From Roseibium porphyridii (GTDB lineage: Bacteria > Pseudomonadota > Alphaproteobacteria > Rhizobiales > Stappiaceae): a stretch of 64,000 nucleotides of DNA. The notes under the pieces were generated by a model. The model made no database searches, was not told the origin of the DNA, and worked only from the letters and a program-made list of their open reading frames with translations. The position numbers and the translations under genes are program-made. Below are positions 1 through 64,000 of this stretch, in pieces. Location of the stretch: NCBI RefSeq assembly GCF_026191725.2, contig NZ_CP120863.1:5684001-5748000 (forward strand). Direction: 5' to 3'. Positions within the stretch are counted from its first letter, which is position 1, and each line of letters begins with the position of its first letter.

Positions 1-70
1 CGTTGAACAAACACGGTAAAAAGGCCGGGCCGTCGATAGACAGATCAAACCTTGAGGGTTTTTTCGGAGG

Positions 71-589
71 TTAGGCCGTTCCGCGAACCGGGCGGTTGTT
101 TTCGATGTTGAACTTCATTCCGTCGAGAAGTTCTTCCAGATCCGGCCGCGCCGCCGGTCCATTGGAAATGTCCACGAGCATCAACGTGCCATCCGGCCGT
201 ATCCCGAAACTGCCCGGTTCAGCAAAAATCTTGTCAGTTTCAGCGTCCGAGAGAGGCTCTGAAACATAAAGCCCAAGCGAGCGCATCTGCGCCTCGCTCA
301 TTCCGTAGCCAAGCTCGAATTTCCAGCCGAACTCCTGCTGGTCAGCCCGCGCCTTTTCTTCGCTGTCGGCTGAAACAACCACGACGTCCAAGACATCGGT
401 CCAATTGTCCAATGCTGCATTCAGCTTGTTCAAGAACCGCTTGCAGCGCGGACAATGCTTGCCACGATAGACAAACATCATGGTCCAACGGTCTTTGGGT
501 TGACCGACGGCGACCGTACCTTCACGTCCGAGTACCGGAAAACGCATTTCCTCGAGACGTTCGCCCACGCGTGGTTTTGGAGAAGACAT
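71..589 (-). CDS. Peroxiredoxin-like (AhpC/TSA, redoxin) family protein
   Basis: This is a 172-residue protein of the thioredoxin-fold AhpC/TSA class, probably a cytosolic thiol peroxidase or redox protein because no signal peptide is visible. The fold's active-site region is a CPRC motif at residues 46-49, following a hydrophobic strand (TMMFVYRG), with a 'VVVSADSEEKA' stretch typical of peroxiredoxins. The C-terminal part has the expected 'GSFGIRPDGTLMLVDI' strand-turn. A CxxC at the peroxidatic position is more thioredoxin-like than classical 2-Cys Prx, so the exact reaction is uncertain. It is the last leftward gene at the window edge and is separated by about 200 bases from the permease gene behind it. 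Confidence 0.8.
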   Translation of the reverse strand: MSSPKPRVGERLEEMRFPVLGREGTVAVGQPKDRWTMMFVYRGKHCPRCKRFLNKLNAALDNWTDVLDVVVVSADSEEKARADQQEFGWKFELGYGMSEAQMRSLGLYVSEPLSDAETDKIFAEPGSFGIRPDGTLMLVDISNGPAARPDLEELLDGMKFNIENNRPVRGTA

Positions 590-788
590 TTGGTGTCCTT
601 CGTTTGATTATTGACTTGAAACTTCGCGATAGCCGAGAGGCAGCGGAAACAGCGTGCGCCAAAACCGATTCGCCGCTGCAAGATAGCAAAGACCGCAAGA
701 GATAGTGCCCCGCGCATGTTCAATATGCGTTGAGCTGCCCGGGCTACACGTTTTCAGGTTGAGCGGTCTGACAGTTCTGTCGACTCTA

Positions 789-1649
789 TCATGCAAACCG
801 TTTCGCACCTGCAACGCAGATGACGACCAGGATCGTGACACCGATCATGGAGGGCGCGATCGGTTCAGCCAGCAAGAAAGCAGCAAGGATAAGACCGAAG
901 AAAGGCTGTAACAGCTGCAGTTGTCCTACGCCCGCGGTGCCGCCGATGGCCAGGCCCCGATACCAGAAAACGAAACCGACAAGCATTGAAAAGACGGATA
1001 CGTAGGCAAGGCTCAGCCAAACTGGCAACTCCAGATCAGAGAAGGACTGCGGATATGTGACCGCTGCCAGACCTGCCATGAAGGGGAGTGACAGGATCAG
1101 CGCCCAGGATATCACCTGCCAACCACCCAGCCGACGCGAAAGCTGAGCGCCTTCCGCATAGCCCAGACCGCAGGCGACAATCGCGGCCAGCATGAACGCA
1201 TCACCGGTCAAAGATGCATCCGCACTCTGGGACAATGCAAACCCGACGACCGCCGCACTGCCCAGGATCGAAAAAAGCCAGAACAGGGGTGCGGGTCGTT
1301 CTCCGCCCCGCACCACGCCGAATGCCGCCGTCATCAAAGGCAACAAGCCAATAAACACGATGGAATGCGCCGCGGTGATGTGCTCCAGCGCAAGGGCTGT
1401 CAAAAGCGGAAAGCCGATGACCACGCCTAACGCAACAATCGCAAGCGATTTCAGGTCGGAAACAGATGGTCGCCGTTGCTTCATCAGACCAAGCAGAAGA
1501 CATGCCAGAACCGCAGCAAGCACTGCCCGGGCAGCCGTCAAAAAATACGGGTCAAAACCGCTTACAGCCACCCGCGTGGCCGGCAGTGAACCACTGAAGA
1601 TCAGCACACCAAGCAATCCGCTGCCCCAACCGGAAAATGAAGAGTTCAT
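789..1649 (-). CDS. DMT superfamily (EamA-type) permease
   Basis: A 286-residue inner-membrane protein with about ten hydrophobic segments in two repeated halves, the layout of EamA/RhaT drug/metabolite transporters. Examples are the N-terminal 'GLLGVLIFSGSLPATRVAV' and the C-terminal 'PFFGLILAAFLLAEPI', which is the repeat signature of the family. The open frame continues upstream to about 2240, but that extension lies inside the divergent regulator gene and lacks membrane character, so I start at the ATG at 1647-1649. The MocR-type regulator starts 114 bases away on the other strand and very likely controls this gene. The substrate cannot be read from sequence. Confidence 0.85.
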   Translation of the reverse strand: MNSSFSGWGSGLLGVLIFSGSLPATRVAVSGFDPYFLTAARAVLAAVLACLLLGLMKQRRPSVSDLKSLAIVALGVVIGFPLLTALALEHITAAHSIVFIGLLPLMTAAFGVVRGGERPAPLFWLFSILGSAAVVGFALSQSADASLTGDAFMLAAIVACGLGYAEGAQLSRRLGGWQVISWALILSLPFMAGLAAVTYPQSFSDLELPVWLSLAYVSVFSMLVGFVFWYRGLAIGGTAGVGQLQLLQPFFGLILAAFLLAEPIAPSMIGVTILVVICVAGAKRFA

Positions 1650-1708
1650 CGCGACAAATCCTTTTTTGGATTTGTAGGTGGATTGGGCCAGCAAAGGCAG
1701 ATACAGAT

Positions 1709-1734
1709 CAATACAATATTTAAAAACTGTATTG
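1709..1734. promoter_or_regulatory. Inverted repeat in the DMT/MocR divergent promoter
   Basis: CAATACA at 1709-1715 and its exact reverse complement TGTATTG at 1728-1734 are separated by 12 AT-rich bases. The dyad lies in the short stretch between the permease start (1649) and the chosen regulator start (1764). It is a candidate operator for the MocR-type regulator encoded next door. Function is inferred from position and symmetry only. Confidence 0.5.
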
Positions 1735-1763
1735 GTTTTCCTGACCATACAACGGAGCCGAAG

Positions 1764-3164
1764 GTGACAGAAGCAACACGCCGAAACCTTGTCGTGGAAC
1801 ATATCAACCGCAGGATCCAGTCCAGAACACTTGGCCCGGGAGACAAGCTGCCTTCGGTTCGCGGACTTGCTGCCACCTTGCAGGTGTCTGCGTCGACAGT
1901 CGTAGAGGCTTATGACGTTCTGGTGGCTGAAGGCATCATTTGGGCACGGCGCGGTTCCGGATTTTTTGTCGCCGACAGGGCTCAACCCTTTGCAGTGTCT
2001 CAAACCGGGCCACAGCTGGAGCGTGAGGTTGACTCCCTTTGGGTCGCAAGACAATCGATAGATGCGGAAAACGACGTGACCAAGCCTGGCTGTGGTTGGC
2101 TGCCAAGCGATTGGATGCCGGTTGATGCACTGCGCCGGGCCATGCGTCAGGTTGCGCGCGCCAGCAGTGCCGTATTGACCGACTACGGCAACGCTCAAGG
2201 ACACCTGGAGTTGCGGCACCTGATTGCCCGCAAGCTTCATGATCAGGCCATCGAGGCGGGCCCGGACTGTATTCTTTTGACGAACTCGGGCTCACAGGCC
2301 CTGGATCTGGTCTGCAGACTTTTGCTCAGTCCAGGGGACACCGTTCTGGTTGACGACCCGTGTTACTTCAATTTCCACGCCCTCCTCAGAGCCCACCAGA
2401 TCAAAATCGTCAGCGTGCCCTTCACGCCAAAAGGCCCAAACCTGGCGGCTCTGGAAGACATTCTGAAAGATCAACGCCCGCGGCTTTATCTTACCAATTC
2501 TGCGCTGCACAACCCGACCGGAGCGACGCTCTCAGCCACAACGGCCCACCGTGTCCTGTCGCTTGCCGAAACGCATGATCTCATAATCGTGGAAGATGCA
2601 ATCTTTGCCGAATTTGAACCGACGCTTTCTCCACGCCTTGCTGCGCTGGACGGGCACAACCGGGTCCTGACAATTGGCAGTTACTCCAAGACACTGTCGG
2701 CCTCCTTGCGTTGCGGCCACATCGTGGCCCGACGGGACTGGATCGAAGCGCTGACGGATTTACAGGTTGCGACCAATTTTGGTGGACCCAGCCCGATGGT
2801 GAGCGAAGTGCTGCATACGGCCTTGACCGATGGAGGCTACCGCAAACACATGGAGGCCCTGATTTCCAGGCTCGACCGTCGGCGTTCCCAAATGACCAGA
2901 GAACTAGGTGCATTGGGACTGAAGCCGTGGGTAAAGCCCCGAGGTGGCTTCTATCTCTGGTGCGAGTTTCCCAACCAGATCGACGCGGCTTCCGTTGCAC
3001 GTCGGTCTCTGACACGAGGAGCTGTTTTCGCCCCGGGCAACGTCTTCAGCGCATCTCAGAGCATGTCTTCCTTCATGCGCTTCAACGTCAGTCAACTGGA
3101 ATCCGGTCACCTGAAATTGCTCGGCGAACTGATAAAAGCCGGCGATACTGCGGACAGAACCTGA
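1764..3164 (+). CDS. MocR-family (GntR HTH + aminotransferase-like) regulator
   Basis: A PLP-binding transcription factor. An N-terminal GntR winged helix (about residues 1-70, with 'GDKLPSVRGLAATLQVSASTVVEAYDVL' seen in pieces) is followed by a class I/II aminotransferase-like domain. That domain keeps the fold's landmarks, including 'NPTGAT' and the PLP-lysine region 'GSYSKTLSASLRCG'. I choose the GTG at 1764 because GGAG at 1754-1757 sits six bases upstream. The in-frame TTG at 1683 has no good ribosome site and would place the 1709-1734 dyad inside the gene. The divergent DMT permease is the likely target. Confidence 0.88.
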   Translation: MTEATRRNLVVEHINRRIQSRTLGPGDKLPSVRGLAATLQVSASTVVEAYDVLVAEGIIWARRGSGFFVADRAQPFAVSQTGPQLEREVDSLWVARQSIDAENDVTKPGCGWLPSDWMPVDALRRAMRQVARASSAVLTDYGNAQGHLELRHLIARKLHDQAIEAGPDCILLTNSGSQALDLVCRLLLSPGDTVLVDDPCYFNFHALLRAHQIKIVSVPFTPKGPNLAALEDILKDQRPRLYLTNSALHNPTGATLSATTAHRVLSLAETHDLIIVEDAIFAEFEPTLSPRLAALDGHNRVLTIGSYSKTLSASLRCGHIVARRDWIEALTDLQVATNFGGPSPMVSEVLHTALTDGGYRKHMEALISRLDRRRSQMTRELGALGLKPWVKPRGGFYLWCEFPNQIDAASVARRSLTRGAVFAPGNVFSASQSMSSFMRFNVSQLESGHLKLLGELIKAGDTADRT

Positions 3165-3180
3165 CCTTTGGGAACGAACC

Positions 3181-4014
3181 CTAGAACCAGAATCCTTCCC
3201 GGCGCCAGATCGTCAGATTGCCGCGAACGGGAGGTGACGGAGTTCCGCCTAGAATGGTGAATTCCATTCCACCGTTGATGCCCTTGCCACCAGTTTGCTT
3301 CAAGGTGACCCATTCATTGCATTGCGGGCCGCCGCTTGAGCTCTGACACATATCGATGCGCACGCTCTTCTCATCGATCTTGTTCCAGACCCAGTCGACA
3401 ATTGCGACATGACCATTCCAGACCATGAAGTCGAGCGGTTTCACTTCATGGACGTCATCGATGTTGATCTTGGCAACGTGCTTTGGATAGTTCTTAGGTG
3501 AAACGCCGTAGTACTTGTCCCACTCGCCGGTATAGATCAGGAAATTGGCTATGAAACCGATGCAATCCATGCCGAAGAAACGGTCCTGAACCATCTGCTG
3601 CAACGCTGCACGGTCCGACATCTTGTCAAAATACATTTTCTTGATCTTGCCGGTCTGCTCGACATCCTTGGAACCGTCCTTTTTTGCGCGTCCACAGACA
3701 TCGACCTTGTATTTGTCCATCAGCTCCTTGTTCTTGAGCATGAAATTCCAGATCTTCACAAAGGCCTTGTCATTTCCCTGACCCTTCAGCGCCAGATCAA
3801 TCGCCTTGCCGCCGACATGCTGATTGAGGTTGATGCCACTGGCATCCTTGATCCATCTGAAATTCTTATAAAAACTGGTCGCGCTGTCATTGCCGCCGTT
3901 GCCACGGTCCTTACAAAGATACTGACTCAGCTTGACAGGACCTGCACTGGTCTGGAGACCCGGACTGGTGAGATGGTCTACGTAATGGTATGGCAGGAAA
4001 AAGGACTCAGCCAC
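3181..4014 (-). CDS. Uncharacterised protein with NlpC/P60-like Cys-His motifs
   Basis: I do not recognise this 277-residue protein as a named family. The middle contains 'FFGMDCIGFIANFL' and, about 60 residues later, 'VWNGHVAIVDW'. A Cys at a helix start followed by a His in a 'GHVAI' strand is the arrangement of papain-like NlpC/P60 peptidases and amidases. There is no signal peptide or membrane segment. The GTG at 4012-4014 is chosen because AGGGAG (4022-4027) lies seven bases upstream; an earlier TTG at 4107 has no ribosome site. It ends 16 bases from the convergent MocR gene. A peptidoglycan amidase or effector-like enzyme is possible but inferred. Confidence 0.6.
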   Translation of the reverse strand: MAESFFLPYHYVDHLTSPGLQTSAGPVKLSQYLCKDRGNGGNDSATSFYKNFRWIKDASGINLNQHVGGKAIDLALKGQGNDKAFVKIWNFMLKNKELMDKYKVDVCGRAKKDGSKDVEQTGKIKKMYFDKMSDRAALQQMVQDRFFGMDCIGFIANFLIYTGEWDKYYGVSPKNYPKHVAKINIDDVHEVKPLDFMVWNGHVAIVDWVWNKIDEKSVRIDMCQSSSGGPQCNEWVTLKQTGGKGINGGMEFTILGGTPSPPVRGNLTIWRREGFWF

Positions 4015-4395
4015 ATTCACTCTCCCTAAATTGGCCCCCGCATTTGGCCCCTTTTCGGTGTCGTGACCAGCATCAGATCCCTGAGTACCGGCGTGGCTAA
4101 ATTGCAAGGACAGCGGGGTCCTGTCTGTCTTCTACATCACACATTTCTCATCGATATACGTCGCAGCTTCCTTATTTGGACGCTGGATTGGGCTCACTCC
4201 TCACTATTTGCCTGATGATCGGGCAGAGAAGCTGAGCCGACTAATTTTCTTCGGTTTCCTGATTGCTGAGCAACAATTCATCGCCTAGTCTTCCATCATC
4301 GGCTTCGGCCGTCGACTTCACTACCTGTGATTGCAATTCGATTGATAGGCAGTTGCATGACGGATCAGTGCAGTCAAACTGAGGGAGAGAAAATC

Positions 4396-6294
4396 GTGAC
4401 AAAATTTAAAGAACAAGAACAGTCATTCGACGAATTTGACGAAGCCATCAATCCGCCACCGGAAGTGACCGAATTCGACCATGTGGTCGATGAGGCCCTT
4501 TCCAGGCGCGGGTTCCTTGGGGGCGTCATGGCATTTGGTGCCGGATCGTTCGTGCTCGGCACTTCTGTCTTCGGTGCCGGAGAGGCCGCAGCGCAGAATT
4601 CTCGCCTGGGCTTCAAACAGGTGGCAGCCAACACGCTCGACGACATTACCTTGCCCGATGGCTATTCCAGCCATGTGGTTATTCGCTGGGGCGACCCGAT
4701 GTTTTCCGGCGTTGCTGAATTCGACCATGCGACCCGCGGAAACGGCGAAAGCCAGGCCGGTGCTTATGGCGACAACATCGATGGTATGGCCCTCTTTGAA
4801 CTTGGTGACGCGTCGGTTCTGGTCAACAACAACGAATATACCAACCGGAAGATCATTTGGGGCAATCGGCCGGAAGGAAAGTCGGAGACGGATGACGATG
4901 TCCTGAAGGGCATGATGGCGCATGGCGTCTCGGTGATCGAAATTGCCAAGGGCGACAATGGCTGGGCGCTGGTCAAGGACAGCAAATACAATCGGCGCAT
5001 CACGCCTCAAACCGAAATGGAAATTACGGGGCCCGCAGCCGGTCATGCCTTGATGCAGACGGAAGCCGATCCGGCCGGAAAATTGACAAAGGGAACCTGG
5101 AACAACTGCGGCAATGGACGCACGCCCTGGGGCACCTATCTTGCCTGCGAGGAAAATTTCAACGGCTACTTCTCGTCATCAAATCCGGATATCGAGCGAA
5201 CCGATGCGCAGAAGCGCTATGGGGTTAACGTTGAAGACTGGGGCTATGGCTGGGCCCAGATCGATGACCGGTTCGACATTGCCAAACACCCGAACGAATC
5301 CAATCGTGCGGGCTGGGTGGTCGAAATCGATCCGTCAGACCCGACATCGACACCCAAAAAGCGGACCGCACTGGGCCGGTTCAAGCACGAGAACGCCGAA
5401 GTCGTGGTCAATGGAGACGGACGTATCGTTGTCTATATGGGTGATGATGAACGCGGCGAGTTCCTTTACCGGTTTATCTCCGACGGTGTTTATGCCGAAG
5501 GCGCGGACAATTCCGATCTGTTGGCTGAAGGAACGCTTTATGCCGCGAAGTTCCATCCAGACGGTACCGGTCAGTGGCTGGCGTTAACGCCAGAAACGAC
5601 AGGCATGGCGTCGGCTGCCGAGGTCGTGATCAATGCCCGCACCGCTGGCTCCAAAGTTGGCGCGACAACAATGGACCGGCCGGAATGGGTTGCTGCCAAC
5701 CCGAAAAAAGCTGAGATCTATTGCGCTCTGACCAACAACAAGAACCGCGCAATCAAGCCCAATGCAGGCGGAGACCCAACTCCGGCTATGGGTCCTAACC
5801 CGCGCGCGGAAAACCACTATGGACAGATCGTGCGCTGGTGGCCTTCAGGCGGCAACCACACCAGCGACAGCTTCACCTGGGACCTTTTTGCTCTGGCTGG
5901 CAACCCAACTGTTCATCAGGACGCCTACGGCGGATCGGTGAACATCAATGAGGGCAACATGTTCAATTCGCCGGATGGGTTGTTCTTTGACACCAAGGGC
6001 CTGTTGTGGATTCAGACCGATGGCAATTACTCCAATGAGGAGGATTTTGCCGGACACGGAAACAACCAGATGCTGGTGGGTGACCCTGCGACCGGCGAAA
6101 TCAAGCGGTTCCTGGTTGGCCCGAAAGAATGCGAAGTGACCGGTGCGGCAATGTCCAGCGACGGCAAAACACTTTTCGTTGGCATTCAGCACCCTGGCGA
6201 GCGTGGTGATTCGCATTGGCCTGAAGGCGGCGACAGTGTCCCACGTTCTGCCGTTATCGCGGTAACTCGGGATGACGGTGGCCAGCTCGGCTGA
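4396..6294 (+). CDS. PhoX-family alkaline phosphatase-like protein (DUF839), Tat-exported
   Basis: A 632-residue protein of the PhoX/DUF839 family, calcium/iron-dependent phosphomonoesterases exported folded through Tat. A twin-arginine motif SRRGFLGG starts near residue 36 and is followed by a hydrophobic stretch ending 'AAAQ'. This is a long n-region, as is usual for PhoX. The body has family-typical segments such as 'NNCGNGRTPWGTYLACEENFNGYF' (seen in pieces), 'GDDERGEFLYRFIS' and 'DGLLWIQTDG'-like strands. The GTG at 4396 follows GAGGGAGAG; an ATG-like start at 4327 is less well placed. No Pho box was recognised upstream, so phosphate control is unproven. Confidence 0.88.
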   Translation: MTKFKEQEQSFDEFDEAINPPPEVTEFDHVVDEALSRRGFLGGVMAFGAGSFVLGTSVFGAGEAAAQNSRLGFKQVAANTLDDITLPDGYSSHVVIRWGDPMFSGVAEFDHATRGNGESQAGAYGDNIDGMALFELGDASVLVNNNEYTNRKIIWGNRPEGKSETDDDVLKGMMAHGVSVIEIAKGDNGWALVKDSKYNRRITPQTEMEITGPAAGHALMQTEADPAGKLTKGTWNNCGNGRTPWGTYLACEENFNGYFSSSNPDIERTDAQKRYGVNVEDWGYGWAQIDDRFDIAKHPNESNRAGWVVEIDPSDPTSTPKKRTALGRFKHENAEVVVNGDGRIVVYMGDDERGEFLYRFISDGVYAEGADNSDLLAEGTLYAAKFHPDGTGQWLALTPETTGMASAAEVVINARTAGSKVGATTMDRPEWVAANPKKAEIYCALTNNKNRAIKPNAGGDPTPAMGPNPRAENHYGQIVRWWPSGGNHTSDSFTWDLFALAGNPTVHQDAYGGSVNINEGNMFNSPDGLFFDTKGLLWIQTDGNYSNEEDFAGHGNNQMLVGDPATGEIKRFLVGPKECEVTGAAMSSDGKTLFVGIQHPGERGDSHWPEGGDSVPRSAVIAVTRDDGGQLG

Positions 6295-6315
6295 CGTCAC
6301 AGTTGATCGAACGAA

Positions 6316-6345
6316 AGACCGGCGCGGCAATTGCCGCGCCGGTCT
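6316..6345. terminator. 30-base perfect palindrome between convergent genes
   Basis: Positions 6316-6330 and 6331-6345 are exact reverse complements with no spacer; the arms begin AGACCGGCGCGG. It lies between the ends of the PhoX-like gene and the hemerythrin gene, which converge here, so a bidirectional terminator is likely. Neither side has a clean U-tract immediately after the stem. Confidence 0.6.
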
Positions 6346-6378
6346 CCTGAAAGCCAAGCGACTTTTTCAGATAGACGC

Positions 6379-6945
6379 TTATCCGCGTAGCCGATGATGC
6401 AAGATGATCGGCACGGCCAGTTCTTCCTCATCCGCCAGATGCCGGTCGAGAAAGGCTTCTATTGTTTCGGCAAGGCCGTGCAACAGACCGGCTTCTTCAC
6501 GTGCCTGCGGTTCATCCAGCCGGGTCAACTTGATGGCCCGGTTTGCGGTCTCAGTGAACTCGTCCAGGACACGGTCGAGTTCCTGATGATCCTTTTCCAG
6601 GATTTCAAGACCTGCATCAAACCTGGGATCGGCGGCAGAGAGTTCCGGGAAATAGTTTCTGTCTTCCCAGGTATGATGACCGTGAAGGTTCGCGACCAAG
6701 GCATTTCCATAATATGACAGCCGTCCTGCATAGTCATCGGAAGCGCGCCCCTTGGCCAGATACAGCTCGGTTTCAGTCCGAACCAGCTCCCCAAGTTGGC
6801 GGAACATCTGATGTGCACCCAGCCAATGCCTGGTTTTGTCCTTGAAACCGGGATGCGCCTCCCAGCTGTCCCTTGGATAGTCATCCAGCAGAAGACGCAT
6901 TTCTGCGGGCATGTCGTTTGTGCGTAAATTGAACGTCGGTGTCAT
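6379..6945 (-). CDS. Hemerythrin-like (HHE) domain protein
   Basis: A 188-residue, mostly helical protein with the spaced His/Glu residues of a hemerythrin di-iron site. These are 'WLGAHQMF', 'HGHHTWEDRNYFPEL', 'LEKDHQELDRVLDEF' and 'FLDRHLADEEELAVPIILHH'. Such proteins bind oxygen, nitric oxide or peroxide, or act as iron/oxygen sensors; no output domain or signal peptide is present here. It is transcribed alone, converging on the PhoX-like gene. Family assignment is firm; the role is not determinable. Confidence 0.85.
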   Translation of the reverse strand: MTPTFNLRTNDMPAEMRLLLDDYPRDSWEAHPGFKDKTRHWLGAHQMFRQLGELVRTETELYLAKGRASDDYAGRLSYYGNALVANLHGHHTWEDRNYFPELSAADPRFDAGLEILEKDHQELDRVLDEFTETANRAIKLTRLDEPQAREEAGLLHGLAETIEAFLDRHLADEEELAVPIILHHRLRG

Positions 6946-7301
6946 CGTCTTCTCCTTTCTCCATCCTGTAGTTCCCGTAAAAACGCCTTATCAGGCAGAC
7001 CATCATCGGTGCATTCGACGCGACAGATTCGTGCATTTGTTTCCGGGACATCAGAAGAGCCTTATGTCGGCATGCCTTTACCGGAATTCCAGTTGTTCGG
7101 GTGCAATGCGGATATGCAGAATGTGCTTATGCCGGCAACCAATCGAGAGATTTACGTGTGGGACAGCGATGCTTCAGCTGCGCGATGGCGCAACTGTGAG
7201 CGGAATTCCATCTCGCCTGACTTGCATTTTCGGGAGATCGACCAGAGTGTTGACTCACTACAGTTCCAGACAACGCACACTCAGCGAGCTTCTTTCAGCC
7301 C
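6946..7301. other. Intergenic region, divergent promoters
   Basis: These 356 bases lie between two divergently transcribed genes. I find no convincing short coding frame with a ribosome site, no tRNA and no strong dyad. It presumably holds both promoters. Confidence 0.4.
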
Positions 7302-7940
7302 ATGGCAACGATCGAATATGTCTATTCCGCTCATTCCGGCTATGCCTATCTCGGTTCAGCGGAATTCATGCGGATTTGCGCCGACAATACCGTCACACTG
7401 ATCCACAAACCAATCCTGCTGTCTCCCGTGATAGATGCCCAGCGGGCTCCCTCGTTTCGAGGCCGGACGCAACAGCACGTGGACTATTTTTTCGGTCGGG
7501 AAATTGAACGATGGGCCGAGTTTCGAAACGTACCCATCATCAATTATCGACCCAGCCAGCATGATGCCGACTACAGTCTTGCCTCGGGAATGATCCTTGC
7601 TCTTGGCGAAACCGGTCCGCAGACGGATGCCATGGCGCATGGGCTGTTGGAAGCCCATTGGCGTGACGACATGGATCTTTCAGACCTGTCTGGCCTGAAA
7701 GCGCTTGCCACCTCGCTAGGGCACGATGCTGATGCGCTTCTTGCAAAGGCAGGCTCAGAGGAAATGCAATCCAGGCTGCAAGCCAACACGCGTTGGGCGC
7801 AAGAGAAAAACGTTTTCGGTTCACCGACCTACATCGTTGATGGCGACCCTTTTTACGGGCAAGACCACCTTGAGCTGGTGAAGCGTGCACTTCATACGCC
7901 TTTCAAGGCTCCCGGTTGGTCAAATCCGCCCGTTAAATAA
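7302..7940 (+). CDS. 2-hydroxychromene-2-carboxylate isomerase-like DsbA-fold protein
   Basis: A 212-residue member of the DsbA-like/kappa-GST fold. It opens with 'IEYVYSAHSGYAYLGS', the strand and active-site turn of 2-hydroxychromene-2-carboxylate isomerases, and ends with the cis-proline region 'NVFGSPTYIVDGDPFYGQDHLE', which is diagnostic of the family. Classic members act in naphthalene-type aromatic degradation with glutathione. No other aromatic-degradation gene is nearby, so this may be a generic glutathione-dependent isomerase. There is no CxxC, so it is not a disulfide oxidase. Confidence 0.85.
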   Translation: MATIEYVYSAHSGYAYLGSAEFMRICADNTVTLIHKPILLSPVIDAQRAPSFRGRTQQHVDYFFGREIERWAEFRNVPIINYRPSQHDADYSLASGMILALGETGPQTDAMAHGLLEAHWRDDMDLSDLSGLKALATSLGHDADALLAKAGSEEMQSRLQANTRWAQEKNVFGSPTYIVDGDPFYGQDHLELVKRALHTPFKAPGWSNPPVK

Positions 7941-8061
7941 TGTAAGCCTTTACCGGTCCTTTTGATTGGCGACCTGAAAGGTTGAAGTGCCAAGTCAGTC
8001 GGCAGTCCTGCCCTCTCTCCGGTGCTCAGTTCAAAAGTTCGCCGTTTTCAGGGAACAAAGT

Positions 8062-8919
8062 TCAGGACAACAGTTCCTGAATCACATGGGCCTGCTGCTT
8101 GCGGCCGTCGGGATCTGCTGCCGTCTTGAAACGGGTGAACTCCTCACCCCATTTGGAGGTACGCTTTCGAATGGGCGGCTCATTCGCCTCGACACACTCA
8201 AGGACCACTGAGGCGACCTTTTCCGCTGTCTGGTAGATGTCGCTGCCTGCGGCCCTGCCCTGTGCGCCACCGATGTATTTCTGAAGGATGGGTAGATATT
8301 CATCCTCCAGCAGGCCACCGGTCTCCTCGACCTGTTTCATGACATTGGCTGCGAATTCGGACTGGATTCCGCCAGGCTCTATTGTTGTGAAATCGATGCC
8401 GAAATTCGGCGATACGTAACTGGCCAAAGCTTCTGTATATCCTTCGACCGCAAATTTGGCAGCGCAATAGATCTCATTGAACGGCTGACCGACCAGGCCG
8501 CCAACCGAGGAAACAGTGACGACGTGTCCTTTGCGCGCTTTGCGCATATGTGGAATGACCGCTTTGGTGCATCGGACAACGCCCATGAAATTGACGTCCA
8601 TGACCCAGTTGATTTCTTCTTCGCTCGCCTGTTCCGTTGTGCGCACATATCCGGCACCGGCATTGTTGATCAGTGTGTCTATCCGCCCCGTGGTAGCAAT
8701 CACATGTTCGACGGCGGCGTTGACGCTTGCACTGTCCTGAACATCCAGTTGCAACACTTTCAGCGATACGGCGGCATCTTCAGCTGCGGCATCGAGGTGA
8801 GACCGCTTGGAAAGGTTGCGCATCGTGGCATAGACCGTGTGACCCGCCTTGGCAGCCTGCACAGCGATTTCGACACCCAGACCCGTGGATGTGCCGGTGA
8901 TGAGAATGACTTTAGACAT
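8062..8919 (-). CDS. Short-chain dehydrogenase/reductase (SDR)
   Basis: A 285-residue classical SDR. The cofactor motif TGTSTGLG is at residues 8-15, the NNAG motif is present, the catalytic serine strand is 'VVTVSSVGG', and the YxxxK motif is YCAAK. The ATG at 8917-8919 follows AGGA about nine bases upstream. The TetR gene is divergent, and an 18-bp palindrome sits in this gene's putative promoter, so the reductase is very likely derepressed by the TetR ligand. The substrate is unknown. Confidence 0.9.
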   Translation of the reverse strand: MSKVILITGTSTGLGVEIAVQAAKAGHTVYATMRNLSKRSHLDAAAEDAAVSLKVLQLDVQDSASVNAAVEHVIATTGRIDTLINNAGAGYVRTTEQASEEEINWVMDVNFMGVVRCTKAVIPHMRKARKGHVVTVSSVGGLVGQPFNEIYCAAKFAVEGYTEALASYVSPNFGIDFTTIEPGGIQSEFAANVMKQVEETGGLLEDEYLPILQKYIGGAQGRAAGSDIYQTAEKVASVVLECVEANEPPIRKRTSKWGEEFTRFKTAADPDGRKQQAHVIQELLS

Positions 8920-9065
8920 GGCAGGTTTTCCTGAAAAATGACGGGTATTCGACGCACAGGCACAAACCATCTTCAGATCGGGTCGCGAGAGCCGCGAGTG
9001 GCGGCATCCATTGGTCCGCTGCGGATGCAGGGCTTGCCGCGTGTGCACCAGTAGCACTCTTAATT

Positions 9066-9083
9066 AATGAGCAATTGCTCATT
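9066..9083. promoter_or_regulatory. TetR-type operator palindrome
   Basis: AATGAGCAATTGCTCATT is a perfect 18-bp palindrome between the divergent SDR and TetR genes. On the minus strand a consensus -35 hexamer TTGACA (9088-9083) directly precedes it, and an AT-rich -10-like AATTAA follows after a 17-base spacer. A bound repressor would therefore block the SDR promoter. Assignment as the TetR site is inferred from position. Confidence 0.75.
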
Positions 9084-9168
9084 GTCAATACGGATCGGCC
9101 AAATCAATCCATGGTGCAATTCGATCCGGATTGGTAAGTAGGGGGATAGCGAGCTTCAGGAGACACAT

Positions 9169-9771
9169 TTGGCGCGACCAAAGACAGGCGACAAACCGCA
9201 GGAATTGCGAAAGGCAACCGTTGACGAGGTGGCGGCAATCGGCTCCACAGCCGTTTCCGTCAACAAGGTTGCCGCTCGGGCCGGTCTGAGCGTCGGGACG
9301 ATTTACAGGTATCACCGAAGCAAGGACGAGCTTCTGTTTGCGGTTTTCCTCGACGTCAAACGCGACATACATGACGCGATGATGTCGGCTGCTGCACAAC
9401 ACCAGGAAACAGCCGATCGCTTGCGGGCCATGTGGTTCGCCCTTGTCGACTATGGCTTTCGCGCACCTCGGGACTTTCAGATGGTTGAGCTGATGAGCAC
9501 CGAGACGCGAATTCAAGCCAGCGACAATGAGGAACTCAAGCGGCTCATGTCCGAAGTTCTGGCTGAAATTCAACAAGGAATCGACGATGGGACGCTTGTG
9601 AAAGCGAATGTACGGACCATCGAAACAGTCCTGGCTTCGCCGGCAATTACGCTTGCGCGCCGCGTTGCGATGGGTCGCCAGGGCATCGACAAAGAAGAAG
9701 TGGATCGAATATTTTCATTGGTCTGGCGCGGCGTTGCCCACGACCAGTCAACCTTTCAGACCCGGGCATAG
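9169..9771 (+). CDS. TetR/AcrR-family transcriptional regulator
   Basis: A 200-residue regulator with an N-terminal TetR helix-turn-helix. The recognition part 'VNKVAARAGLSVGTIYRYHRSKDELL' (about residues 31-56, in pieces) is the most conserved portion, followed by a helical ligand-binding domain. It starts with TTG at 9169, preceded by CAGGAG at about -7. It is divergent from the SDR gene and shares with it the palindrome at 9066-9083, so it probably represses both the SDR and itself. The inducer is not predictable. Confidence 0.88.
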   Translation: MARPKTGDKPQELRKATVDEVAAIGSTAVSVNKVAARAGLSVGTIYRYHRSKDELLFAVFLDVKRDIHDAMMSAAAQHQETADRLRAMWFALVDYGFRAPRDFQMVELMSTETRIQASDNEELKRLMSEVLAEIQQGIDDGTLVKANVRTIETVLASPAITLARRVAMGRQGIDKEEVDRIFSLVWRGVAHDQSTFQTRA

Positions 9772-9825
9772 CTTAGACAGCGTGCGGCCCAAAGCACATG
9801 CCAGACATCGTGGGGCAATCGACCC

Positions 9826-10314
9826 TCAGATCAATGTGCCCATCAGACCAACCAGCAGCGAGGCCATGACCACCAGGCTCAAAGGCATTCGGAGCTTCGG
9901 GTACCAGGAGGGTGCGTCACCTGACCTTGAAGCTGCAACGTCCTGGTAAAGCACAAGAGCGAAGGCTGCGACCATCACCAGCAAACCGGCAGACAAGGGC
10001 AGCAGCAACCCGGCCCAGGCTATCAGGGACGGAACGACGCTAAGCGTGAGACGCGTGACCTGATTGTCTGTCGCGCCTGTGTTGCTGATGGCGAGACCCC
10101 ACTGAATGCCTCCGAGAAACGAGAGAATGACTGCGCCGTAAAAAGCAATCGCCTGTGCGGCCCAATTCGACCAGCTTTCAGGTGCGAACACACATAGAAA
10201 CGCCAGGCCCGCAAACGGTATTGCTCCCGTTCCACCTAGCCAGCGCGCTGCCACCGGTACGGTCGCCGGATTTTCCGGATCTCCAAAACCGGTAGCGCCT
10301 TGAGCTGAGGTCAT
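9826..10314 (-). CDS. DUF3429 family membrane protein
   Basis: A 162-residue integral membrane protein with about five hydrophobic segments, including 'AIPFAGLAFLCVF', 'AIAFYGAVILSFLGGIQWGLA' and 'PLSLVVMASLLVGLMGTLI' (seen in pieces). The 'YGAVILSFLGGIQWG' stretch is the hallmark of DUF3429 proteins, whose function is not known. AGGAG lies about 11 bases before the ATG at 10314. It is immediately downstream of the DUF4174 gene on the same strand (49-base gap), so the two may be cotranscribed. Confidence 0.8.
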   Translation of the reverse strand: MTSAQGATGFGDPENPATVPVAARWLGGTGAIPFAGLAFLCVFAPESWSNWAAQAIAFYGAVILSFLGGIQWGLAISNTGATDNQVTRLTLSVVPSLIAWAGLLLPLSAGLLVMVAAFALVLYQDVAASRSGDAPSWYPKLRMPLSLVVMASLLVGLMGTLI

Positions 10315-10363
10315 CACAAAGGTTCTCCTGTTCCCTGGCGCTCTGTTTCCGAAGCGCAGTGTT

Positions 10364-10819
10364 TCAATTTTCCTGACGGCGCATTTCATCGCGGCGCATC
10401 GGCATCTGGTCGATCAGGGCAAAGACTTCGTTCGCTGACACAGGCTTGGCAGAGCGTAATTTGATACCGGTGTCCTTTCCGAAAAGCATGATTTCAAAAT
10501 GTTCGCCAGTCTTGCGCGCATAGTCCCTCAAGTCCGGACCGGAAACGTTGAGGTCAGGTCCGATCGAGGTATTCACTGCTTCGGAAACAACTTCCAACAG
10601 GATCAGGTGCCTCTCCTCAAACCCCTTTTGATACCGCGCAAATTCGCTGCGCTGCGCGATCAGGTCCGTGTCCTCAACATGCGGTGCGAAAACAACAATC
10701 AAACGGTGCTTCCAGGCCCAGGCTTCTGGAACCTCTGCAGCGCTGGTCTGAGATGGCAGAAATGCTGCGGCAATGACGGCAAAGACTGCTTGAATGCCTT
10801 TCAAACTCCTGTTCGCCAT
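10364..10819 (-). CDS. DUF4174 family exported protein
   Basis: A 151-residue protein with an N-terminal signal peptide (positively charged MANRSLK, hydrophobic core to about residue 22, likely cleavage after 'SQTSA'). The mature part has a thioredoxin-like pattern: 'AWKHRLIVVFAP' near its start and 'FEIMLFGKDTGIKLRSAKPVSANEVFALIDQMPMRRDEMR' (in pieces) at the end, which fits DUF4174. The family has no established role. The start region carries a 13-bp duplication with a 21-base period (see the repeat feature). Confidence 0.75.
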   Translation of the reverse strand: MANRSLKGIQAVFAVIAAAFLPSQTSAAEVPEAWAWKHRLIVVFAPHVEDTDLIAQRSEFARYQKGFEERHLILLEVVSEAVNTSIGPDLNVSGPDLRDYARKTGEHFEIMLFGKDTGIKLRSAKPVSANEVFALIDQMPMRRDEMRRQEN

Positions 10820-10840
10820 ATGTCAGTTCCTGTTCGCCAT
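10807..10840. repeat. 13-bp direct repeat over the DUF4174 start codon
   Basis: TCCTGTTCGCCAT occurs at 10807-10819 and again at 10828-10840, 21 bases apart. Read on the minus strand each copy is ATGGCGAACAGGA. The upstream copy encodes only Met-Ala-Asn-Arg-Asn followed by a stop, and its AGGA serves as the ribosome site for the real start. Confidence 0.7.
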
Positions 10841-11047
10841 TCTCTGCGTTCAAAAAACCTACGCATGTCACATGTGATCGGATTTCATGCCAGAATATAT
10901 GAACCATGCTGATCTCCTTGGGTTCTGCCGCCTGCCGGGTGACTGAAACCGACCGTGAACCAAGTCGAAAGAAACTGCGTACATCAGGCATCTGAAGGTG
11001 AACCTACGGCTGGCCAGCCCGTCCGCTTTTACAAGGACCTGTCAAGA

Positions 11048-11668
11048 ATGACTCGTCGTCCCAGTCTTGCTGTTCTAAAGACCAAAGCTCTGAAAACGAC
11101 TTCGGCTGCGCTTGTGTCGATCGGAACGGTTTTCGCACCATCGCCTGAAAGTCACGCGGCTTCCGGAAAGCCAGTCACCTCGGCGCATGACTTCACATTC
11201 GAAATGGCATTCGGCGACCCGCTTTCCATGAAGGAATTTGCTGGAAAGGCCGTTTTGGTTGTCAACACCGCAACCGAGTGCGGGTTCAGCGGTCAGCTTT
11301 CCGGCCTGCAAGAGCTTCACGAGCGCTACGAAGGTCAGGGACTTGTTGTGCTGGGAGTGCCATCCAACGATTTTGGCGGTCAGGAACCGCGTTCGGACGA
11401 TGAAATTGCAAGGCATTGCAAAGCTGAATATGGCGCGACTTTCACTATGACGGCCAAAACGGTTGTGAAAGGTGAGCACGCTCATCCGTTCTACCGATGG
11501 GCTGCGCAAGAGCTGGGTGTCACTGCCAGGCCATACTGGAACTTTCACAAGTACCTGATTGATCCAAACGGGCAACTGATTGCCTGGTTTGCGACGCCGA
11601 CCTCGCCAACGTCCAGAAAACTGATCTCAGAGATTGAACGTGTGCTGCCCGGTGCGGCAAGAGGCTGA
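11048..11668 (+). CDS. Glutathione peroxidase family protein, exported
   Basis: A 206-residue thiol peroxidase of the glutathione peroxidase family that reduces peroxides. The catalytic cysteine is in 'NTATECGFSGQ', and the Trp-Asn pair of the active site is in 'YWNFHKYLIDPNGQ'. The usual 'PCNQFGxQEP' is 'PSNDFGGQEP', so the second cysteine used by thioredoxin-dependent members is absent. About 40 extra N-terminal residues end in 'SPESHAAS' after a hydrophobic core, which looks like a signal peptide and suggests a periplasmic enzyme. The ATG at 11048 follows AAGGA; earlier in-frame starts are less supported. Confidence 0.85.
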   Translation: MTRRPSLAVLKTKALKTTSAALVSIGTVFAPSPESHAASGKPVTSAHDFTFEMAFGDPLSMKEFAGKAVLVVNTATECGFSGQLSGLQELHERYEGQGLVVLGVPSNDFGGQEPRSDDEIARHCKAEYGATFTMTAKTVVKGEHAHPFYRWAAQELGVTARPYWNFHKYLIDPNGQLIAWFATPTSPTSRKLISEIERVLPGAARG

Positions 11669-11770
11669 AACAGGCACACTCAGCCCTTCGGATTGCGCCA
11701 CATCAACGCCGCCTCACTGACCCGCGCCTAGGTTTCTCCACCAGGAAGTCCAAACTTCAGGAGAAACGAG

Positions 11771-12121
11771 ATGGCCGTATCCGATTGGGAAGCTTTCGTC
11801 ACACAAACGGATGAGCGCATGGCGGCAGTTCGCAAAGGCGTGCCGGACGTCGCTAAAGGATTTGGTGCACTCGCCAAGGCCGCCACGGCACCCGGTGCTC
11901 TCGACGCAAAGACAAAGGAGCTTATTGCGCTGGCCATCGGCATCACTGCGCGATGCGACGGCTGCCTGGCATATCACGCCCGTGCGGCGGCTCGTCTTGG
12001 CGCAACCCGGGACGAGATCCTCGAGGTGATCGGCGTGTCCGTCTATATGGGTGGTGGCCCCTCAATGATTTATGGGGCTGAAGCGCTGGCCGCATTTGAC
12101 GGCCTTGGCGAAGGCAGCTGA
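11771..12121 (+). CDS. Carboxymuconolactone decarboxylase/AhpD-like protein
   Basis: A 116-residue all-helical protein of the carboxymuconolactone decarboxylase family. The CxxC-containing 'ARCDGCLAYHARAA' near residue 60, followed by 'GATRDEILEVIGVSVYMGGGPSM' (in pieces), is the AhpD-type alkylhydroperoxidase signature, so peroxide reduction is more likely than decarboxylation. The ATG follows AGGAGAAACGAG. It lies about 100 bases behind the glutathione peroxidase gene on the same strand, which fits a peroxide-defence pairing. Confidence 0.87.
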   Translation: MAVSDWEAFVTQTDERMAAVRKGVPDVAKGFGALAKAATAPGALDAKTKELIALAIGITARCDGCLAYHARAAARLGATRDEILEVIGVSVYMGGGPSMIYGAEALAAFDGLGEGS

Positions 12122-12204
12122 AGGCCTTGTTTGCACGACGGCTTGGGAGGCGTTCGTGACTGTGCACCTCCCTTGTCTGAAGCGGCTGCCAAAGAGCATT
12201 GGCC

Positions 12205-12519
12205 TCATTCACTCAGGATCGGCTCAAAGCCTTCAAACTGGGGATGGCCGACATATAGGCCCTTGTTGTTACCGGCGTTTTTGTGGGCTGCACGAAAATG
12301 CTCCGATTTCGTCCAGTTGACAAAATCCTCGCGGCTGTTCCAGACCGTGTGGGTCGCGTAAAGCGTCGTGCCATTTTCTTCGTCTTCAGGCCCCTTCAAC
12401 AAATGGAATTTCTGAAATCCGGGGACGTCATTCAGCCTGGAATCCCGCTCACGCCAGACCGTTTCAAAAGCATCTTCCTGACCGTTCTTGATAGCGAAAC
12501 GGTTCATGGCGATGAACAT
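12205..12519 (-). CDS. IsdG/ABM-type heme-degrading monooxygenase-like protein
   Basis: A 104-residue dimeric ferredoxin-like-fold protein of the antibiotic biosynthesis monooxygenase (ABM) group. 'MFIAMNRFAIKNGQEDAFETVWRER' (in pieces), 'FHLLKGPEDEENGTTLYATHTVWNSREDFVNWTKSEHFRAAH' (in pieces) and a C-terminal strand match the IsdG/HmoA heme-degrading subgroup, in which an Asn, a Trp and a His are used. The ATG follows GGAGAG. It is downstream of the TolB-like gene with an 87-base gap. An iron or heme role is suggested by family only; no iron box was identified. Confidence 0.8.
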   Translation of the reverse strand: MFIAMNRFAIKNGQEDAFETVWRERDSRLNDVPGFQKFHLLKGPEDEENGTTLYATHTVWNSREDFVNWTKSEHFRAAHKNAGNNKGLYVGHPQFEGFEPILSE

Positions 12520-12606
12520 ATTATCTCTCCGGGTTCGATTTCGGTGATGCTGCTCGAATAGTAAATATGACTATGAAATTCAAGTTACCTGAGCACGCGT
12601 TGACCC

Positions 12607-13437
12607 TCAAGGTTCATACCTGACATAGGCGAACCGGCGGCTGTCCGGCGCCCAGGAGGGAACATTCAACGTGCCCTGACCGCCAAAAAGGCTGAGCAGT
12701 GCATTGGGTTTTCCGCCCTCCGCCGGTAAAAGACGCAATTCCACATCCTTGTTGGCAGGATGGCCTGACGTACCTGCCTGATAGGCAAGATAGACGATAT
12801 GTCGGCCATCAGGTGAAGGGTGCGGAAACCAGTTGACACGTTCATCCGCAGTTATGCGTTGAAGATCCGATCCGTCCGGCCGCATTCGCCAAAGCTGAAC
12901 ATCGCCGTCCTTTTCGCCATTGAACCAGATCCAGTTGCCGTCCGGCGAATAATCCGGACCATCGCAATGGTCGAAGTCTGTTGTCAGCTGCGTTTCTGCA
13001 CCGCCCGTGACAGAGCAAGTAAATACCTGGAACGAACCGCGCGTCTCTTCGCGTTTGCCGACATAAGCCAGCGTCTGGCCGTCTGGAGCCCATCCATGCC
13101 AATAAGATGGCGTTTTTGATGTCACACGCACCGGCACGCCGCCATCGACCGGAAGCGTATAGATGCAGCTTTCCGGTGTTCGGGACGCATCACTGATGAC
13201 GAGCCACCGTCCGTCCGGCGACAAACCGTGATCGTTGTTAAGTGCCGTTGCAAAACCGGTGTCAATTTCAATCAGGGAAGGTGCGGCAATTGGCAGTCGG
13301 AAGAGACGGCCGTTACCATTTACCACCAGGGTATCACCATCGGGCGTCCAGTTTGGTGCTTCCAGGTGGCGCTCTGTCTCATAAATGATGGTTTCCCTGC
13401 CGGTTGCGATATCAAGCGTTGCAACAATGCTTTTCAA
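12607..13437 (-). CDS. TolB-like PD40 beta-propeller protein (cytosolic)
   Basis: A 276-residue protein made of six or seven beta-propeller blades, each with a PDG-type turn: 'NWTPDGDTLVV', 'GLSPDGRWLVI', 'GWAPDGQTLAYV', 'DYSPDGNWIWF', 'HPSPDGRHIVYL' and 'SWAPDSRRFAYV'. It resembles TolB propellers but has no signal peptide and no TolB N-terminal domain, so it should stay in the cytosol. It starts with TTG at 13437 after CGGGAG. It is 16 bases behind the ATP-grasp ligase gene and probably the last gene of the PspA operon, which suggests a scaffold or sensor role in that system. Confidence 0.8.
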   Translation of the reverse strand: MKSIVATLDIATGRETIIYETERHLEAPNWTPDGDTLVVNGNGRLFRLPIAAPSLIEIDTGFATALNNDHGLSPDGRWLVISDASRTPESCIYTLPVDGGVPVRVTSKTPSYWHGWAPDGQTLAYVGKREETRGSFQVFTCSVTGGAETQLTTDFDHCDGPDYSPDGNWIWFNGEKDGDVQLWRMRPDGSDLQRITADERVNWFPHPSPDGRHIVYLAYQAGTSGHPANKDVELRLLPAEGGKPNALLSLFGGQGTLNVPSWAPDSRRFAYVRYEP

Positions 13438-13453
13438 GGTCCGCTCCCGCGCG

Positions 13454-14620
13454 TCAGTTTTCCTGGATCACATGAGGCACAAAGCGTGAAAGATCCTGTG
13501 TGATCGGATGACGGTCTTCACGGATACAGATGCCGGAAGCCTGACCACCAATGATCCAGGAACCGATCATCGCGTAGTCGTCTCCGAATTTCGGGGGCTC
13601 CGTATAGGCCTGCAGAATATGCCCCTCAGCACCATAGCTTCCCGGTGTCGTCAACTCCTCATTGCCGATCCCGCGCAAGGTTATGTTGGCGCCTTCTCGG
13701 CTGAAAAAGGGCTTGCGAACATGCGCACCCGCGAGAAACGCCTCGTCGGCTTCCCCTTCGAAGAAAGAGGGCAGTAAATTTGGATGCTCCGGAAACATTT
13801 CCCAAAGCAGCGGCAGAATTGCCTTGTTTGAGAGTATCGCCTTCCACGGAGGCTCTATCAGCTGCACCGGAGCGCCGGGCAGATACGGTCCATAATCCTC
13901 CCGGAACATGTCTTCGTAGGGATACAACTTGAACAGCGCATCGATGACAAATGCATCGCCGTCTGCAAACCGGCCCTGCTCGTCAACGCCGATGTCCTCA
14001 ACCGCGACAAAATGCGGGATTAGTCCCGCCTGCTTTGAACAGTCTTCCAGGTAGCGAACTGTCGCACGGTCTTCGTCATGATCCTTCGAGGATGCAAAAT
14101 GAATGTGGAAACCCGGAGCAAACATGGCCGCGAACCGTTCAATCAAGCGGTCCTGCACCGAATTGAACTGATCAGTGTCTTCCGGCAGCACACCGGCCTT
14201 GATCTGTTCTTCCAGCCACATCCATTGGAAGAAGCCGGTCTCGTAAAGAGCCGTAGGTGTGTCGGCATTGAATTCCAGCAGTTTTGCTGGCCCTGTGCCA
14301 TTGTAGAAGAAGTCGAAACGACCGTAGAGCGAAGGCGTTTCGGCTTCCCAGGATTGCCGGATCCAGGACCGGTAATCCTGCGGTATTGCGATCTTCTGTA
14401 AAAGCGCGTCGTCCCGAACGATCCGATCCACAAGCTCCAGGCACATGCCATATAGTTCTTGCGATGGATCCTCGATATCGTCCTCGATCTCCTTGAGAGA
14501 GAACGAATAGGCCCTGCTTTCGTCCCAGTACGGCGCGCCATACATGGTGTGAAAGCCGAAGCCGAGCTTCTCAGCCTCTTCTTTCCAGCCGGGTCTTCCG
14601 GGAAGCTCTAACCGTTTCAT
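13454..14620 (-). CDS. Glutathionylspermidine-synthase-type ATP-grasp ligase (YjfC-like)
   Basis: A 388-residue ATP-grasp amide ligase of the glutathionylspermidine synthase preATP-grasp family, without the amidase half of E. coli Gss. Recognisable parts are 'FFYNGTGPAKLLEFNADTPTALYETG' (in pieces), 'KAILSNKAILPLLWEMFPEHPNLLPSFF' (in pieces), 'RKPFFSREGANITL' and the C-terminal 'GSWIIGGQASGICIRED'. Homologues such as E. coli YjfC are paired with PspA and DUF350 genes. The acceptor is unknown; modification of a peptide or amine at the membrane has been proposed for the family. The gene is 13 bases after pspA. The ATG at 14620 was preferred over an upstream in-frame start inside pspA. Confidence 0.87.
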   Translation of the reverse strand: MKRLELPGRPGWKEEAEKLGFGFHTMYGAPYWDESRAYSFSLKEIEDDIEDPSQELYGMCLELVDRIVRDDALLQKIAIPQDYRSWIRQSWEAETPSLYGRFDFFYNGTGPAKLLEFNADTPTALYETGFFQWMWLEEQIKAGVLPEDTDQFNSVQDRLIERFAAMFAPGFHIHFASSKDHDEDRATVRYLEDCSKQAGLIPHFVAVEDIGVDEQGRFADGDAFVIDALFKLYPYEDMFREDYGPYLPGAPVQLIEPPWKAILSNKAILPLLWEMFPEHPNLLPSFFEGEADEAFLAGAHVRKPFFSREGANITLRGIGNEELTTPGSYGAEGHILQAYTEPPKFGDDYAMIGSWIIGGQASGICIREDRHPITQDLSRFVPHVIQEN

Positions 14621-14633
14621 TGCAGAGGGCGGA

Positions 14634-15305
14634 TCAGAGTTTTTCCAACAGCGCCTGAACATCATTGCGCTGGGGGTTTTCCAGAGCCTTGATCTTTGCT
14701 TCCAGATCAGCGCCGCTTTCAAGTCGGGCTTCCTCGTCAGCTGCTTCCAAGATGGCCTGCTGCTCGGCCTGGCGTTGCTCAAGCCTGGAAAGGCTGTCGA
14801 CGGCACTCGCCAGTTTTCCATCCGAGGCAGTGGTGTTGGTGGACGCAGCTTTCTGCGCCTTGATCAAGGCTTCGTTTGCCTTGGCGCTTTCCATCTTGCG
14901 CTGAAGCGTTTCGATCTTGTTTTCCGACTGGCGGATGGTGCTGTCCATGCGCTCTTCGGTGGACTTGTACTGATCGAAGAGGGCCTGATCGGCCTCGGCC
15001 TTGTCTCGCAATTTCAGAATGCTTTCGATGATCTGAACCGCCAATGGCTCGTCACCCTGCGCCTTCGCGGTGCGTGCAGCCTCGGTGCGACGCTCAATCT
15101 CGCTCATCAATTCAGCGACCGATTTTTCCTTCAGTTTGCGGTTGGCCACCATGCGGGCCTTTTCGTCCTTGGCCGCAGATATCGCCTGCCTCGCCTCGCG
15201 AACTTCCTGCTCCAGGATTGTCATCAGGTTCGCATCTTGAATGGATTCGGCCGCGTCATTGGCATGGCCCTTGAACGCTGTGATCAATTTGCCCCAAACA
15301 CTCAT
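14634..15305 (-). CDS. PspA/IM30 family envelope-stress protein
   Basis: A 223-residue PspA/IM30 protein (E. coli YjfJ type), an ESCRT-III-like membrane-binding protein that oligomerises on damaged membranes. It starts 'MSVWGKLITAFKGHANDAAESI' (in pieces), an amphipathic helix as in PspA. It then continues as a long coiled coil, visible as Glu/Lys/Ala/Gln-rich heptads from about residue 30 to 150. The C-terminal helix region ends 'NDVQALLEKL'. It lies between the DUF2170 gene (31-base gap) and the ATP-grasp ligase gene (13-base gap), so the three are an operon. No PspF-type sigma-54 regulator is nearby. Confidence 0.92.
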   Translation of the reverse strand: MSVWGKLITAFKGHANDAAESIQDANLMTILEQEVREARQAISAAKDEKARMVANRKLKEKSVAELMSEIERRTEAARTAKAQGDEPLAVQIIESILKLRDKAEADQALFDQYKSTEERMDSTIRQSENKIETLQRKMESAKANEALIKAQKAASTNTTASDGKLASAVDSLSRLEQRQAEQQAILEAADEEARLESGADLEAKIKALENPQRNDVQALLEKL

Positions 15306-15336
15306 GTTCCAGATTTCCTTGCTTGATGAAACGGCT

Positions 15337-15783
15337 TTAAATTGCAGCGCTGACCTTGGGGCCAACGTCGGCGGCGAGTTCAAGCGCACTGTTGGAAATA
15401 GTGCGCAGCTCCGTTTCGACGGAATCCAGTGTCGAACGTACCGACATTGCGCCAAACAGTTCGTAATACTCGCGACCGTCGATCATATCGATGGAGAGCG
15501 CACATAGCGGCAGAAGCTTCTTGTGGTTGCGCAGCATCATTGCCTCGAACGCGCCCGGATTGTCCTGTGCGTCGCGCGGCCAAAGCACAGTCGACGTCAG
15601 GATCTGGGTCTCACCAAGAGCCATGAAAAGCGTGATTTCGCCTGCGGAGCGGAGTTGAACCTCAAGAACATCCGATTGTGCTTCGTTGATCTTGCAGCTG
15701 ATCTCACCTTCTGCGAATGACTCCGACGCTTCGAGCGCGTCCTTGAGTTCCTGCAATGTCCAGGGGGTCTGCCGTGCGTTCAT
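15337..15783 (-). CDS. YjfI-like protein (DUF2170)
   Basis: A 148-residue soluble protein of the DUF2170/YjfI family. It combines an N-terminal 'WTLQELKDALEAS' helix with strands such as 'VLEVQLRSAGEITLFMALGETQILTSTVLWP' (in pieces) and a C-terminal 'FGAMSVRSTLDSVETELRTIS' region. Family members always accompany a YjfJ/PspA gene and are small alpha/beta proteins of unknown function, possibly chaperone- or adaptor-like. The ATG at 15783 follows GGAGG; a longer in-frame start at 15831 has none. It is the first gene of the left arm and is divergent from the K+ channel gene. Confidence 0.85.
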   Translation of the reverse strand: MNARQTPWTLQELKDALEASESFAEGEISCKINEAQSDVLEVQLRSAGEITLFMALGETQILTSTVLWPRDAQDNPGAFEAMMLRNHKKLLPLCALSIDMIDGREYYELFGAMSVRSTLDSVETELRTISNSALELAADVGPKVSAAI

Positions 15784-15947
15784 CCAATCGCCTCCAGATT
15801 TTTCGCCGGGTCCACTCCCAGCATCGAACAAGTAGAAGTGAAACCAGACCGTTTCAAGCGGTTTTTGTCATCGGCCTGCGCGTTTGACAACCAGCGTCCC
15901 TCTCGTCACATTATGGGCCGAACACAAGCGGGGGCCATTAGCGCGCT

Positions 15948-17003
15948 GTGCCACTACTGCAACTCGTCATATCACGACTTTATCAGCACATACTGGAGCT
16001 CAAGCTCTGGCTGCTGTCGACATTAATTTGCGGATATCTGCTGATCTCCTGGCTCCTGTTTTTTCTTGCGGGCGAAGCGGGACTGACCAGCAACCCGCTG
16101 ACTTTTATCTATTTCGCCGCCACGACCGCTTCAACAGTCGGGTATGGCGACCTTTCACCGGAGACCGAGGCCGGGCGCATGGTTGCCGCCTTCTGGTTTT
16201 TTCCGGGGGCCCTTTTGATATTCTCTGCAGTTCTCGGCCGGCTGACAGGCATGCTTGTGGAAGGAGTGAGACGTATGGCTGACGGAAACGGTAACTACGA
16301 ACGTATTCAGAACGCCACGGTCATCGTTGGATATCACCGGGACAAGACCCCCCTCATGGTTGAGAACCTGGTCGCGGGTCAGGACGGTGACGAAAAGATC
16401 ATCATTCTTGCAAGCGAAAAGAACGTCGAAGTGCCGGAGGGTGTCCGCTTTGTCAGGGCTGAACGACTGGACGCACTGCAATCACTGCGCCGCGCTGCCA
16501 TTGCCGGTTCGCAGAAAGTGCTCGTCTATGCGGCAACGGATGCGGAAACCTTCAACACCTGTCTGGCGATTCGAGAGCTGAATGAAGTTGTTCATATCGC
16601 GGCTTATTTCGAAGACAGAGACACTGCAAAACGGGCGGGAAAACTGGCCAATATCGAACCGGTGGTCTCCAATGCCTGCGAAGCACTGGTGCGTGCCGCG
16701 CAAGACCCGGGGGCCGGTGAAATTCTGATGGCTCTTTCCACAGCTGGCCTCGGCGCAACGATTTATTCAGCCGTTGTCGAGGCAGACAACCCGACGGCGA
16801 CCGGTATTCTGGAAAAGGCGCTCGCAGGATCAGAAGGAACGTTGATTGCCGTCTCTCAGCCTGAGGACAAAAGCTTTGTCTTCCGGCCCTTCCCGGACAG
16901 TTTGAAGTCCGGCGGATCGGTCTATTACCTTGCCAACAAACGGCTCAGTGCGAGTGAGATCACCTCGGGGCTGGAGGGAGCCGATGTTCGGATCACTGTT
17001 TAA
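15948..17003 (+). CDS. Two-TM potassium channel protein with degenerate RCK domain
   Basis: A 351-residue ion channel. TM1 is 'LWLLSTLICGYLLISWLLFFL' (in pieces, about residues 20-40), the pore helix leads to the K+ selectivity filter TVGYGD near residue 65, and TM2 is 'MVAAFWFFPGALLIFSAVLG'. From about residue 110 a TrkA-N/RCK-like Rossmann domain begins 'ATVIVGYHRDKTPLMV'. It lacks the GxGxxG dinucleotide motif, so the ligand is probably not NAD. It starts with GTG at 15948 and overlaps the DUF2491 gene by 20 bases. Placement in a PspA locus suggests it helps manage ion flux during membrane stress. Confidence 0.9.
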   Translation: MPLLQLVISRLYQHILELKLWLLSTLICGYLLISWLLFFLAGEAGLTSNPLTFIYFAATTASTVGYGDLSPETEAGRMVAAFWFFPGALLIFSAVLGRLTGMLVEGVRRMADGNGNYERIQNATVIVGYHRDKTPLMVENLVAGQDGDEKIIILASEKNVEVPEGVRFVRAERLDALQSLRRAAIAGSQKVLVYAATDAETFNTCLAIRELNEVVHIAAYFEDRDTAKRAGKLANIEPVVSNACEALVRAAQDPGAGEILMALSTAGLGATIYSAVVEADNPTATGILEKALAGSEGTLIAVSQPEDKSFVFRPFPDSLKSGGSVYYLANKRLSASEITSGLEGADVRITV

Positions 17004-17628
17004 GCGCAACAAGGAATGGCAGCCTCCCGAAGTTCTCGGACTGACAATCGGGCGTGGCATCACATTCGACCCGATCGCGCTTCGCCTGCTGCCGGAAGAC
17101 AGCCTGATCGAACGACCCGATTCAACGCTCATGATCACCGCACAAGGCCATTGTGACCTTGGCGAACAATCCCACATGCACCGCTTTTATCCCGATGACG
17201 ATCGGTTTCTGATCCAGTTTCAGGGAGGTGACGGCCAGAGCGACGAGCGTGTCGATGAAATAATGCTCTGGTATTTTTATGACGTGCAGTATCCGTCAGG
17301 CGATCAGGAATGGAACCGCCTGAAACAGTCCATTCGCCAGAACAGCTACACGCTGGAAGGCGAAGACGGCAACCATCGGTATGAGCGCGCCTGGTTCGAT
17401 ACTTCAACCGGCCCGGAGGATCCGATGACTTATTGGGAGGAGGTTTGCGACGACCGGTCTGGCAGCGGTCGCAGGCGAATCTTCCAAACCGCCATGTTGT
17501 ATGCGCGCGGCCTGAAAGACGGTCGCGATGAAATGCTTCTTATAAATATGGAAGAGCCGGACAATGCGGAACGCAGCATTGCGTTCATGATCGGCTTTCC
17601 CCTCGAACGACATAATTTTTCAGTTTAA
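16984..17628 (+). CDS. DUF2491 family protein (YjfK-like)
   Basis: A 214-residue soluble protein of the DUF2491/YjfK family. It begins 'MFGSLFKRNKEWQPPEVLGLTIGR' (in pieces), then 'GHCDLGEQSHMHRFYPDDDRFLIQFQGG' (in pieces), 'EIMLWYFYDVQYP' and 'TGPEDPMTYWEEVCDD'. The ATG at 16984 follows GGAGG and lies within the end of the channel gene, so translation is probably coupled. The family is known almost only from PspA/DUF350 operons and has no established biochemical role. Confidence 0.85.
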   Translation: MFGSLFKRNKEWQPPEVLGLTIGRGITFDPIALRLLPEDSLIERPDSTLMITAQGHCDLGEQSHMHRFYPDDDRFLIQFQGGDGQSDERVDEIMLWYFYDVQYPSGDQEWNRLKQSIRQNSYTLEGEDGNHRYERAWFDTSTGPEDPMTYWEEVCDDRSGSGRRRIFQTAMLYARGLKDGRDEMLLINMEEPDNAERSIAFMIGFPLERHNFSV

Positions 17629-17656
17629 TTCACTTCTGACTTCAGTGGAGACCAAA

Positions 17657-18067
17657 ATGGCCGACCTTCAGGCGTCCCTCACAGGCATTCTTCCCTTTAT
17701 CGCCTATTTCGCCGCAGCAATCGCAATGCTGCTGATTTTCATGAAAATCTACACCGTCATGACACCGCATGACGAAATGGCCTTGATCAAGGAAAACAAT
17801 GTTTCGGCATCGGTCGTCTTCAGCGCGGCTTTTCTAGGTTTCTCTTTGCCGCTCGCCAGCGCGGCGGCCAACTCGCTGAACATTGTCGATTTCATTATCT
17901 GGGGCATTATCGCCTGTTTCGCGCAACTCGTCGTCTATCAGATTTTTCGCCGCTTCTACCCAAAGATCACCGACCGCATTGAACGAGGTGAAATTGCGAT
18001 CAGCATCAAGCTCGCGGCCATTTCGATCACTGTCGGCCTCCTGAACGCAGCCTGCATCACCTACTGA
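17657..18067 (+). CDS. DUF350 family membrane protein (YjfL-like)
   Basis: A 136-residue inner-membrane protein with four hydrophobic segments: 'GILPFIAYFAAAIAMLLIFM', 'ASVVFSAAFLGFSLPLASAA', 'IVDFIIWGIIACFAQLVVYQIF' and 'ISIKLAAISITVGLLNAACI' (read in pieces). This is the DUF350/YjfL pattern of two tandem two-helix units. GTGGAG lies before the ATG at 17657. The family is consistently linked to PspA and ATP-grasp ligases, and its role is unknown. It is 28 bases behind the DUF2491 gene. Confidence 0.87.
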   Translation: MADLQASLTGILPFIAYFAAAIAMLLIFMKIYTVMTPHDEMALIKENNVSASVVFSAAFLGFSLPLASAAANSLNIVDFIIWGIIACFAQLVVYQIFRRFYPKITDRIERGEIAISIKLAAISITVGLLNAACITY

Positions 18068-18140
18068 CAATCCTGGACGAACGTATCCGAGACAATTGTC
18101 CAAATTGCATCAGACCGATTTGACGGTCGGGAGAAAATTC

Positions 18141-18713
18141 ATGAAACGCTCGAAGTCGATCAAGCTGGTGGTCATGGCAACGACATCAGTCACGCTTGCC
18201 AGCTGCTCCGATGAACCGGACCTCGAAGGCCGGGTCTACAAGACCGAAGAAGAGTGCGTTACCGACAGCTTTGTTCCAGATGAAGTCTGCGCACAGGTCA
18301 TTTCGGCCGGCAAGCAGATTCACCAGACCTCGGGGCCACGCTACAACACAGTCAATCTGTGCGACGAACAACACGGCAACAATTCCTGCCTTTTCGAAAC
18401 GGAAAGCGGACGCGATTTTTATTCGCCGCAACCGTCCGGCTATTTCGTGACCGGGGCTCTTGCCGGACTGACAGGTGCTGTCGCCAGCCAGGCTCTGATG
18501 AACAACATCAGGCCGGTTTATCCGGAGCGTGGCAGTAGGCGCTACTATACATCCGGCGGATATTATGTCGGCAGCTACAGCGGTGGCAGCTGGCGAACAT
18601 ACAACGATGCTGTCAAGACGGCGCCCAAGCCCGCGAGAGTTCAGACCAGAACATCCGTTGCCTCGCGTGGCGGTTTCGGCAGCCGATCCAGTTCCGGGTC
18701 CCGCGGCGGCTAG
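18141..18713 (+). CDS. DUF1190 lipoprotein (YjfM-like)
   Basis: A 190-residue probable lipoprotein. A positively charged start (MKRSKSIK) leads to a hydrophobic stretch and the lipobox LASC at about residues 18-21. The mature part has the DUF1190 features 'YKTEEECVTDSFVPDEVCAQVI' (in pieces), several Cys residues, a Tyr/Gly-rich middle and a Ser/Gly/Arg-rich disordered tail ('SRSSSGSRGG'). The ATG follows GGGAGAAAATTC. It is the last gene of the right arm of the PspA locus and is followed by a hairpin. It is presumably the outer-membrane or periplasm-facing component. Confidence 0.83.
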   Translation: MKRSKSIKLVVMATTSVTLASCSDEPDLEGRVYKTEEECVTDSFVPDEVCAQVISAGKQIHQTSGPRYNTVNLCDEQHGNNSCLFETESGRDFYSPQPSGYFVTGALAGLTGAVASQALMNNIRPVYPERGSRRYYTSGGYYVGSYSGGSWRTYNDAVKTAPKPARVQTRTSVASRGGFGSRSSSGSRGG

Positions 18714-18737
18714 GCCGTTTCCACATCTTTAGGACAC

Positions 18738-18764
18738 TGGCCGGATTGGTGTTCTGTCCGGCCA
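18738..18764 (+). terminator. Terminator-like hairpin after the DUF1190 gene
   Basis: TGGCCGGA at 18738-18745 pairs exactly with TCCGGCCA at 18757-18764, with an 11-base loop, 24 bases after the stop codon. Only a short T-rich stretch (CTCTTTGG) follows. It also lies just before the end of the convergent PhoD-like gene. Confidence 0.5.
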
Positions 18765-18780
18765 CCTCTTTGGTGTGTCT

Positions 18781-20775
18781 CTAGTCCAGCCGCGCTTCCT
18801 TTTCACGGCGTTCAAACGGCACTGTTCTACCATCTGCCGTCAGCTGACAAATGGAGGTTGGCGCACCGTCTTCGTCGAGTTCGACCAATCCGATACCGGA
18901 CGCGTTCAAGATCCGTTGCCCATGCGGTGTTCCTACCGGCTTGCGCGGAATGACTCGCATGCCCCTGCGCTTGGTGAACCAATTCAGCGGCGACCGCGGG
19001 GCAAAGGCCCACCTGTTGCAGAAGTCGAAAACACGGATCAGTTTTTCCGGCCAGGTATTCTTGATGCCGGAACTGCAGATCTGCCAAATCTGCGGGCTGT
19101 CCGGTTCTTCGCCATTCAGGCTCGGTGTCACCTGGCGCAGCTCAACGTCATAGACAAAGGAATAGTGGACGTCACCTGACAGGATCACAAAATGCCTGGG
19201 CGTATTGCGGTGGCGGAAAACATTCAAGATTGCGCCTGCTGTTCCCGCATGCGCCATCCAATACTCGGCATCAACCATCAGTGGTTTGCCGATGACGGTG
19301 AAGAATTTCTGGACAGTCTCAATGAGTTTGACACCAAAGATCGGCGCAGCGGACACCAGGAGGACAGAGTTCTTGCCGCGCAGGTGAGACTGAAGATCCG
19401 TTGCCGCTTCCCAGTCCAGCAAGCCGGACGGATAATGTGAGTTGCGTTCCGAACGCCACCGGCGGGTGCGCGTGTCCAGAACGATCAACGGCGGATCGGT
19501 TTGCCATTGATAGTCCCAGTCCTCCAGAGCCAGAAGGCCTGTGATCGCTGCTTCGTGGCTATCTGACCCAGGGTCAGACAACGCATCGCGCACGAACGCT
19601 TCCTGGGTCTTGCGGAAGGTTTGCGGGCAATTGCCCCAACCCTGGTTCAGCGCATAGGCGATAATCGCGTTGCCGATCACCCGCCGGGCCAAAGGGTGCC
19701 CATAGGCGGCCTGCTCCCAGGCAAGCGACAGGTTCCAGTCGTCCGTCACATCGTGATCGTCGAAAATCATTGCCGTCGGAAGGTGGGCCATCAGCCGCCT
19801 TACGGCCGGGAGGTCCGAAACGAAGGCCTTCAAGGTCTCCGTTTCTTCCGCATACATCTTCATTTCCTTGTCGGTCAGGCCATCAGGTGCCTGGAAGTCC
19901 GGCATGTCCTGCCAGACGGACGGCGACCAGACCAAAAGATACATGGCCAGCATTTCCGCCAAGGTGAAGAGATGATTACGGGCATGCAGGGAGGTGAAGA
20001 TCGGTTTGCTCGTACCGCCGAAGAGAACGTCAAACACCCTTGCGTTCTGATCGATTTTCGGCAGCAACCCGTCGCGGCGATAGAGATAGCCACCAGCCGC
20101 ATGCAAGGCATGGCCAGACTCGGGAAGGCCGGTATCCAGACCGCTCAGGGTTTCGTCATGCAGACCAAGCTTCTGAGAAAGTGCCCCGATCGCCTGCACC
20201 ATCGGACCGGCCACGTCATCCACATAGACCTGATCGCCGCTCATGACCAGAAGCGATGGCCAGCCTTCCTCATTCGTGCCAGGGGTCTCGCTGGTTGGAA
20301 GGCGCGCTTTCAAATGGGCATCGGCGGCGACCAGACCGTCGCCGGCTTCGCTGTGCGGTTTGCGGCAGGAGCCGTGCAGCAGGGACTTGATCCTTTGGGG
20401 CACCATGAACCCGGGGCGACCGACGCCCGGATAGGTAAGATCGGGTGCCCAGATCGTGTGATCCTGCCAGCCGCTCGCCTGATCGTCTTCAAGTTCCAGG
20501 CTGATCCGATAGCTGATCCAGGTTTCAGCGGGGAGCGGTGCGTCAATCGGCACATCGATCAGGAGATAGTGCAGCCTTTCGCCCGCACTAATGCAGGATA
20601 GTTTTTCGGTGCCGGGCGTCAGAACAAATTCCATTACCTCTGAGGCTTCCGCCTGCAGCTCCAGTTTCACACGGGCGGGTGCGCGCACGGCCAGCCAGAT
20701 GGCCACGCTGTCAGGCGTCACCTTACGCAGGATCGGGCCTGCCAAAACTGCGGGAAGGCCCATCTCAGGCTGCAT
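18781..20775 (-). CDS. PhoD-like metallophosphatase family protein
   Basis: A 664-residue protein related to the alkaline phosphatase D family. Calcineurin-like metal-site pieces are visible: 'LVMSGDQVYVDDVAGP', 'MIFDDHDVTDDWNLS' and 'VILSGDVHYSFVYDVEL'. An N-terminal 'ADSVAIWLAVRAPARVKLEL'-like beta domain resembles that of PhoD. There is no Tat or Sec signal, so unlike PhoD it is probably cytosolic. It overlaps the upstream DUF2252 gene by 11 bases, which points to translational coupling. The substrate is unknown. Confidence 0.82.
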   Translation of the reverse strand: MQPEMGLPAVLAGPILRKVTPDSVAIWLAVRAPARVKLELQAEASEVMEFVLTPGTEKLSCISAGERLHYLLIDVPIDAPLPAETWISYRISLELEDDQASGWQDHTIWAPDLTYPGVGRPGFMVPQRIKSLLHGSCRKPHSEAGDGLVAADAHLKARLPTSETPGTNEEGWPSLLVMSGDQVYVDDVAGPMVQAIGALSQKLGLHDETLSGLDTGLPESGHALHAAGGYLYRRDGLLPKIDQNARVFDVLFGGTSKPIFTSLHARNHLFTLAEMLAMYLLVWSPSVWQDMPDFQAPDGLTDKEMKMYAEETETLKAFVSDLPAVRRLMAHLPTAMIFDDHDVTDDWNLSLAWEQAAYGHPLARRVIGNAIIAYALNQGWGNCPQTFRKTQEAFVRDALSDPGSDSHEAAITGLLALEDWDYQWQTDPPLIVLDTRTRRWRSERNSHYPSGLLDWEAATDLQSHLRGKNSVLLVSAAPIFGVKLIETVQKFFTVIGKPLMVDAEYWMAHAGTAGAILNVFRHRNTPRHFVILSGDVHYSFVYDVELRQVTPSLNGEEPDSPQIWQICSSGIKNTWPEKLIRVFDFCNRWAFAPRSPLNWFTKRRGMRVIPRKPVGTPHGQRILNASGIGLVELDEDGAPTSICQLTADGRTVPFERREKEARLD

Positions 20776-22114
20776 GTGCGTCTCCGTCTGCCCCTATCAT
20801 TTTCAACAACAACGCATGATCGCGCCTGGTCTGGGCAGCGTAACGTCGTGCAATTGCAATCAGGTCTTTCCGTGTGGCTTTCAGGGCCGACGCCATGGCC
20901 CGCTCAAAGCGCACCGAGCGACGATCACCACGAGAATGTGTTCGTGCAAGAGTGACACCACAAGCTTCTGCATAATCCTTGAGCGCCTTCGCCGGTTTCC
21001 CGGTGCGCAACAGGTCCTCAGTATCCACCGTCAGTCTTGCGTGATGGCGCGAGCGCACAAGCCAGTGCAAACCGCTCCAAACGACCTCATCCAGCACAAG
21101 ATCAGGACGGCGCATCATACGACGCTGACAATCCACAGTCAGATGCGCCGGATTCATCCGATTGACCGGTGAAAGGTCCGGAAAATGATGGATGACTGCT
21201 GCTTCGCGTTGTTGCTTCACCTCAACGACATGGGTTTCCCTGAAAGTCTCGGCGTCAGGAGCTGCGTCCGGCCCAACCAGAAAGTAGTACCGTTCGACGC
21301 TGAGCGACCCGGTGCCCGCCCCGATGCGCCTTGCGACATCCAGCACGTCATCATCGAAATGCGGCCCGAACACCTGCCTCAGCTCGCCCGCAAGATCAGG
21401 GCTGACCTTGGCAAGTTTGTCGGAGGATGGATCGAAACGAAACCCGGCTGCTGTCCGCCTCGTCAGTTTGGCGACAGACGACTTTTTCTTAAAATGTTTG
21501 CCACCTGCAGACCTGGCTTGCGCCTTTTGGATAGGCTTTCTCAGGAAGTGCCCGCTGGTAAAACGCTTCAATGCCTCGTCGCGCTTGTCAGTATCCTTCA
21601 CGATCTGACCCAATGTCTTGCGATAGGACTTGAGGAAGCGTTTTGACGCTCCTTCGGCATCCTTCCGGGTCGGGTGAGTAGTGTTTTTGAATTTCTTCTC
21701 ATTGCGATACCGCCCGGCAACGAGACCTTCCAGAAAATCCGCAACCAAAAACAACGACACACAAAACCGCATTAGATCGAAAGCAGCGTGGCCCGCAGCT
21801 GCATCGTCATAGTCGTTGGGTGCCCAGATCACCGTATCTCCGTAGCTGCCGTTTTCGGTAAGGAAGCCGAAATTCGCCAAATGACAGTCGCCCACAATGC
21901 GTGTCAGCGGCACCTCGAGGAGTACGCTTGGCAGACTGAAGGTTCCAACGGAAAGATCGGCATAAAAGAGCTGAGAAGCACCCCGCAGAAACTGAAACGG
22001 TGACGCAGCCATTTTGATATGTTTTGCCAGCACAGGACGCGCATCCGGCGCAGCACCGTCAATGCGCTGAAGCTCCTGTGAAATCAACAACTGGCGTTTT
22101 CTGCGCGCGTTCAT
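20765..22114 (-). CDS. DUF2252 family protein (kinase-like fold)
   Basis: A 449-residue protein of the DUF2252 family, distantly related to aminoglycoside phosphotransferase-type kinases. It starts with a basic segment (MNARRKRQ), then 'HIKMAASPFQFLRGAS', a diagnostic N-terminal motif. 'RIVGDCHLANFGFL' resembles the HGDxxxxN catalytic loop, and 'APNDYDDAAAGHAAFDLMRF' (in pieces) resembles the metal-binding loop. The ATG at 22114 was chosen because conserved residues start soon after it; the frame continues upstream without conservation. It overlaps the phosphatase gene downstream. Confidence 0.82.
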   Translation of the reverse strand: MNARRKRQLLISQELQRIDGAAPDARPVLAKHIKMAASPFQFLRGASQLFYADLSVGTFSLPSVLLEVPLTRIVGDCHLANFGFLTENGSYGDTVIWAPNDYDDAAAGHAAFDLMRFCVSLFLVADFLEGLVAGRYRNEKKFKNTTHPTRKDAEGASKRFLKSYRKTLGQIVKDTDKRDEALKRFTSGHFLRKPIQKAQARSAGGKHFKKKSSVAKLTRRTAAGFRFDPSSDKLAKVSPDLAGELRQVFGPHFDDDVLDVARRIGAGTGSLSVERYYFLVGPDAAPDAETFRETHVVEVKQQREAAVIHHFPDLSPVNRMNPAHLTVDCQRRMMRRPDLVLDEVVWSGLHWLVRSRHHARLTVDTEDLLRTGKPAKALKDYAEACGVTLARTHSRGDRRSVRFERAMASALKATRKDLIAIARRYAAQTRRDHALLLKMIGADGDAHAA

Positions 22115-22441
22115 TCGATGCCTTAAGTGCGATGTGCAACCGGATGCCGACCCGGTTCTGAAAACCTCTCTGGCAATCTCACATATGTTTACAACATCGC
22201 GCTGGCAACCAGGCTGATACAATCGGCGACAAAGAGCCGTGTTGTGCGGTCCGAGCGGCGGCAAAGAATATCAGAAGCAGGCAACGGTATCGGCATCGCC
22301 CAGCAAGGCCCTCAAGCCTCCGCTCAGAATAGATATTCCGAGTTCGCCTGCTTTGCGACAACACCGATCAAGCAGCAAAGGCAAATGCAAAACTGCCAGT
22401 GATTGCATTTAGGATATTCATGAAAGGGAGTTGTGAAGGAA
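22115..22441. other. Intergenic region, no gene seen
   Basis: These 327 bases lie between the DUF2252 start and the 3' end of tRNA-Ala. I see no coding frame with a credible ribosome site, no RNA fold that I recognise and no strong dyad. It should hold the DUF2252 promoter. Confidence 0.4.
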
Positions 22442-22517
22442 TGGTGGAGCCAAGGGGAATCGAACCCCTGACCTCTTCGCTGCCAGCGAAGCGCTCTCCC
22501 AGCTGAGCTATGGCCCC
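22442..22517 (-). tRNA. tRNA-Ala (anticodon GGC)
   Basis: Read on the minus strand this is a full 76-nt cloverleaf with an encoded CCA end. The acceptor GGGGCCA pairs with TGGCTCC (one G-U). The D arm is GCTC...GAGC, the anticodon arm is CTTCG/CGAAG around the loop CTGGCAG, and the T arm is AGGGG-TTCGAAT-CCCCT. Positions 34-36 of the loop read GGC, which decodes GCC alanine codons. Confidence 0.97.
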
Positions 22518-22557
22518 ATGTTCCATATGCGTCCGGGTTGGGATCCCGGCGCTGATG

Positions 22558-22583
22558 GGGGCGGAACATAGTCACACCGCCCC
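22558..22583. terminator. GC-rich hairpin between TIGR02300 gene and tRNA-Ala
   Basis: GGGGCGG at 22558-22564 pairs with CCGCCCC at 22577-22583. It follows the leftward TIGR02300 gene and precedes the tRNA. No U-tract follows on either strand, so terminator function is only a guess. Confidence 0.3.
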
Positions 22584-22668
22584 ACAAGATCAAGCAGAAA
22601 ATCGCCGTTCAGTCTTCGGCTTGTAGAGATTTGTACACACAAGCCGAAATCTTTTTTAAGTCAACCAG

Positions 22669-23067
22669 TTACCGGTCGGTATCTTCGTCAATCTCGACGC
22701 GGATACCCGGTACGGCTTCGTCGTCTTCATCTTCATCGTCGATGAAAACATCGTCGCTGCTATCGTCGTCGTCTTCCTCGAGATCCACGTCGGTATCGTC
22801 GATATCCGGCACATCGTCGCCGTCAGAACCTTCCGCTTCCGCATCCGCTTCTTCCAGGGTCACGATTTCCGGTGCGGCGGTGTCTTCCTCTTCTTCATCG
22901 TCTTCCGGTTTTTCCTCAACCTTGGCCGCCTTGGCCGCACGAGAGGTCATCACCGCTTCGAAAACGGTACCGCATTTCGGGCACGTAACCGGTTCCCGAT
23001 TGAGATCGTAGTATTTTGCGCCGCAGCTCGGGCACAGTCGCTTTGTGCCAAGTTCAGGTTTTGCCAC
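22669..23067 (-). CDS. TIGR02300 family (FYDLN acid domain) protein
   Basis: A 132-residue protein in two parts. The N-terminal zinc ribbon is 'GTKRLCPSCGAKYYDLNREPVTCPKCG' (in pieces), with two CxxC pairs and the FYDLN-like YYDLN. The long C-terminal tail is extremely acidic (runs of Asp/Glu from about residue 50 to the end). This is TIGR02300, found in alphaproteobacteria and typically next to aroA, as here (divergent). It starts with GTG. Its function is not established; a nucleic-acid or histone-like-protein-mimicking role is speculation. Confidence 0.92.
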   Translation of the reverse strand: MAKPELGTKRLCPSCGAKYYDLNREPVTCPKCGTVFEAVMTSRAAKAAKVEEKPEDDEEEEDTAAPEIVTLEEADAEAEGSDGDDVPDIDDTDVDLEEDDDDSSDDVFIDDEDEDDEAVPGIRVEIDEDTDR

Positions 23068-25360
<2,293 letters not shown>

Positions 25361-25636
25361 ATAGCAATGTGGGGTTCACCTTTGGTGCGCCCCTGTTTGT
25401 GCATCCGGAACGGACAGGCTGAAAGGCCAAAGGTTCTTTAAAAGAACGACAATGAGATTTCGGCAGGACGCAACCAAAACCGCGCCCTGTGACGAAACCG
25501 GATTTTCCGGCTCCCGCCCCGCCGGCCCGCTTCTTGTAAGCGGAAGGATCAGCGAGAACGCGATCCCGGGAGAAGGCCGATCCGGAACGCAACACCAACC
25601 CGCCGGCGGTGCGCCAACTGGCGCCAGGAGAAAGAC
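25361..25636 (+). other. rpsA leader region
   Basis: These 276 bases between cmk and rpsA are mostly GC-rich with several short complementary runs (for example CCGGATTTTCCGG). S1 mRNA leaders are commonly structured for autogenous control in bacteria, so this is a plausible regulatory leader, but no specific fold can be claimed. A 62-codon frame (25452-25640) overlaps the rpsA start by one base set (TTGA); it has no ribosome site I trust. Confidence 0.4.
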
Positions 25637-27334
25637 TTGACTGATTTTAATCCCTCCACCGAGGATTTTGCGGCTCTTCTCGAAGAGTCCTTCGTCCAGA
25701 ACGACCTTTACGAAGGTGCTGTTGTTAAAGGCACCGTCGTTGCCATCGAAAAAGACCTGGCCGTCATCGACGTCGGCCTGAAAGTTGAAGGCCGTGTGCC
25801 GCTGAAGGAATTCGGCGCCAAGGGCCGCGACGGCGAAATGGGCGTCGGGACCGAAGTTGAAGTTTACCTGGAGCGTGTCGAAAACGCTCTTGGCGAAGCC
25901 GTTCTGTCGCGCGAAAAAGCCCGCCGCGAAGAAAGCTGGGTTCGCCTCGAAGTCGCCTTCGAAGCCAACGAAAAAGTCAACGGCCAGATCTTCAACCAGG
26001 TCAAAGGCGGTTTCACCGTCGATCTGGATGGTGCTGTTGCCTTCCTGCCGCGTTCCCAGGTGGACATCCGCCCGGTTCGCGACGTGACCCCGCTGATGCA
26101 CACGCCTCAGCCGTTCCAGATCCTGAAAATGGACAAGCGTCGCGGCAACATCGTCGTATCACGCCGTGTCGTTCTGGAAGAAACCCGTGCGGAGCAGCGC
26201 TCCGAACTGGTCCAGAGCCTGGAAGAAGGTCATACCGTGGAAGGTGTGGTCAAGAACATCACCGATTACGGTGCATTCGTCGACCTCGGCGGCATCGATG
26301 GCCTGCTGCACGTCACCGACATCGCGTGGCGCCGCATCAACCATCCGTCGGAAGTTCTCACCATCGGCCAGACCGTCAAGGTGCAGATCATCCGCGTCAA
26401 CCAGGAAACGCACCGCATCAGCCTCGGCATGAAGCAGCTTGAAACCGATCCGTGGGATGGCATTGAAGCCAAATATCCGATCGAAGCCAAGTTCACCGGC
26501 CGCGTGACCAACATCACCGACTATGGTGCATTCGTCGAACTGGAGCCGGGCATCGAAGGCCTGATCCACGTTTCCGAAATGTCCTGGACCAAGAAGAACG
26601 TCCATCCGGGCAAGATCGTTTCCACTTCTCAGGAAGTCGAAGTGATGATCCTGGAAGTCGATCCGGTCAAGCGCCGTATCTCCCTGGGCCTCAAGCAGAC
26701 GCTTCAGAACCCTTGGGATGCATTTGCTGAACAGTTCCCGGTCGGCACGAATGTCGAAGGCGAAGTCAAGAACAAGACTGAATTCGGTCTGTTCATCGGC
26801 CTCGACGGCGACGTGGACGGCATGGTGCACCTGTCCGATCTCGACTGGAACCGTCCGGGCGAGCAGGTCATCGAAGAGTACAAGAAGGGCGACATGGTCA
26901 AGGCCGTCGTTCTGGATGTTGACGTTGAGAAAGAGCGCATCTCTCTCGGCATCAAGCAGCTCACCGGCGACCCGATGGAATCCGGTGCTGCCGGCGAGAT
27001 CCGCAAGAACTCTGTCGTCACTTGTGAAGTCATCGAAATCAAAGACGGTGGCCTGGAAGTCAAGATCGCTGACAGCGACCTGACAGCCTTCGTACGTCGC
27101 GCTGATCTCAGCCGTGACCGCGAAGACCAGCGTCCGGAGAAATTCTCTGTCGGCGACAAGTTCGATGCGCGCATCACGCAGTTCGACAAGAAGACCCGCA
27201 AGGTTGCAGCGTCGATCAAAGCGCTGGAAATCGCAGAAGAGAAGGAAGCTGTTGCTCAGTACGGTTCGTCCGACAGCGGCGCTTCTCTCGGCGATATCCT
27301 GGGTGCTGCTCTGAAGCAGCAAACAGACGACTAA
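25637..27334 (+). CDS. rpsA: 30S ribosomal protein S1
   Basis: A 565-residue S1 protein that binds mRNA on the small ribosomal subunit. It opens 'DFNPSTEDFAALLEESF' and contains six S1 (OB-fold) repeats. The later ones are obvious from the recurring 'GxVxNITDYGAFVDL/ELxGIDGLLHVTDIAW' pattern at about residues 200, 285 and 370. The start is TTG at 25637, with CAGGAG seven bases upstream. Codon use is strongly biased (GTC, CTG, GAA, AAG), as expected for a highly expressed gene. A strong terminator follows. Confidence 0.97.
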   Translation: MTDFNPSTEDFAALLEESFVQNDLYEGAVVKGTVVAIEKDLAVIDVGLKVEGRVPLKEFGAKGRDGEMGVGTEVEVYLERVENALGEAVLSREKARREESWVRLEVAFEANEKVNGQIFNQVKGGFTVDLDGAVAFLPRSQVDIRPVRDVTPLMHTPQPFQILKMDKRRGNIVVSRRVVLEETRAEQRSELVQSLEEGHTVEGVVKNITDYGAFVDLGGIDGLLHVTDIAWRRINHPSEVLTIGQTVKVQIIRVNQETHRISLGMKQLETDPWDGIEAKYPIEAKFTGRVTNITDYGAFVELEPGIEGLIHVSEMSWTKKNVHPGKIVSTSQEVEVMILEVDPVKRRISLGLKQTLQNPWDAFAEQFPVGTNVEGEVKNKTEFGLFIGLDGDVDGMVHLSDLDWNRPGEQVIEEYKKGDMVKAVVLDVDVEKERISLGIKQLTGDPMESGAAGEIRKNSVVTCEVIEIKDGGLEVKIADSDLTAFVRRADLSRDREDQRPEKFSVGDKFDARITQFDKKTRKVAASIKALEIAEEKEAVAQYGSSDSGASLGDILGAALKQQTDD

Positions 27335-27365
27335 GCCTTCCGGTCTCTTTCAAGACCAGAAACGG

Positions 27366-27394
27366 AAAAGCCCGGCAGCGATGCCGGGCTTTTT
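27366..27394 (+). terminator. Rho-independent terminator of rpsA
   Basis: AAAAGCCCGGCA pairs with TGCCGGGCTTTT around a short GCGA loop and runs into TTTTT. It starts 32 bases after the rpsA stop. Confidence 0.9.
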
Positions 27395-27747
27395 GCTTTG
27401 ATTGGCAGTTCGCCGCACGCGACAGCACCGGCTTCCCGGAGATCAAGAGGTCGCTGTTTCGGTTTGAAAAGGGTACAACCTTCCACAATCGAGAGGCTGG
27501 CGTTGTTGGTGATCTTCCAAGACAACTTGCTGCGCAATGTCATGTGTGGTTGCGAAATACGGAAATTCAAACTGAAAGACGCCGGCAAAATCGTTTGGGA
27601 GGCCTCCACACATATCCCGGCTTTTGCTGTGGTATCTGCCGCCCTTTACATTTGATAGCTGTGCTTTAGGCTGCGTTCTACGACGAGCACCCGCCGACAA
27701 GCTGCGGCCTCAAAACTCACCCCTCAGACAGAATTGCGAAACGCATC
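27395..27747. other. Intergenic region before the FKBP gene
   Basis: The stretch between the rpsA terminator and the FKBP gene holds no gene I can support. Short frames exist on both strands but lack ribosome sites and biased codon use. Confidence 0.35.
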
Positions 27748-28176
27748 ATGACCGAAGCCAAAAGCGGCGACACGGTTCGTCTTCACTACAAGGGCACACT
27801 TGACGACGGTTCCGTGTTCGACAGCTCCGAAGGCAGAGAGCCCTTGGAATTTACGGTCGGCTCCGGCCAGATCATTCCGGGTCTCGACCGCGCGATACCG
27901 GGCATGAAAGTGGGGGACGAAAAGACCGTCAATATTGCAGCTGCAGATGCATACGGCCCGGTCAATCCGGATGCCCGGCAGGCTGTGCCGCGTTCAAACA
28001 TTCCTGAAAATGTGCCGTTGGAAGTCGGTCTCCAGCTACAGGCGCAGACCGAGAACGGGCAGATGATGACAGTAACCGTGGTGGAGGTTGGCGAAGCTGA
28101 AGTGATCCTGGATGCCAATCATCCCCTGGCAGGAAAAGACCTGACCTTCGAAATCGAGATCACCGGCATCAATTAG
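27748..28176 (+). CDS. FKBP-type peptidyl-prolyl isomerase (SlyD-like)
   Basis: A 142-residue FKBP-fold prolyl isomerase of the SlyD type. The N-terminal half is 'GDTVRLHYKGTLDDGSVFDSSEGREPLEFTVGSGQIIPGLDRAIPGMKVGDEK' (in pieces), with the 'insert-in-flap' domain 'GPVNPDARQAVPRSNIPEN' following and a final FKBP strand. It lacks the His-rich metal tail of E. coli SlyD. It probably acts as a cytosolic folding helper. A terminator follows immediately. Confidence 0.92.
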   Translation: MTEAKSGDTVRLHYKGTLDDGSVFDSSEGREPLEFTVGSGQIIPGLDRAIPGMKVGDEKTVNIAAADAYGPVNPDARQAVPRSNIPENVPLEVGLQLQAQTENGQMMTVTVVEVGEAEVILDANHPLAGKDLTFEIEITGIN

Positions 28177-28202
28177 GCCTGACCCATTCAGGCCCGAAGT
28201 TC

Positions 28203-28230
28203 AAAAGCCCGCGATCAAGCGGGCTTTTTT
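28203..28230 (+). terminator. Rho-independent terminator after the FKBP gene
   Basis: GCCCGC at 28207-28212 pairs with GCGGGC at 28219-28224, followed by TTTTTT. An A-run precedes it, so it may also serve the convergent MFS gene. Confidence 0.88.
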
Positions 28231-28255
28231 CATTGGGGGAAGTCAATCGTTCATC

Positions 28256-29485
28256 CTACTGGGTAGGCTTGGGATCCGGTTCGACCCGTTTTTCTTTCAC
28301 CAGCGTCTCTTCCATGAACACAACGTAGATGACGAGGCCGACGGTCGCGGTTGCGGCAAGGCTCAAAAAACCGACGGTATAGCTGGTAAACTGAACGATA
28401 TATTCAGCTGCAATGTTGCTGAGCGATGCTCCGATCCCGATCAACATCGCAAGCACCCCTTGCGCGAAATTGAAACGGCCTGTCCCCGCGGTGATGTCCG
28501 CAAGAACCAGCAGAAAAACCATCGCGAAGATACCGTTGGCAACACCATCGAGCGCCTGAATGGCAACAAGAGCGTAGGTGTTGTCGAACTGACTGAACAA
28601 AATACCCCGAACAGGCAGCACCAGAAATGCGATCAGCAGCAAGGGTTTACGCCCCCAGACATCTGCTTTTTTACCACAAAAGATCGCCATGACGATCATC
28701 ACGAGCTGGGCCGCGATCACACAGGCCGCCGTGAAGGCGATGCCGTGTTGTGCGTCGCTGTTGGACGACAGTTTCTGGCTGACGAGCGGCAGCATGGAAG
28801 CATTGGCCGAATGGAACAGAAAAATGCAGATGGCAAAAACAAGCAGCCGCCTGTCTTCGAACAGGCTCAGAATGCCTTCCGGATTGCCCGAACCGGTGTT
28901 TTCTTCCGCCACTCCGCCGCGGGCCAATTCGTGATCGATTGCGTTTCTATTGATCAGCAGGGCACAAATGATCATGCCGCAGGCCATGGCTGCCACGAGC
29001 CAGAATACGCCGAGCGGCGACCATGTCAGCGCGAGTATGGCTGCCAGAACCGCCGCGAGCATGTTGCCGGCGTGGTTCCATGCCTGGTTTGCACTCGTCT
29101 GCCTGGTAAAATAGGCATGCCCGACCAGACCCAGAGTGACCGCAGCAATCAGTGGCCCCAGGAATGCCGACGCCGATCCGATCAGGATCTGTGCGGTGTA
29201 GACCGCGAAAGCATCATTGAAAGCCAGGATTCCAAGAGTGCTGATTGCAATGGCAATCGCGCAGCCGATCAAAAGCGTTCGCTTCCACGTTACGCTGTCG
29301 ACGATCGCACCGGCCGGGGACTGCATCACGACAGTCGCAATGCTGCCGGCTGCCAGGGCAAACCCGATTGAACCGGGAGACCAGTGCTGCAAGGAAAGCA
29401 GATAGATCGCCAAATAAGGCCCAATCCCGCCGACAACGTCGCCCGCAAAAAAATTCACTCCAAGCAACGGTCTGTTCAACTGCAT
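28256..29485 (-). CDS. MFS transporter
   Basis: A 409-residue major facilitator with twelve hydrophobic segments in two halves and a Gly/Pro-rich first loop ('GVNFFAGDVVGGIGPYLAIYLL' in pieces). The central cytosolic loop around residue 190-215 is charged. Similar MFS members are sometimes annotated as membrane stress or drug exporters, but nothing in sequence or context fixes a substrate. It stands alone, converging on the FKBP gene and divergent from the SLC13-like permease. Confidence 0.85.
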   Translation of the reverse strand: MQLNRPLLGVNFFAGDVVGGIGPYLAIYLLSLQHWSPGSIGFALAAGSIATVVMQSPAGAIVDSVTWKRTLLIGCAIAIAISTLGILAFNDAFAVYTAQILIGSASAFLGPLIAAVTLGLVGHAYFTRQTSANQAWNHAGNMLAAVLAAILALTWSPLGVFWLVAAMACGMIICALLINRNAIDHELARGGVAEENTGSGNPEGILSLFEDRRLLVFAICIFLFHSANASMLPLVSQKLSSNSDAQHGIAFTAACVIAAQLVMIVMAIFCGKKADVWGRKPLLLIAFLVLPVRGILFSQFDNTYALVAIQALDGVANGIFAMVFLLVLADITAGTGRFNFAQGVLAMLIGIGASLSNIAAEYIVQFTSYTVGFLSLAATATVGLVIYVVFMEETLVKEKRVEPDPKPTQ

Positions 29486-29616
29486 GCTACCAGCCTTTGA
29501 AATGAGAGGAGCCTAACGTAGTCAGGATTCATCACAAGCAGAAATTAGTAAAGCAATTGAATACATCTCGAAATAGCATAATAGTGTAGGCAGTTCGACA
29601 AATTCGGATGGATTAG

Positions 29617-30864
29617 ATGCCTTTGAGTTTAATTGTATCTATATTTGTATTTTTCTTGATTGCAGTACGACAATGGCTTCCAGACTGGCTGAAGATCTGG
29701 ATGATCATGACCTTTGGCGCAATATTTCTATTGATTACCGGGACTATTTCCCCCTCAGAAGCCTTGAAGGCCATCGACTGGAACGTGATTGCGTATCTTT
29801 TCGGCGTGTTTGCCATTTCTCATGCTTTGTTTGCGTCGGGTATTTCGGAGAAAGTCAGCAATTGGATTTGTGCAGATAGCCGTTCAATTCCCCAGATCCT
29901 GCTCTTTTTCATTTTGTTCGTCACCGCTGTGTCTGCAGTGCTCACCAACGATGCGGCCGCTGCTATTGGAACACCGATCGCAATAGCAATCGCTGCGAGC
30001 CTCAATATCGCCGCGTCGTTGCCTCTCATCGCCCTGTGTGTCTCCGTCACGGTGGGTAGCATGTTTTCTCCTGTGGGCAATCCCCAGAACCTGCTGATTG
30101 TGGCCGATGGGCATTTCAACAATGCGGTCGGCACGTTTCTGGAGTGGCTGGCGGTGCCGGCACTGCTATCGCTCGGATTTACGCTCTTATGGTTCTGGTA
30201 TTGCTTTCGCAAAGCTCCAACGGGAGACGCCCCTTCCAACGTCACACCGGACGAACAGAACATGCGTCAATGGCCTGCCCTTCTGGCAACCGGTCTGTTG
30301 TGCGCCCTGGTCATTACCGACAGTCTGGCACATGAGACTGACTGGTTGCCCGATCTTCCTCTTGGAGCCCTCAGCCTTATCGCCGCCGTTCCGTTGTTTG
30401 TATTTTCTTCGCATCGGGTGCAACTGATCAAGGAAGTTGACTGGCACACGCTGATTTTCTTCGTGTCCATGTTCATAGTGACCGGCGCTGTTCTAAAATC
30501 GGGCGCCTTGCAGGAATGGCTGAGCCCCTGGCACGACCAACTGGGCGATCCTTTGCTGGTCACCTCCATTTCGTTTTTCGGCAGCCAGGTGTTTTCAAAT
30601 GTTCCGCTGGTGGAAATCTACCTTAATCTTCTGGAAGGTCATGAGACGGCGACTTTGATGCTTCTCTCCGGCATATCCACGCTCGCCGGCAATCTCTTTA
30701 TCCTCAGCGCGGCCAGCAACGTGATCATTGTGCAGCAAGCTGAAAAGCATGGCGTGACGCCCTTTCAGTTCTGGCAATTCACGGTCTACGTTCTGCCGGT
30801 GACGGCCTTCTCTCTCATCGTCTGTTATGCTTGGGTTGCATTCGTGCGAAACGCTGCCGGTTAA
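29617..30864 (+). CDS. ArsB/SLC13-type ion transporter superfamily permease
   Basis: A 415-residue membrane protein of the ion-transporter superfamily that includes ArsB, NhaD and SLC13 permeases. Both inverted-repeat halves carry the unwound-helix motif: 'SAVLTNDAAAAIGTPIAIAIA' (in pieces) near residue 108 and 'QVFSNVPLVEIYLNL' near residue 325, followed by 'NLFILSAASNVIIVQQAEKHG' (in pieces). Substrate could be an anion, arsenite or a sodium/proton pair; no ars genes are adjacent. It has its own AT-rich promoter region upstream. Confidence 0.83.
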   Translation: MPLSLIVSIFVFFLIAVRQWLPDWLKIWMIMTFGAIFLLITGTISPSEALKAIDWNVIAYLFGVFAISHALFASGISEKVSNWICADSRSIPQILLFFILFVTAVSAVLTNDAAAAIGTPIAIAIAASLNIAASLPLIALCVSVTVGSMFSPVGNPQNLLIVADGHFNNAVGTFLEWLAVPALLSLGFTLLWFWYCFRKAPTGDAPSNVTPDEQNMRQWPALLATGLLCALVITDSLAHETDWLPDLPLGALSLIAAVPLFVFSSHRVQLIKEVDWHTLIFFVSMFIVTGAVLKSGALQEWLSPWHDQLGDPLLVTSISFFGSQVFSNVPLVEIYLNLLEGHETATLMLLSGISTLAGNLFILSAASNVIIVQQAEKHGVTPFQFWQFTVYVLPVTAFSLIVCYAWVAFVRNAAG

Positions 30865-30943
30865 AACCGATACCGCTTCCAGGCCCTGCAAAATTCGCCC
30901 ACGTTACGCGAAACCGCCGCAATCTGATGCGAAAGTCGCGATA

Positions 30944-30959
30944 AGCAATTGCAATTGCT
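30944..30959. promoter_or_regulatory. 16-bp palindrome upstream of sppA
   Basis: AGCAATTGCAATTGCT is a perfect palindrome 61 bases before the sppA ATG. It might be an operator, but no regulator is suggested by the neighbourhood. Confidence 0.3.
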
Positions 30960-31020
30960 CGTTCGCTCACTCTATTTAGGTTATTGGTTTCATACGATCT
31001 TATCCGGAGACCCCAATTCC

Positions 31021-32007
31021 ATGTCAGTTGATGTTGACGCGCTGGTAGATAGACGTCGTTTGCGGCGCAAAGTGACGTTCTGGCGGGTGGCGACCTTTGT
31101 TGTAATTGCCGTAGCCCTGATCAGCGGGCTGGTTTATGTGTCCGGAATATCTGGACTGTCCAAGCGAAGTGCTCACATCGCCCGCATACCGATCGAAGGT
31201 GTCATCATTGAAGATCGCAAGACGCTGAAAATGATCGAGCGGATCGCCAAGGCGGAAGCGGTCAAGGGCGTTGTCATATCAATCAATTCACCCGGCGGCA
31301 GCACCACAGGTGGCGAAGCGCTTTATCAAGCGCTGCGCGAATTGTCGGAAAAGAAACCTGTCGTTGCTGAAATTCGAACGGTCGGCACATCCGCTGGCTA
31401 TATGGTTGCGCTTGCCTCGGACCATATTGTTGCCCGTTACAACACGATCACGGGTTCGATCGGTGTTTTGTTTCAGTTCGGCAATATTCAAAAGCTGATG
31501 GAAACGGTCGGCGTCGAGATGGAGGCTGTCAAAAGCGCACCTCTCAAGGCTGAACCGGATTTCTATTCACCGACAACACCCGAAGCTCGTGCCATGCTGC
31601 AGAGCCTGGTCAAGGACTCCTATGACTGGTTTGTCGGCCTCGTCGCCGAACGCCGCGACCTGTCTCCTGCCAAAGCACGGGAACTTGCCGACGGCCGCAT
31701 CCTGACGGGTCACACAGCGGTGGAAGAGAAGCTGGTCGACGCCATTGGTGGCGAGGACAAGGCCATCTCCTGGCTGGTCGACGAGAAGGGTGTTGCCAAG
31801 GATTTGCCGGTTGTCACCTGGAAGGCAAACGAAAACCTTGAAGAGTTGCCATTCTCGTCCCGGATCTCTCGCGAATTCGGAAAAGGCATCGGATCCGCCC
31901 TTCTAAATCCCATTAATGACGCTAAGGGGCTGATTCCTCGAGGTCTTACGCTTGACGGGCTCGTATCCGTTTGGCAGGCTTCAGACGCGGCAGACAATAA
32001 TCATTAA
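31021..32007 (+). CDS. sppA: Signal peptide peptidase SppA (short, 36K type)
   Basis: A 328-residue membrane-anchored serine protease that degrades cleaved signal peptides. One TM segment ('FWRVATFVVIAVALISGLVYV' in pieces, about residues 20-42) anchors it, with the catalytic domain outside. The nucleophile serine is in 'TVGTSAGYMVALASD' and the general-base Lys is probably in 'VKSAPLKAEPDF'; the S49 signature 'INSPGGSTTGGEALYQAL' is intact. The ATG at 31021 follows GGAGACCCCAATTCC. ihfB follows after 15 bases, a common alphaproteobacterial order. Confidence 0.93.
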   Translation: MSVDVDALVDRRRLRRKVTFWRVATFVVIAVALISGLVYVSGISGLSKRSAHIARIPIEGVIIEDRKTLKMIERIAKAEAVKGVVISINSPGGSTTGGEALYQALRELSEKKPVVAEIRTVGTSAGYMVALASDHIVARYNTITGSIGVLFQFGNIQKLMETVGVEMEAVKSAPLKAEPDFYSPTTPEARAMLQSLVKDSYDWFVGLVAERRDLSPAKARELADGRILTGHTAVEEKLVDAIGGEDKAISWLVDEKGVAKDLPVVTWKANENLEELPFSSRISREFGKGIGSALLNPINDAKGLIPRGLTLDGLVSVWQASDAADNNH

Positions 32008-32022
32008 GCGAGGGGGCTCTCC

Positions 32023-32322
32023 ATGATCAAATCTGAGCTTGTACAGCATATCGCCGAGCAGAACCCGCATCTGTATCAGCGCGATGTCGAAAACATCGTC
32101 AATGCCATCTTGGACGAGGTCACGGAAGCTTTGATGCGTGGTGACCGTGTGGAGCTGCGTGGCTTCGGAGCGTTCTCCGTCAAGAACCGCCCTGCCCGTA
32201 TCGGCCGCAATCCGCGCACCGGCCAGAAGGTGGAAGTTGACGAGAAATTTGTTCCCTTCTTCAAAACCGGCAAAGAAATGCGTATACGATTGAACGATGG
32301 TGTGGATCACGGCGACGACTGA
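32023..32322 (+). CDS. ihfB: Integration host factor subunit beta
   Basis: A 99-residue HU/IHF-family DNA-bending protein. The DNA-embracing arm '[32 protein letters not shown]' (in pieces) contains the intercalating proline, and the N-terminal helices ('[17 protein letters not shown]') are of beta-subunit type. The position right after sppA and the sequence both favour IhfB over HU. It works with IhfA, encoded elsewhere. GGGGGC lies just before the start. Confidence 0.95.
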
Positions 32323-32386
32323 TTGCGCTGCCGGTACCGGACCATCTAACATCAAGTTCTGATTTGGAAAATTCCGGGAGACCCCA

Positions 32387-32752
32387 GTGACCCGCTTCAT
32401 CAGGAATGTGATTTTGTTTGCGATTGCAGTGGTTCTGGTGCCGCTTTCAGTTGCAAACCGGCACACGGTTTCCCTGTCCCTGAACCCGTTCGATCCCCAG
32501 GATCCAGCAATGACCGTTGAGGGCGTTCCATTGTTCTGGGTCATTTTTGCCAGCCTCGCCGTCGGCATTGTTGTCGGCGGGCTTGGGGCATGGGCAAAGC
32601 AGGGCCGTTGGCGCAAGGAAGCGCGTGTTAAACGCCGCGAGGCTGACAAGTGGCACAAGGAAGCCGACCAACTGCGCGAAATGAATACCGCTGCACAACC
32701 GGCATCCGGCGTTAAGGGTTTGCCAGGACCAGGCAACCGATCAGCGGCTTAA
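32387..32752 (+). CDS. LapA domain membrane protein (DUF1049)
   Basis: A 121-residue inner-membrane protein with two hydrophobic segments ('VILFAIAVVLVPLSVAN' and 'LFWVIFASLAVGIVVGGLGAW') and a charged cytosolic tail. The 'SLNPFDP' loop between them is typical of lipopolysaccharide assembly protein A (LapA/YciS). It starts with GTG after GGGAG. In enterobacteria LapA helps regulate LPS synthesis with LapB; here the link is by family only. The ihfB-lapA neighbourhood is conserved in related bacteria. Confidence 0.85.
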   Translation: MTRFIRNVILFAIAVVLVPLSVANRHTVSLSLNPFDPQDPAMTVEGVPLFWVIFASLAVGIVVGGLGAWAKQGRWRKEARVKRREADKWHKEADQLREMNTAAQPASGVKGLPGPGNRSAA

Positions 32753-32767
32753 GCGCCGGCTTTTCAG

Positions 32768-33676
32768 ATGAGGATCATCTCGAGCGGTGAAATTGACGCC
32801 TGTCTTGAAGACCGGCAGGTTCTGGAATCTCTGAGACGCGCTTTCCGTTCCAACACAATTGCCCCTGAGATCGGTGCCACACGGATTGGCCGCCTCAACC
32901 AGCAAAGCGGCAGCTTCTCCTGGCAACCGGCCTGGACAGACTTTGAGGCACAGGGCGACGTCAGTCGCGGCTATGTCGGTTGCTCGATCGAGTTGGCTCT
33001 TCCCGAACAAAACGGCCAGTCATCAGGTCTGTATCTTCTTTTTTCCGGTTCTGCCGGGCAACCAATCGCATTGCTCGATGGTGTGCGACTTGCCGATTGG
33101 CGCACGGCCGGGCTCCATGCCCTGGCAGCCAGTTACCTGTCTCGCGAGGACACGTCGCGCCTCCTGATCATTGGCGACAGTCCGCTCATCCCGCGGCTTG
33201 CATGCGCATATGCTGCTGTTCGAAATTTTACCTCGATCCTGCTCTCCGGATCGTCGAAGGAGATGCAAAAACGCCTGTCCGGCCTGCCTGCGCTCAATAA
33301 AGTTCACATCGGAACAACAACTGAGATCCACGACGCCCAGGAAGGCGCAGACATGATCTGCATCGCGGGACCCGACAAGGACACGGGGAACCATCACCAT
33401 CTGACCTATCTGGATCCACCGGCCGGTTGCCACATTGACGTTGTCGACGCAAATGCCAGTCTTCCAACTGATCTGCAAGAGGAAGGCAGGCTGTTCACGA
33501 CAGACCTGAAATCGCCACCCTTCACGCATTTGGAGTGGGCTGCGGACTTGAAGGATCTCACCCAGGGCAACAAGGCTGGGCGGCGATATTATGGCCAGAG
33601 AACCCTGTTTCTTCATGGCAATCGAACAGCGATTGCAGACTATGCATTGGCAACACACATTTTTTTGAGGTCGTGA
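32768..33676 (+). CDS. Ornithine cyclodeaminase/mu-crystallin-like protein
   Basis: A 302-residue protein whose overall pattern matches the ornithine cyclodeaminase/mu-crystallin family, NAD(P)-dependent reductases or deaminases of amino-acid-derived imines. An N-terminal dimerisation part and 'PIALLDGVRLADWRTAGLHALAASYLSRED' (in pieces) are typical. The Rossmann loop is weak: 'LLIIGDSPLIPRLACAY' replaces the usual GxGxxA, so cofactor binding may be altered. It is 15 bases behind lapA and probably cotranscribed. Exact substrate unknown. Confidence 0.75.
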   Translation: MRIISSGEIDACLEDRQVLESLRRAFRSNTIAPEIGATRIGRLNQQSGSFSWQPAWTDFEAQGDVSRGYVGCSIELALPEQNGQSSGLYLLFSGSAGQPIALLDGVRLADWRTAGLHALAASYLSREDTSRLLIIGDSPLIPRLACAYAAVRNFTSILLSGSSKEMQKRLSGLPALNKVHIGTTTEIHDAQEGADMICIAGPDKDTGNHHHLTYLDPPAGCHIDVVDANASLPTDLQEEGRLFTTDLKSPPFTHLEWAADLKDLTQGNKAGRRYYGQRTLFLHGNRTAIADYALATHIFLRS

Positions 33677-33810
33677 CCTCTGGAACTTCGACCGTTGAAC
33701 ACCAAATCTAGTCGCAGCAGGGGGAGACCTTGGGAGCGTGTGTCCTCAAACGAGTAAAAAACTCACAACCGGATACGCTTTCGATTTGTCGTTTTGCAAA
33801 GGAGCAAGAC

Positions 33811-33903
33811 ATGTTGACGACACTTGCATATTCGGCAAGCCTCCCAGTCGTCGCGCTCGGAACGATCTTTTACGTTTCCGCGACATTCGGGCTTGTCTAT
33901 TAG
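33811..33903 (+). CDS. Small single-pass membrane protein, 30 residues (putative)
   Basis: A short frame with strong signals. AAAGGAG (33798-33804) lies seven bases before the ATG, and a rho-independent terminator begins 11 bases after the stop. The product MLTTLAYSASLPVVALGTIF plus ten more residues is almost entirely hydrophobic, long enough for one membrane helix, with aromatic residues near the C-terminal end. I know no family for it. Such peptides often regulate larger membrane complexes, but no partner is evident here. The independent transcription unit argues that it is real. Confidence 0.55.
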   Translation: MLTTLAYSASLPVVALGTIFYVSATFGLVY

Positions 33904-33913
33904 GCACAAGGCG

Positions 33914-33941
33914 AAAAGCCGGTTCGTGGGAACCGGCTTTT
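33914..33941 (+). terminator. Rho-independent terminator after the 30-residue ORF
   Basis: AAAAGCCGGTTC pairs with GAACCGGCTTTT around a four-base loop. A T-rich run (TGTCCTTTTT) follows. It lies between convergent genes and could work in both directions. Confidence 0.88.
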
Positions 33942-34018
33942 GTCCTTTTTGACCCCTCATTTTCCGGTTGCTGATACTTCACACAACAAACGTAATATAC
34001 TGACCTCGCCAGCCGCTC

Positions 34019-34636
34019 TCAGTCTTGTCTGCCGGCATTGCTGCCGTATCCAGGCAGTTTCCATCCATAAATGATCGCACCGCCGCGCAGGCCGAGAGCG
34101 AGAAGTGCCGCAAAACCGGCAGCCAAAGCGTTTGGTATGTCGAACTGAACCAACAGCACGAAGCAACTCGCGCCTGCAAAAGCCGCACTGACATAGATCT
34201 CAGGTTTGACGATCGACGGTGGTTCACCGGCGATCGTGTCTCGCAGAATTCCGCCGAAAGTTGCCGTTGAAACACCCATCAGGATCGCGACAAGGATCGT
34301 GTCGCCAACGGACAAGGCCTTTGCTGCACCCATAACAGAATAGGCGGCGACACCGACAGCATCTGCCCATCGCAAGGGCTTGCTCAGCCGCTCAAGCCAG
34401 TGCGCAAAAAACCAGACAAAAACGCTGACAATCAGGCAAACCAATACATAGGTTTCGTTGACCACCCAGAAGACGGGGACACCGAGCAACAAGTCACGCA
34501 GCGTGCCGCCTCCGATGCCGGTTAACGTCGCGAAAAAGAGAAACGCAATGAAATCCAACTGCTTGCGAGAAGCGACAATTCCACCGGTTACAGCGAAAAC
34601 GGCAACGCCAAGATAATCAAGAATTTGAAATAGCAT
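34019..34636 (-). CDS. TRIC-type cation channel family protein (UPF0126/YadS-like)
   Basis: A 205-residue membrane protein with seven hydrophobic helices in two repeats. Repeat one contains 'FAVTGGIVASRKQLDFIAFLFFATLTGIGGGTLRDLLLG' (in pieces), and repeat two contains 'YSVMGAAKALSVGD' and 'TATFGGILRDTIAGEPP'. The paired 'GGGTLRDLLLG/GGILRDTIAGE' motifs define the bacterial TRIC (trimeric intracellular cation channel) homologues. It likely conducts K+ or Na+ passively. It stands as a single gene. Confidence 0.9.
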   Translation of the reverse strand: MLFQILDYLGVAVFAVTGGIVASRKQLDFIAFLFFATLTGIGGGTLRDLLLGVPVFWVVNETYVLVCLIVSVFVWFFAHWLERLSKPLRWADAVGVAAYSVMGAAKALSVGDTILVAILMGVSTATFGGILRDTIAGEPPSIVKPEIYVSAAFAGASCFVLLVQFDIPNALAAGFAALLALGLRGGAIIYGWKLPGYGSNAGRQD

Positions 34637-34754
34637 CTGCGCCCCCGGGCATTCGTTTTCATTTCATCCGGGTTTGGCGCTGCGGCGTCAAGACCTGATG
34701 CCTGGTTCGGTCAGGCTGGAGAGGTTATAGGCGACGCGTAGTGCCCAGGAACTG

Positions 34755-34785
34755 AAAAAGCCGCTCCCTGGTGTAGGAACGGCTC
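34755..34785 (-). terminator. Rho-independent terminator of grpE (minus strand)
   Basis: Read leftward, AGCCGTTCC (34784-34776) pairs with GGGAGCGGCT (34768-34759) with one G-U pair and runs into TTTTT. It lies just beyond the grpE stop. Confidence 0.8.
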
Positions 34786-34810
34786 GATCATTTTTGCATC
34801 AATGCTGCCT

Positions 34811-35449
34811 TCAGGCGCTCTTGTCGACAGTTTGTCCTGCTTCTTCAGAGGCACCGGTCGCCTGAGCGACATCCTTGGGACCGCCTTTGGAAACGCCGAC
34901 CATGGCTGGACGCAAGACCCTTTCGCCGATCACGTATCCGGCTTGAACAACCTGGACGACAGTGTTGTTCGGCACTTCCGTATTTGGAACCTCGAACATG
35001 GCCTGGTGAAAGTTCGGATCGAATTTCTGCCCCTCAGGGGTCAGCTTCTTGACGCCGTTCTTCTCAAGCTGATTGAGAAGATCCCGTTCGATCATCTCAA
35101 CGCCCTCGATCAGGGAGGCAACGCCGGCATCCGCATTGCGGCGATCTTCTTCCGGCAGGGCCTCGAGTGCGCGGCGCAAATTATCAGATACCGTCAGCAT
35201 GTCGCGGGCAAAGCCGGATACAGCATACTGCCTGGCGTCCTTGATCTCTTTTTCGGTCCGGCGGCGAAGATTTTCCATCTCGGCCATCGTCCTGAGAGCC
35301 CGGTCTTTCAACTCGGCATTTTCAGCGTTCAGAACTTCGACCGGATCTGCGGCAGTCTCTTCGACCGCTTCAGACTGCTTTTCTGCAGCTTCGGCGCCCG
35401 GTGTCGCCTCTTCCGGCTGTTCTTCCGGGGTTTTGTTTTCGTCGCTCAT
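34811..35449 (-). CDS. grpE: Co-chaperone GrpE (nucleotide exchange factor for DnaK)
   Basis: A 212-residue GrpE. An acidic disordered N-terminus (about residues 1-40) precedes the long coiled-coil helix ('[29 protein letters not shown]' in pieces). The beta domain carries '[24 protein letters not shown]' and '[23 protein letters not shown]' (in pieces), the family signature. It drives ADP release from DnaK. The ATG at 35449 was chosen over an upstream in-frame start lacking conservation. dnaK itself is not in the window. Confidence 0.96.
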
Positions 35450-35588
35450 GGATGTTCCGTTTGCTCTGACTGTTTGCGGATGCTTATAGAGCCACTTGCC
35501 GCCCATTTCAAAGCGTATTGGCGGACAAGCATCAGCTTATCCGCCAAATGCACCCAAGGGGCCTGGGCCTGTCCGCAAAGTGGTGGTT

Positions 35589-35909
35589 TTAAAGAGCGCT
35601 CTTGATCCAATCGGAGAGCTTACCCTTCGGAGCAGCACCAACTTGCGTCGCCATCGGCTCACCGCCTTTGAACAGGATCAGCATCGGAATCGAACGGACA
35701 CCGTATTTCATCGCCATGTCCTGGTTTTCGTCGATATTGAGCTTGGTGATCTTGACCTGTTCGCCCATTTCCTCGGAAATTTCTTCAAGGGCAGGGGCAA
35801 TCATTTTGCATGGGCCACACCATTCGGCCCAAAAGTCGACAACAACCGGTGCGTCGGAATTCAGAACTTCGGTTTCAAAAGATGCATCGGTAACTTGAGT
35901 GGTAGCCAT
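35589..35909 (-). CDS. trxA: Thioredoxin
   Basis: A 106-residue thioredoxin 1 with the active site WCGPC at residues 30-34, the buried Asp in 'VVVDFWAEW' and the cis-Pro in '[12 protein letters not shown]'. It is a cytosolic disulfide reductase serving ribonucleotide reductase, peroxiredoxins and others. It is downstream of addA with an 85-base gap, an order seen in many rhizobia-related genomes. Confidence 0.96.
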
Positions 35910-35994
35910 AACAGGATCTCGTGGTTCGGAGGAAAACACCTACACGATGCAGGTGTATCAGTTGGCAAGAACGTAGGAAGCGACACGGCCTCCG

Positions 35995-38900
35995 TCAAGC
36001 GGATGTGCCATCAGGACGCAAACCTGCAAATGTCTCATCGAGTATGTGGGCCGGAATCTCCATCAACTCGGGTTTTGCCGTCCAGAGCAGACACGCGGAA
36101 ATGACGGTGTCCGGGTAAATCTGTTTCAGCATTTCTCTGTAAACACAAAGCTGTGCGCGATATTCAAGTGGAATTTCCTCTGCCCGATCCGGCGGATTGA
36201 AGTTTGTTTTGTAATCCACAATCACGACCCTGTTATCCTCAACCAGCAATCGGTCGATCTGTCCGGATATCTCCACTTCCGTTCCATTGGCTGCGCGAAT
36301 CGTTCCGACGAGGGGAACTTCAGCGAGTGCATTGCCGGCAAACAGAGGTTCGAAATCCCTGTTGGAGAGAATGTCATCGATCTCGTTGAGCAACCGTTTC
36401 CGATACGTCGCAAATTCAGGCTTGAGCGCCTGGTTGAGGTAGCTATCGGCAGCCGGTAACCGGTCTTCCTGTTCAAGATCTGGCAGCAACTCCAGCAGTC
36501 GGTGAATAAGCCGCCCCCGCTCAAGTGGCCAGGACTGCGGTTGCCGGCCCGCCTGAAGGCGCGCCAAGGCCGGGATCGCTTCAATTCCCTGCTTTTCTTC
36601 CATCGCTTCGAAGGCGCGAGATGGCTGAAGCCGTTTCTTCTTTGGCAACGCGCGAACATGTGTCGTCAGCCAGCCCGGAAGCGCTTCACTTGTCGCAGCA
36701 TTCTCGTCCGCTTCTTCCTGTCCGGCTCTAGCATCGGCTGTCGGCTCCGCACTGCTCTTTTGCCAACGCCACCCGTTTGTCTCACCCGTTGCATCAATTA
36801 GTTCACGTGCATCAGGTTTCAGGGCCCTGCTGACCAGCGAATACCAGCAATTTTCGTGAGCGCCTCGTTTGGGCTCCCAGCCGCATACGATCAGCCTGTC
36901 TTCTGCGCGTGTCAGGGCAACGTAAAGGAGGCGCCGATATTCTTCTTCCTGCGCCAGTCGGAGATCTTCGATTGCCTCGTCATGCCACACAGTTCGATCC
37001 GCTTTCGAAGGCAACCAGACCAGAGCAGGAGGCATCAGATCATTGCCAAGGCGTTTGCGCGGTAAAAACGCAGGATCGTGAATAGCGCTGACCGGTGCGG
37101 CGCCCGGGTCGACCAGAATGACGATCCTGGCTTCCAGTCCCTTTGAACCGTGCACGGTCATGATCCGCACCATGCCCTTGGTGTTGGTCAGCTCACGCTT
37201 GATTTCGGTCGGCGCGGCAGCCGTCCAGGCCAAAAACCCTTCCAGACCGGGCGCCGCAGCCTGTTCATACGCAACGGTCAGGGCCAGGAACTCGTCAAGG
37301 ACGTCATCAACCTCGACCCCAAGCCGCGCACGAAAGGCCTGACGCCCACCGTCTGCGCCCAAAAGCCTGGCATAGAACTCAAACGGAGGAACGAAGTCCG
37401 CCCTTGAGCGCCACTCCTCCAGGCGGGCTCGCACATTTTGCCATTTTTCTGATGTGTCGGAGCGTTTGACGAGCATCTGCCAAAGTGTGCCGGGACGAAT
37501 ATCTGCCGCACTTTTCCGGGCAATTTCCAGAAGGTCCTCGTCGTCAAGACCAAAGAGTGGGCTTTTGAGTACGGCGGCAAGCGAAAGATCGTCTTCCGGC
37601 AGAAGCAGGAAACGCCCGAGAGCCGAAAGATCCTTTACAGCGATATGATCCGTCAGCACCAACCGATCGCTACCGGCTGCCGGAATGCCCAATCGCTTCA
37701 GTTCTCGGTTGAGCGCTTCAACGAAGGGGCCGCGCTTGCGCACTAAGATCATGACATCGCCGGGATCTGCGGTCCCGTCGCGCATCCATCGGGAAATTTC
37801 ACCGGCAATTCGCCTGGCAACCTTCAGCATCGGGTTGTCGGAACCGACGTGGTCTATCGGCTGTCGCCAATCATCGGGTTCTGCAATCTCCGTTTCCGCC
37901 TCCAGCGGCCACAAATCGACAATACCCGGGTCCTTTCGAATGGCCTCATGCTTCGGAGCCTCGGCGATCTGTGACAGGCCCCGGTAAGCTGTCTCCTCGT
38001 CGAACACCTTGTCGACCGCACCAAGGACGTCCGGTGTGGAACGGAAGGAAAGCTGCAAATTAACCGAATGAAACTCTTGCTCTGCCGCAGCCGCCTTTTG
38101 CGAAAATGACCGGCGCATGGCATCGAAATAGGCTGGAACTGCACCCTGGAACGAATAGATGGACTGTTTTTCATCACCGACGGCAAAGAGCGTCCGCGTT
38201 CTTTCGTGAGCGCCGCTGCCTGCAAAAAACTCCGATGCGAGTTCCTGGACGACTTCCCACTGGCGCGGACTGGTATCCTGTGCTTCATCGACCAGAATGT
38301 GATCAAGGCCCTGGTCCAGCTTGTACTGCACCCACTGGGCAGCATCCGACTTCCTCAAAAGCGTTGCCGTCTTGACTACAAGGTCTTCGAAATCGAGATA
38401 CCCTCTGGCCGTTTTTGCAAGTTCGTAGTGGCGGATCACCGCGTCGGCAAGACGCAAAAGAGACATGGTTCCGACATAGGTCGCCACCTTGCGACGCTCT
38501 GCCAGAAGCGACAGTAGTCTCGCCTGCTCTGCGACCAGAGCATCAACCATCTCCGGGAACTCAGCGGCGACCTTCTTCGTGGCGAGGGACTTGCGCGGCT
38601 CAAACTTGGCCGTCAGGAAAACAGGCAGCCACGCTTCACGAAAGGCGGACGCATTTTCGAGCCTTGCTGCAGCTGCTATTTCATCAGCGCGTGCCTGGTC
38701 TGTCTTTGCACCGGTTCTCAAAGCTTCGGCATAACTAAGACAGCTATCCAGATCGAGACTGCACTCGTTCTGGAACCGAAGATCAAAAAGATCAAGCCGT
38801 GAAGTAGGATCCACCTCCAGCAAATCTGCGAGTTCCGCGATCGCCCTTTCCAGGTCCCCGGCATCAACCGTCCAACGACGAAAAGCGTCCCGGTTCTGAA

Positions 38901-39504
38901 TGAGTTCATCCAGAGCTTTCTGAGCGCCGCCGTCGCTCATAAGGTCAATAACGGAATTCAGGGCGGTCCCAAACGCACTTTCCGGTTCCATCTCGGCCTT
39001 GTGCAATACAACCGCGCGGGCTTCGGCCATCAACTCGCCAGCAATCCGATCGTCCAAAACCGCAAAATGCCCGGCGACATTGGCTTCAAGCGGAAACTGA
39101 TGCAGCAAAGCTTCGCAGAAGCCGTGAATGGTCTGGATTTTCAAACCGCCCGGCGTTTCCAGCGCTTTGGCAAACAATCTGCGTGCAAGCGCCAGTCGCG
39201 CGGCACTGGGCTTTCGGCCCTCGATCTCTTCAAGTTCACGTGCAAGCGCTTCGTCTTCGACTGTCACCCACTCACCAAGGATCTTGAAGACACGTGTCGC
39301 CATTTCGGCAGCCGCCGCCTTGGTGAAGGTCAGCGCAAGAATGCGGCTTGGATCCGTGCCGTCCAACAGCAATCGCACGACACGGCGGGACAGAACGAAA
39401 GTCTTTCCAGAACCAGCATTGGCACTCACCCAAGCCGAGGCCCTGGGTCTTGAAGCACGATCCTGCCGTTCTTTCGTCAGCTGGGGGATGTCAACGCCGC
39501 TCAT
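35995..39504 (-). CDS. addA: Double-strand break repair helicase AddA
   Basis: A 1169-residue UvrD-type helicase-nuclease subunit that processes DNA double-strand breaks for RecA with AddB. The Walker A is 'SANAGSGKTFVLSRR' at residues 28-40, the Walker B region is 'HILVDEAQDTSPRQWEV', and helicase motifs include 'VGDEKQSIYSFQGA' and 'MTVHGSKGLEARIV'. The C-terminal RecB-type nuclease has 'VVIVDYKTNFNPP'. The ATG at 39504 overlaps the addB stop (ATGA), confirming the start and coupling. Confidence 0.96.
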   Translation of the reverse strand: MSGVDIPQLTKERQDRASRPRASAWVSANAGSGKTFVLSRRVVRLLLDGTDPSRILALTFTKAAAAEMATRVFKILGEWVTVEDEALARELEEIEGRKPSAARLALARRLFAKALETPGGLKIQTIHGFCEALLHQFPLEANVAGHFAVLDDRIAGELMAEARAVVLHKAEMEPESAFGTALNSVIDLMSDGGAQKALDELIQNRDAFRRWTVDAGDLERAIAELADLLEVDPTSRLDLFDLRFQNECSLDLDSCLSYAEALRTGAKTDQARADEIAAAARLENASAFREAWLPVFLTAKFEPRKSLATKKVAAEFPEMVDALVAEQARLLSLLAERRKVATYVGTMSLLRLADAVIRHYELAKTARGYLDFEDLVVKTATLLRKSDAAQWVQYKLDQGLDHILVDEAQDTSPRQWEVVQELASEFFAGSGAHERTRTLFAVGDEKQSIYSFQGAVPAYFDAMRRSFSQKAAAAEQEFHSVNLQLSFRSTPDVLGAVDKVFDEETAYRGLSQIAEAPKHEAIRKDPGIVDLWPLEAETEIAEPDDWRQPIDHVGSDNPMLKVARRIAGEISRWMRDGTADPGDVMILVRKRGPFVEALNRELKRLGIPAAGSDRLVLTDHIAVKDLSALGRFLLLPEDDLSLAAVLKSPLFGLDDEDLLEIARKSAADIRPGTLWQMLVKRSDTSEKWQNVRARLEEWRSRADFVPPFEFYARLLGADGGRQAFRARLGVEVDDVLDEFLALTVAYEQAAAPGLEGFLAWTAAAPTEIKRELTNTKGMVRIMTVHGSKGLEARIVILVDPGAAPVSAIHDPAFLPRKRLGNDLMPPALVWLPSKADRTVWHDEAIEDLRLAQEEEYRRLLYVALTRAEDRLIVCGWEPKRGAHENCWYSLVSRALKPDARELIDATGETNGWRWQKSSAEPTADARAGQEEADENAATSEALPGWLTTHVRALPKKKRLQPSRAFEAMEEKQGIEAIPALARLQAGRQPQSWPLERGRLIHRLLELLPDLEQEDRLPAADSYLNQALKPEFATYRKRLLNEIDDILSNRDFEPLFAGNALAEVPLVGTIRAANGTEVEISGQIDRLLVEDNRVVIVDYKTNFNPPDRAEEIPLEYRAQLCVYREMLKQIYPDTVISACLLWTAKPELMEIPAHILDETFAGLRPDGTSA

Positions 39505-42500
39505 GCCGGATCGTCTCCGCCAAGAGCCCATTCCTGCGAACGTGCCAGGTGATCGAAATCGCCGTCCATCTGCCGGCCACGCATCACCCTTGCGCGCGAC
39601 AGATAGCCTGTCTTTTCATCAGCATAATGTGCAATGAGCTGTTCAAGACGGGTCCATGCATCTTCTGCCAGATCCGCCAGTTCAACGTCCTTGGGATTGC
39701 GCAGGACGTCTATGACCGGTTCCAGACCCCCCTTCAGCTGCAGGTACAGCAACTCGGTCAATGGCGCGTCTGCCGGAACGTCCTTGAACCCGGAACGTTT
39801 GATCATTGCGGCTTCTAGTGGCAATTGCGGAGCCAGAAGCGCATCAACCAGTTTCTGAGACGGCACCTGACCGGTTTTATAATCGATAACTGCCAGACCT
39901 CCTCCCTCCAGGAGGTCAATCCTGTCCGCGCGGCCGCGCAACCGGAACTCAAATCCCGGAAGCTTGAGGTCAACACCTCCGCCAATTTCCAGATACCGTC
40001 TTTCCAGTGTCTGAGACCGGATTGCTTCGTAGCCGACAAATCCTGCGGCGATGCGCTGGAACCGCGGCCACCACAGTGCGCGTATCGCCGGGAATGCATC
40101 CAACGGTCGAAAGAGCTCTTCCCCAATCTCCAAAAGAGCGTCAACAGCACTGCTGTCGAATGGGCCTTTCCAGTTCGACAGGAAATTTGCCAAGGCATCG
40201 TGAACAAGGTTGCCCTTGTCCGCCGCGCCCGGTTCACCGCCAATCGGCTCAACAGGTTGGAGATCCAAAACATGACGGGCATAGACCGCATAGGGATCTC
40301 TGATCAGGCGTTCAATCTCGGTGATCGAAAGAGTCTTTGGCCGTGCTGCGAGCGGCGGACTTGGCCTCGGCCTTGTTGCGGGCGTAACTGGCCCCGGTGC
40401 CCGGTCAAGCCGGCCTGCCAGAGACGTAAAGCGAGCGCCTTGCTGCTCCATGACACGGGCGATATTGGGTCCGGCCAAAGTCGTCAGCCGCTGGAGCCAC
40501 CGTGAGGCAACGGTCGGTGCTCCATCCGCCCTGGCGGCACGGGTCAGGAGAACACGTCCGGCACCAAGTCCTTGGGAAAAATCATGGGCCGCAGCGCCGA
40601 GCCGGCGCTCGGGAGGTTCCAACCCCATGTCTCTTTTCATCGGTCGGTTCAACCAGGGATCGTTTCTGGTCCGTTGCGGCCAGACACCTTCGTTCAAACC
40701 ACCAAGGACAGCGAAATCGAATGACTGCAGGCGGGCTTCCATGGGACCCAAGATCTGAACGCGCATATCGCCTGGCACACGCCGGCGGACAGCTTCACCA
40801 GACATCAACGCAGGCAGGACGGATGACCATTCGCGCGGCACGATTTCCAGACCGCTCGAGCCGGCTTCCAGCAAACCCGACAAGAAGCCGGCGAGCGCTT
40901 CCCCTGCTTCTCCGGCGAACAGCTCGTCAACCGACCCGGCTTCATCCACCGCAACTGACTGCAAAATGTCCACATGTCTTCTGGCAAGTTCTGTGACATC
41001 CAGAGGTTCGGAGCTGTTTGCAATCTCCTCCAGCGGCTCAAGAGCTGAGGCGAGACGGTCCACAAGACCAGCAATCACATCCCAGTCTTCATCATGAACC
41101 TTCTTCCAGCGCGGCACATGAGATGCACTGGTGGCAGCTTCCCGACTGGCCTCAACGGCTTGTTTCAAACCGGCAGTGCCGGGGCGCGCCCTCGGTCCTC
41201 GCAGGACACCACGTTCAAGCGCGCGTGCAGCAGAGCGAATATCCTTTGCCTGCAATCCGAGCCGTGCAAGGGGGTGTTTGAGAAGAGCCAAAAGGTCGAT
41301 CGGTTCGCACCCCTCCAGCGCGAGTTTTGCGGCAAGGATCGCCAACACTGCAGGCGCAGTCTGGTCCAGGGGGCGGCCCGCACTGTCATCGACCTGAATG
41401 TTCCAGCGCGCCAACTCGGCTGCGACACGCCGGGTCAGCATCCTGTCCGCAGATATCAGTGCCGATGTCTGACCAAGTTCAATCGCCTCCCGCAAGGCAA
41501 TGGCGACGCTCAAGGCTTCGTCCGCCTCGTTGCGAGCGGTCAGAATTGCGACATCCTGCAACGCTTTCGCCCGATCCTGCCCGGAGCGCTGCTGAAGATA
41601 TTGTGTCCAACCGTCAGAAGTATCCGCTGGCCGGAGAGCCTCGGACACCAGCTCTTCACGCAGCTGCAACTCAGGTGTTCCGGCGCTGCTCAACGGAACA
41701 ACATCAGCGCGTGACGCCTTCAGACGGATCAGCAATTGTTTGAGCGAATATTGCGGATGAGACGGTAATATCGATGCCGGCTTTGCAGCCGCGATCTGGC
41801 CAGGCGCTGGGGCCTGACGTTCACCGAGCGCTGCCCATGACCTTTCATCAAGATGATGATCGAGGCCGGGCAGCACAATGAGGCCCTGGTCCAGTTCGGC
41901 AACCACTTTCAGAAGCTCTGCAGTTGCAGGTACGGAGCCAGTGACCCCAGCAACAATGACAGGCCCCTTTTGCGCAGTTGACTTAAGGCGTTCAGCTTCT
42001 CGCCTGATCAGTGCCGAACGGCGCGCTTTTGGGTCCATTCTGCCGAGCTCTGCCAAATGAGCCGGCCAAGCCGTCTGGACAATCTGGAGGAAATCCAACG
42101 TGATCTGCCAGTAACGCGCATGATCCTCCGGCACCAGCCCACCCAGCCCGGACCAGTCCGCCTCTTCCGTTTCCACTTCATCCATCAATGTCAGAAGGTC
42201 TGCGGCGAGCCAAGCCGCATCAGCAGTCGATGCCGGCAGACCCAACGGTTCGTCCGAACGCAGGCTCAAGGCCTCCCGACGCAGCATTCCCTTCCACGCC
42301 TTCACCAGCCGTGTCATAGCCAGATGCCGCTCCAGAAGAGGTATGGCAGGCGGAAGCGGCTCCAGATCGGCATCACCGCTGAGGCCCTGAACGTCCTCAT
42401 CGGCGTCCCCGACCGGACGGATGACAGGCAAAAGAACAGGTTTGCCGCCAAACTTCTGCTGAAACAGTTCCGGCAAGAGCCGGGCCGCACGACGCGTCGG

Positions 42501-42647
42501 CAGATAGAGCGTGACCCTAGGCAAAAGCAATGGGTCATCAAGCGGCCGAAACCCCGGCAAAAGTGACCCGTCGACCAGCGTATCTACCAGCGTTTTCAGA
42601 AACGGAACGGAGGGTGGAACGGTGAAGAGGCTCGGTCTTTCACCCAT
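39501..42647 (-). CDS. addB: Double-strand break repair protein AddB (alphaproteobacterial type)
   Basis: A 1048-residue AddB partner of AddA. The C-terminal nuclease domain is clear ('GGLAVIDYKTGQVPSQKLV'), preceded by 'SITEIERLIRDPYAVYARHVL', the entry to the PD-(D/E)XK domain. The helicase-like N-terminal two thirds contain 'VLGGLNEGVWP'. I see no intact Walker A and no C-terminal cysteine cluster, unlike the Bacillus protein. It lies between the MurU-like gene (three bases) and addA (four-base overlap), so transcription as one unit is likely. Confidence 0.94.
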   Translation of the reverse strand: MGERPSLFTVPPSVPFLKTLVDTLVDGSLLPGFRPLDDPLLLPRVTLYLPTRRAARLLPELFQQKFGGKPVLLPVIRPVGDADEDVQGLSGDADLEPLPPAIPLLERHLAMTRLVKAWKGMLRREALSLRSDEPLGLPASTADAAWLAADLLTLMDEVETEEADWSGLGGLVPEDHARYWQITLDFLQIVQTAWPAHLAELGRMDPKARRSALIRREAERLKSTAQKGPVIVAGVTGSVPATAELLKVVAELDQGLIVLPGLDHHLDERSWAALGERQAPAPGQIAAAKPASILPSHPQYSLKQLLIRLKASRADVVPLSSAGTPELQLREELVSEALRPADTSDGWTQYLQQRSGQDRAKALQDVAILTARNEADEALSVAIALREAIELGQTSALISADRMLTRRVAAELARWNIQVDDSAGRPLDQTAPAVLAILAAKLALEGCEPIDLLALLKHPLARLGLQAKDIRSAARALERGVLRGPRARPGTAGLKQAVEASREAATSASHVPRWKKVHDEDWDVIAGLVDRLASALEPLEEIANSSEPLDVTELARRHVDILQSVAVDEAGSVDELFAGEAGEALAGFLSGLLEAGSSGLEIVPREWSSVLPALMSGEAVRRRVPGDMRVQILGPMEARLQSFDFAVLGGLNEGVWPQRTRNDPWLNRPMKRDMGLEPPERRLGAAAHDFSQGLGAGRVLLTRAARADGAPTVASRWLQRLTTLAGPNIARVMEQQGARFTSLAGRLDRAPGPVTPATRPRPSPPLAARPKTLSITEIERLIRDPYAVYARHVLDLQPVEPIGGEPGAADKGNLVHDALANFLSNWKGPFDSSAVDALLEIGEELFRPLDAFPAIRALWWPRFQRIAAGFVGYEAIRSQTLERRYLEIGGGVDLKLPGFEFRLRGRADRIDLLEGGGLAVIDYKTGQVPSQKLVDALLAPQLPLEAAMIKRSGFKDVPADAPLTELLYLQLKGGLEPVIDVLRNPKDVELADLAEDAWTRLEQLIAHYADEKTGYLSRARVMRGRQMDGDFDHLARSQEWALGGDDPA

Positions 42648-42650
42648 TCG

Positions 42651-43385
42651 TCAGGCCGCGCTTTCGCGCACTGCATATTCCGCGGCATGGATGGCTTCCG
42701 GTGTTCCAATATGAAGCCAGAGCCCTTCCATCTGCACACCAAACAGGCGACCATTTTCAATAGCCCGGTCAAAGAGCGTATTCATGGAGAAAGGGCCTTC
42801 CGGCGCGCCTTCAAAGAGACGCGGGTGCAAAATGGTGGCGCCAGCATAGGCAAAGGGTGTCACACCCTTTTCAAGACGGCGGGTCAGTGCACCATCCTTT
42901 GCCATGTCAAAGTCACCGCGGCCGCCATATCCCACTGACTTCACCGTTTCAGCGACAAGCAGAAGTGCATCCATGCGGGATTCATCCCAGGCATCGATCA
43001 TGTGTTCCAGATTGGGTTTTACCCCTTCAATCCAGTAACAGGTGTCGGCGTTCAACTGGAAAAACGGTTCGTCACCGAGCAACGGCAAGGCTTTCGTGAT
43101 ACCGCCTCCCGTTTCCAGAAGCTGTTCGCGTTCATCGGAAATGAGAATTTCCATATCCTGGCGCCGGCGCACATGCACCTCGACAAGATCAGCCAGATAG
43201 TGGACGTTGACGACGCAGGTCTTAACACCGGCCGCCGATAGCCGATCCATGCCATGATCGATCAGTGCCTGACCATTCACTTCAATGAGTGGTTTCGGCG
43301 TCGTCGCCGTCAAAGGGCGCATGCGTTTGCCGAGACCTGCTGCCAGGATCATGGCTTTCGATGGACGGAACCGTGTGTTGGTCAT
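42651..43385 (-). CDS. Nucleotidyltransferase, MurU-like (N-acetylmuramate-1-phosphate uridylyltransferase)
   Basis: A 244-residue NTP_transferase. The signature 'KAMILAAGLGKRMRPLTATTPKPLIEVNG' (in pieces) sits at the N-terminus, with 'LNADTCYWIEG' later for metal and sugar binding. The family includes mannose-1-phosphate guanylyltransferases. Here the gene directly follows the TsaE-AmgK fusion, and AmgK kinase plus MurU uridylyltransferase form the MurNAc recycling route to UDP-MurNAc, so MurU is the favoured assignment. The specificity is inferred from this context. Confidence 0.82.
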   Translation of the reverse strand: MTNTRFRPSKAMILAAGLGKRMRPLTATTPKPLIEVNGQALIDHGMDRLSAAGVKTCVVNVHYLADLVEVHVRRRQDMEILISDEREQLLETGGGITKALPLLGDEPFFQLNADTCYWIEGVKPNLEHMIDAWDESRMDALLLVAETVKSVGYGGRGDFDMAKDGALTRRLEKGVTPFAYAGATILHPRLFEGAPEGPFSMNTLFDRAIENGRLFGVQMEGLWLHIGTPEAIHAAEYAVRESAA

Positions 43386-43431
43386 GGATCATGCTCAATT
43401 GATAGTAGACCGGCATCGCACCCTTGCAGGC

Positions 43432-44958
43432 TCAATGCCGGAAACCGTTGTACCAGTCTTTCAGTTCCGACAGATTCGGCCTGTCAAGCACCCGGTCGAG
43501 ATAGCCTAGCATACGGGGCAAATGGCTCAAATATGCCGGCTTGCCGTCCCGTCTGGCGAGCCTGACGAAGATGCCGATGATTTTGGAAATCCGCTGCGCT
43601 GCCATCACCGAATAGGCAGCGGAGAACCCAACCTTGTCAAAACCCTGCGACTGATTTTCCCTTAAAGAGACATAAGCATCAAAAAGGGCTGATTCCAGAT
43701 CCTGACTGATATCCGTTCGAGCGTCGAGCAACAGCGATGCAACATCATACGCCACCGGACCGTAGACCGTATCCTGGAAATCGATCAACCCGATCCGATC
43801 GGTTCCTGTTGCGTCGTACTGCCAAAGCAAATTGGGTGAATGAAAATCGCGTAAAACCCATCCGTATTGCGCAGAGGCTATGGATTGCAACGTCTTGCGC
43901 CACAGGTTTTCAAACGACACCCGCGCGGCGACATCAACCGCTCGCCCGGTTTTTTCAGGCACATACCAATCCAGAAAGAGCGAGGCTTCGGTTATCAATG
44001 CATCCGACGAATAACCGGGCACCTCGTAAGTTCGGTATCCGTCAACTGGAAGTGATCTTGGCCAGGTTTGACCATGCATATTTGCCAGCACTTCAACGGC
44101 GGCGAAATACCGTTCCGAGACTGGAGCACCGTTCTTGACGATGGTTTCGCGGCCCAGATCTTCGGCCAGAACAAGCCCCTTGTCAGGCTCGGCTTCATAG
44201 ACTTTCGGCGCTCGAAATCCACGTTGCCGGAGTTCCGCCCCGATCGCCAGAACCGAGCGGCAATCCTGCGCCAAGTGCACACTGGACATATAGTCGGAGA
44301 CGCCTTGAGCGAGCGTGTTCTGGTGAAACGGCCAGCGCATCAGCACGGCCGACCTGTCATTCGCGGTAACCGTTTCGAAGGTCCGCAGCGAGGCGTCACC
44401 GGCCAGAAACCGCCGTTCAGCATCCGGAAACGAAGAACGTTCCAGAAAGGTTCTGATCTCGTGCGTTTCCAAAGTTCGAGCTTGCCAGGATATGTCCGCT
44501 GCATGAAATCGAAACAGACGCTTGTCCTCGGCTTCATCGGGCTGCGTGATCTGGATCCAAAGGGCCTTTTCGGGCAGCAGCTCCTCTGCCTTCTCCGGCC
44601 ACTCAATCAATGCCGCCCCGGTTTCCAAAAGATCTTCAAGACCCAACTCTTCCAGTTCTTCGGGGTCCTCAAGGCGGTAAAGATCAAGATGTGACAGATC
44701 GAACCGATCGAACTCGTATGTCTGAACGAGCGTAAAGGTCGGACTTGGTACTTCCAGCTCAGGGTCCTTGGCGAGGGACCGCACAAGTGCACGGGTTAAG
44801 GTGGATTTACCAGCGCCCAGATCTCCCGAGAGGCAGACAACATCGCCGGCTCTCAACATGACGGCCAGATCATTTGCCAAGCGCCGCGTATCAGCTTCGT
44901 CGGCAATCGTCAGTTCGAGGAAAAAGTCGGGTATGGACCGCAGCTGGTGATCTGCCAT
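43432..44958 (-). CDS. tsaE: Fusion of TsaE ATPase and AmgK-like sugar kinase
   Basis: A 508-residue two-domain protein. Residues about 1-155 are TsaE, the ATPase of tRNA t6A synthesis: Walker A 'LSGDLGAGKSTLTRAL', 'VPSPTFTLVQTY', and 'HLDLYRLEDPEELEELG' (in pieces). Residues about 175-508 are an aminoglycoside-phosphotransferase-type kinase with catalytic loop 'VLRDFHSPNLLW' and metal loop 'GLIDFQDTVYGPVAYDVASLL' (in pieces), like AmgK, which phosphorylates MurNAc/GlcNAc at the anomeric carbon. The fusion is common in alphaproteobacteria. It precedes the MurU-like gene by 46 bases. Confidence 0.9.
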   Translation of the reverse strand: MADHQLRSIPDFFLELTIADEADTRRLANDLAVMLRAGDVVCLSGDLGAGKSTLTRALVRSLAKDPELEVPSPTFTLVQTYEFDRFDLSHLDLYRLEDPEELEELGLEDLLETGAALIEWPEKAEELLPEKALWIQITQPDEAEDKRLFRFHAADISWQARTLETHEIRTFLERSSFPDAERRFLAGDASLRTFETVTANDRSAVLMRWPFHQNTLAQGVSDYMSSVHLAQDCRSVLAIGAELRQRGFRAPKVYEAEPDKGLVLAEDLGRETIVKNGAPVSERYFAAVEVLANMHGQTWPRSLPVDGYRTYEVPGYSSDALITEASLFLDWYVPEKTGRAVDVAARVSFENLWRKTLQSIASAQYGWVLRDFHSPNLLWQYDATGTDRIGLIDFQDTVYGPVAYDVASLLLDARTDISQDLESALFDAYVSLRENQSQGFDKVGFSAAYSVMAAQRISKIIGIFVRLARRDGKPAYLSHLPRMLGYLDRVLDRPNLSELKDWYNGFRH

Positions 44959-44979
44959 GTTTGCTCTCTGGCCAGCGGT

Positions 44980-47490
44980 CTATTCGGCAGCGGCCTGGTC
45001 CGCCTGTTCAGGCCGAGCCGGGAAAGCGCATGTGACCGTTGTGCCATTGCCCTCATCGGAATCGATCTCAACCGAACCACCATGGAGCTCAACGAAGCTC
45101 TTGACGATGGCAAGACCCAAGCCAGCGCCCTGTCGCCGTGCACCCGTGTCGTGACCGACAAACCGGTTGAAGACCTGCGTCAGGATCTCTGCCGGAATGC
45201 CGTAACCATGATCCTTGACGATGAATTTTACCGTATCGTCTTCACGGCTACAGCTGACATCGACGACACCGTTTTCTTCGGAGTAGCGCACCGCATTGGC
45301 AATCAGATTGAACAGGACCTGACGCAACCGTTTTTCGTCGGCAATCATCATGCCGATATCGGCAGGTACCTGCGTCCGCAAATTAATCTTTGCTTCGGCA
45401 ATCCGGTCCTTCAACCCTTCAACCGCCGCAGAGACCGTGGAGGCGACGTCAACCTCGCCGAGGTCCAATTCCATGATGCCGGCATCGAGCGTTGCCAGAT
45501 CGAGAATGTCGTTGATGATGGCGAGCAGCGCCGAGGACGACGATTGGATGTATTCGGCGTATTCGCCCTGCTTTTCTGAGAGTTCGCCAAATTTCGGATC
45601 GGCCAGAAGTTGGGCAAATCCAATGATGTTCGTCAACGGCGAACGCAGCTCATAAGACACATGCTGGATGAAGGCGTTCTTGATCTGATCAGCCTGCTGC
45701 AGAGCCTCGTTCTTTTCAAGCAGCGCCCGCTCGACATTCACGCTGTCGGTCACGTCAACGAATGTGACAAGCGTGCCGCCGTCCGGCAGAGGAACCGTGG
45801 CATAGTCCAAAACGTCGCCGTTGTGCCGCTCAAGGCGACTGACATTTTGAGTACGGTTGTCCAGAAGGCCGGTAACGTTGCTGGCAAGCAGATCCCAAGC
45901 CTCTTGCTCCGTGTCGCTCAGAACACAGGCTGACACAACTTCCTTTACGTGCGGAAGTTCTGCCAGCCGATCTTCTCCGAGGCTCCAGATGCGGCCGAAT
46001 GCAGGGTTCCAAAGACGAAGGCGCCCGTCAGAGCCAAACACGGCAACAGCTTCCGACAGATTGTCGAGCGTTTCGCCCTGGACCCTTGTGAGGGCATTGT
46101 ACCGACTTTCCAGATCCAACTGCTCAGTCACGTTTTCATAGATATAAGTAACGCCGCCTTGCGGATGCGGATTGGCGATCACGCGCAAGGTGCGCCCATC
46201 GGGCAGGTGCCACCAGCTTTCCCGGGCTTCAAGAGACTGGTAGCTCTCCAGCATCTTGTTGCGCCAGACCCGATAGTCTGCCTGTTCAGGCAACTTGCGT
46301 GCAGCCCGGAGTGCGTCGAGCACGGCGCCGTCTTCAGGCTGGCCTTCCAGGAAGGACGGGTCCAGATCCCATAGCTGACGGAAGGCGGCATTGTAGAATT
46401 GCAGTTTGCGGTCGCTGCTGAAGATCGCGACGGCGGCAGCCAGCTGGTCCAGCGTCCGGCCGTGAAATTCCTCAGCGCGTCCCATTTCCTTGCGGGACTG
46501 TTCCAGCTCACTGATGTCCACGGCAATACCGGCTCCGCCGACATTCGCATTGACATCAGTGACTTCAAAGACGCGGCGTTCACCTGAAGCCACAATTGGA
46601 ATTCGGGCTGAGAAGCAACCATCTTCAGTTCGCTTCACGGCCATGGCCGTGCGAGCTGCTGCGTCGAGGAAAGTGGCCCCTTCCTTCACGGCGGCATCTG
46701 CCGTCGGCATTTCGACCGCCTCCGCATAGGCCGCGTTCGCCCAGATCAGATTGCCTTCGGCATCTCTTTGCCAGGCAGGTGCGGGCATGGCGTCAAGCAA
46801 TGCGTGCAGCATATGCAGCTCGCCTGATATCTTGGCGTTGCGTGCGGCAAGCTCGGCTTGCATCTGACGCTCGCCCGTCAGGTCGCGCAGCCGAAGCACG
46901 ACGGCTCCGCCCGTCGTGCGGCCAAGTGCCTCGACATAGCTGCCGGTTCGGGTCTTCAGTGTTGTGGTGAAGGCCTCACCCGTCCGGAACAACAGGTCCA
47001 GATGCCGTTCCAGATCTCCCGCGCATTTGGCGGTCAGCCAGCTGCCGAAGGCAAGCAATTGTGCCGGAGGACGCGGAACACCGGATGTTTCGGGAAGGAC
47101 GCCCCAGATCTGGGGCATTGCGCCATTGCCAGTCCAGACAATCACCCGCTGCTCGTCGGTGTTAAGCATGGCTTCAAGCCGGTCCACCCGGAACTTGAGG
47201 TCACTCTTTTCCTTTTCCAACGCGCTGGTTAGCTGGGCGGACTGCTTGCGATGACGGACAAGTGCGACGGCAGCAGTTACAGCAAACGCGCAAATGCCGC
47301 CAAAAGCACCAAACAAGATCATCGCACCGGGATTGATTGCTGCAGCGGTGTCGGCGAGCATGTCGGCATAGGCCGGAACGCTGGACAAGCCAAAGGCCGT
47401 CAACGCCGTACCACCAAGCGCAACCGTTTTCGGACTCCAATCTCGCCACGTCGCGCGTGATCGCGCGCCGTCCCTGCTGCCTTTCGGCAT
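44980..47490 (-). CDS. divL: DivL-like PAS sensor pseudokinase (Tyr in place of phospho-His)
   Basis: An 836-residue membrane protein. Residues about 50-78 contain a membrane segment ('AMILFGAFGGICAFAVTAAV'). Several PAS domains follow to about residue 590, then a histidine-kinase dimerisation and ATPase core. The H-box reads 'HVSYELRSPLTN': Tyr613 stands where His is phosphorylated (codon TAT at 45652-45654). The ATPase core still has 'NLIANAVRYSEENG', 'DHGYGIPAE' and 'GAGLGLAIVKS'. Tyr at this site and the ahcY-tsaE neighbourhood both match DivL, the CckA-controlling cell-cycle factor of Caulobacter and rhizobia. The role is inferred from that homology. Confidence 0.82.
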   Translation of the reverse strand: MPKGSRDGARSRATWRDWSPKTVALGGTALTAFGLSSVPAYADMLADTAAAINPGAMILFGAFGGICAFAVTAAVALVRHRKQSAQLTSALEKEKSDLKFRVDRLEAMLNTDEQRVIVWTGNGAMPQIWGVLPETSGVPRPPAQLLAFGSWLTAKCAGDLERHLDLLFRTGEAFTTTLKTRTGSYVEALGRTTGGAVVLRLRDLTGERQMQAELAARNAKISGELHMLHALLDAMPAPAWQRDAEGNLIWANAAYAEAVEMPTADAAVKEGATFLDAAARTAMAVKRTEDGCFSARIPIVASGERRVFEVTDVNANVGGAGIAVDISELEQSRKEMGRAEEFHGRTLDQLAAAVAIFSSDRKLQFYNAAFRQLWDLDPSFLEGQPEDGAVLDALRAARKLPEQADYRVWRNKMLESYQSLEARESWWHLPDGRTLRVIANPHPQGGVTYIYENVTEQLDLESRYNALTRVQGETLDNLSEAVAVFGSDGRLRLWNPAFGRIWSLGEDRLAELPHVKEVVSACVLSDTEQEAWDLLASNVTGLLDNRTQNVSRLERHNGDVLDYATVPLPDGGTLVTFVDVTDSVNVERALLEKNEALQQADQIKNAFIQHVSYELRSPLTNIIGFAQLLADPKFGELSEKQGEYAEYIQSSSSALLAIINDILDLATLDAGIMELDLGEVDVASTVSAAVEGLKDRIAEAKINLRTQVPADIGMMIADEKRLRQVLFNLIANAVRYSEENGVVDVSCSREDDTVKFIVKDHGYGIPAEILTQVFNRFVGHDTGARRQGAGLGLAIVKSFVELHGGSVEIDSDEGNGTTVTCAFPARPEQADQAAAE

Positions 47491-47647
47491 CTTATGATCC
47501 CCTTAGTGCCGCCTTGACCCGTTTTTTGCGGGCTGCAGCTCCCGGATTCTGGGAGCAAATCAAAGACATCTGCCTCCTGGCCTTTGATTCGCTTAAACCA
47601 TAACCTTTTTGAGAATCACGCAGAAGAGTCCGTTGCTGAAAAGTTAA

Positions 47648-47683
47648 CAGGACCCGTCAAATTGAAGGGTCCTGCATTTTTTT
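47648..47683 (+). terminator. Hairpin with U-tract between ahcY and divL
   Basis: CAGGACCC at 47648-47655 pairs exactly with GGGTCCTG at 47667-47674, followed on the plus strand by CA and seven T. Both neighbouring genes run leftward, so the U-tract faces the antisense direction. It may work bidirectionally as the ahcY terminator. Confidence 0.5.
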
Positions 47684-47738
47684 GTTCACAGCACCGAATC
47701 GAGGCGATCACTACATCTAGTGGATCACCAATCGCAAA

Positions 47739-49127
47739 TCAGTACTTGTAGTGTTCCGACTTGAACGGACCAGCCTTATTAATCCCCAGATATTGGGATT
47801 GCTCGTCGGACAATTCAGTTAACGTGACACCGAGTTTTTCCAGGTGCAGACGAGCGACCTTCTCGTCCAGGTGCTTTGGCAGCACATAAACTTCGTTCTT
47901 GTACTCGTTGCCTTTGGTGTAGAGTTCGATCTGCGCCAGAACCTGGTTGGTAAAGCTTGCAGACATCACGAAGCTCGGATGGCCTGTTGCGTTGCCGAGG
48001 TTCACCAGACGTCCCTGCGACAGCAGGATCATGCGCTTTCCATCCGGAAATTCATACATGTCCACCTGATCCTTGACCGGGCGCAGCTTTGTGTTCTTCA
48101 AAGCGGCAACCTGGATCTCGTTGTCGAAGTGGCCAATGTTACAGACGATCGCCATGTCCTTCATGCCACGCATGTGGTCAAAGGTGATGATGTCCTTGTT
48201 ACCGGTTGCGGTGACATAAATGTCGCCCTCCGGCAGTGCCTGCTCCATGGTCTTGACTTCAAAGCCGTCCATGGACGCCTGCAAGGCACAAATCGGATCG
48301 ATTTCAGTGACGATCACGCGGGCACCTGCTCCGGCGAGTGACTGTGCAGAACCCTTGCCGACATCGCCGTAACCGCAAACCACCGCAACCTTACCAGACA
48401 TCATGACATCGGTGCCGCGACGGATACCGTCGACCAGAGATTCGCGGCAACCGTAGCGGTTGTCGAACTTGGACTTGGTGACACTGTCATTGACGTTGAT
48501 TGCCGGGAACGGCAACGAGCCGTTTTTCTGCATCTCGTAAAGACGCAGAACGCCCGTTGTGGTTTCTTCCGAAACACCCTGGATCAGGCTCTTCTGTTTC
48601 GTGAACCAGCCCGGGTTTGCAGCCATGCGCTTTTTGATCTGCGCAAAGAGACATTCCTCTTCTTCAGACGTCGGATTTTCAATGAGACCGGTTTCTCCGG
48701 CCTCGACCCGTGCGCCAAGCAGGATGTACAGCGTTGCGTCGCCGCCATCATCGAGGATCATGTTCGCACCTTCGGGGAAGTCGAAGATCTTGTCGGCATA
48801 ATCCCAGTATTCTTCCAGCGTTTCACCCTTGATGGCGAAAACCGGAACGCCCGATGCGGCGATGGCTGCTGCTGCCTGATCCTGTGTCGAATAGATGTTG
48901 CAGGACGCCCAGCGAACTTCAGCACCGAGTGCAACTAGCGTTTCAATCAATACCGCGGTCTGGATGGTCATATGCAATGACCCGGCGATGCGAGCGCCCT
49001 TAAGCGGTTTGCTTTCACCGAATTCAGCACGGCAAGCCATCAGGCCCGGCATTTCGTGTTCGGCAATTTCAATCTCGGTACGGCCCCAGTCGGCGAGCCC
49101 GATGTCCTTGACAATGTAGTCGGTCAT
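47739..49127 (-). CDS. ahcY: Adenosylhomocysteinase
   Basis: A 462-residue S-adenosyl-L-homocysteine hydrolase that splits SAH to homocysteine and adenosine in the methyl cycle. The NAD-binding site is '[22 protein letters not shown]' (in pieces). Active-site pieces include '[16 protein letters not shown]', '[16 protein letters not shown]', '[24 protein letters not shown]' (in pieces) and the C-terminal 'PFKSEHYKY'. It starts with ATG at 49127. A leader of about 220 bases with a hairpin and a 22-bp palindrome suggests specific regulation. Confidence 0.97.
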
Positions 49128-49232
49128 TAATGTGTCCTGCTGTTTGAGCCAGCGTTAAAGGCCAGGCCTTGAGAAGGGCATTGAGCCAGCCGGTGACTTG
49201 AAACGAGACAAGTATGGCGGCAGCCCCAGGCT

Positions 49233-49258
49233 GATTTCCGAAATGCTTCCCGGAAATC
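49233..49258 (-). other. Hairpin in the ahcY leader
   Basis: GATTTCCG at 49233-49240 and CGGAAATC at 49251-49258 form an eight-pair stem with a ten-base loop in the putative 5' leader of ahcY. I could not match it to the SAH or SAM riboswitch patterns I know. Confidence 0.4.
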
Positions 49259-49300
49259 CTGCGGCGGTTTATACCTGCCCAACGAACATGACGCAATAAA

Positions 49301-49322
49301 GATATAAAGAATTCTTTATATC
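49301..49322. promoter_or_regulatory. 22-bp perfect palindrome upstream of ahcY
   Basis: The sequence starting GATATAAAGAA at 49301 is followed by its exact mirror complement to 49322, centred on an EcoRI-like GAATTC. It lies 174 bases before the ahcY start and just beyond the end of the serine hydrolase gene. AT-rich palindromes of this form are typical of ArsR-family operators, and SAH-responsive ArsR-type regulators control methyl-cycle genes in related bacteria; the assignment is inference. Confidence 0.55.
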
Positions 49323-49344
49323 ATTTAAAATTCCTTGCCAGGCC

Positions 49345-50442
49345 TCAATTCAGCAGTTCAACAAGAACGTCGAAAGTGACGGAAACATCGTCATTGGCTT
49401 CCGCAGAAAGATACACGACTGTCACGCCATGCTCCGGGACATGTCGCACATCAGCGGAAAATCCGACATCGCCACCTGAGTGACCAACCACTTGTCCCAG
49501 ATCCGGATCGGTTTCGATTTCAACTCCCATACCGTAGCCCTCACCAATCGGGTCTTGCAGCAGACGCACGATGCTGTTCCGGCTCAAGACGTCGCCCTCG
49601 TTGAAGAGAGCACGATAGAACGACGCGATGTCTTCGGCGTTTGCCACCAGTCCACCATCGCCAAACCCGAAACCGATGAGAAAGGCGTCAACAGGCTGGA
49701 GGCCGCTGCCAAAGTCCTCATTTCCCTGCACGAAGTCATCCGGCCCCACACCAAACCCGAGGACCTGCACCTCTTTGATACCGGTCGGTAGGAAAATATT
49801 TTCCGAGAACATCCTGTTCATCGAAGAGCCGGTTGCCTCTTCAAGAATGATCTGTGCCAGCAGGTAGTTGCTGTTGGAATAGTCATAAGCGTTTCCAGGA
49901 GCAAAGAGACGGCCCTCATCCGCAATCGTCCCAACAGCCCAGTGAAGAATTTCCCTAGCGGTCTCGCCCGCCGCGACCCTGGACAGGCTTTCCAGATAAT
50001 ACGCTTCGTCCAGATAGTCCGGCAGCCCGCTTGTCATGGTAAGCAGATGAGCAATGGTCAGATGATCCGCGCCGCCGAGCCCGTCAATGACGTTACTCGG
50101 CAACCACTTTGACACCTTGTCATCAATGTTCAGCACGCTCTTTTCATGAAGCTGCAGCAAGGCAACGGACAAAAACAGCTTGCCGAGCGAAGCAGTCAGA
50201 AAACGACTGTTACGCGCAGTTGGATGACCAGATGGCCGTTCCACGCCACAGGTCAGCCAAGCCTTCGCGTCAGGTGCCTGGACATAGAGAACCCGAGCCG
50301 GTCCGTGCGGCGAGCAATCCGACCCATGAATGTCCTGAAGGAGCTCTTCCAGATCGTTAGTTGTTTGCGCATGCAGCGGCAGCACAATTGCAACAATTAG
50401 GATCGAGAAAAGACATGCGAGGCAAGACAGGCTGCGCATCAC
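49345..50442 (-). CDS. Serine hydrolase, beta-lactamase/DD-peptidase family, exported
   Basis: A 365-residue class C beta-lactamase-like serine hydrolase. A signal peptide is evident ('LACLFSILIVAIVLPLHAQ'). The SxxK nucleophile motif is 'TASLGKLFLSV', the second motif YxN is 'YDYSNSNYLLAQ', and the third is 'VGHSGGDVGFSA'. Family members include D-aminopeptidases, esterases and beta-lactamases; nothing here proves antibiotic hydrolysis. It ends the operon after the cyclopropane synthase gene (nine-base gap). Confidence 0.87.
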   Translation of the reverse strand: MMRSLSCLACLFSILIVAIVLPLHAQTTNDLEELLQDIHGSDCSPHGPARVLYVQAPDAKAWLTCGVERPSGHPTARNSRFLTASLGKLFLSVALLQLHEKSVLNIDDKVSKWLPSNVIDGLGGADHLTIAHLLTMTSGLPDYLDEAYYLESLSRVAAGETAREILHWAVGTIADEGRLFAPGNAYDYSNSNYLLAQIILEEATGSSMNRMFSENIFLPTGIKEVQVLGFGVGPDDFVQGNEDFGSGLQPVDAFLIGFGFGDGGLVANAEDIASFYRALFNEGDVLSRNSIVRLLQDPIGEGYGMGVEIETDPDLGQVVGHSGGDVGFSADVRHVPEHGVTVVYLSAEANDDVSVTFDVLVELLN

Positions 50443-50451
50443 GAACTGACC

Positions 50452-51756
50452 TTACTTTCTGTAGAGGTCTTCACGTGTTGGCGGCATGCCGGACAGGCCC
50501 TTGGTCCGCCGAGAGGTCACCGTCTGAAAAATACCAATCGAACCACGTTCAAAACCCAGCGAGACGCCGATCAGATAGGCCAACCAAAGACGGTATTTCT
50601 CTTCGCCGATTTCGGCGATGGCCGCATCCTTGACCGCCATCAGGTTCTCGGCCCACAACCGTGTGGTTCTGGCGTAATGCTCGCGCCAGGCTTCCACGTC
50701 GTGCACTTCGAAGCCATGAGCTTCGAGATTGGTCAATGTCCAACCGATATGGTCGACCTCTCCACCGGGAAAGATATAGCGCACAAGTGCCTGATATTCC
50801 GGCTTCTTACGGCGGAAGGCTTTCAAATCCTTCTTGCCGCGCCGGGTGATCGCATGGTGGAGGTAAAGCCCGCGCGGCTTTAACAGGCGGTGCACGCTCT
50901 GGAAATAATTGTCATAGTTGTCGAGACCGACAGCTTCGAACATTCCGATGGAAGAGATCTTGTCGAACTTGCCATCCATCTCGCGATAATCGATCAGCTT
51001 GACCGAGACCTTGTCTTCCAGTCCACGCTCTTTGATCCGTTCTTCAGCGAGTTTCAGCTGCTCTTCGGCCAGCGTGACACCGACAGCGTTTACGCCATAG
51101 TGTTCGGCAGCGTGACAGATGAGCGCGCCCCAGCCGCAACCGATATCGAGCATGCGCTCGCCGGGCTTCAGTCGCAGTTTCCGGCAAATCATGTCCAGCT
51201 TGTCTTTTTGAGCTGTCGCCAGATCGTTCGACCAGTCCGTGAAATAGGCACAGGTGTAGACCATCTCCGGATCCAGAAAGAGACGATAGAAGTCATTGGA
51301 GACATCATAATGAAAGGCAATGTCGTCCTTTCGACTGCCAGAGCTGCGGTCTGCTGCACGTCCGGCGTCCAGCCCGTCGGTCTGCCCTTTAACGGCATTG
51401 CTGCCCAACAGAAGCGGCAATGCGTTTTTCAGAAGCAAAGTCTTTTTCAAGCGCTTCCGAATTTCGCGGCCTTTGACCTTGGGTCTTTTGTCCGCAAAAT
51501 CAAAAATTGTGCCGCCGCGTGGGTCGATCCTGCCTTCGGAGTAAAGGTCGACGACCGTCTTGATGCCCGGACGGCGCAACAATTGCGTCAGCGCCGTTTG
51601 ACCGAGCGCGATCCGCATTCCATTTTCCGGCAATTCGGGAGGCACCCGGCTTCCGTCCCAGAGTTCAAATCCGAACTCAAGCTCGAGCGCTTCATGAATA
51701 TGGGTCAAAACGGCTGTTGCGGATGAAATCAACCGGTCTTCGGAGTTTCCTGCCAT
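50452..51756 (-). CDS. cfa: Cyclopropane-fatty-acyl-phospholipid synthase family protein
   Basis: A 434-residue SAM-dependent methyltransferase that adds a methylene bridge to unsaturated phospholipid acyl chains. The N-terminal lipid-binding region (about 1-125) is followed by 'FYRLFLDPEMVYTCAYFTDW', the SAM motif 'MLDIGCGWGALICHAAEHYG', and 'IGMFEAVGLDNYDNYF'. It uses the ATG at 51756 after GAGGAGAACG. SAH produced by this enzyme would be a substrate of AhcY, encoded just downstream. Specificity within the family (mono-methylation vs cyclopropane) is not certain. Confidence 0.87.
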   Translation of the reverse strand: MAGNSEDRLISSATAVLTHIHEALELEFGFELWDGSRVPPELPENGMRIALGQTALTQLLRRPGIKTVVDLYSEGRIDPRGGTIFDFADKRPKVKGREIRKRLKKTLLLKNALPLLLGSNAVKGQTDGLDAGRAADRSSGSRKDDIAFHYDVSNDFYRLFLDPEMVYTCAYFTDWSNDLATAQKDKLDMICRKLRLKPGERMLDIGCGWGALICHAAEHYGVNAVGVTLAEEQLKLAEERIKERGLEDKVSVKLIDYREMDGKFDKISSIGMFEAVGLDNYDNYFQSVHRLLKPRGLYLHHAITRRGKKDLKAFRRKKPEYQALVRYIFPGGEVDHIGWTLTNLEAHGFEVHDVEAWREHYARTTRLWAENLMAVKDAAIAEIGEEKYRLWLAYLIGVSLGFERGSIGIFQTVTSRRTKGLSGMPPTREDLYRK

Positions 51757-51815
51757 CGTTCTCCTCAATAAAGCTGACGGGAATGGCCCGAAGGTTGCGG
51801 AACGGGCAATAAGAG

Positions 51816-52100
51816 TCAGTCAGTCTCGCCGAAACCGCTTTCAACCAGTTCTGAAATCGCTGTCAAAGCCTCTTCAGCGTCAACACCTGCAACACAGACC
51901 TTGATGCAGCACCCCGGGCTGGCAGCCAACATCATCAATCCCATGATCGACGTGCCACCAACTGTCTGACCGTCTTTGGACACGTTGACTTCTGCCTCGA
52001 AGGTTTCGACCAGTTTCACAAGTTTAGCCGATGCCCGCGCATGAAGGCCGCGCCGGTTCACAATGGTGAGATCTCTTTCCAACGGTGTGTCTGCTGTCAT
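51816..52100 (-). CDS. ptsH: HPr phosphocarrier protein (PTS-Ntr type)
   Basis: A 94-residue HPr. The phosphorylated His20 is in 'RRGLHARASAKLV', and the HprK-targeted Ser51 is in 'GGTSIMGLMMLAASPG'. It receives phosphate from enzyme I and passes it to EIIA domains; in alphaproteobacteria the incomplete PTS is regulatory. It lies nine bases behind the EIIA gene, in the HprK-EIIA-HPr set. No enzyme I or transport EIIB/EIIC gene is present here. Confidence 0.94.
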   Translation of the reverse strand: MTADTPLERDLTIVNRRGLHARASAKLVKLVETFEAEVNVSKDGQTVGGTSIMGLMMLAASPGCCIKVCVAGVDAEEALTAISELVESGFGETD

Positions 52101-52108
52101 GTTTTTTA

Positions 52109-52513
52109 TTAGTTCTGTCCCGACAGCACCTGACTAGCAACGGAAATGTATTTTTGCCCAGCCTGGCGAGCCTCGTCGACAGCTTCTGCCAATTCGCGAT
52201 CTGCCCTGACACTGGCCAGTTTGATGAGCATGGGCAGATTGACGCCGGCAACCACCTCGACGGACTTGCTGTCCATAACCGAGATTGCCAGGTTCGACGG
52301 TGTTCCACCGAACATATCGGTCAGCAAAACCACACCCTTGCCGGAATTGGCTGCTTCGACGGCCGTTAGAATGTCCTGCCGACGCTGCTCCATATCGTCA
52401 TCCGGACCTATGGAAATGGTTTCGACCTGTTCCTGAGGCCCGACAACATGCTCCAGCGCCGCCTTGAATTCCTCGGCGAGACGCCCGTGGGTCACAAGTA
52501 CTAGTCCAATCAT
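52109..52513 (-). CDS. PTS EIIA component, mannose/fructose family (regulatory)
   Basis: A 134-residue EIIA-Man-type protein. The phosphorylation His9 is in 'GLVLVTHGRLAEEF', and 'GKGVVLLTDMFGGTPSNLAI' is the characteristic central motif. It is encoded without transport subunits, so it should act as a regulatory phosphoacceptor of the PTS-Ntr chain. It lies between hprK and ptsH in the conserved leftward cluster. Confidence 0.92.
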   Translation of the reverse strand: MIGLVLVTHGRLAEEFKAALEHVVGPQEQVETISIGPDDDMEQRRQDILTAVEAANSGKGVVLLTDMFGGTPSNLAISVMDSKSVEVVAGVNLPMLIKLASVRADRELAEAVDEARQAGQKYISVASQVLSGQN

Positions 52514-52649
52514 GTGTCGTTCGGCCTGACTATCGTGTGTTATCTGCTCAGGGTTCCGGTCAGAACCCGGAACGCGCCGGGCGTTTATCAGTCTGATGCA
52601 CTCTCTTCAACCGTTTGCAGACATGCAAGCAAAAAAGATCCTCGATCCC

Positions 52650-53117
52650 TTAAATATAATCCAGGTTCCCTGGAAACAGCGCGCGAAGCGCCCAACGGAT
52701 CATACGCATGCTATTGACTGGCCGGTCTTCAGGACACTTCAGAGCCGGGACCTGAATGCCCTCGAGCATCACATGATCCAATCGGTTTTCAGGTAGCCGT
52801 TCCAAATCACTCAACGGCTGAAGGTCAATGACAAGATGCACCTGCGCCCGGTGGTCAACTGCCTGTTCAACCAGACCGAAACCACGCACTTCCATTCGTC
52901 CACGGATCGCCTCCGGCGCTTCAGCGAGAAGCCGTGTCCCCTTGCCACTCAAATAAACATAGTCGTCCGAAACGAGCCGCCCGAAGTTTCCTCGAGACGA
53001 GGCCGCTTCTATCAGAAGGTCACACAGTGAGGTCTTGCCGCTTCCGGCGCTTCCCCGGATCAACAATCCGATCGTGCCGACAATGGCACAATTCGCATGG
53101 ACGGCTTCAGCTGTCAC
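52650..53117 (-). CDS. hprK: HPr kinase/phosphorylase, short alphaproteobacterial form
   Basis: A 155-residue HprK consisting only of the catalytic domain, less than half the length of Gram-positive HprK. The P-loop GSAGSGKT spans residues 22-29. 'LVSDDYVYL' corresponds to the metal/catalytic region and 'IRGRMEVRGFGLVE' to the family signature motif. It phosphorylates HPr on Ser51. It starts with GTG at 53117 and overlaps the chvG stop (GTGA), so expression is coupled to the ChvGI system. Confidence 0.93.
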   Translation of the reverse strand: MTAEAVHANCAIVGTIGLLIRGSAGSGKTSLCDLLIEAASSRGNFGRLVSDDYVYLSGKGTRLLAEAPEAIRGRMEVRGFGLVEQAVDHRAQVHLVIDLQPLSDLERLPENRLDHVMLEGIQVPALKCPEDRPVNSMRMIRWALRALFPGNLDYI

Positions 53118-54934
53118 TTACCCGGTCCAAGCGGCAGATAGATTACAAACCTTGCCCCGGCGATTTTCTGGCTGCCATCCGCGCCCTGCTCAATACGGTT
53201 CGTCGCCGTCAGCGTGCCGCCATGCGCCTCGATGATCTGCCGTGAAATCGACAGGCCGAGACCTGAATTGTTTCCGAACCCTTCGCCGTCTGGCCGGTCG
53301 GTATAAAAGCGCTCAAAGATCCGGTCGGTGTTTTCCGCACGGATGCCCGGGCCATCATCATCGACCATGATCTTGAACCCACGCCCCTCCCGGCTGAGAT
53401 CAACCCGAACAGTTCCGCTTGACGGAGAAAAGGAACGGGCATTGTCGAGAAGGTTGCTCATGACCTGACCCAGGCGAATGTCATGACCTTGCATTTCGTA
53501 GGGCTTGGCGCCTTGAGCATCAGCGACTGCCAACTTGACGCTGGCATCGTCAGCACCGGCCGTCTGATTGGCCGCGTCCGCCATGTTGCGCAGCAATTCC
53601 GCAATATCGATGGTTTCAGCCTGGATCCTGGCAAGCTCCGCATCGAGACGCGAAGCATCGGAAATATCGCTGATCAACCGATCGAGACGGCGCACATCGT
53701 GCTGGATGACTTCCATCAATCGATCCTGCGAGTTCTTCGACTTGGCCAGCGGCAACGTCTCAACGGCACTCCGCAAAGAGGTCAGCGGGTTCTTCAGTTC
53801 ATGCGCAACATCCGCCGCGAACCGCTCAATCGCATCGATCTTGTCGTAGAGCGCATTTGTCATCTCGCGGAAGGAGCGGGCCAGATGGCCGATTTCATCC
53901 TGACGATCTGAAAAATCCGGGATCTCCTCACGCGAGGCCGAAGATCCACGCCTTACCCGGTCGGCAGCGGCAGCAAGACGGCGCACCGGTCCTGCGATCG
54001 TTCCCGCCAACAGGATTGACAAAAGGATCGTGACGGTCGCAGCAAATAGAAAGACCCTGATGATCGCTATTCGCTCCGCGCGGACGATGGCATCAATATC
54101 CCCACCCTGCGTGGAGAGTAGCAGCGCTCCCAAAACCGCCCGGAACCGCTGGATCGGAACGGAAACCGAGACAATCAATTCACCCCTTTGGGAAATTCGC
54201 GTCACGCTCGCCGGGGACCCGGCAAGCGCAGCTTCGACTTCCGGATAAGCCCGGCCATCGCCTCCACCGACTTCCTGATAAAGTGGCAAGTCACCCTGCT
54301 GAAGCCAGCGCTTGGTCCATTGCCAGAGCGAATTCCAAAATCCCTCTTCTTCTGCCGTAGGCGGCGGCAGATCAAAGCGCAGGATCTGGGCACTGGAATA
54401 AAGATGCCGGGAATCGAGGATCAAGATGCCTTCAGGGTCATAGATCCTCGCCCGCGTTTTTGTCGGCGAAATCAGACGGCGCAATACCGGTCCAACCCGC
54501 TCGGGATTGATCGGAAAGTCCAGGCTGTCGAGATCGTCGGTTGTCGGCGTTATGCTCTCACCTGCCTGCAGCTGTAAAAGGCGTTCAGGGTCAACCGTGA
54601 TCGTGCCGGTATCGACCGTGGCCGAAGCTGCAATCGCACCGGCAATGATTTCACCTTGAGTGAGCAGGCTCTGAACACGGGCATCAATCAGTCCGGCGCG
54701 AAACTGATTGAGGTACAAAATGCCGATTACGAGCGCCAGCAGACCAACAAGGTTGATCGCGATGATCCGCCGCGTCAATGACGACAGCACGTAGGTTCCG
54801 AAGATCCGGCCCAGCTGATTGAGAAGGCGCCTGCGAATGCGCTTGTTGCCGAGACGGCGCAAGCGCGAGCGCTCCGAACCGTTTGCAGGTTCGGTTACCG
54901 TGCCGTCTTCGACGCTCTCGCTTTCAACCGCCAT
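53114..54934 (-). CDS. chvG: Sensor histidine kinase ChvG (ExoS/BvrS type)
   Basis: A 606-residue sensor kinase. TM1 ('IIAINLVGLLALVIGILYLN') is near residue 57-76 and TM2 near 290-311, enclosing a periplasmic domain of about 210 residues. HAMP follows, then the H-box 'RFAADVAHELKNPLTSLRSA' (in pieces, His378) and an ATPase core ('NLLDNARSFSPSSG', 'DDGPGIRAENTDRIF', 'GLGLSISRQI'). It is the acid/envelope sensor of the ChvG-ChvI pathway, with chvI 39 bases upstream and hprK overlapping downstream. Confidence 0.95.
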   Translation of the reverse strand: MAVESESVEDGTVTEPANGSERSRLRRLGNKRIRRRLLNQLGRIFGTYVLSSLTRRIIAINLVGLLALVIGILYLNQFRAGLIDARVQSLLTQGEIIAGAIAASATVDTGTITVDPERLLQLQAGESITPTTDDLDSLDFPINPERVGPVLRRLISPTKTRARIYDPEGILILDSRHLYSSAQILRFDLPPPTAEEEGFWNSLWQWTKRWLQQGDLPLYQEVGGGDGRAYPEVEAALAGSPASVTRISQRGELIVSVSVPIQRFRAVLGALLLSTQGGDIDAIVRAERIAIIRVFLFAATVTILLSILLAGTIAGPVRRLAAAADRVRRGSSASREEIPDFSDRQDEIGHLARSFREMTNALYDKIDAIERFAADVAHELKNPLTSLRSAVETLPLAKSKNSQDRLMEVIQHDVRRLDRLISDISDASRLDAELARIQAETIDIAELLRNMADAANQTAGADDASVKLAVADAQGAKPYEMQGHDIRLGQVMSNLLDNARSFSPSSGTVRVDLSREGRGFKIMVDDDGPGIRAENTDRIFERFYTDRPDGEGFGNNSGLGLSISRQIIEAHGGTLTATNRIEQGADGSQKIAGARFVIYLPLGPGK

Positions 54935-54973
54935 TCAGGCTCGCTCTAAGGTATTTGGACGCTTGCGGTCCAG

Positions 54974-55672
54974 TCAGGCTTCCCGGAACCGGTAGCCAAC
55001 ACCATAAAGTGTTTCGATCATGTCGAAGTCGTCGTCAACAACCTTGAACTTTTTCCGGAGACGTTTGATGTGGCTGTCGATGGTCCGGTCGTCGACATAG
55101 ACCTGATCATCATAGGCTGCATCCATCAACGCGTTTCGGCTTTTAACGACACCCGGGCGCTGCGCCAAGGCGGACAGGATCAGGAATTCCGTAACAGTGA
55201 GAGTGACCGGCTTGTTGTTCCAGGTGCAGGTGTGCCGTTCCTGGTCCATCACAAGCTGGCCACGTTCCAGCAGTTTGTCGGCGTCGTCACGCGGGGCAGA
55301 GGCATCCTTTGGCTGAGCCCGGCGCAACACCGCGCGCACACGCTCGACCAGCAGACGCTGCGAAAACGGTTTGCGGATGAAATCGTCTGCACCCATCTTC
55401 AGACCGAACAATTCGTCGATCTCATCATCTTTCGATGTCAGGAAGATTACCGGCAAATCGGAGTTCTGACGAAGACGGCGAAGCAATTCCATCCCGTCCA
55501 TGCGCGGCATCTTGATATCGAAGATCGCCAGCTCCGGCGGATCGGTCTGCAATCCGTCCAAAGCCGATGTTCCATCGGTGTAAGACTGGACGCGATACCC
55601 TTCCGCCTCCAGTGCAATTGAGACTGAGGTCAAAATATTACGGTCGTCATCGACCAAGGCAATTGTCGGCAT
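54974..55672 (-). CDS. chvI: Response regulator ChvI (OmpR type)
   Basis: A 232-residue OmpR-family regulator. The receiver domain has '[19 protein letters not shown]' and the phosphoacceptor Asp in '[17 protein letters not shown]', which is Asp52 if the ATG at 55672 is used, matching ChvI of other genera. An in-frame ATG at 55687 would add five residues. The winged-helix output domain ends '[20 protein letters not shown]'. Divergent from pckA, which the ChvGI system and carbon status control in related bacteria. Confidence 0.95.
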
Positions 55673-56184
55673 GCTTTGTGTTTCCATTTCCGGCTACGCA
55701 CCGATGGCAAGCTTTAGTGTATCACACAGCGTTTGGCCTGCTAAATGCGCATAAATTAAGGCAAACCGCATGAAGAGATGCGTTGAAAATCTGAAAATCG
55801 CCCCTACGGAAAGCATTGATGGAGTGCGCGCCGAGAAAATTCAAGATGTCGCGGACCGTAAGATCAATAAAGGCGTTTGACGCGACCAAGCAATGAGCAC
55901 GGCCTCAGATTCGACCAGGCGGATACGCGAGTCTTGCGCGTTTTCTTTCGATTTTTTCGCCAATTCGAACATTCCGAAGGTTTCGGTTTTTTATTCGCGA
56001 TCCAAATTAAACATCGGAAAATAAACGCGGGATTTTAATCGATTAAACAATGACATAGCACTTTTGGTGGTCTTGCTGCCCCTTGGGCATTCCACTACGT
56101 TCGCAGCCCTCAGCGCCGGATCTGTCAACATTTTTGCTTGTCCGGCAGCGACAAACACGCCCACATCACGAGGACTGCGGGAAC
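55673..56184. promoter_or_regulatory. chvI-pckA divergent control region
   Basis: About 500 bases separate two divergent genes. Apart from the palindrome listed separately, it contains AT-rich stretches around 55980-56050 that fit promoters. A short frame near 56083-56184 is an upstream extension of pckA with no conservation. No RNA gene was recognised. Confidence 0.5.
56034..56047. promoter_or_regulatory. LacI-type palindrome upstream of pckA
   Basis: TTTAATCGATTAAA is a perfect 14-bp palindrome with a central CG, the usual form of LacI/GalR-family operators. It lies 138 bases before the pckA ATG. In Sinorhizobium a LacI/GalR-type regulator (PckR) controls pckA, so this is a good candidate for an equivalent site, by inference. 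Confidence 0.5.
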
Positions 56185-57795
56185 ATGAAAGAAGTCGGTG
56201 TCAGGAATCCTTCCAAAGGTTGCGATATTTTTGGTTTTAAGGGCCTGAAGGCGCTCTATTGGAACCAGAATGAGCCTGCACTTTATGAGTATTCTCTTTC
56301 TCGTGGTGAAACCCGGCTCGCGGCCGGCGGCGCAATTGTCGCGGAAACTGGCATTCACACTGGCCGCTCCCCGAAAGACAAATTCGTCGTGAAAGACGAA
56401 AGCACCAGAGATACCGTCTGGTGGGACAACAATGCGCAAATATCCAAGGCGCAGTTCGATCAGCTTCTGTCGGATTTTCTTCAGCACGCGGAAGGAAGGG
56501 AGCTCTTCGCCCAGGACCTTTATGGCGGCGCAGACGCGACCCATCGTCTGCCGGTACGGGTCTTTACCGAATATGCCTGGCATTCGCTCTTCATTCGCAA
56601 CCTGTTGCTGCGCCCTGAACTCAGCGACCTCGATGGCTTCGACCCTGAGATGACGATTGTCGATCTGCCAAGTTTCAAGGCCGATCCCGACAAACACGGC
56701 TGTCGTTCGGAAACGGTTATCGCCTGTGATCTTACCCGCAAGATCGTTCTGATCGGGGGGACGTCCTATGCCGGTGAAATGAAGAAGTCGGTCTTCACGA
56801 TGCTCAATCACCTGCTGCCGGCAAAGGGCATCATGTCAATGCACTGCTCGGCAAATGTCGGCGCGCAAGGCGATACAGCGGTCTTCTTCGGCTTGTCCGG
56901 CACTGGCAAAACGACGCTCTCTGCCGATCCCAGCCGTACACTGATCGGCGACGACGAACATGGATGGAGCGAAAGCGGCGTCTTCAACTTCGAAGGCGGC
57001 TGTTATGCCAAGACTATCAAGCTCTCCAGGGAAGCCGAGCCAGAGATTTTTTCCACGACACAGCGTTTCGGTACAGTCCTTGAAAACGTCGTCCTGGATG
57101 CTGCGCGGGTCCCGGATTTCGACGACGGGTCAAAAACCGAGAACACACGAGCTGCCTACCCGATCCACTTCATTTCGAATGCAAGCGATACGGGCTGCGC
57201 GCCGATGCCAAAAACCATCATCATGCTGACAGCAGATGCGTTTGGCGTGATGCCGCCGATTGCGCGACTGACACCGGCTCAGGCCATGTATCACTTCCTG
57301 TCCGGGTACACGGCAAAAGTCGCAGGAACCGAAAAAGGCGTCACCGAACCCCAAGCAACATTCTCGACCTGTTTCGGAGCACCTTTCCTGCCACGCCATC
57401 CGTCAGAATACGGCAACCTTCTGAAAGAGCTGATCGCCAAGCACAATGTGGATTGCTGGCTGGTCAACACAGGCTGGACCGGTGGTGCTCACGGAACCGG
57501 CCATCGCATGCCGATCAAGGCCACACGCACTTTGTTGCAGGCCGCTCTTTCCGGCAGTTTGAATGGTGCAGAATTCCGAACGGATCCCAATTTCGGTTTC
57601 GAAGTCCCTGTTGCGGTCTCCGGCGTCGAGACAAAAATGCTCACGCCGCGGGAAACATGGGCCGACAAGGATGCTTATGACATACAGGCATCGAAACTCG
57701 TCCAGATGTTTGTCGACAATTTCGAGACCTTTGAAGCCCATGTCGATGGCGCTGTCCTGAGCGCTGCACCGGCCTTGCGGGTCGCTGCTGAATAA
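56185..57795 (+). CDS. pckA: Phosphoenolpyruvate carboxykinase (ATP)
   Basis: A 536-residue ATP-dependent PEPCK that makes PEP from oxaloacetate in gluconeogenesis. The kinase P-loop is '[15 protein letters not shown]' (residues 234-248), with 'GDDEHGW' metal-site residues, the '[13 protein letters not shown]' motif and 'INPxTGWTGG'-type '[16 protein letters not shown]'. The length equals the usual rhizobial enzyme. The ATG at 56185 follows GAGGACTGCGGGAAC; 34 upstream residues are not conserved. A strong terminator follows. Confidence 0.97.
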
Positions 57796-57827
57796 AAGCC
57801 CAATAACATTGTCCCACACAACTTGAT

Positions 57828-57860
57828 CGGCGCCGGGCCTTCCGGCGCCGTTTTTCTTTT
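57828..57860 (+). terminator. Rho-independent terminator of pckA
   Basis: CGGCGCCGG at 57828-57836 pairs with CCGGCGCCG at 57842-57850 and runs into TTTTTCTTTT. Confidence 0.93.
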
Positions 57861-57992
57861 AGGCCCGTGACCGGTCAAGACCGCTCGCACAACGCGACGT
57901 CGACTTGGACTTAAGCGCACTTTCTTAGCCGTCAGAAAAGCCTATATTGAGAACTCCTGCGACCGAACCGGGCTCACGAAGGAGCGCTCTTC

Positions 57993-58325
57993 ATGACCAC
58001 CGAAACTTCCTCGATACCCGACGTATTGAAAACCGCCGAGGCTTGGCGAAACTCAGGTCGACCCGTAGCCCTGGCCACAGTGATAGAAACCTGGGGTTCA
58101 GCTCCACGTCCGGTCGGCTCACATCTGGTGATCGACGCTGACGGCAATTTCGAGGGATCGGTCTCCGGGGGTTGCGTGGAAGGTGCCGTCGTTGCAGAGG
58201 CTATCGATGTGATCGACACCGGCCGCCCAACCACGCTTGAATTCGGTGTTGCCGACGAAACCGCCTGGCAGGTTGGACTTTCCTGCGGGGGACGTATTCG
58301 AGTTTATGTTGAACCTGTAAACTGA
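57993..58325 (+). CDS. XdhC family protein, N-terminal (XdhC_CoxI) domain only
   Basis: A 110-residue XdhC/CoxI domain. The signature 'ETWGSAPRPVGSHLVIDADGNFEGSVSGGCVEGAVVAEA' (in pieces), with the Cys that binds the molybdenum cofactor region, is intact. XdhC proteins bind and sulfurate Moco before insertion into xanthine-dehydrogenase-type enzymes. The C-terminal XdhC half is encoded separately at 58974-59669, so the two products probably act together. The target hydroxylase is not in the window. Confidence 0.9.
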   Translation: MTTETSSIPDVLKTAEAWRNSGRPVALATVIETWGSAPRPVGSHLVIDADGNFEGSVSGGCVEGAVVAEAIDVIDTGRPTTLEFGVADETAWQVGLSCGGRIRVYVEPVN

Positions 58326-58339
58326 CTTCTGGACTTGCC

Positions 58340-58969
58340 GTGCTTAATATTGAAACCCTTCTCGCTTTTGCCGCAGCCACCGCCCTGTTTGCCTATATGC
58401 CCGGGCCTGCATTGCTTTACACTGCTGCCCAAACGATAGCCCGAGGCAAAAAAGCTGGCTTCATGGCAGCCTTGGGCATACATCTGGGCTGCTACGTGCA
58501 TGTTTTTGCCGCAGCTTTCGGCCTTTCAGCGATTTTCACCGTCGTTCCGACGCTCTATTTTGCGTTGAAGATCGTGGGAGGCATTTATCTGGTATTCTTG
58601 GGTGTACAGATGATCCGTACCCGAATGGTTGCCGGATCAACGCCTGACCTGCCTCAAAAAACAATTCGCCGGGCTTTTGTCGACAGCATCCTGGTTGAGG
58701 TCTTCAATCCCAAGGTGGCGATTTTCTTTATCGCCTTTCTTCCACAGTTCGTCAGCCCGGACGCCGGCTTTCCGATCTGGGTTCAGTTTCTGATCCTCGG
58801 CACGTTCGTCAATTGCGCATTCACGTCTGCGGACATCGTGACGGTCCTGTTTGCGAGTGAAGTGAAAAAACGTTTGACCAAATCTTCCAAAATTCAGGAC
58901 CTGACACGCTGGTTAGGTGGATCGCTGCTGGTTGGACTGGGCCTCAAACTGGCAACGGACCGCGCGTGA
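58340..58969 (+). CDS. LysE family translocator (RhtB-type exporter)
   Basis: A 209-residue amino acid exporter of the LysE/RhtB family with six hydrophobic segments. The N-terminal 'FMPGPALLYTAAQTIARGKKAGFMAALGIHLGC' pattern (in pieces, with the PGP motif) and 'VDSILVEVFNPKVAIFFIAFLPQFVSP' (in pieces) are diagnostic. It starts with GTG at 58340, 15 bases after the XdhC N-domain gene and four bases before the XdhC C-domain gene, so it is inside the operon, although a role in molybdo-enzyme maturation is not expected. Confidence 0.88.
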   Translation: MLNIETLLAFAAATALFAYMPGPALLYTAAQTIARGKKAGFMAALGIHLGCYVHVFAAAFGLSAIFTVVPTLYFALKIVGGIYLVFLGVQMIRTRMVAGSTPDLPQKTIRRAFVDSILVEVFNPKVAIFFIAFLPQFVSPDAGFPIWVQFLILGTFVNCAFTSADIVTVLFASEVKKRLTKSSKIQDLTRWLGGSLLVGLGLKLATDRA

Positions 58970-58973
58970 CACC

Positions 58974-59669
58974 ATGGATCTTTCTCTTCTTCAAGAGCTG
59001 AACAGAGACCGAGAGAACCGCAATGCGGCGATCCTTGTTACCCGCATGTCGGATGGCACACAGCGGCTGGTGCACAGGGATGGGAAACTATCAAGTGATC
59101 CGCTTGCCGATGACCTTGAACGCAGGTTTCGGTCCGGCAAATCAGGAACCGTGGAAACAGACGACGGCGACTTTTTTCTGACGGTTTCCGTTCCGGCCCC
59201 TCGCCTCGTCATCATCGGTGCCGTTCATATCAGTCAGGCCCTTGTTCCAATGGCTGAAATGGCCGGACTGGACGTTACCGTGATTGACCCGAGGACCGCG
59301 TTTGCAACTGAGGATCGTTTTCCCGGCAGTTCGCTGAAGGCAGACTGGCCGGAAACTGTTCTCAAAGAGACGCCCCTTGATGCCTACACCGCCGTAGCTG
59401 CTGTCACTCATGACCCGAAGATAGATGATTTTCCTTTGATCGAAGCCCTGAAAACCGAATGTTTTTATGTAGGTGCCCTCGGAAGCAGAAAGACACATGG
59501 CAAACGCCTTGAGAGGTTCAAGGAGGCAGGGCTTACTGATCTCCATTTCGATCGCATTGATGCGCCCATCGGGCTTGATATCGGTGCGGCCTCCCCTCAG
59601 GAGATCGCGGTTGCCGTGCTCGGTTCCATCATTCTTGCCTTGCGCAAGGCTCCGGAGACCGCCAGATGA
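58974..59669 (+). CDS. XdhC family protein, C-terminal (XdhC_C Rossmann) domain
   Basis: A 231-residue protein containing the XdhC C-terminal Rossmann domain: 'RLVIIGAVHISQALVPMAEMAGLDVTVIDPR' (in pieces), 'AVAAVTHDPKIDDFPLIEALK' (in pieces) and 'YVGALGSRKTHGKRLERF'. It begins with a short region equivalent to a reduced CoxI part. The ATG at 58974 is four bases after the exporter stop, and its stop overlaps the next start (ATGA at 59666-59669). It probably binds Moco with the separate N-domain protein. Confidence 0.88.
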   Translation: MDLSLLQELNRDRENRNAAILVTRMSDGTQRLVHRDGKLSSDPLADDLERRFRSGKSGTVETDDGDFFLTVSVPAPRLVIIGAVHISQALVPMAEMAGLDVTVIDPRTAFATEDRFPGSSLKADWPETVLKETPLDAYTAVAAVTHDPKIDDFPLIEALKTECFYVGALGSRKTHGKRLERFKEAGLTDLHFDRIDAPIGLDIGAASPQEIAVAVLGSIILALRKAPETAR

Positions 59670-61276
59670 AATTCGGGCCGTGCCCTGTCGACGAAGCAAC
59701 CGGCTGCATTCTGGCCCACAAGACCCGATTGGGCGAGCGCACCCTGAAAAAGGGTCATGTGCTTACCCTGCAAGACTGCAACGAGCTATCCGCGGCAGGT
59801 GAAAACAGCGTTGTCGTTGCCCGTCTTGAAGACGGCGATATCGGAGAAGACGAGGCCGCAACGCGACTTGGACTTGCTGCCAAAGGCAAAGGCATCGTCG
59901 TTGATACTGCCGCGACAGGCCGCATGAACCTAAATGCCGAGCAGGACGGTATTCTGGTGATCGACGAACAGGCGGTTACCAACGCCAACAGGATCGACCC
60001 GGCAATCACATTCGCAACGCTCGCCAATCACACCAAGGTCGCAGACGGCCGCATGGTCGCGACAGCGAAAATCATTTCTTTCGCCGTTCCGGGAGCCCAG
60101 GTGGAGGCGGCAATTGAGGCGATACACATGGCTGTTCGTATCTGCCCGTTCAAATCGCACAAGGTCGGTCTTGTTGCAACGGAGCTGCCTCACCTCAAAT
60201 CGGCAACGATGGACAAGACGAGGCGAGTTCTGGAACAACGCCTGAGACCAAGCCAAAGCAACATCCTGGACGAAATTCGCGTGCCCCATTCCGAGCCGGA
60301 AGTTGCAGCCGCTATCAAGGCTCTGGCAGACAAGGGAGCCGATTTTCTGGTTCTCTTCGGAGCTTCGGCCGTGGTTGACCGGTATGATGTTCTGCCCGCC
60401 GGGCTGGACCTAGCCGGAGGCAAGGTGAAACATCTTGGAATGCCGGTTGATCCCGGCAACTTGCTCATGCTTGGGGAGTATGATGGCAAGCCTGTGCTTG
60501 GGGCTCCAGGATGCGCCCGCAGCCCGAAAGAAAACGGGTTTGACTGGGTGCTTGACCGATTGATCGCGGGCCTGGAGGTGAGGCCTGAAGATATCACGGC
60601 GATGGGCGTTGGAGGCTTGCTGATGGAAATCGGGACAAGACCACAGCCGCGCGAGGCGAGACGCACAAGCGACGCCCCCAAGGTCGCGGCAATCATACTT
60701 GCCGCCGGAAAATCGTCGCGCATGCGCGGACCCAACAAACTGCTTGCCGAACTGGATGGAAAAGCTCTCGTACGGTATGCAGCCGAAGCTGCGACCAATT
60801 CAGGTCTGAGCCAGACTGTTCTGGTGACAGGCCATCGTGCCGACGAAGTCTCAGCACCTATTGCCGATTTGCCTGTAACAGTGGTTCACAATCCGGACTT
60901 TGCTGACGGCATGGCCGGTTCGATCCGTGTCGGAATGGATGCTCTGGAGGCTGACACAGATGCCGTGATTATTCTCCTCGGAGACATGCCACGGATTGAT
61001 GCAAAGGTTCTGAACACTCTCATTGCCACATATGGTGCGAAGAAGAACAACCTGATCATCACGGCAACAGCAGAAGGAAAGCGCGGAAATCCCGTGCTTT
61101 GGGACAGGCGCTATTTCTCTGCACTGAAGTCCTTGAGCGGTGATGTCGGTGCACGGCACCTGATTGCGGAAAACCCGGGCTTTGTGGCCGAAGTGGAAAT
61201 CGGCGCTGCTGCCCGACTGGACCTGGATACTCCAGAGGCGCTGAAAAAGGCCGGTGGCGTCCTTCCAGAAAGCTAG
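59666..61276 (+). CDS. Molybdopterin-binding domain fused to a MobA/MocA-like nucleotidyltransferase
   Basis: A 536-residue fusion. Residues about 1-340 form a MoCF-type molybdopterin-binding domain ('FLVLFGASAVVDRYDVLPAGLDLAGG' in pieces, 'GKPVLGAPGCARSPKENGFDWVLDRLI' in pieces). Residues about 345-536 are an NTP transferase with 'AAIILAAGKSSRMRGPNKLL' and 'AVIILLGDMPRI', as in MocA, which makes molybdopterin cytosine dinucleotide. It probably adds CMP to Moco for the hydroxylase served by the XdhC proteins upstream. It overlaps the XdhC C-domain gene by four bases. Confidence 0.9.
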   Translation: MKFGPCPVDEATGCILAHKTRLGERTLKKGHVLTLQDCNELSAAGENSVVVARLEDGDIGEDEAATRLGLAAKGKGIVVDTAATGRMNLNAEQDGILVIDEQAVTNANRIDPAITFATLANHTKVADGRMVATAKIISFAVPGAQVEAAIEAIHMAVRICPFKSHKVGLVATELPHLKSATMDKTRRVLEQRLRPSQSNILDEIRVPHSEPEVAAAIKALADKGADFLVLFGASAVVDRYDVLPAGLDLAGGKVKHLGMPVDPGNLLMLGEYDGKPVLGAPGCARSPKENGFDWVLDRLIAGLEVRPEDITAMGVGGLLMEIGTRPQPREARRTSDAPKVAAIILAAGKSSRMRGPNKLLAELDGKALVRYAAEAATNSGLSQTVLVTGHRADEVSAPIADLPVTVVHNPDFADGMAGSIRVGMDALEADTDAVIILLGDMPRIDAKVLNTLIATYGAKKNNLIITATAEGKRGNPVLWDRRYFSALKSLSGDVGARHLIAENPGFVAEVEIGAAARLDLDTPEALKKAGGVLPES

Positions 61277-61531
61277 CGCAGAGCACATTCTTACCAATGA
61301 TTAACCCGGTATGCACTCAGCGCAAGTCCGCAATGCCAGGTATACTATTGCATTTTTGTGACATGCCGCTTATGTAATGCCTGCGCTTGCTGAAGGGTGC
61401 CCATGGAGGGTTGGACTGAGTTGAGGTCCGAAGCGCCTATAAATCCGATTTCTAACAAGAGCTGTTCGGATCCTCTCCTCCCGAGGATGGTCGAGCGCTT
61501 TTGTTGCTTGGCGAGAATAAAGGAAAACGAC

Positions 61532-61741
61532 ATGGCTGACTTGTCTCTCCCGCGTCCGGGCTGCTGTAAATGGGCAGAAGGCGATGCTGGTAACTACATC
61601 TTCCCGTGCAATAACCGCGTTGAAGCGGGCGTTTCTTATTGCTCAGAACACAGCGCAATCGTCTACATCCCGCCGGAAGAGCGTCGTCGCAACCGGTCAG
61701 GTGGTGGCGGTATGAGCCTGTCCTTCCGCCGTGCGGCCTAA
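61532..61741 (+). CDS. Small GcrA-like C-terminal zinc-type domain protein
   Basis: A 69-residue protein resembling only the C-terminal half of the GcrA cell-cycle regulator. 'GCCKWAEGDAGNYIFPCNNRVEAGVSYCSEHSAIVYIP' (in pieces) reproduces the GcrA pattern CxWPxGDxxxxxFxFCxxxxxxGxxYCxxHxxxAY, and a basic tail RRRNRSGGGG follows. The DNA-binding helix-turn-helix of full GcrA is missing. The ATG at 61532 follows AAGGAAAACGAC; upstream frame to 61397 has no HTH. It is transcribed alone with its own terminator. It might act as a dominant partner or adaptor, which is speculation. Confidence 0.75.
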   Translation: MADLSLPRPGCCKWAEGDAGNYIFPCNNRVEAGVSYCSEHSAIVYIPPEERRRNRSGGGGMSLSFRRAA

Positions 61742-62139
61742 CTGAATTCAAGCTGCTCAGAAACAATAGCAGTTCTTTCGTGGGTCTCCCACGTACCTTT
61801 AGACCCGGTCTCTATGGCCGGGTTTTTTATTGTCTGATCGCAAGATATCTCTGGGCGATCCAAGCTTGATCTGACAACAAAGAAACCCAATACAACCATA
61901 GGGTCAACCTTGATAGTTCTGCGCTATTAAAAATTTAGATACGATGTAAATTCTACTTATATTCTGTATTTAATTATTTCCAACACCTTTTAATTTCGTT
62001 GAGATTACGCGAATACTAAAGTTTTCAGAGACAGTTTTCTTAAAGTTGTAAACATTAATCTTTTATTGCGAATGCTCGTGTACGTAATAATGGTCTATAT
62101 TCGATCCAGGCAGACCAATCGAAAAAGGGCGAGTCCTGT
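61742..62139. other. AT-rich intergenic region before the GAF/PAS sensor gene
   Basis: After the terminator the sequence from about 61870 to 62139 is clearly more AT-rich than anywhere else in the window, with several A/T runs. No coding frame with a ribosome site is evident. It likely contains the promoter of the sensor gene; no specific site was recognised. Confidence 0.45.
61801..61828 (+). terminator. Rho-independent terminator after the GcrA-like gene
   Basis: AGACCCGG at 61801-61808 pairs with CCGGGTTT at 61818-61825 (one G-U pair), followed by continuing T residues. Confidence 0.85.
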
Positions 62140-64000
62140 ATGGAAGTCTCGCAACCGCCAAACGAATCCGATCGGCTCAAGGCACTTCATGCCTTGCAGA
62201 TCCTGCATTCTGAAAGATTGCCGGAGTTTGATGCTGTCGTTGAGGCTATCGCCACGGTATTTGAGTGCCCAATATCGCTGATATCCATTGTTGATAAAGA
62301 CCAGCAGTGGTTCAAAGCCAAATGCGGTCTCGACGCCGACAGCACATCGCGAGATGTATCCTTTTGCCAGCATGCGATCCTTTCCGACGACCTGTTCGTC
62401 ATTCCAGATGCCCGAAAAGACGCTCGCTTTCGCGACAATCCTTTGGTCACAGGTGACCCGTTCATTCGTTTTTACGCCGGCTGTCCGATATCCATCGATG
62501 GTAAGAACAGGTTGGGCACCTTGTGTGTCATCGACCGCGAGCCAAGGTCGCCGAGCGACGCACAGTTGGCGCAACTCAAACGATTCGGAAAAATTGTAGA
62601 GGGCTTGATCAAGTCGCACAGGGCGGAACTGCAGGTGCAGGATGCCCTCGACAAGGCCGAAGCGGAGAGCCGGCTCGCCACACAGGAAAGCGAACTCCTT
62701 GAAGAAATTGCGACTGTCTCCGGTGTCGGCGGTTGGGAACTGGATCTCGACACCAACCAATTGATCTGGACAGACAAAACCCGGGAGCTGCACGAGGTTG
62801 ACGCCGATTTTGTTCCCAGCGTCGATACCGCGCTTTCTTTCTATGCACCCGATGGACGTGAAATCATAAGTGATGCGGTTGCCCGTGGCATTGAAGAAGG
62901 TATCGGCTGGGATGTCGAACTGCCTTTCATAACCGCAAAGGGCAACGAACTCTGGGTCCGGGCTGCCGGACGACCCATTTTCGAAAACGGCCGCGTTTGC
63001 AGATTGGTTGGAGCATTCCAGGACATCACCGAACGGCTTATGTCCGAAAAAGCTGTCCGTAGCTCCGAAGCCGTGCAGCGTACGACACTGGAAACCCTTC
63101 GCGAGGGTATCCTGGTTCTGAGCGCAACCGGACGGATCCAGTCACTCAATCCGGCCGCAGCAAAAATGCTCGGCCTCACCGCAAAAACTGCAGCGGGCCA
63201 AAATGTCCAGGATCTTATTGCAAATATCCGGTTTCAAACAGAAGACGGCAAGGCGGACGATGACGTTCTGACCAGAGCCGCAAAACTGCCGCACGAAGTC
63301 AACAACCACATCGTCAAGATGAACCGTTCAGGTGTGTCTTCATCAGTCTGGCTTCGGATTGATGCAAATGCCACGGCGAGCGCTGGCGGAGCCGGATTGG
63401 ATCTCACCGTTGTTTCGCTCGCGGACATTACCGAGACAAAACTCCAGGCTGAAACGCTTCAGGTCGTCTTCGACAACATTCACGGCGGACTTGTCTACTA
63501 CGATGAAAACCGTCGCCTTGCCGCCAACAATGATTATTTTCAGCAGCTGTTGAAGCTGCCGGAAGAGTTTATTGACACAAAAGCATCGCTCCAGGAAGTG
63601 GCCGGTTTCCTGGCTCGCCGCGGAGATTTTGGACCGGGAGACCCCGATCAGCTCATCAAGGAACGCTTTTCAGTTTTCGACAATCCCGAGCCACACGTTT
63701 ACGAGCGCGCCGGGCCAGACGATACGACGCTTGAAATTCGAGGAAACCCGACACCCAGTGGCGGCCTCGTAACAAGTATCTTCGATATCACGGAGCGCAA
63801 GCGGACTGAACAGTCACTCAAGATCTCGGAGGCCGTCAATCGTGCCACCCTGGCTGCTGTGTCCGAAGGCATCTTGTTGTTTGATTCAAACGGCATCATT
63901 CAGGTCTGCAATCCGGCAGCTGCCGCCATGGTAGGGTACCGAGCAGATGAATTGGTCGGAATGGCGGTTCAGGACCTGGACGTCAACATACAGTGCAGCC
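62140..64000 (+). CDS. GAF and multi-PAS sensor protein (cut by window end)
   Basis: The frame is open from the ATG at 62140 to the last base (620 codons seen). AAGGGCGAG lies about 12 bases before the start. A GAF domain (about residues 12-165, with 'ISLISIVDKDQQWFKAKCGL', 'RDVSFCQHAIL' and 'LGTLCVIDREPR') is followed by at least four PAS units, each ending with a conserved 'DITERL/DITETK/DITERK' strand-helix. The output domain (histidine kinase, GGDEF or other) lies outside the window. No membrane segment is seen, so it senses cytosolic signals. Confidence 0.85.
   Translation, partial: MEVSQPPNESDRLKALHALQILHSERLPEFDAVVEAIATVFECPISLISIVDKDQQWFKAKCGLDADSTSRDVSFCQHAILSDDLFVIPDARKDARFRDNPLVTGDPFIRFYAGCPISIDGKNRLGTLCVIDREPRSPSDAQLAQLKRFGKIVEGLIKSHRAELQVQDALDKAEAESRLATQESELLEEIATVSGVGGWELDLDTNQLIWTDKTRELHEVDADFVPSVDTALSFYAPDGREIISDAVARGIEEGIGWDVELPFITAKGNELWVRAAGRPIFENGRVCRLVGAFQDITERLMSEKAVRSSEAVQRTTLETLREGILVLSATGRIQSLNPAAAKMLGLTAKTAAGQNVQDLIANIRFQTEDGKADDDVLTRAAKLPHEVNNHIVKMNRSGVSSSVWLRIDANATASAGGAGLDLTVVSLADITETKLQAETLQVVFDNIHGGLVYYDENRRLAANNDYFQQLLKLPEEFIDTKASLQEVAGFLARRGDFGPGDPDQLIKERFSVFDNPEPHVYERAGPDDTTLEIRGNPTPSGGLVTSIFDITERKRTEQSLKISEAVNRATLAAVSEGILLFDSNGIIQVCNPAAAAMVGYRADELVGMAVQDLDVNIQCS

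Follow-up and report, generated by a model that had tools for sequence, protein, structure and literature searches.

A conserved C-terminal protein tail, carried next to the ATP-grasp ligase that may act on it, is the central feature of a PspA-type locus in Roseibium porphyridii. We favor, with moderate confidence, the capping of this tail with spermidine by the ligase as the best explanation of the locus, because the related Escherichia coli enzymes YgiC and YjfC are named peptide-spermidine ligases. The pairing of the ligase with a conserved, usually Gly-Gly-ended tail suggests the tail as what the enzyme modifies. The new element would be the candidate partner of the ligase, i.e., the conserved DUF1190-type tail; it would be less novel if Pederick 2023 already proposed YgiB/YjfM as substrates.

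A divergent yjf-type PspA locus

The locus is a Roseibium/Labrenzia copy of a yjf-type PspA envelope system. In the window, i.e., the whole stretch of 64,000 nucleotides that was analyzed, its eight open reading frames (ORFs) were confirmed at 12607..18713 in the ORF list. ORF lengths are maximum values, counted from the first start codon; arm spacings were taken from ORF coordinates, with start codons picked by hand.

12607..13437, minus strand: TolB-like PD40 beta-propeller, TTG start (Pfam PD40/TolB-like repeats, 1e-22)
13454..14620, minus strand: YgiC/YjfC-type ATP-grasp ligase, predicted protein-C-terminus--spermidine ligase (Pfam GSP_synth, 6.9e-146)
14634..15305, minus strand: PspA/IM30, YjfJ-like (Pfam PspA_IM30, 8.9e-28; start codon chosen)
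15337..15783, minus strand: DUF2170, YjfI/BacA-like (Pfam DUF2170, 1.6e-33; start codon chosen)
15784..15947, no strand: divergent intergenic region between the two arms (sequence)
15948..17003, plus strand: 2-TM K+ channel with TVGYGD filter and RCK-like part, MthK-like (Pfam Ion_trans_2, 1.8e-13)
16984..17628, plus strand: DUF2491, YjfK-like (Pfam DUF2491, 7.3e-53; start codon chosen)
17657..18067, plus strand: DUF350 membrane protein, YjfL-like (Pfam DUF350, 3.2e-36)
18141..18713, plus strand: DUF1190 lipoprotein, YjfM/YgiB-like, predicted substrate (Pfam DUF1190, 5.5e-22)
18663..18713, plus strand: DUF1190 C-terminal tail SRGGFGSRSSSGSRGG plus stop codon (sequence; conservation in relatives)

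By these coordinates and chosen starts, 16 nt separate propeller and ligase, 13 nt separate ligase and PspA, the channel and DUF2491 ORFs overlap, and DUF350 and DUF1190 lie 73 nt apart. The ORFs, Pfam families and short gaps agree with a sequence-only reading of the locus as eight genes in two tight divergent arms that recreate the E. coli yjfIJKLMC set with an added channel and propeller: six families match, whereas the E. coli run has neither extra and its genes point in one direction. In E. coli ygiBC, the DUF1190-ligase pair stands alone, likewise in one direction and without a channel. Sigma-70-like and sigma-54-like promoter consensus sequences had no match within the divergent gap. A search of solved structures returned the homologue 8q8o for DUF2170 (2.8e-14) and no match up to E 1 for DUF2491; four weak matches of the DUF1190 profile (E 0.07 to 0.55) were to unrelated molecules and are put down to chance. 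Channel residues 31-240 align to MthK (7.7e-11), and the TVGYGD filter is present in the ORF, in line with an MthK-like channel.

The PspA-CesT/Tir operon group 3, as set out in the main text of Ravi 2024 (PMC11237479), consists of a DUF2170-PspA dyad, an ATP-grasp ligase, a K+ channel, DUF350, DUF1190 and DUF2491. All seven families were found in the window by Pfam; the seven-gene cluster, including the place of the channel, is thus already described there, while the window genes stand in two divergent arms. The same text terms DUF1190 a metal-chelating lipoprotein, and a term search of it found ‘glycine’ and ‘TolB’ zero times each.

Membership was counted in 29 DUF2170-PspA clusters among 100 ligase loci. 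DUF2491 occurs in all 29 and DUF350 in 69 of the 100 loci. The channel is present in 23/29 clusters and in none of the ligase loci without PspA; the six clusters lacking it include that of E. coli. The propeller is found in four clusters (the window, L002, L003 and L004), all Roseibium/Labrenzia, and although it adjoins the cluster in the first three, in L004 the ligase is 8 kb away and the closest gene of the cluster 4 kb. It scored 95.6 bits against an NCBIfam equivalog cut-off of 343.15 and was rejected as TolB of the Tol-Pal system. The expectation that both extras would accompany the ligase in other genomes thus held for the channel, a recurrent member whose place in the operon is already in print (PMC11237479, main text), and failed for the propeller, which is unlinked in a related genome. 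We judge the propeller a lineage-specific neighbor outside the system. That propeller and channel are both integral to one eight-gene system is hardly credible despite the 16 nt spacing in the window, the adjacency in L002 and L003 and the frequent channel: a propeller confined to one genus group and a channel missing from six clusters speak against it.

The ligase and the tail of its neighbor

Against solved chains, the window ligase matched YgiC (7uk8, 3.7e-126) and YjfC (7uk6, 7.4e-123), which places it as a stand-alone GSP_synth protein close to both. Glutathionylspermidine synthetase/amidase (GspSA) joins a Gly carboxylate to spermidine, and its synthetase domain is homologous to the ligase. 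Positions R316, D318, E330, N332, K498, K533 and R598 (E. coli gss numbering) are shared with YgiC/YjfC. They are conserved in 110 of the 111 ligase and GspSA sequences aligned, the window included and L126 being the sole exception. In contrast to GspSA, the ligase has a tailed protein partner and lacks the fused amidase domain, with 388 residues from the chosen ATG against 620 to 646 in ten GspSA-type controls (GspSA about 620 to 650). The S335-A336-S337 stretch of GspSA is replaced by TPT in the window ligase and its group, and in 27/28 held-out ligases. On domain content and this stretch, assignment of the window ligase as a GspSA was rejected.

Pederick 2023 is said to report peptide-spermidine ligase activity, with no protein substrate. 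The annotated product name of E. coli YjfC and YgiC is peptide--spermidine ligase, so the reaction class, which the sequence-only reading had listed as unknown, is in part known already. Its further suggestion that the ligase could modify a partner may well be right; the DUF1190 C-terminal tail, which it did not mention, is the best substrate clue. YgiC is described as lacking Gsp activity in the passage of PMC12506659 that cites Sui 2012. No natural acceptor of YgiC/YjfC is named in the literature searched, a scope outside which the primary paper, Pederick 2023, lies. Relative to these E. coli enzymes, the proposal made here is that the acceptor would be the tail of the neighboring protein.

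The DUF1190 lipoprotein has a KRS N-terminus, a lipobox Cys22 and four invariant Cys, and its C-terminus consists of RGGFG, a Ser/Gly/Arg linker and, in the window, Gly-Gly. Both E. coli DUF1190 proteins, YgiB and YjfM, carry the tail. Across ten Roseibium/Labrenzia orthologues, synonymous changes are the only variation at 15 of the final 20 codons: the tail is under selection in Roseibium. Across partners the linker ranges from 4 to 24 residues. When the first 97 partners were grouped by body into 23 clusters, 15 had a Gly-Gly end, against a mean of 1.8 and a maximum of 8 in 3000 rounds of shuffled tails; L117 was counted among the 23 by a spurious ORF, and its true DUF1190 ends in WGG. This real protein was substituted in the N-terminus and partner-end counts. 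A lipid or transmembrane-like N-terminal segment scores over threshold in 93/97 partners.

Linkage of the tail to the ligase

Linkage counts on the first 100 ligase loci are biased because 57 were picked via DUF1190 matches (L020 and L023 were dropped, as the contig ends at the ligase). We relied instead on an even draw by PF03738 from 299 Pseudomonadota genomes and on a held-out set. In the even draw, 56/57 YgiC-type ligases had a tailed partner in the locus, compared with tail matches in 0/10 GspSA-type loci and in 19 of 10,496 other ORFs. Gly-Gly ends 44 of the 56 partners, Gly falls within the last two residues of 52, and ten end in Ser. At 18/57 loci no Pfam DUF1190 adjoins the ligase, and 17 of these hold another anchored tailed protein, which in 15 is no more than 20 nt away from the ligase. 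The tail also appears on a Streptomyces lipobox protein 26 nt upstream of its ligase, and all 120 homologues of this protein among the matches listed (of 541) end in GG.

Held-out loci were scored by a tail rule fixed in advance (L238 was dropped, as the contig ends at the ligase), and 23 of 27 evaluable loci had a tailed partner. GG ended 11 of the 23 partners and was absent from the end of 12, with Ser in nine, Ala in one and Thr in one. As for the loci in which the strict rule gave no partner, in the first draw or the held-out set, the genomes of L152 and L235 have tailed DUF1190 proteins elsewhere (L126, L267), L233 keeps RGGFG with a different end and a GG end in another frame, L239 has an adjacent lipobox protein that ends in SSFGG and misses the strict motif, and L250 is a second ligase with an altered pocket. 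Four of six low-scoring homologue controls lacked a tail match; the regex matches at the other two (L263 and L264) are judged to be chance.

The tail could serve binding instead of conjugation. The ligase might make a small peptide-spermidine metabolite, with the tail as a docking site or pseudo-substrate by which the ligase is anchored or regulated or its product sensed; this would account for linkage and RGGFG and allow non-Gly ends. We nonetheless regard it as unlikely, since it leaves unexplained the Gly-Gly enrichment over shuffles at the end of a linker of such variable length.

With 28% Ser and 28% Gly, the tail could also be a disordered end kept for unrelated reasons, its linkage reflecting no more than the usual conservation of operons in a single fast-evolving family. 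A KRS-type N-terminus (74/97) and cysteines are common to many partners, which may thus be one diverged family. Several controls make this explanation improbable: GspSA loci have no tails; RGGFG is absent from five DUF1190-like ORFs that have no ligase next to them (one, L083, has a GS end and a loose GGVG); and in two genomes the tail is kept in trans, with an intact ligase located elsewhere. Of 19 ligase-less DUF4178 loci, 13 lack a tail regex match, and none of the six matching ORFs ends in GG or GS (the match at L182 is Gly-rich and ambiguous). DUF350 matches at E 0.01 or better occur in 16 of these 19 loci, eight of them weak (under 21 bits), and a tie of the tail to DUF350 instead of the ligase was rejected.

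Proposed spermidine capping and its implications

The enzymatic core would be a two-part unit in which a cytosolic YgiC/YjfC-type ATP-grasp ligase is paired with an exported protein anchored in the membrane, in this locus the DUF1190 lipoprotein. The ligase most likely recognizes the partner's C-terminus, made up of RGGFG, then a flexible linker of Ser, Gly and Arg and last a free end that is usually Gly-Gly. ATP would activate the C-terminal carboxylate, which would be linked, ahead of or in the course of export, to one of spermidine's primary amines. The envelope protein so formed would display a polycationic cap at the membrane's outer face. The cap could stabilize an anionic envelope under stress or report polyamine levels, and PspA, DUF2170, DUF2491, DUF350 and the K+ channel would form a stress module around the unit. 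Two observations stand against capping: the partner is exported while the ligase needs ATP inside, and the partner end is not always Gly. Counted in favor of capping, the genome that holds the locus has nspC, which scores just above its cut-off (410.1 versus 409.05); a search of this genome for an aminopropyltransferase gave no match.

A precedent comes from SUMO/ubiquitin-spermidine conjugates: the passages of PMC12270671 on these give SUMO LGG-COOH joined to spermidine, with a mass shift of +127.147. A C-terminal Gly-Gly is joined to spermidine there and, as proposed, here; eukaryotic E1/E2 enzymes act there, an ATP-grasp ligase here. The tail would work like ubiquitin-like C-terminal conjugation without being a member of it, a likeness drawn from the sequence of the Gly-Gly ends in the window and the 44 partners. 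These ends would also fit a ligase that acts on the tail with another amine, such as that of a lysine in a protein, of phosphatidylethanolamine or another lipid, or of the cell wall, tethering it like ubiquitin-like/Atg8-type ends. Tethering of this kind seems rather improbable: the closest characterized enzymes are named peptide--spermidine ligases, and the partner is already anchored by its N-terminal segment.

More broadly, and with slightly better than even odds in our estimate, the RGGFG...Gly-Gly tail may be a portable C-terminal conjugation tag, an ATP-grasp-served counterpart of ubiquitin-type ends through which cognate ligases would cap anchored envelope proteins of diverse body with spermidine. 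E. coli is one of many Pseudomonadota with YgiC/YjfC-type ligases and DUF1190 proteins. If the tag reading is true, an unrecognized class of C-terminally polyaminated envelope proteins would extend over Pseudomonadota and Streptomyces, E. coli YgiB and YjfM included. If the acceptor is a protein with a defined tail, two orphans, an enzyme and a lipoprotein, would be joined in a single testable reaction, PspA-type stress systems would gain a covalent polyamine output, and the SUMO-spermidine conjugate reported recently would have a bacterial parallel.

Gene content and membership of the PspA locus

All eight ORFs that the sequence-only reading had assigned to a two-armed PspA system (12607..18713) were confirmed in place by ORF and Pfam searches:

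minus strand, arm 1: DUF2170, PspA, ATP-grasp ligase, TolB-like propeller
plus strand, arm 2: K+ channel, DUF2491, DUF350, DUF1190

The closest named relatives are Roseibium/Labrenzia loci. Residues 31-240 of the channel align with MthK, and the closest solved structures to the ligase are those of E. coli YgiC and YjfC, which carry the RefSeq product name peptide--spermidine ligase and are termed "peptidylpolyamine synthetases" in PMC12568646. The structure of a DUF2170 protein has been solved (8q8o; BacA, PMC10948618). Upregulation of E. coli yjfIJKL has been reported for heat-evolved strains (PMC12492005). Divergent arms as in the window recur at five loci of the same class (L089, L125, L127, L129, L133); L124 and L128 are divergent too, but with the ligase in the opposite arm. 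Genes run in a single direction in E. coli (L136), Photorhabdus (L016) and several further loci outside the window's class.

Membership was counted over 100 loci with a YgiC-type ligase (stand-alone GSP_synth ATP-grasp ligase) and 10 with a GspSA-type ligase (glutathionylspermidine synthetase/amidase). DUF350 is present at 69 of the 100 YgiC-type loci, and DUF2170, PspA and DUF2491 co-occur at 29, of which 23 contain the K+ channel; no channel was seen among YgiC-type loci lacking PspA. Both held-out loci with PspA (L236, L237) also have the channel. Its membership thus stands, yet it is no new addition to the set as had been proposed, because Ravi et al. 2024 (PMC11237479) already place a potassium channel with the DUF2170-PspA dyad, together with an ATP-grasp ligase, DUF350, DUF1190 and DUF2491. 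At L008:7614-8731 (Labrenzia sp. DG1229), the channel gene appears as two ORFs. The propeller was rejected as part of the system: it occurs at only four of the 100 YgiC-type loci, all Roseibium/Labrenzia, is 8 kb away from the ligase at L004, with 4 kb to the closest cluster gene, and was not seen within the locus stretches examined at L005 to L010. The propeller is a bystander, and the gene cluster itself is already known.

A tailed, anchored partner beside the ligase

A search for the ligase family in 299 evenly drawn genomes returned 57 YgiC-type ligases, 10 of GspSA type, one fragment and one sequence below the cut-off. Pfam DUF1190 adjoins 39 of the 57, and in every case the DUF1190 protein bears a C-terminal tail, i.e., an RGGFG-type motif, a Ser/Gly/Arg linker and a free end. 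At 17 of the remaining 18 loci, a different anchored protein bears the tail, no more than 20 nt from the ligase in 15 cases, at 240 nt in L142 and at 2.3 kb in L141. Tailed partners therefore accompany 56 of 57 YgiC-type ligases; the corresponding figures are 0 of 10 at GspSA loci and 19 of 10,496 among other ORFs. The 56 ends read GG (44), GS (6), SS (3), GT, AS and GE (one each). In L142, a second small KRS-anchored protein (4717-5043), with a Gly/His-rich end (HGGHAHGGG), is encoded between the ligase and the tailed protein.

Including one from Streptomyces, 18 partners lack DUF1190; all carry a hydrophobic N-terminal segment, and in 17 the residues preceding it are more positively charged than those following it. 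A lipobox is found in five of 19 when the window DUF1190 protein, itself among the five, is added, and 93 of 97 partners overall pass the hydrophobicity threshold. The Streptomyces partner (L022) has 98 residues, is encoded 26 nt upstream of its ligase and ends in VTRGGIGKSHSGSSGG; it has 541 homologues, and all 120 among the matches listed end in GG. For a Pseudomonas-type partner, 28 of 34 homologues do.

Among the 85 DUF1190-like ORFs first found, a GG end is seen in 59 and a GS end in 13; the figure for database homologues of the window protein is 74 of 86 in GG. Across 64 aligned homologues, R3, four Cys, P96, G100 and the motif residues R176, G178 and F179 are invariant, and motif residues G177 and G180 are 90% conserved. 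The last 20 codons of 10 Roseibium/Labrenzia orthologues comprise 15 with synonymous changes only, two invariant and three residue-changing. A KRS-type N-terminus precedes the hydrophobic segment in 74 of 97 tailed partners by regular expression, the window protein (18141-18713) included; since this N-terminus and the tail are kept among partners, both protein ends are conserved while the middle varies. The linker of the tail ranges from 4 to 24 residues among cluster representatives, so that both tail ends are kept around a variable middle. By body sequence, the first 97 partners form 23 clusters, which are not a tree and one of which holds 59 partners; 15 clusters have a GG end, whereas shuffling every tail 3000 times gave 1.8 such clusters on average and 8 at most.

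No mention of this pairing was found in the papers searched, a set that does not include Pederick 2023, the most relevant work; the pairing is a candidate novelty.

Exceptions and held-out loci

The sole miss among the 57 is L152, the second ligase of genome G419, with no tailed partner in its locus. The other ligase of G419 (L126, one of the 57), which adjoins a tailed DUF1190, reads RDGCHRR at seven positions shared with GspSA; none of the other sequences in the alignment of 111 has lost them. Because that copy has lost these residues, the intact L152 ligase may act in trans.

The prediction and rule were fixed beforehand and then applied to 28 further YgiC-type loci, of which 27 were evaluable (L238 is cut at a contig end); 23 of the 27 have the tail. 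The four misses are:

L239: adjacent lipobox protein with end SSFGG and a variant motif
L233:4132-4794: DUF1190 with RGGFG and another end; a GG end lies in a different frame
L235: none within the locus; a tailed DUF1190 elsewhere in the same genome (L267)
L250: second ligase, with MPG for TPT and an altered R598 position

The frame change at L233 is a natural or an assembly frameshift. Only 11 of the 23 held-out partners end in GG (Ser 9; SG, GA and AT one each), which makes a Gly-Gly end less constant here than in the first set. At low-scoring homologues, the predicted absence of a tail match held in four of six; the match at L263 comes from a 66-residue ORF on the opposite strand, and both it and the match at L264 are judged to be chance.

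RGGFG was not found in five DUF1190-like ORFs non-adjacent to a ligase, a small sample from which a weak G317 match was excluded:

L084, L085: same genome, where the single ligase sits at another locus and has its own tailed partner (L146)
L083: genome G219, without a GSP_synth match; GS end and a loose GGVG
L082:11188-12003: two small tailless ORFs, 0.9 and 1.4 kb from a ligase with a tailed DUF1190 of its own, both downstream of a complete tailed unit

At a DUF4178 locus without a ligase (L182:7498-7689), a Gly-rich 63-residue ORF is tail-like with an HK end.

A predicted protein acceptor

GspSA joins the glycine of glutathione to spermidine. R316, D318, E330, N332, K498, K533 and R598 (E. 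coli gss numbering) are common to YgiC-type ligases and GspSA, whereas S335-A336-S337 of GspSA is TPT in the YgiC-type group, as in 27 of 28 held-out ligases. Because the seven positions are shared and SAS is replaced, the alignment fits a ligase that would have retained GspSA chemistry and altered its acceptor.

The obvious candidate, and the predicted acceptor, is the free C-terminal end of the neighbouring tailed protein. Joining of SUMO and ubiquitin Gly-Gly ends to spermidine is a published precedent (PMC12270671). Two main difficulties are topology, as the end of the tail is expected outside the cytosol, and the Ser-ending tails, for which a looser acceptor site would be needed. The window's own genome has an nspC match and no aminopropyltransferase match, a combination consistent with the carboxyspermidine route.
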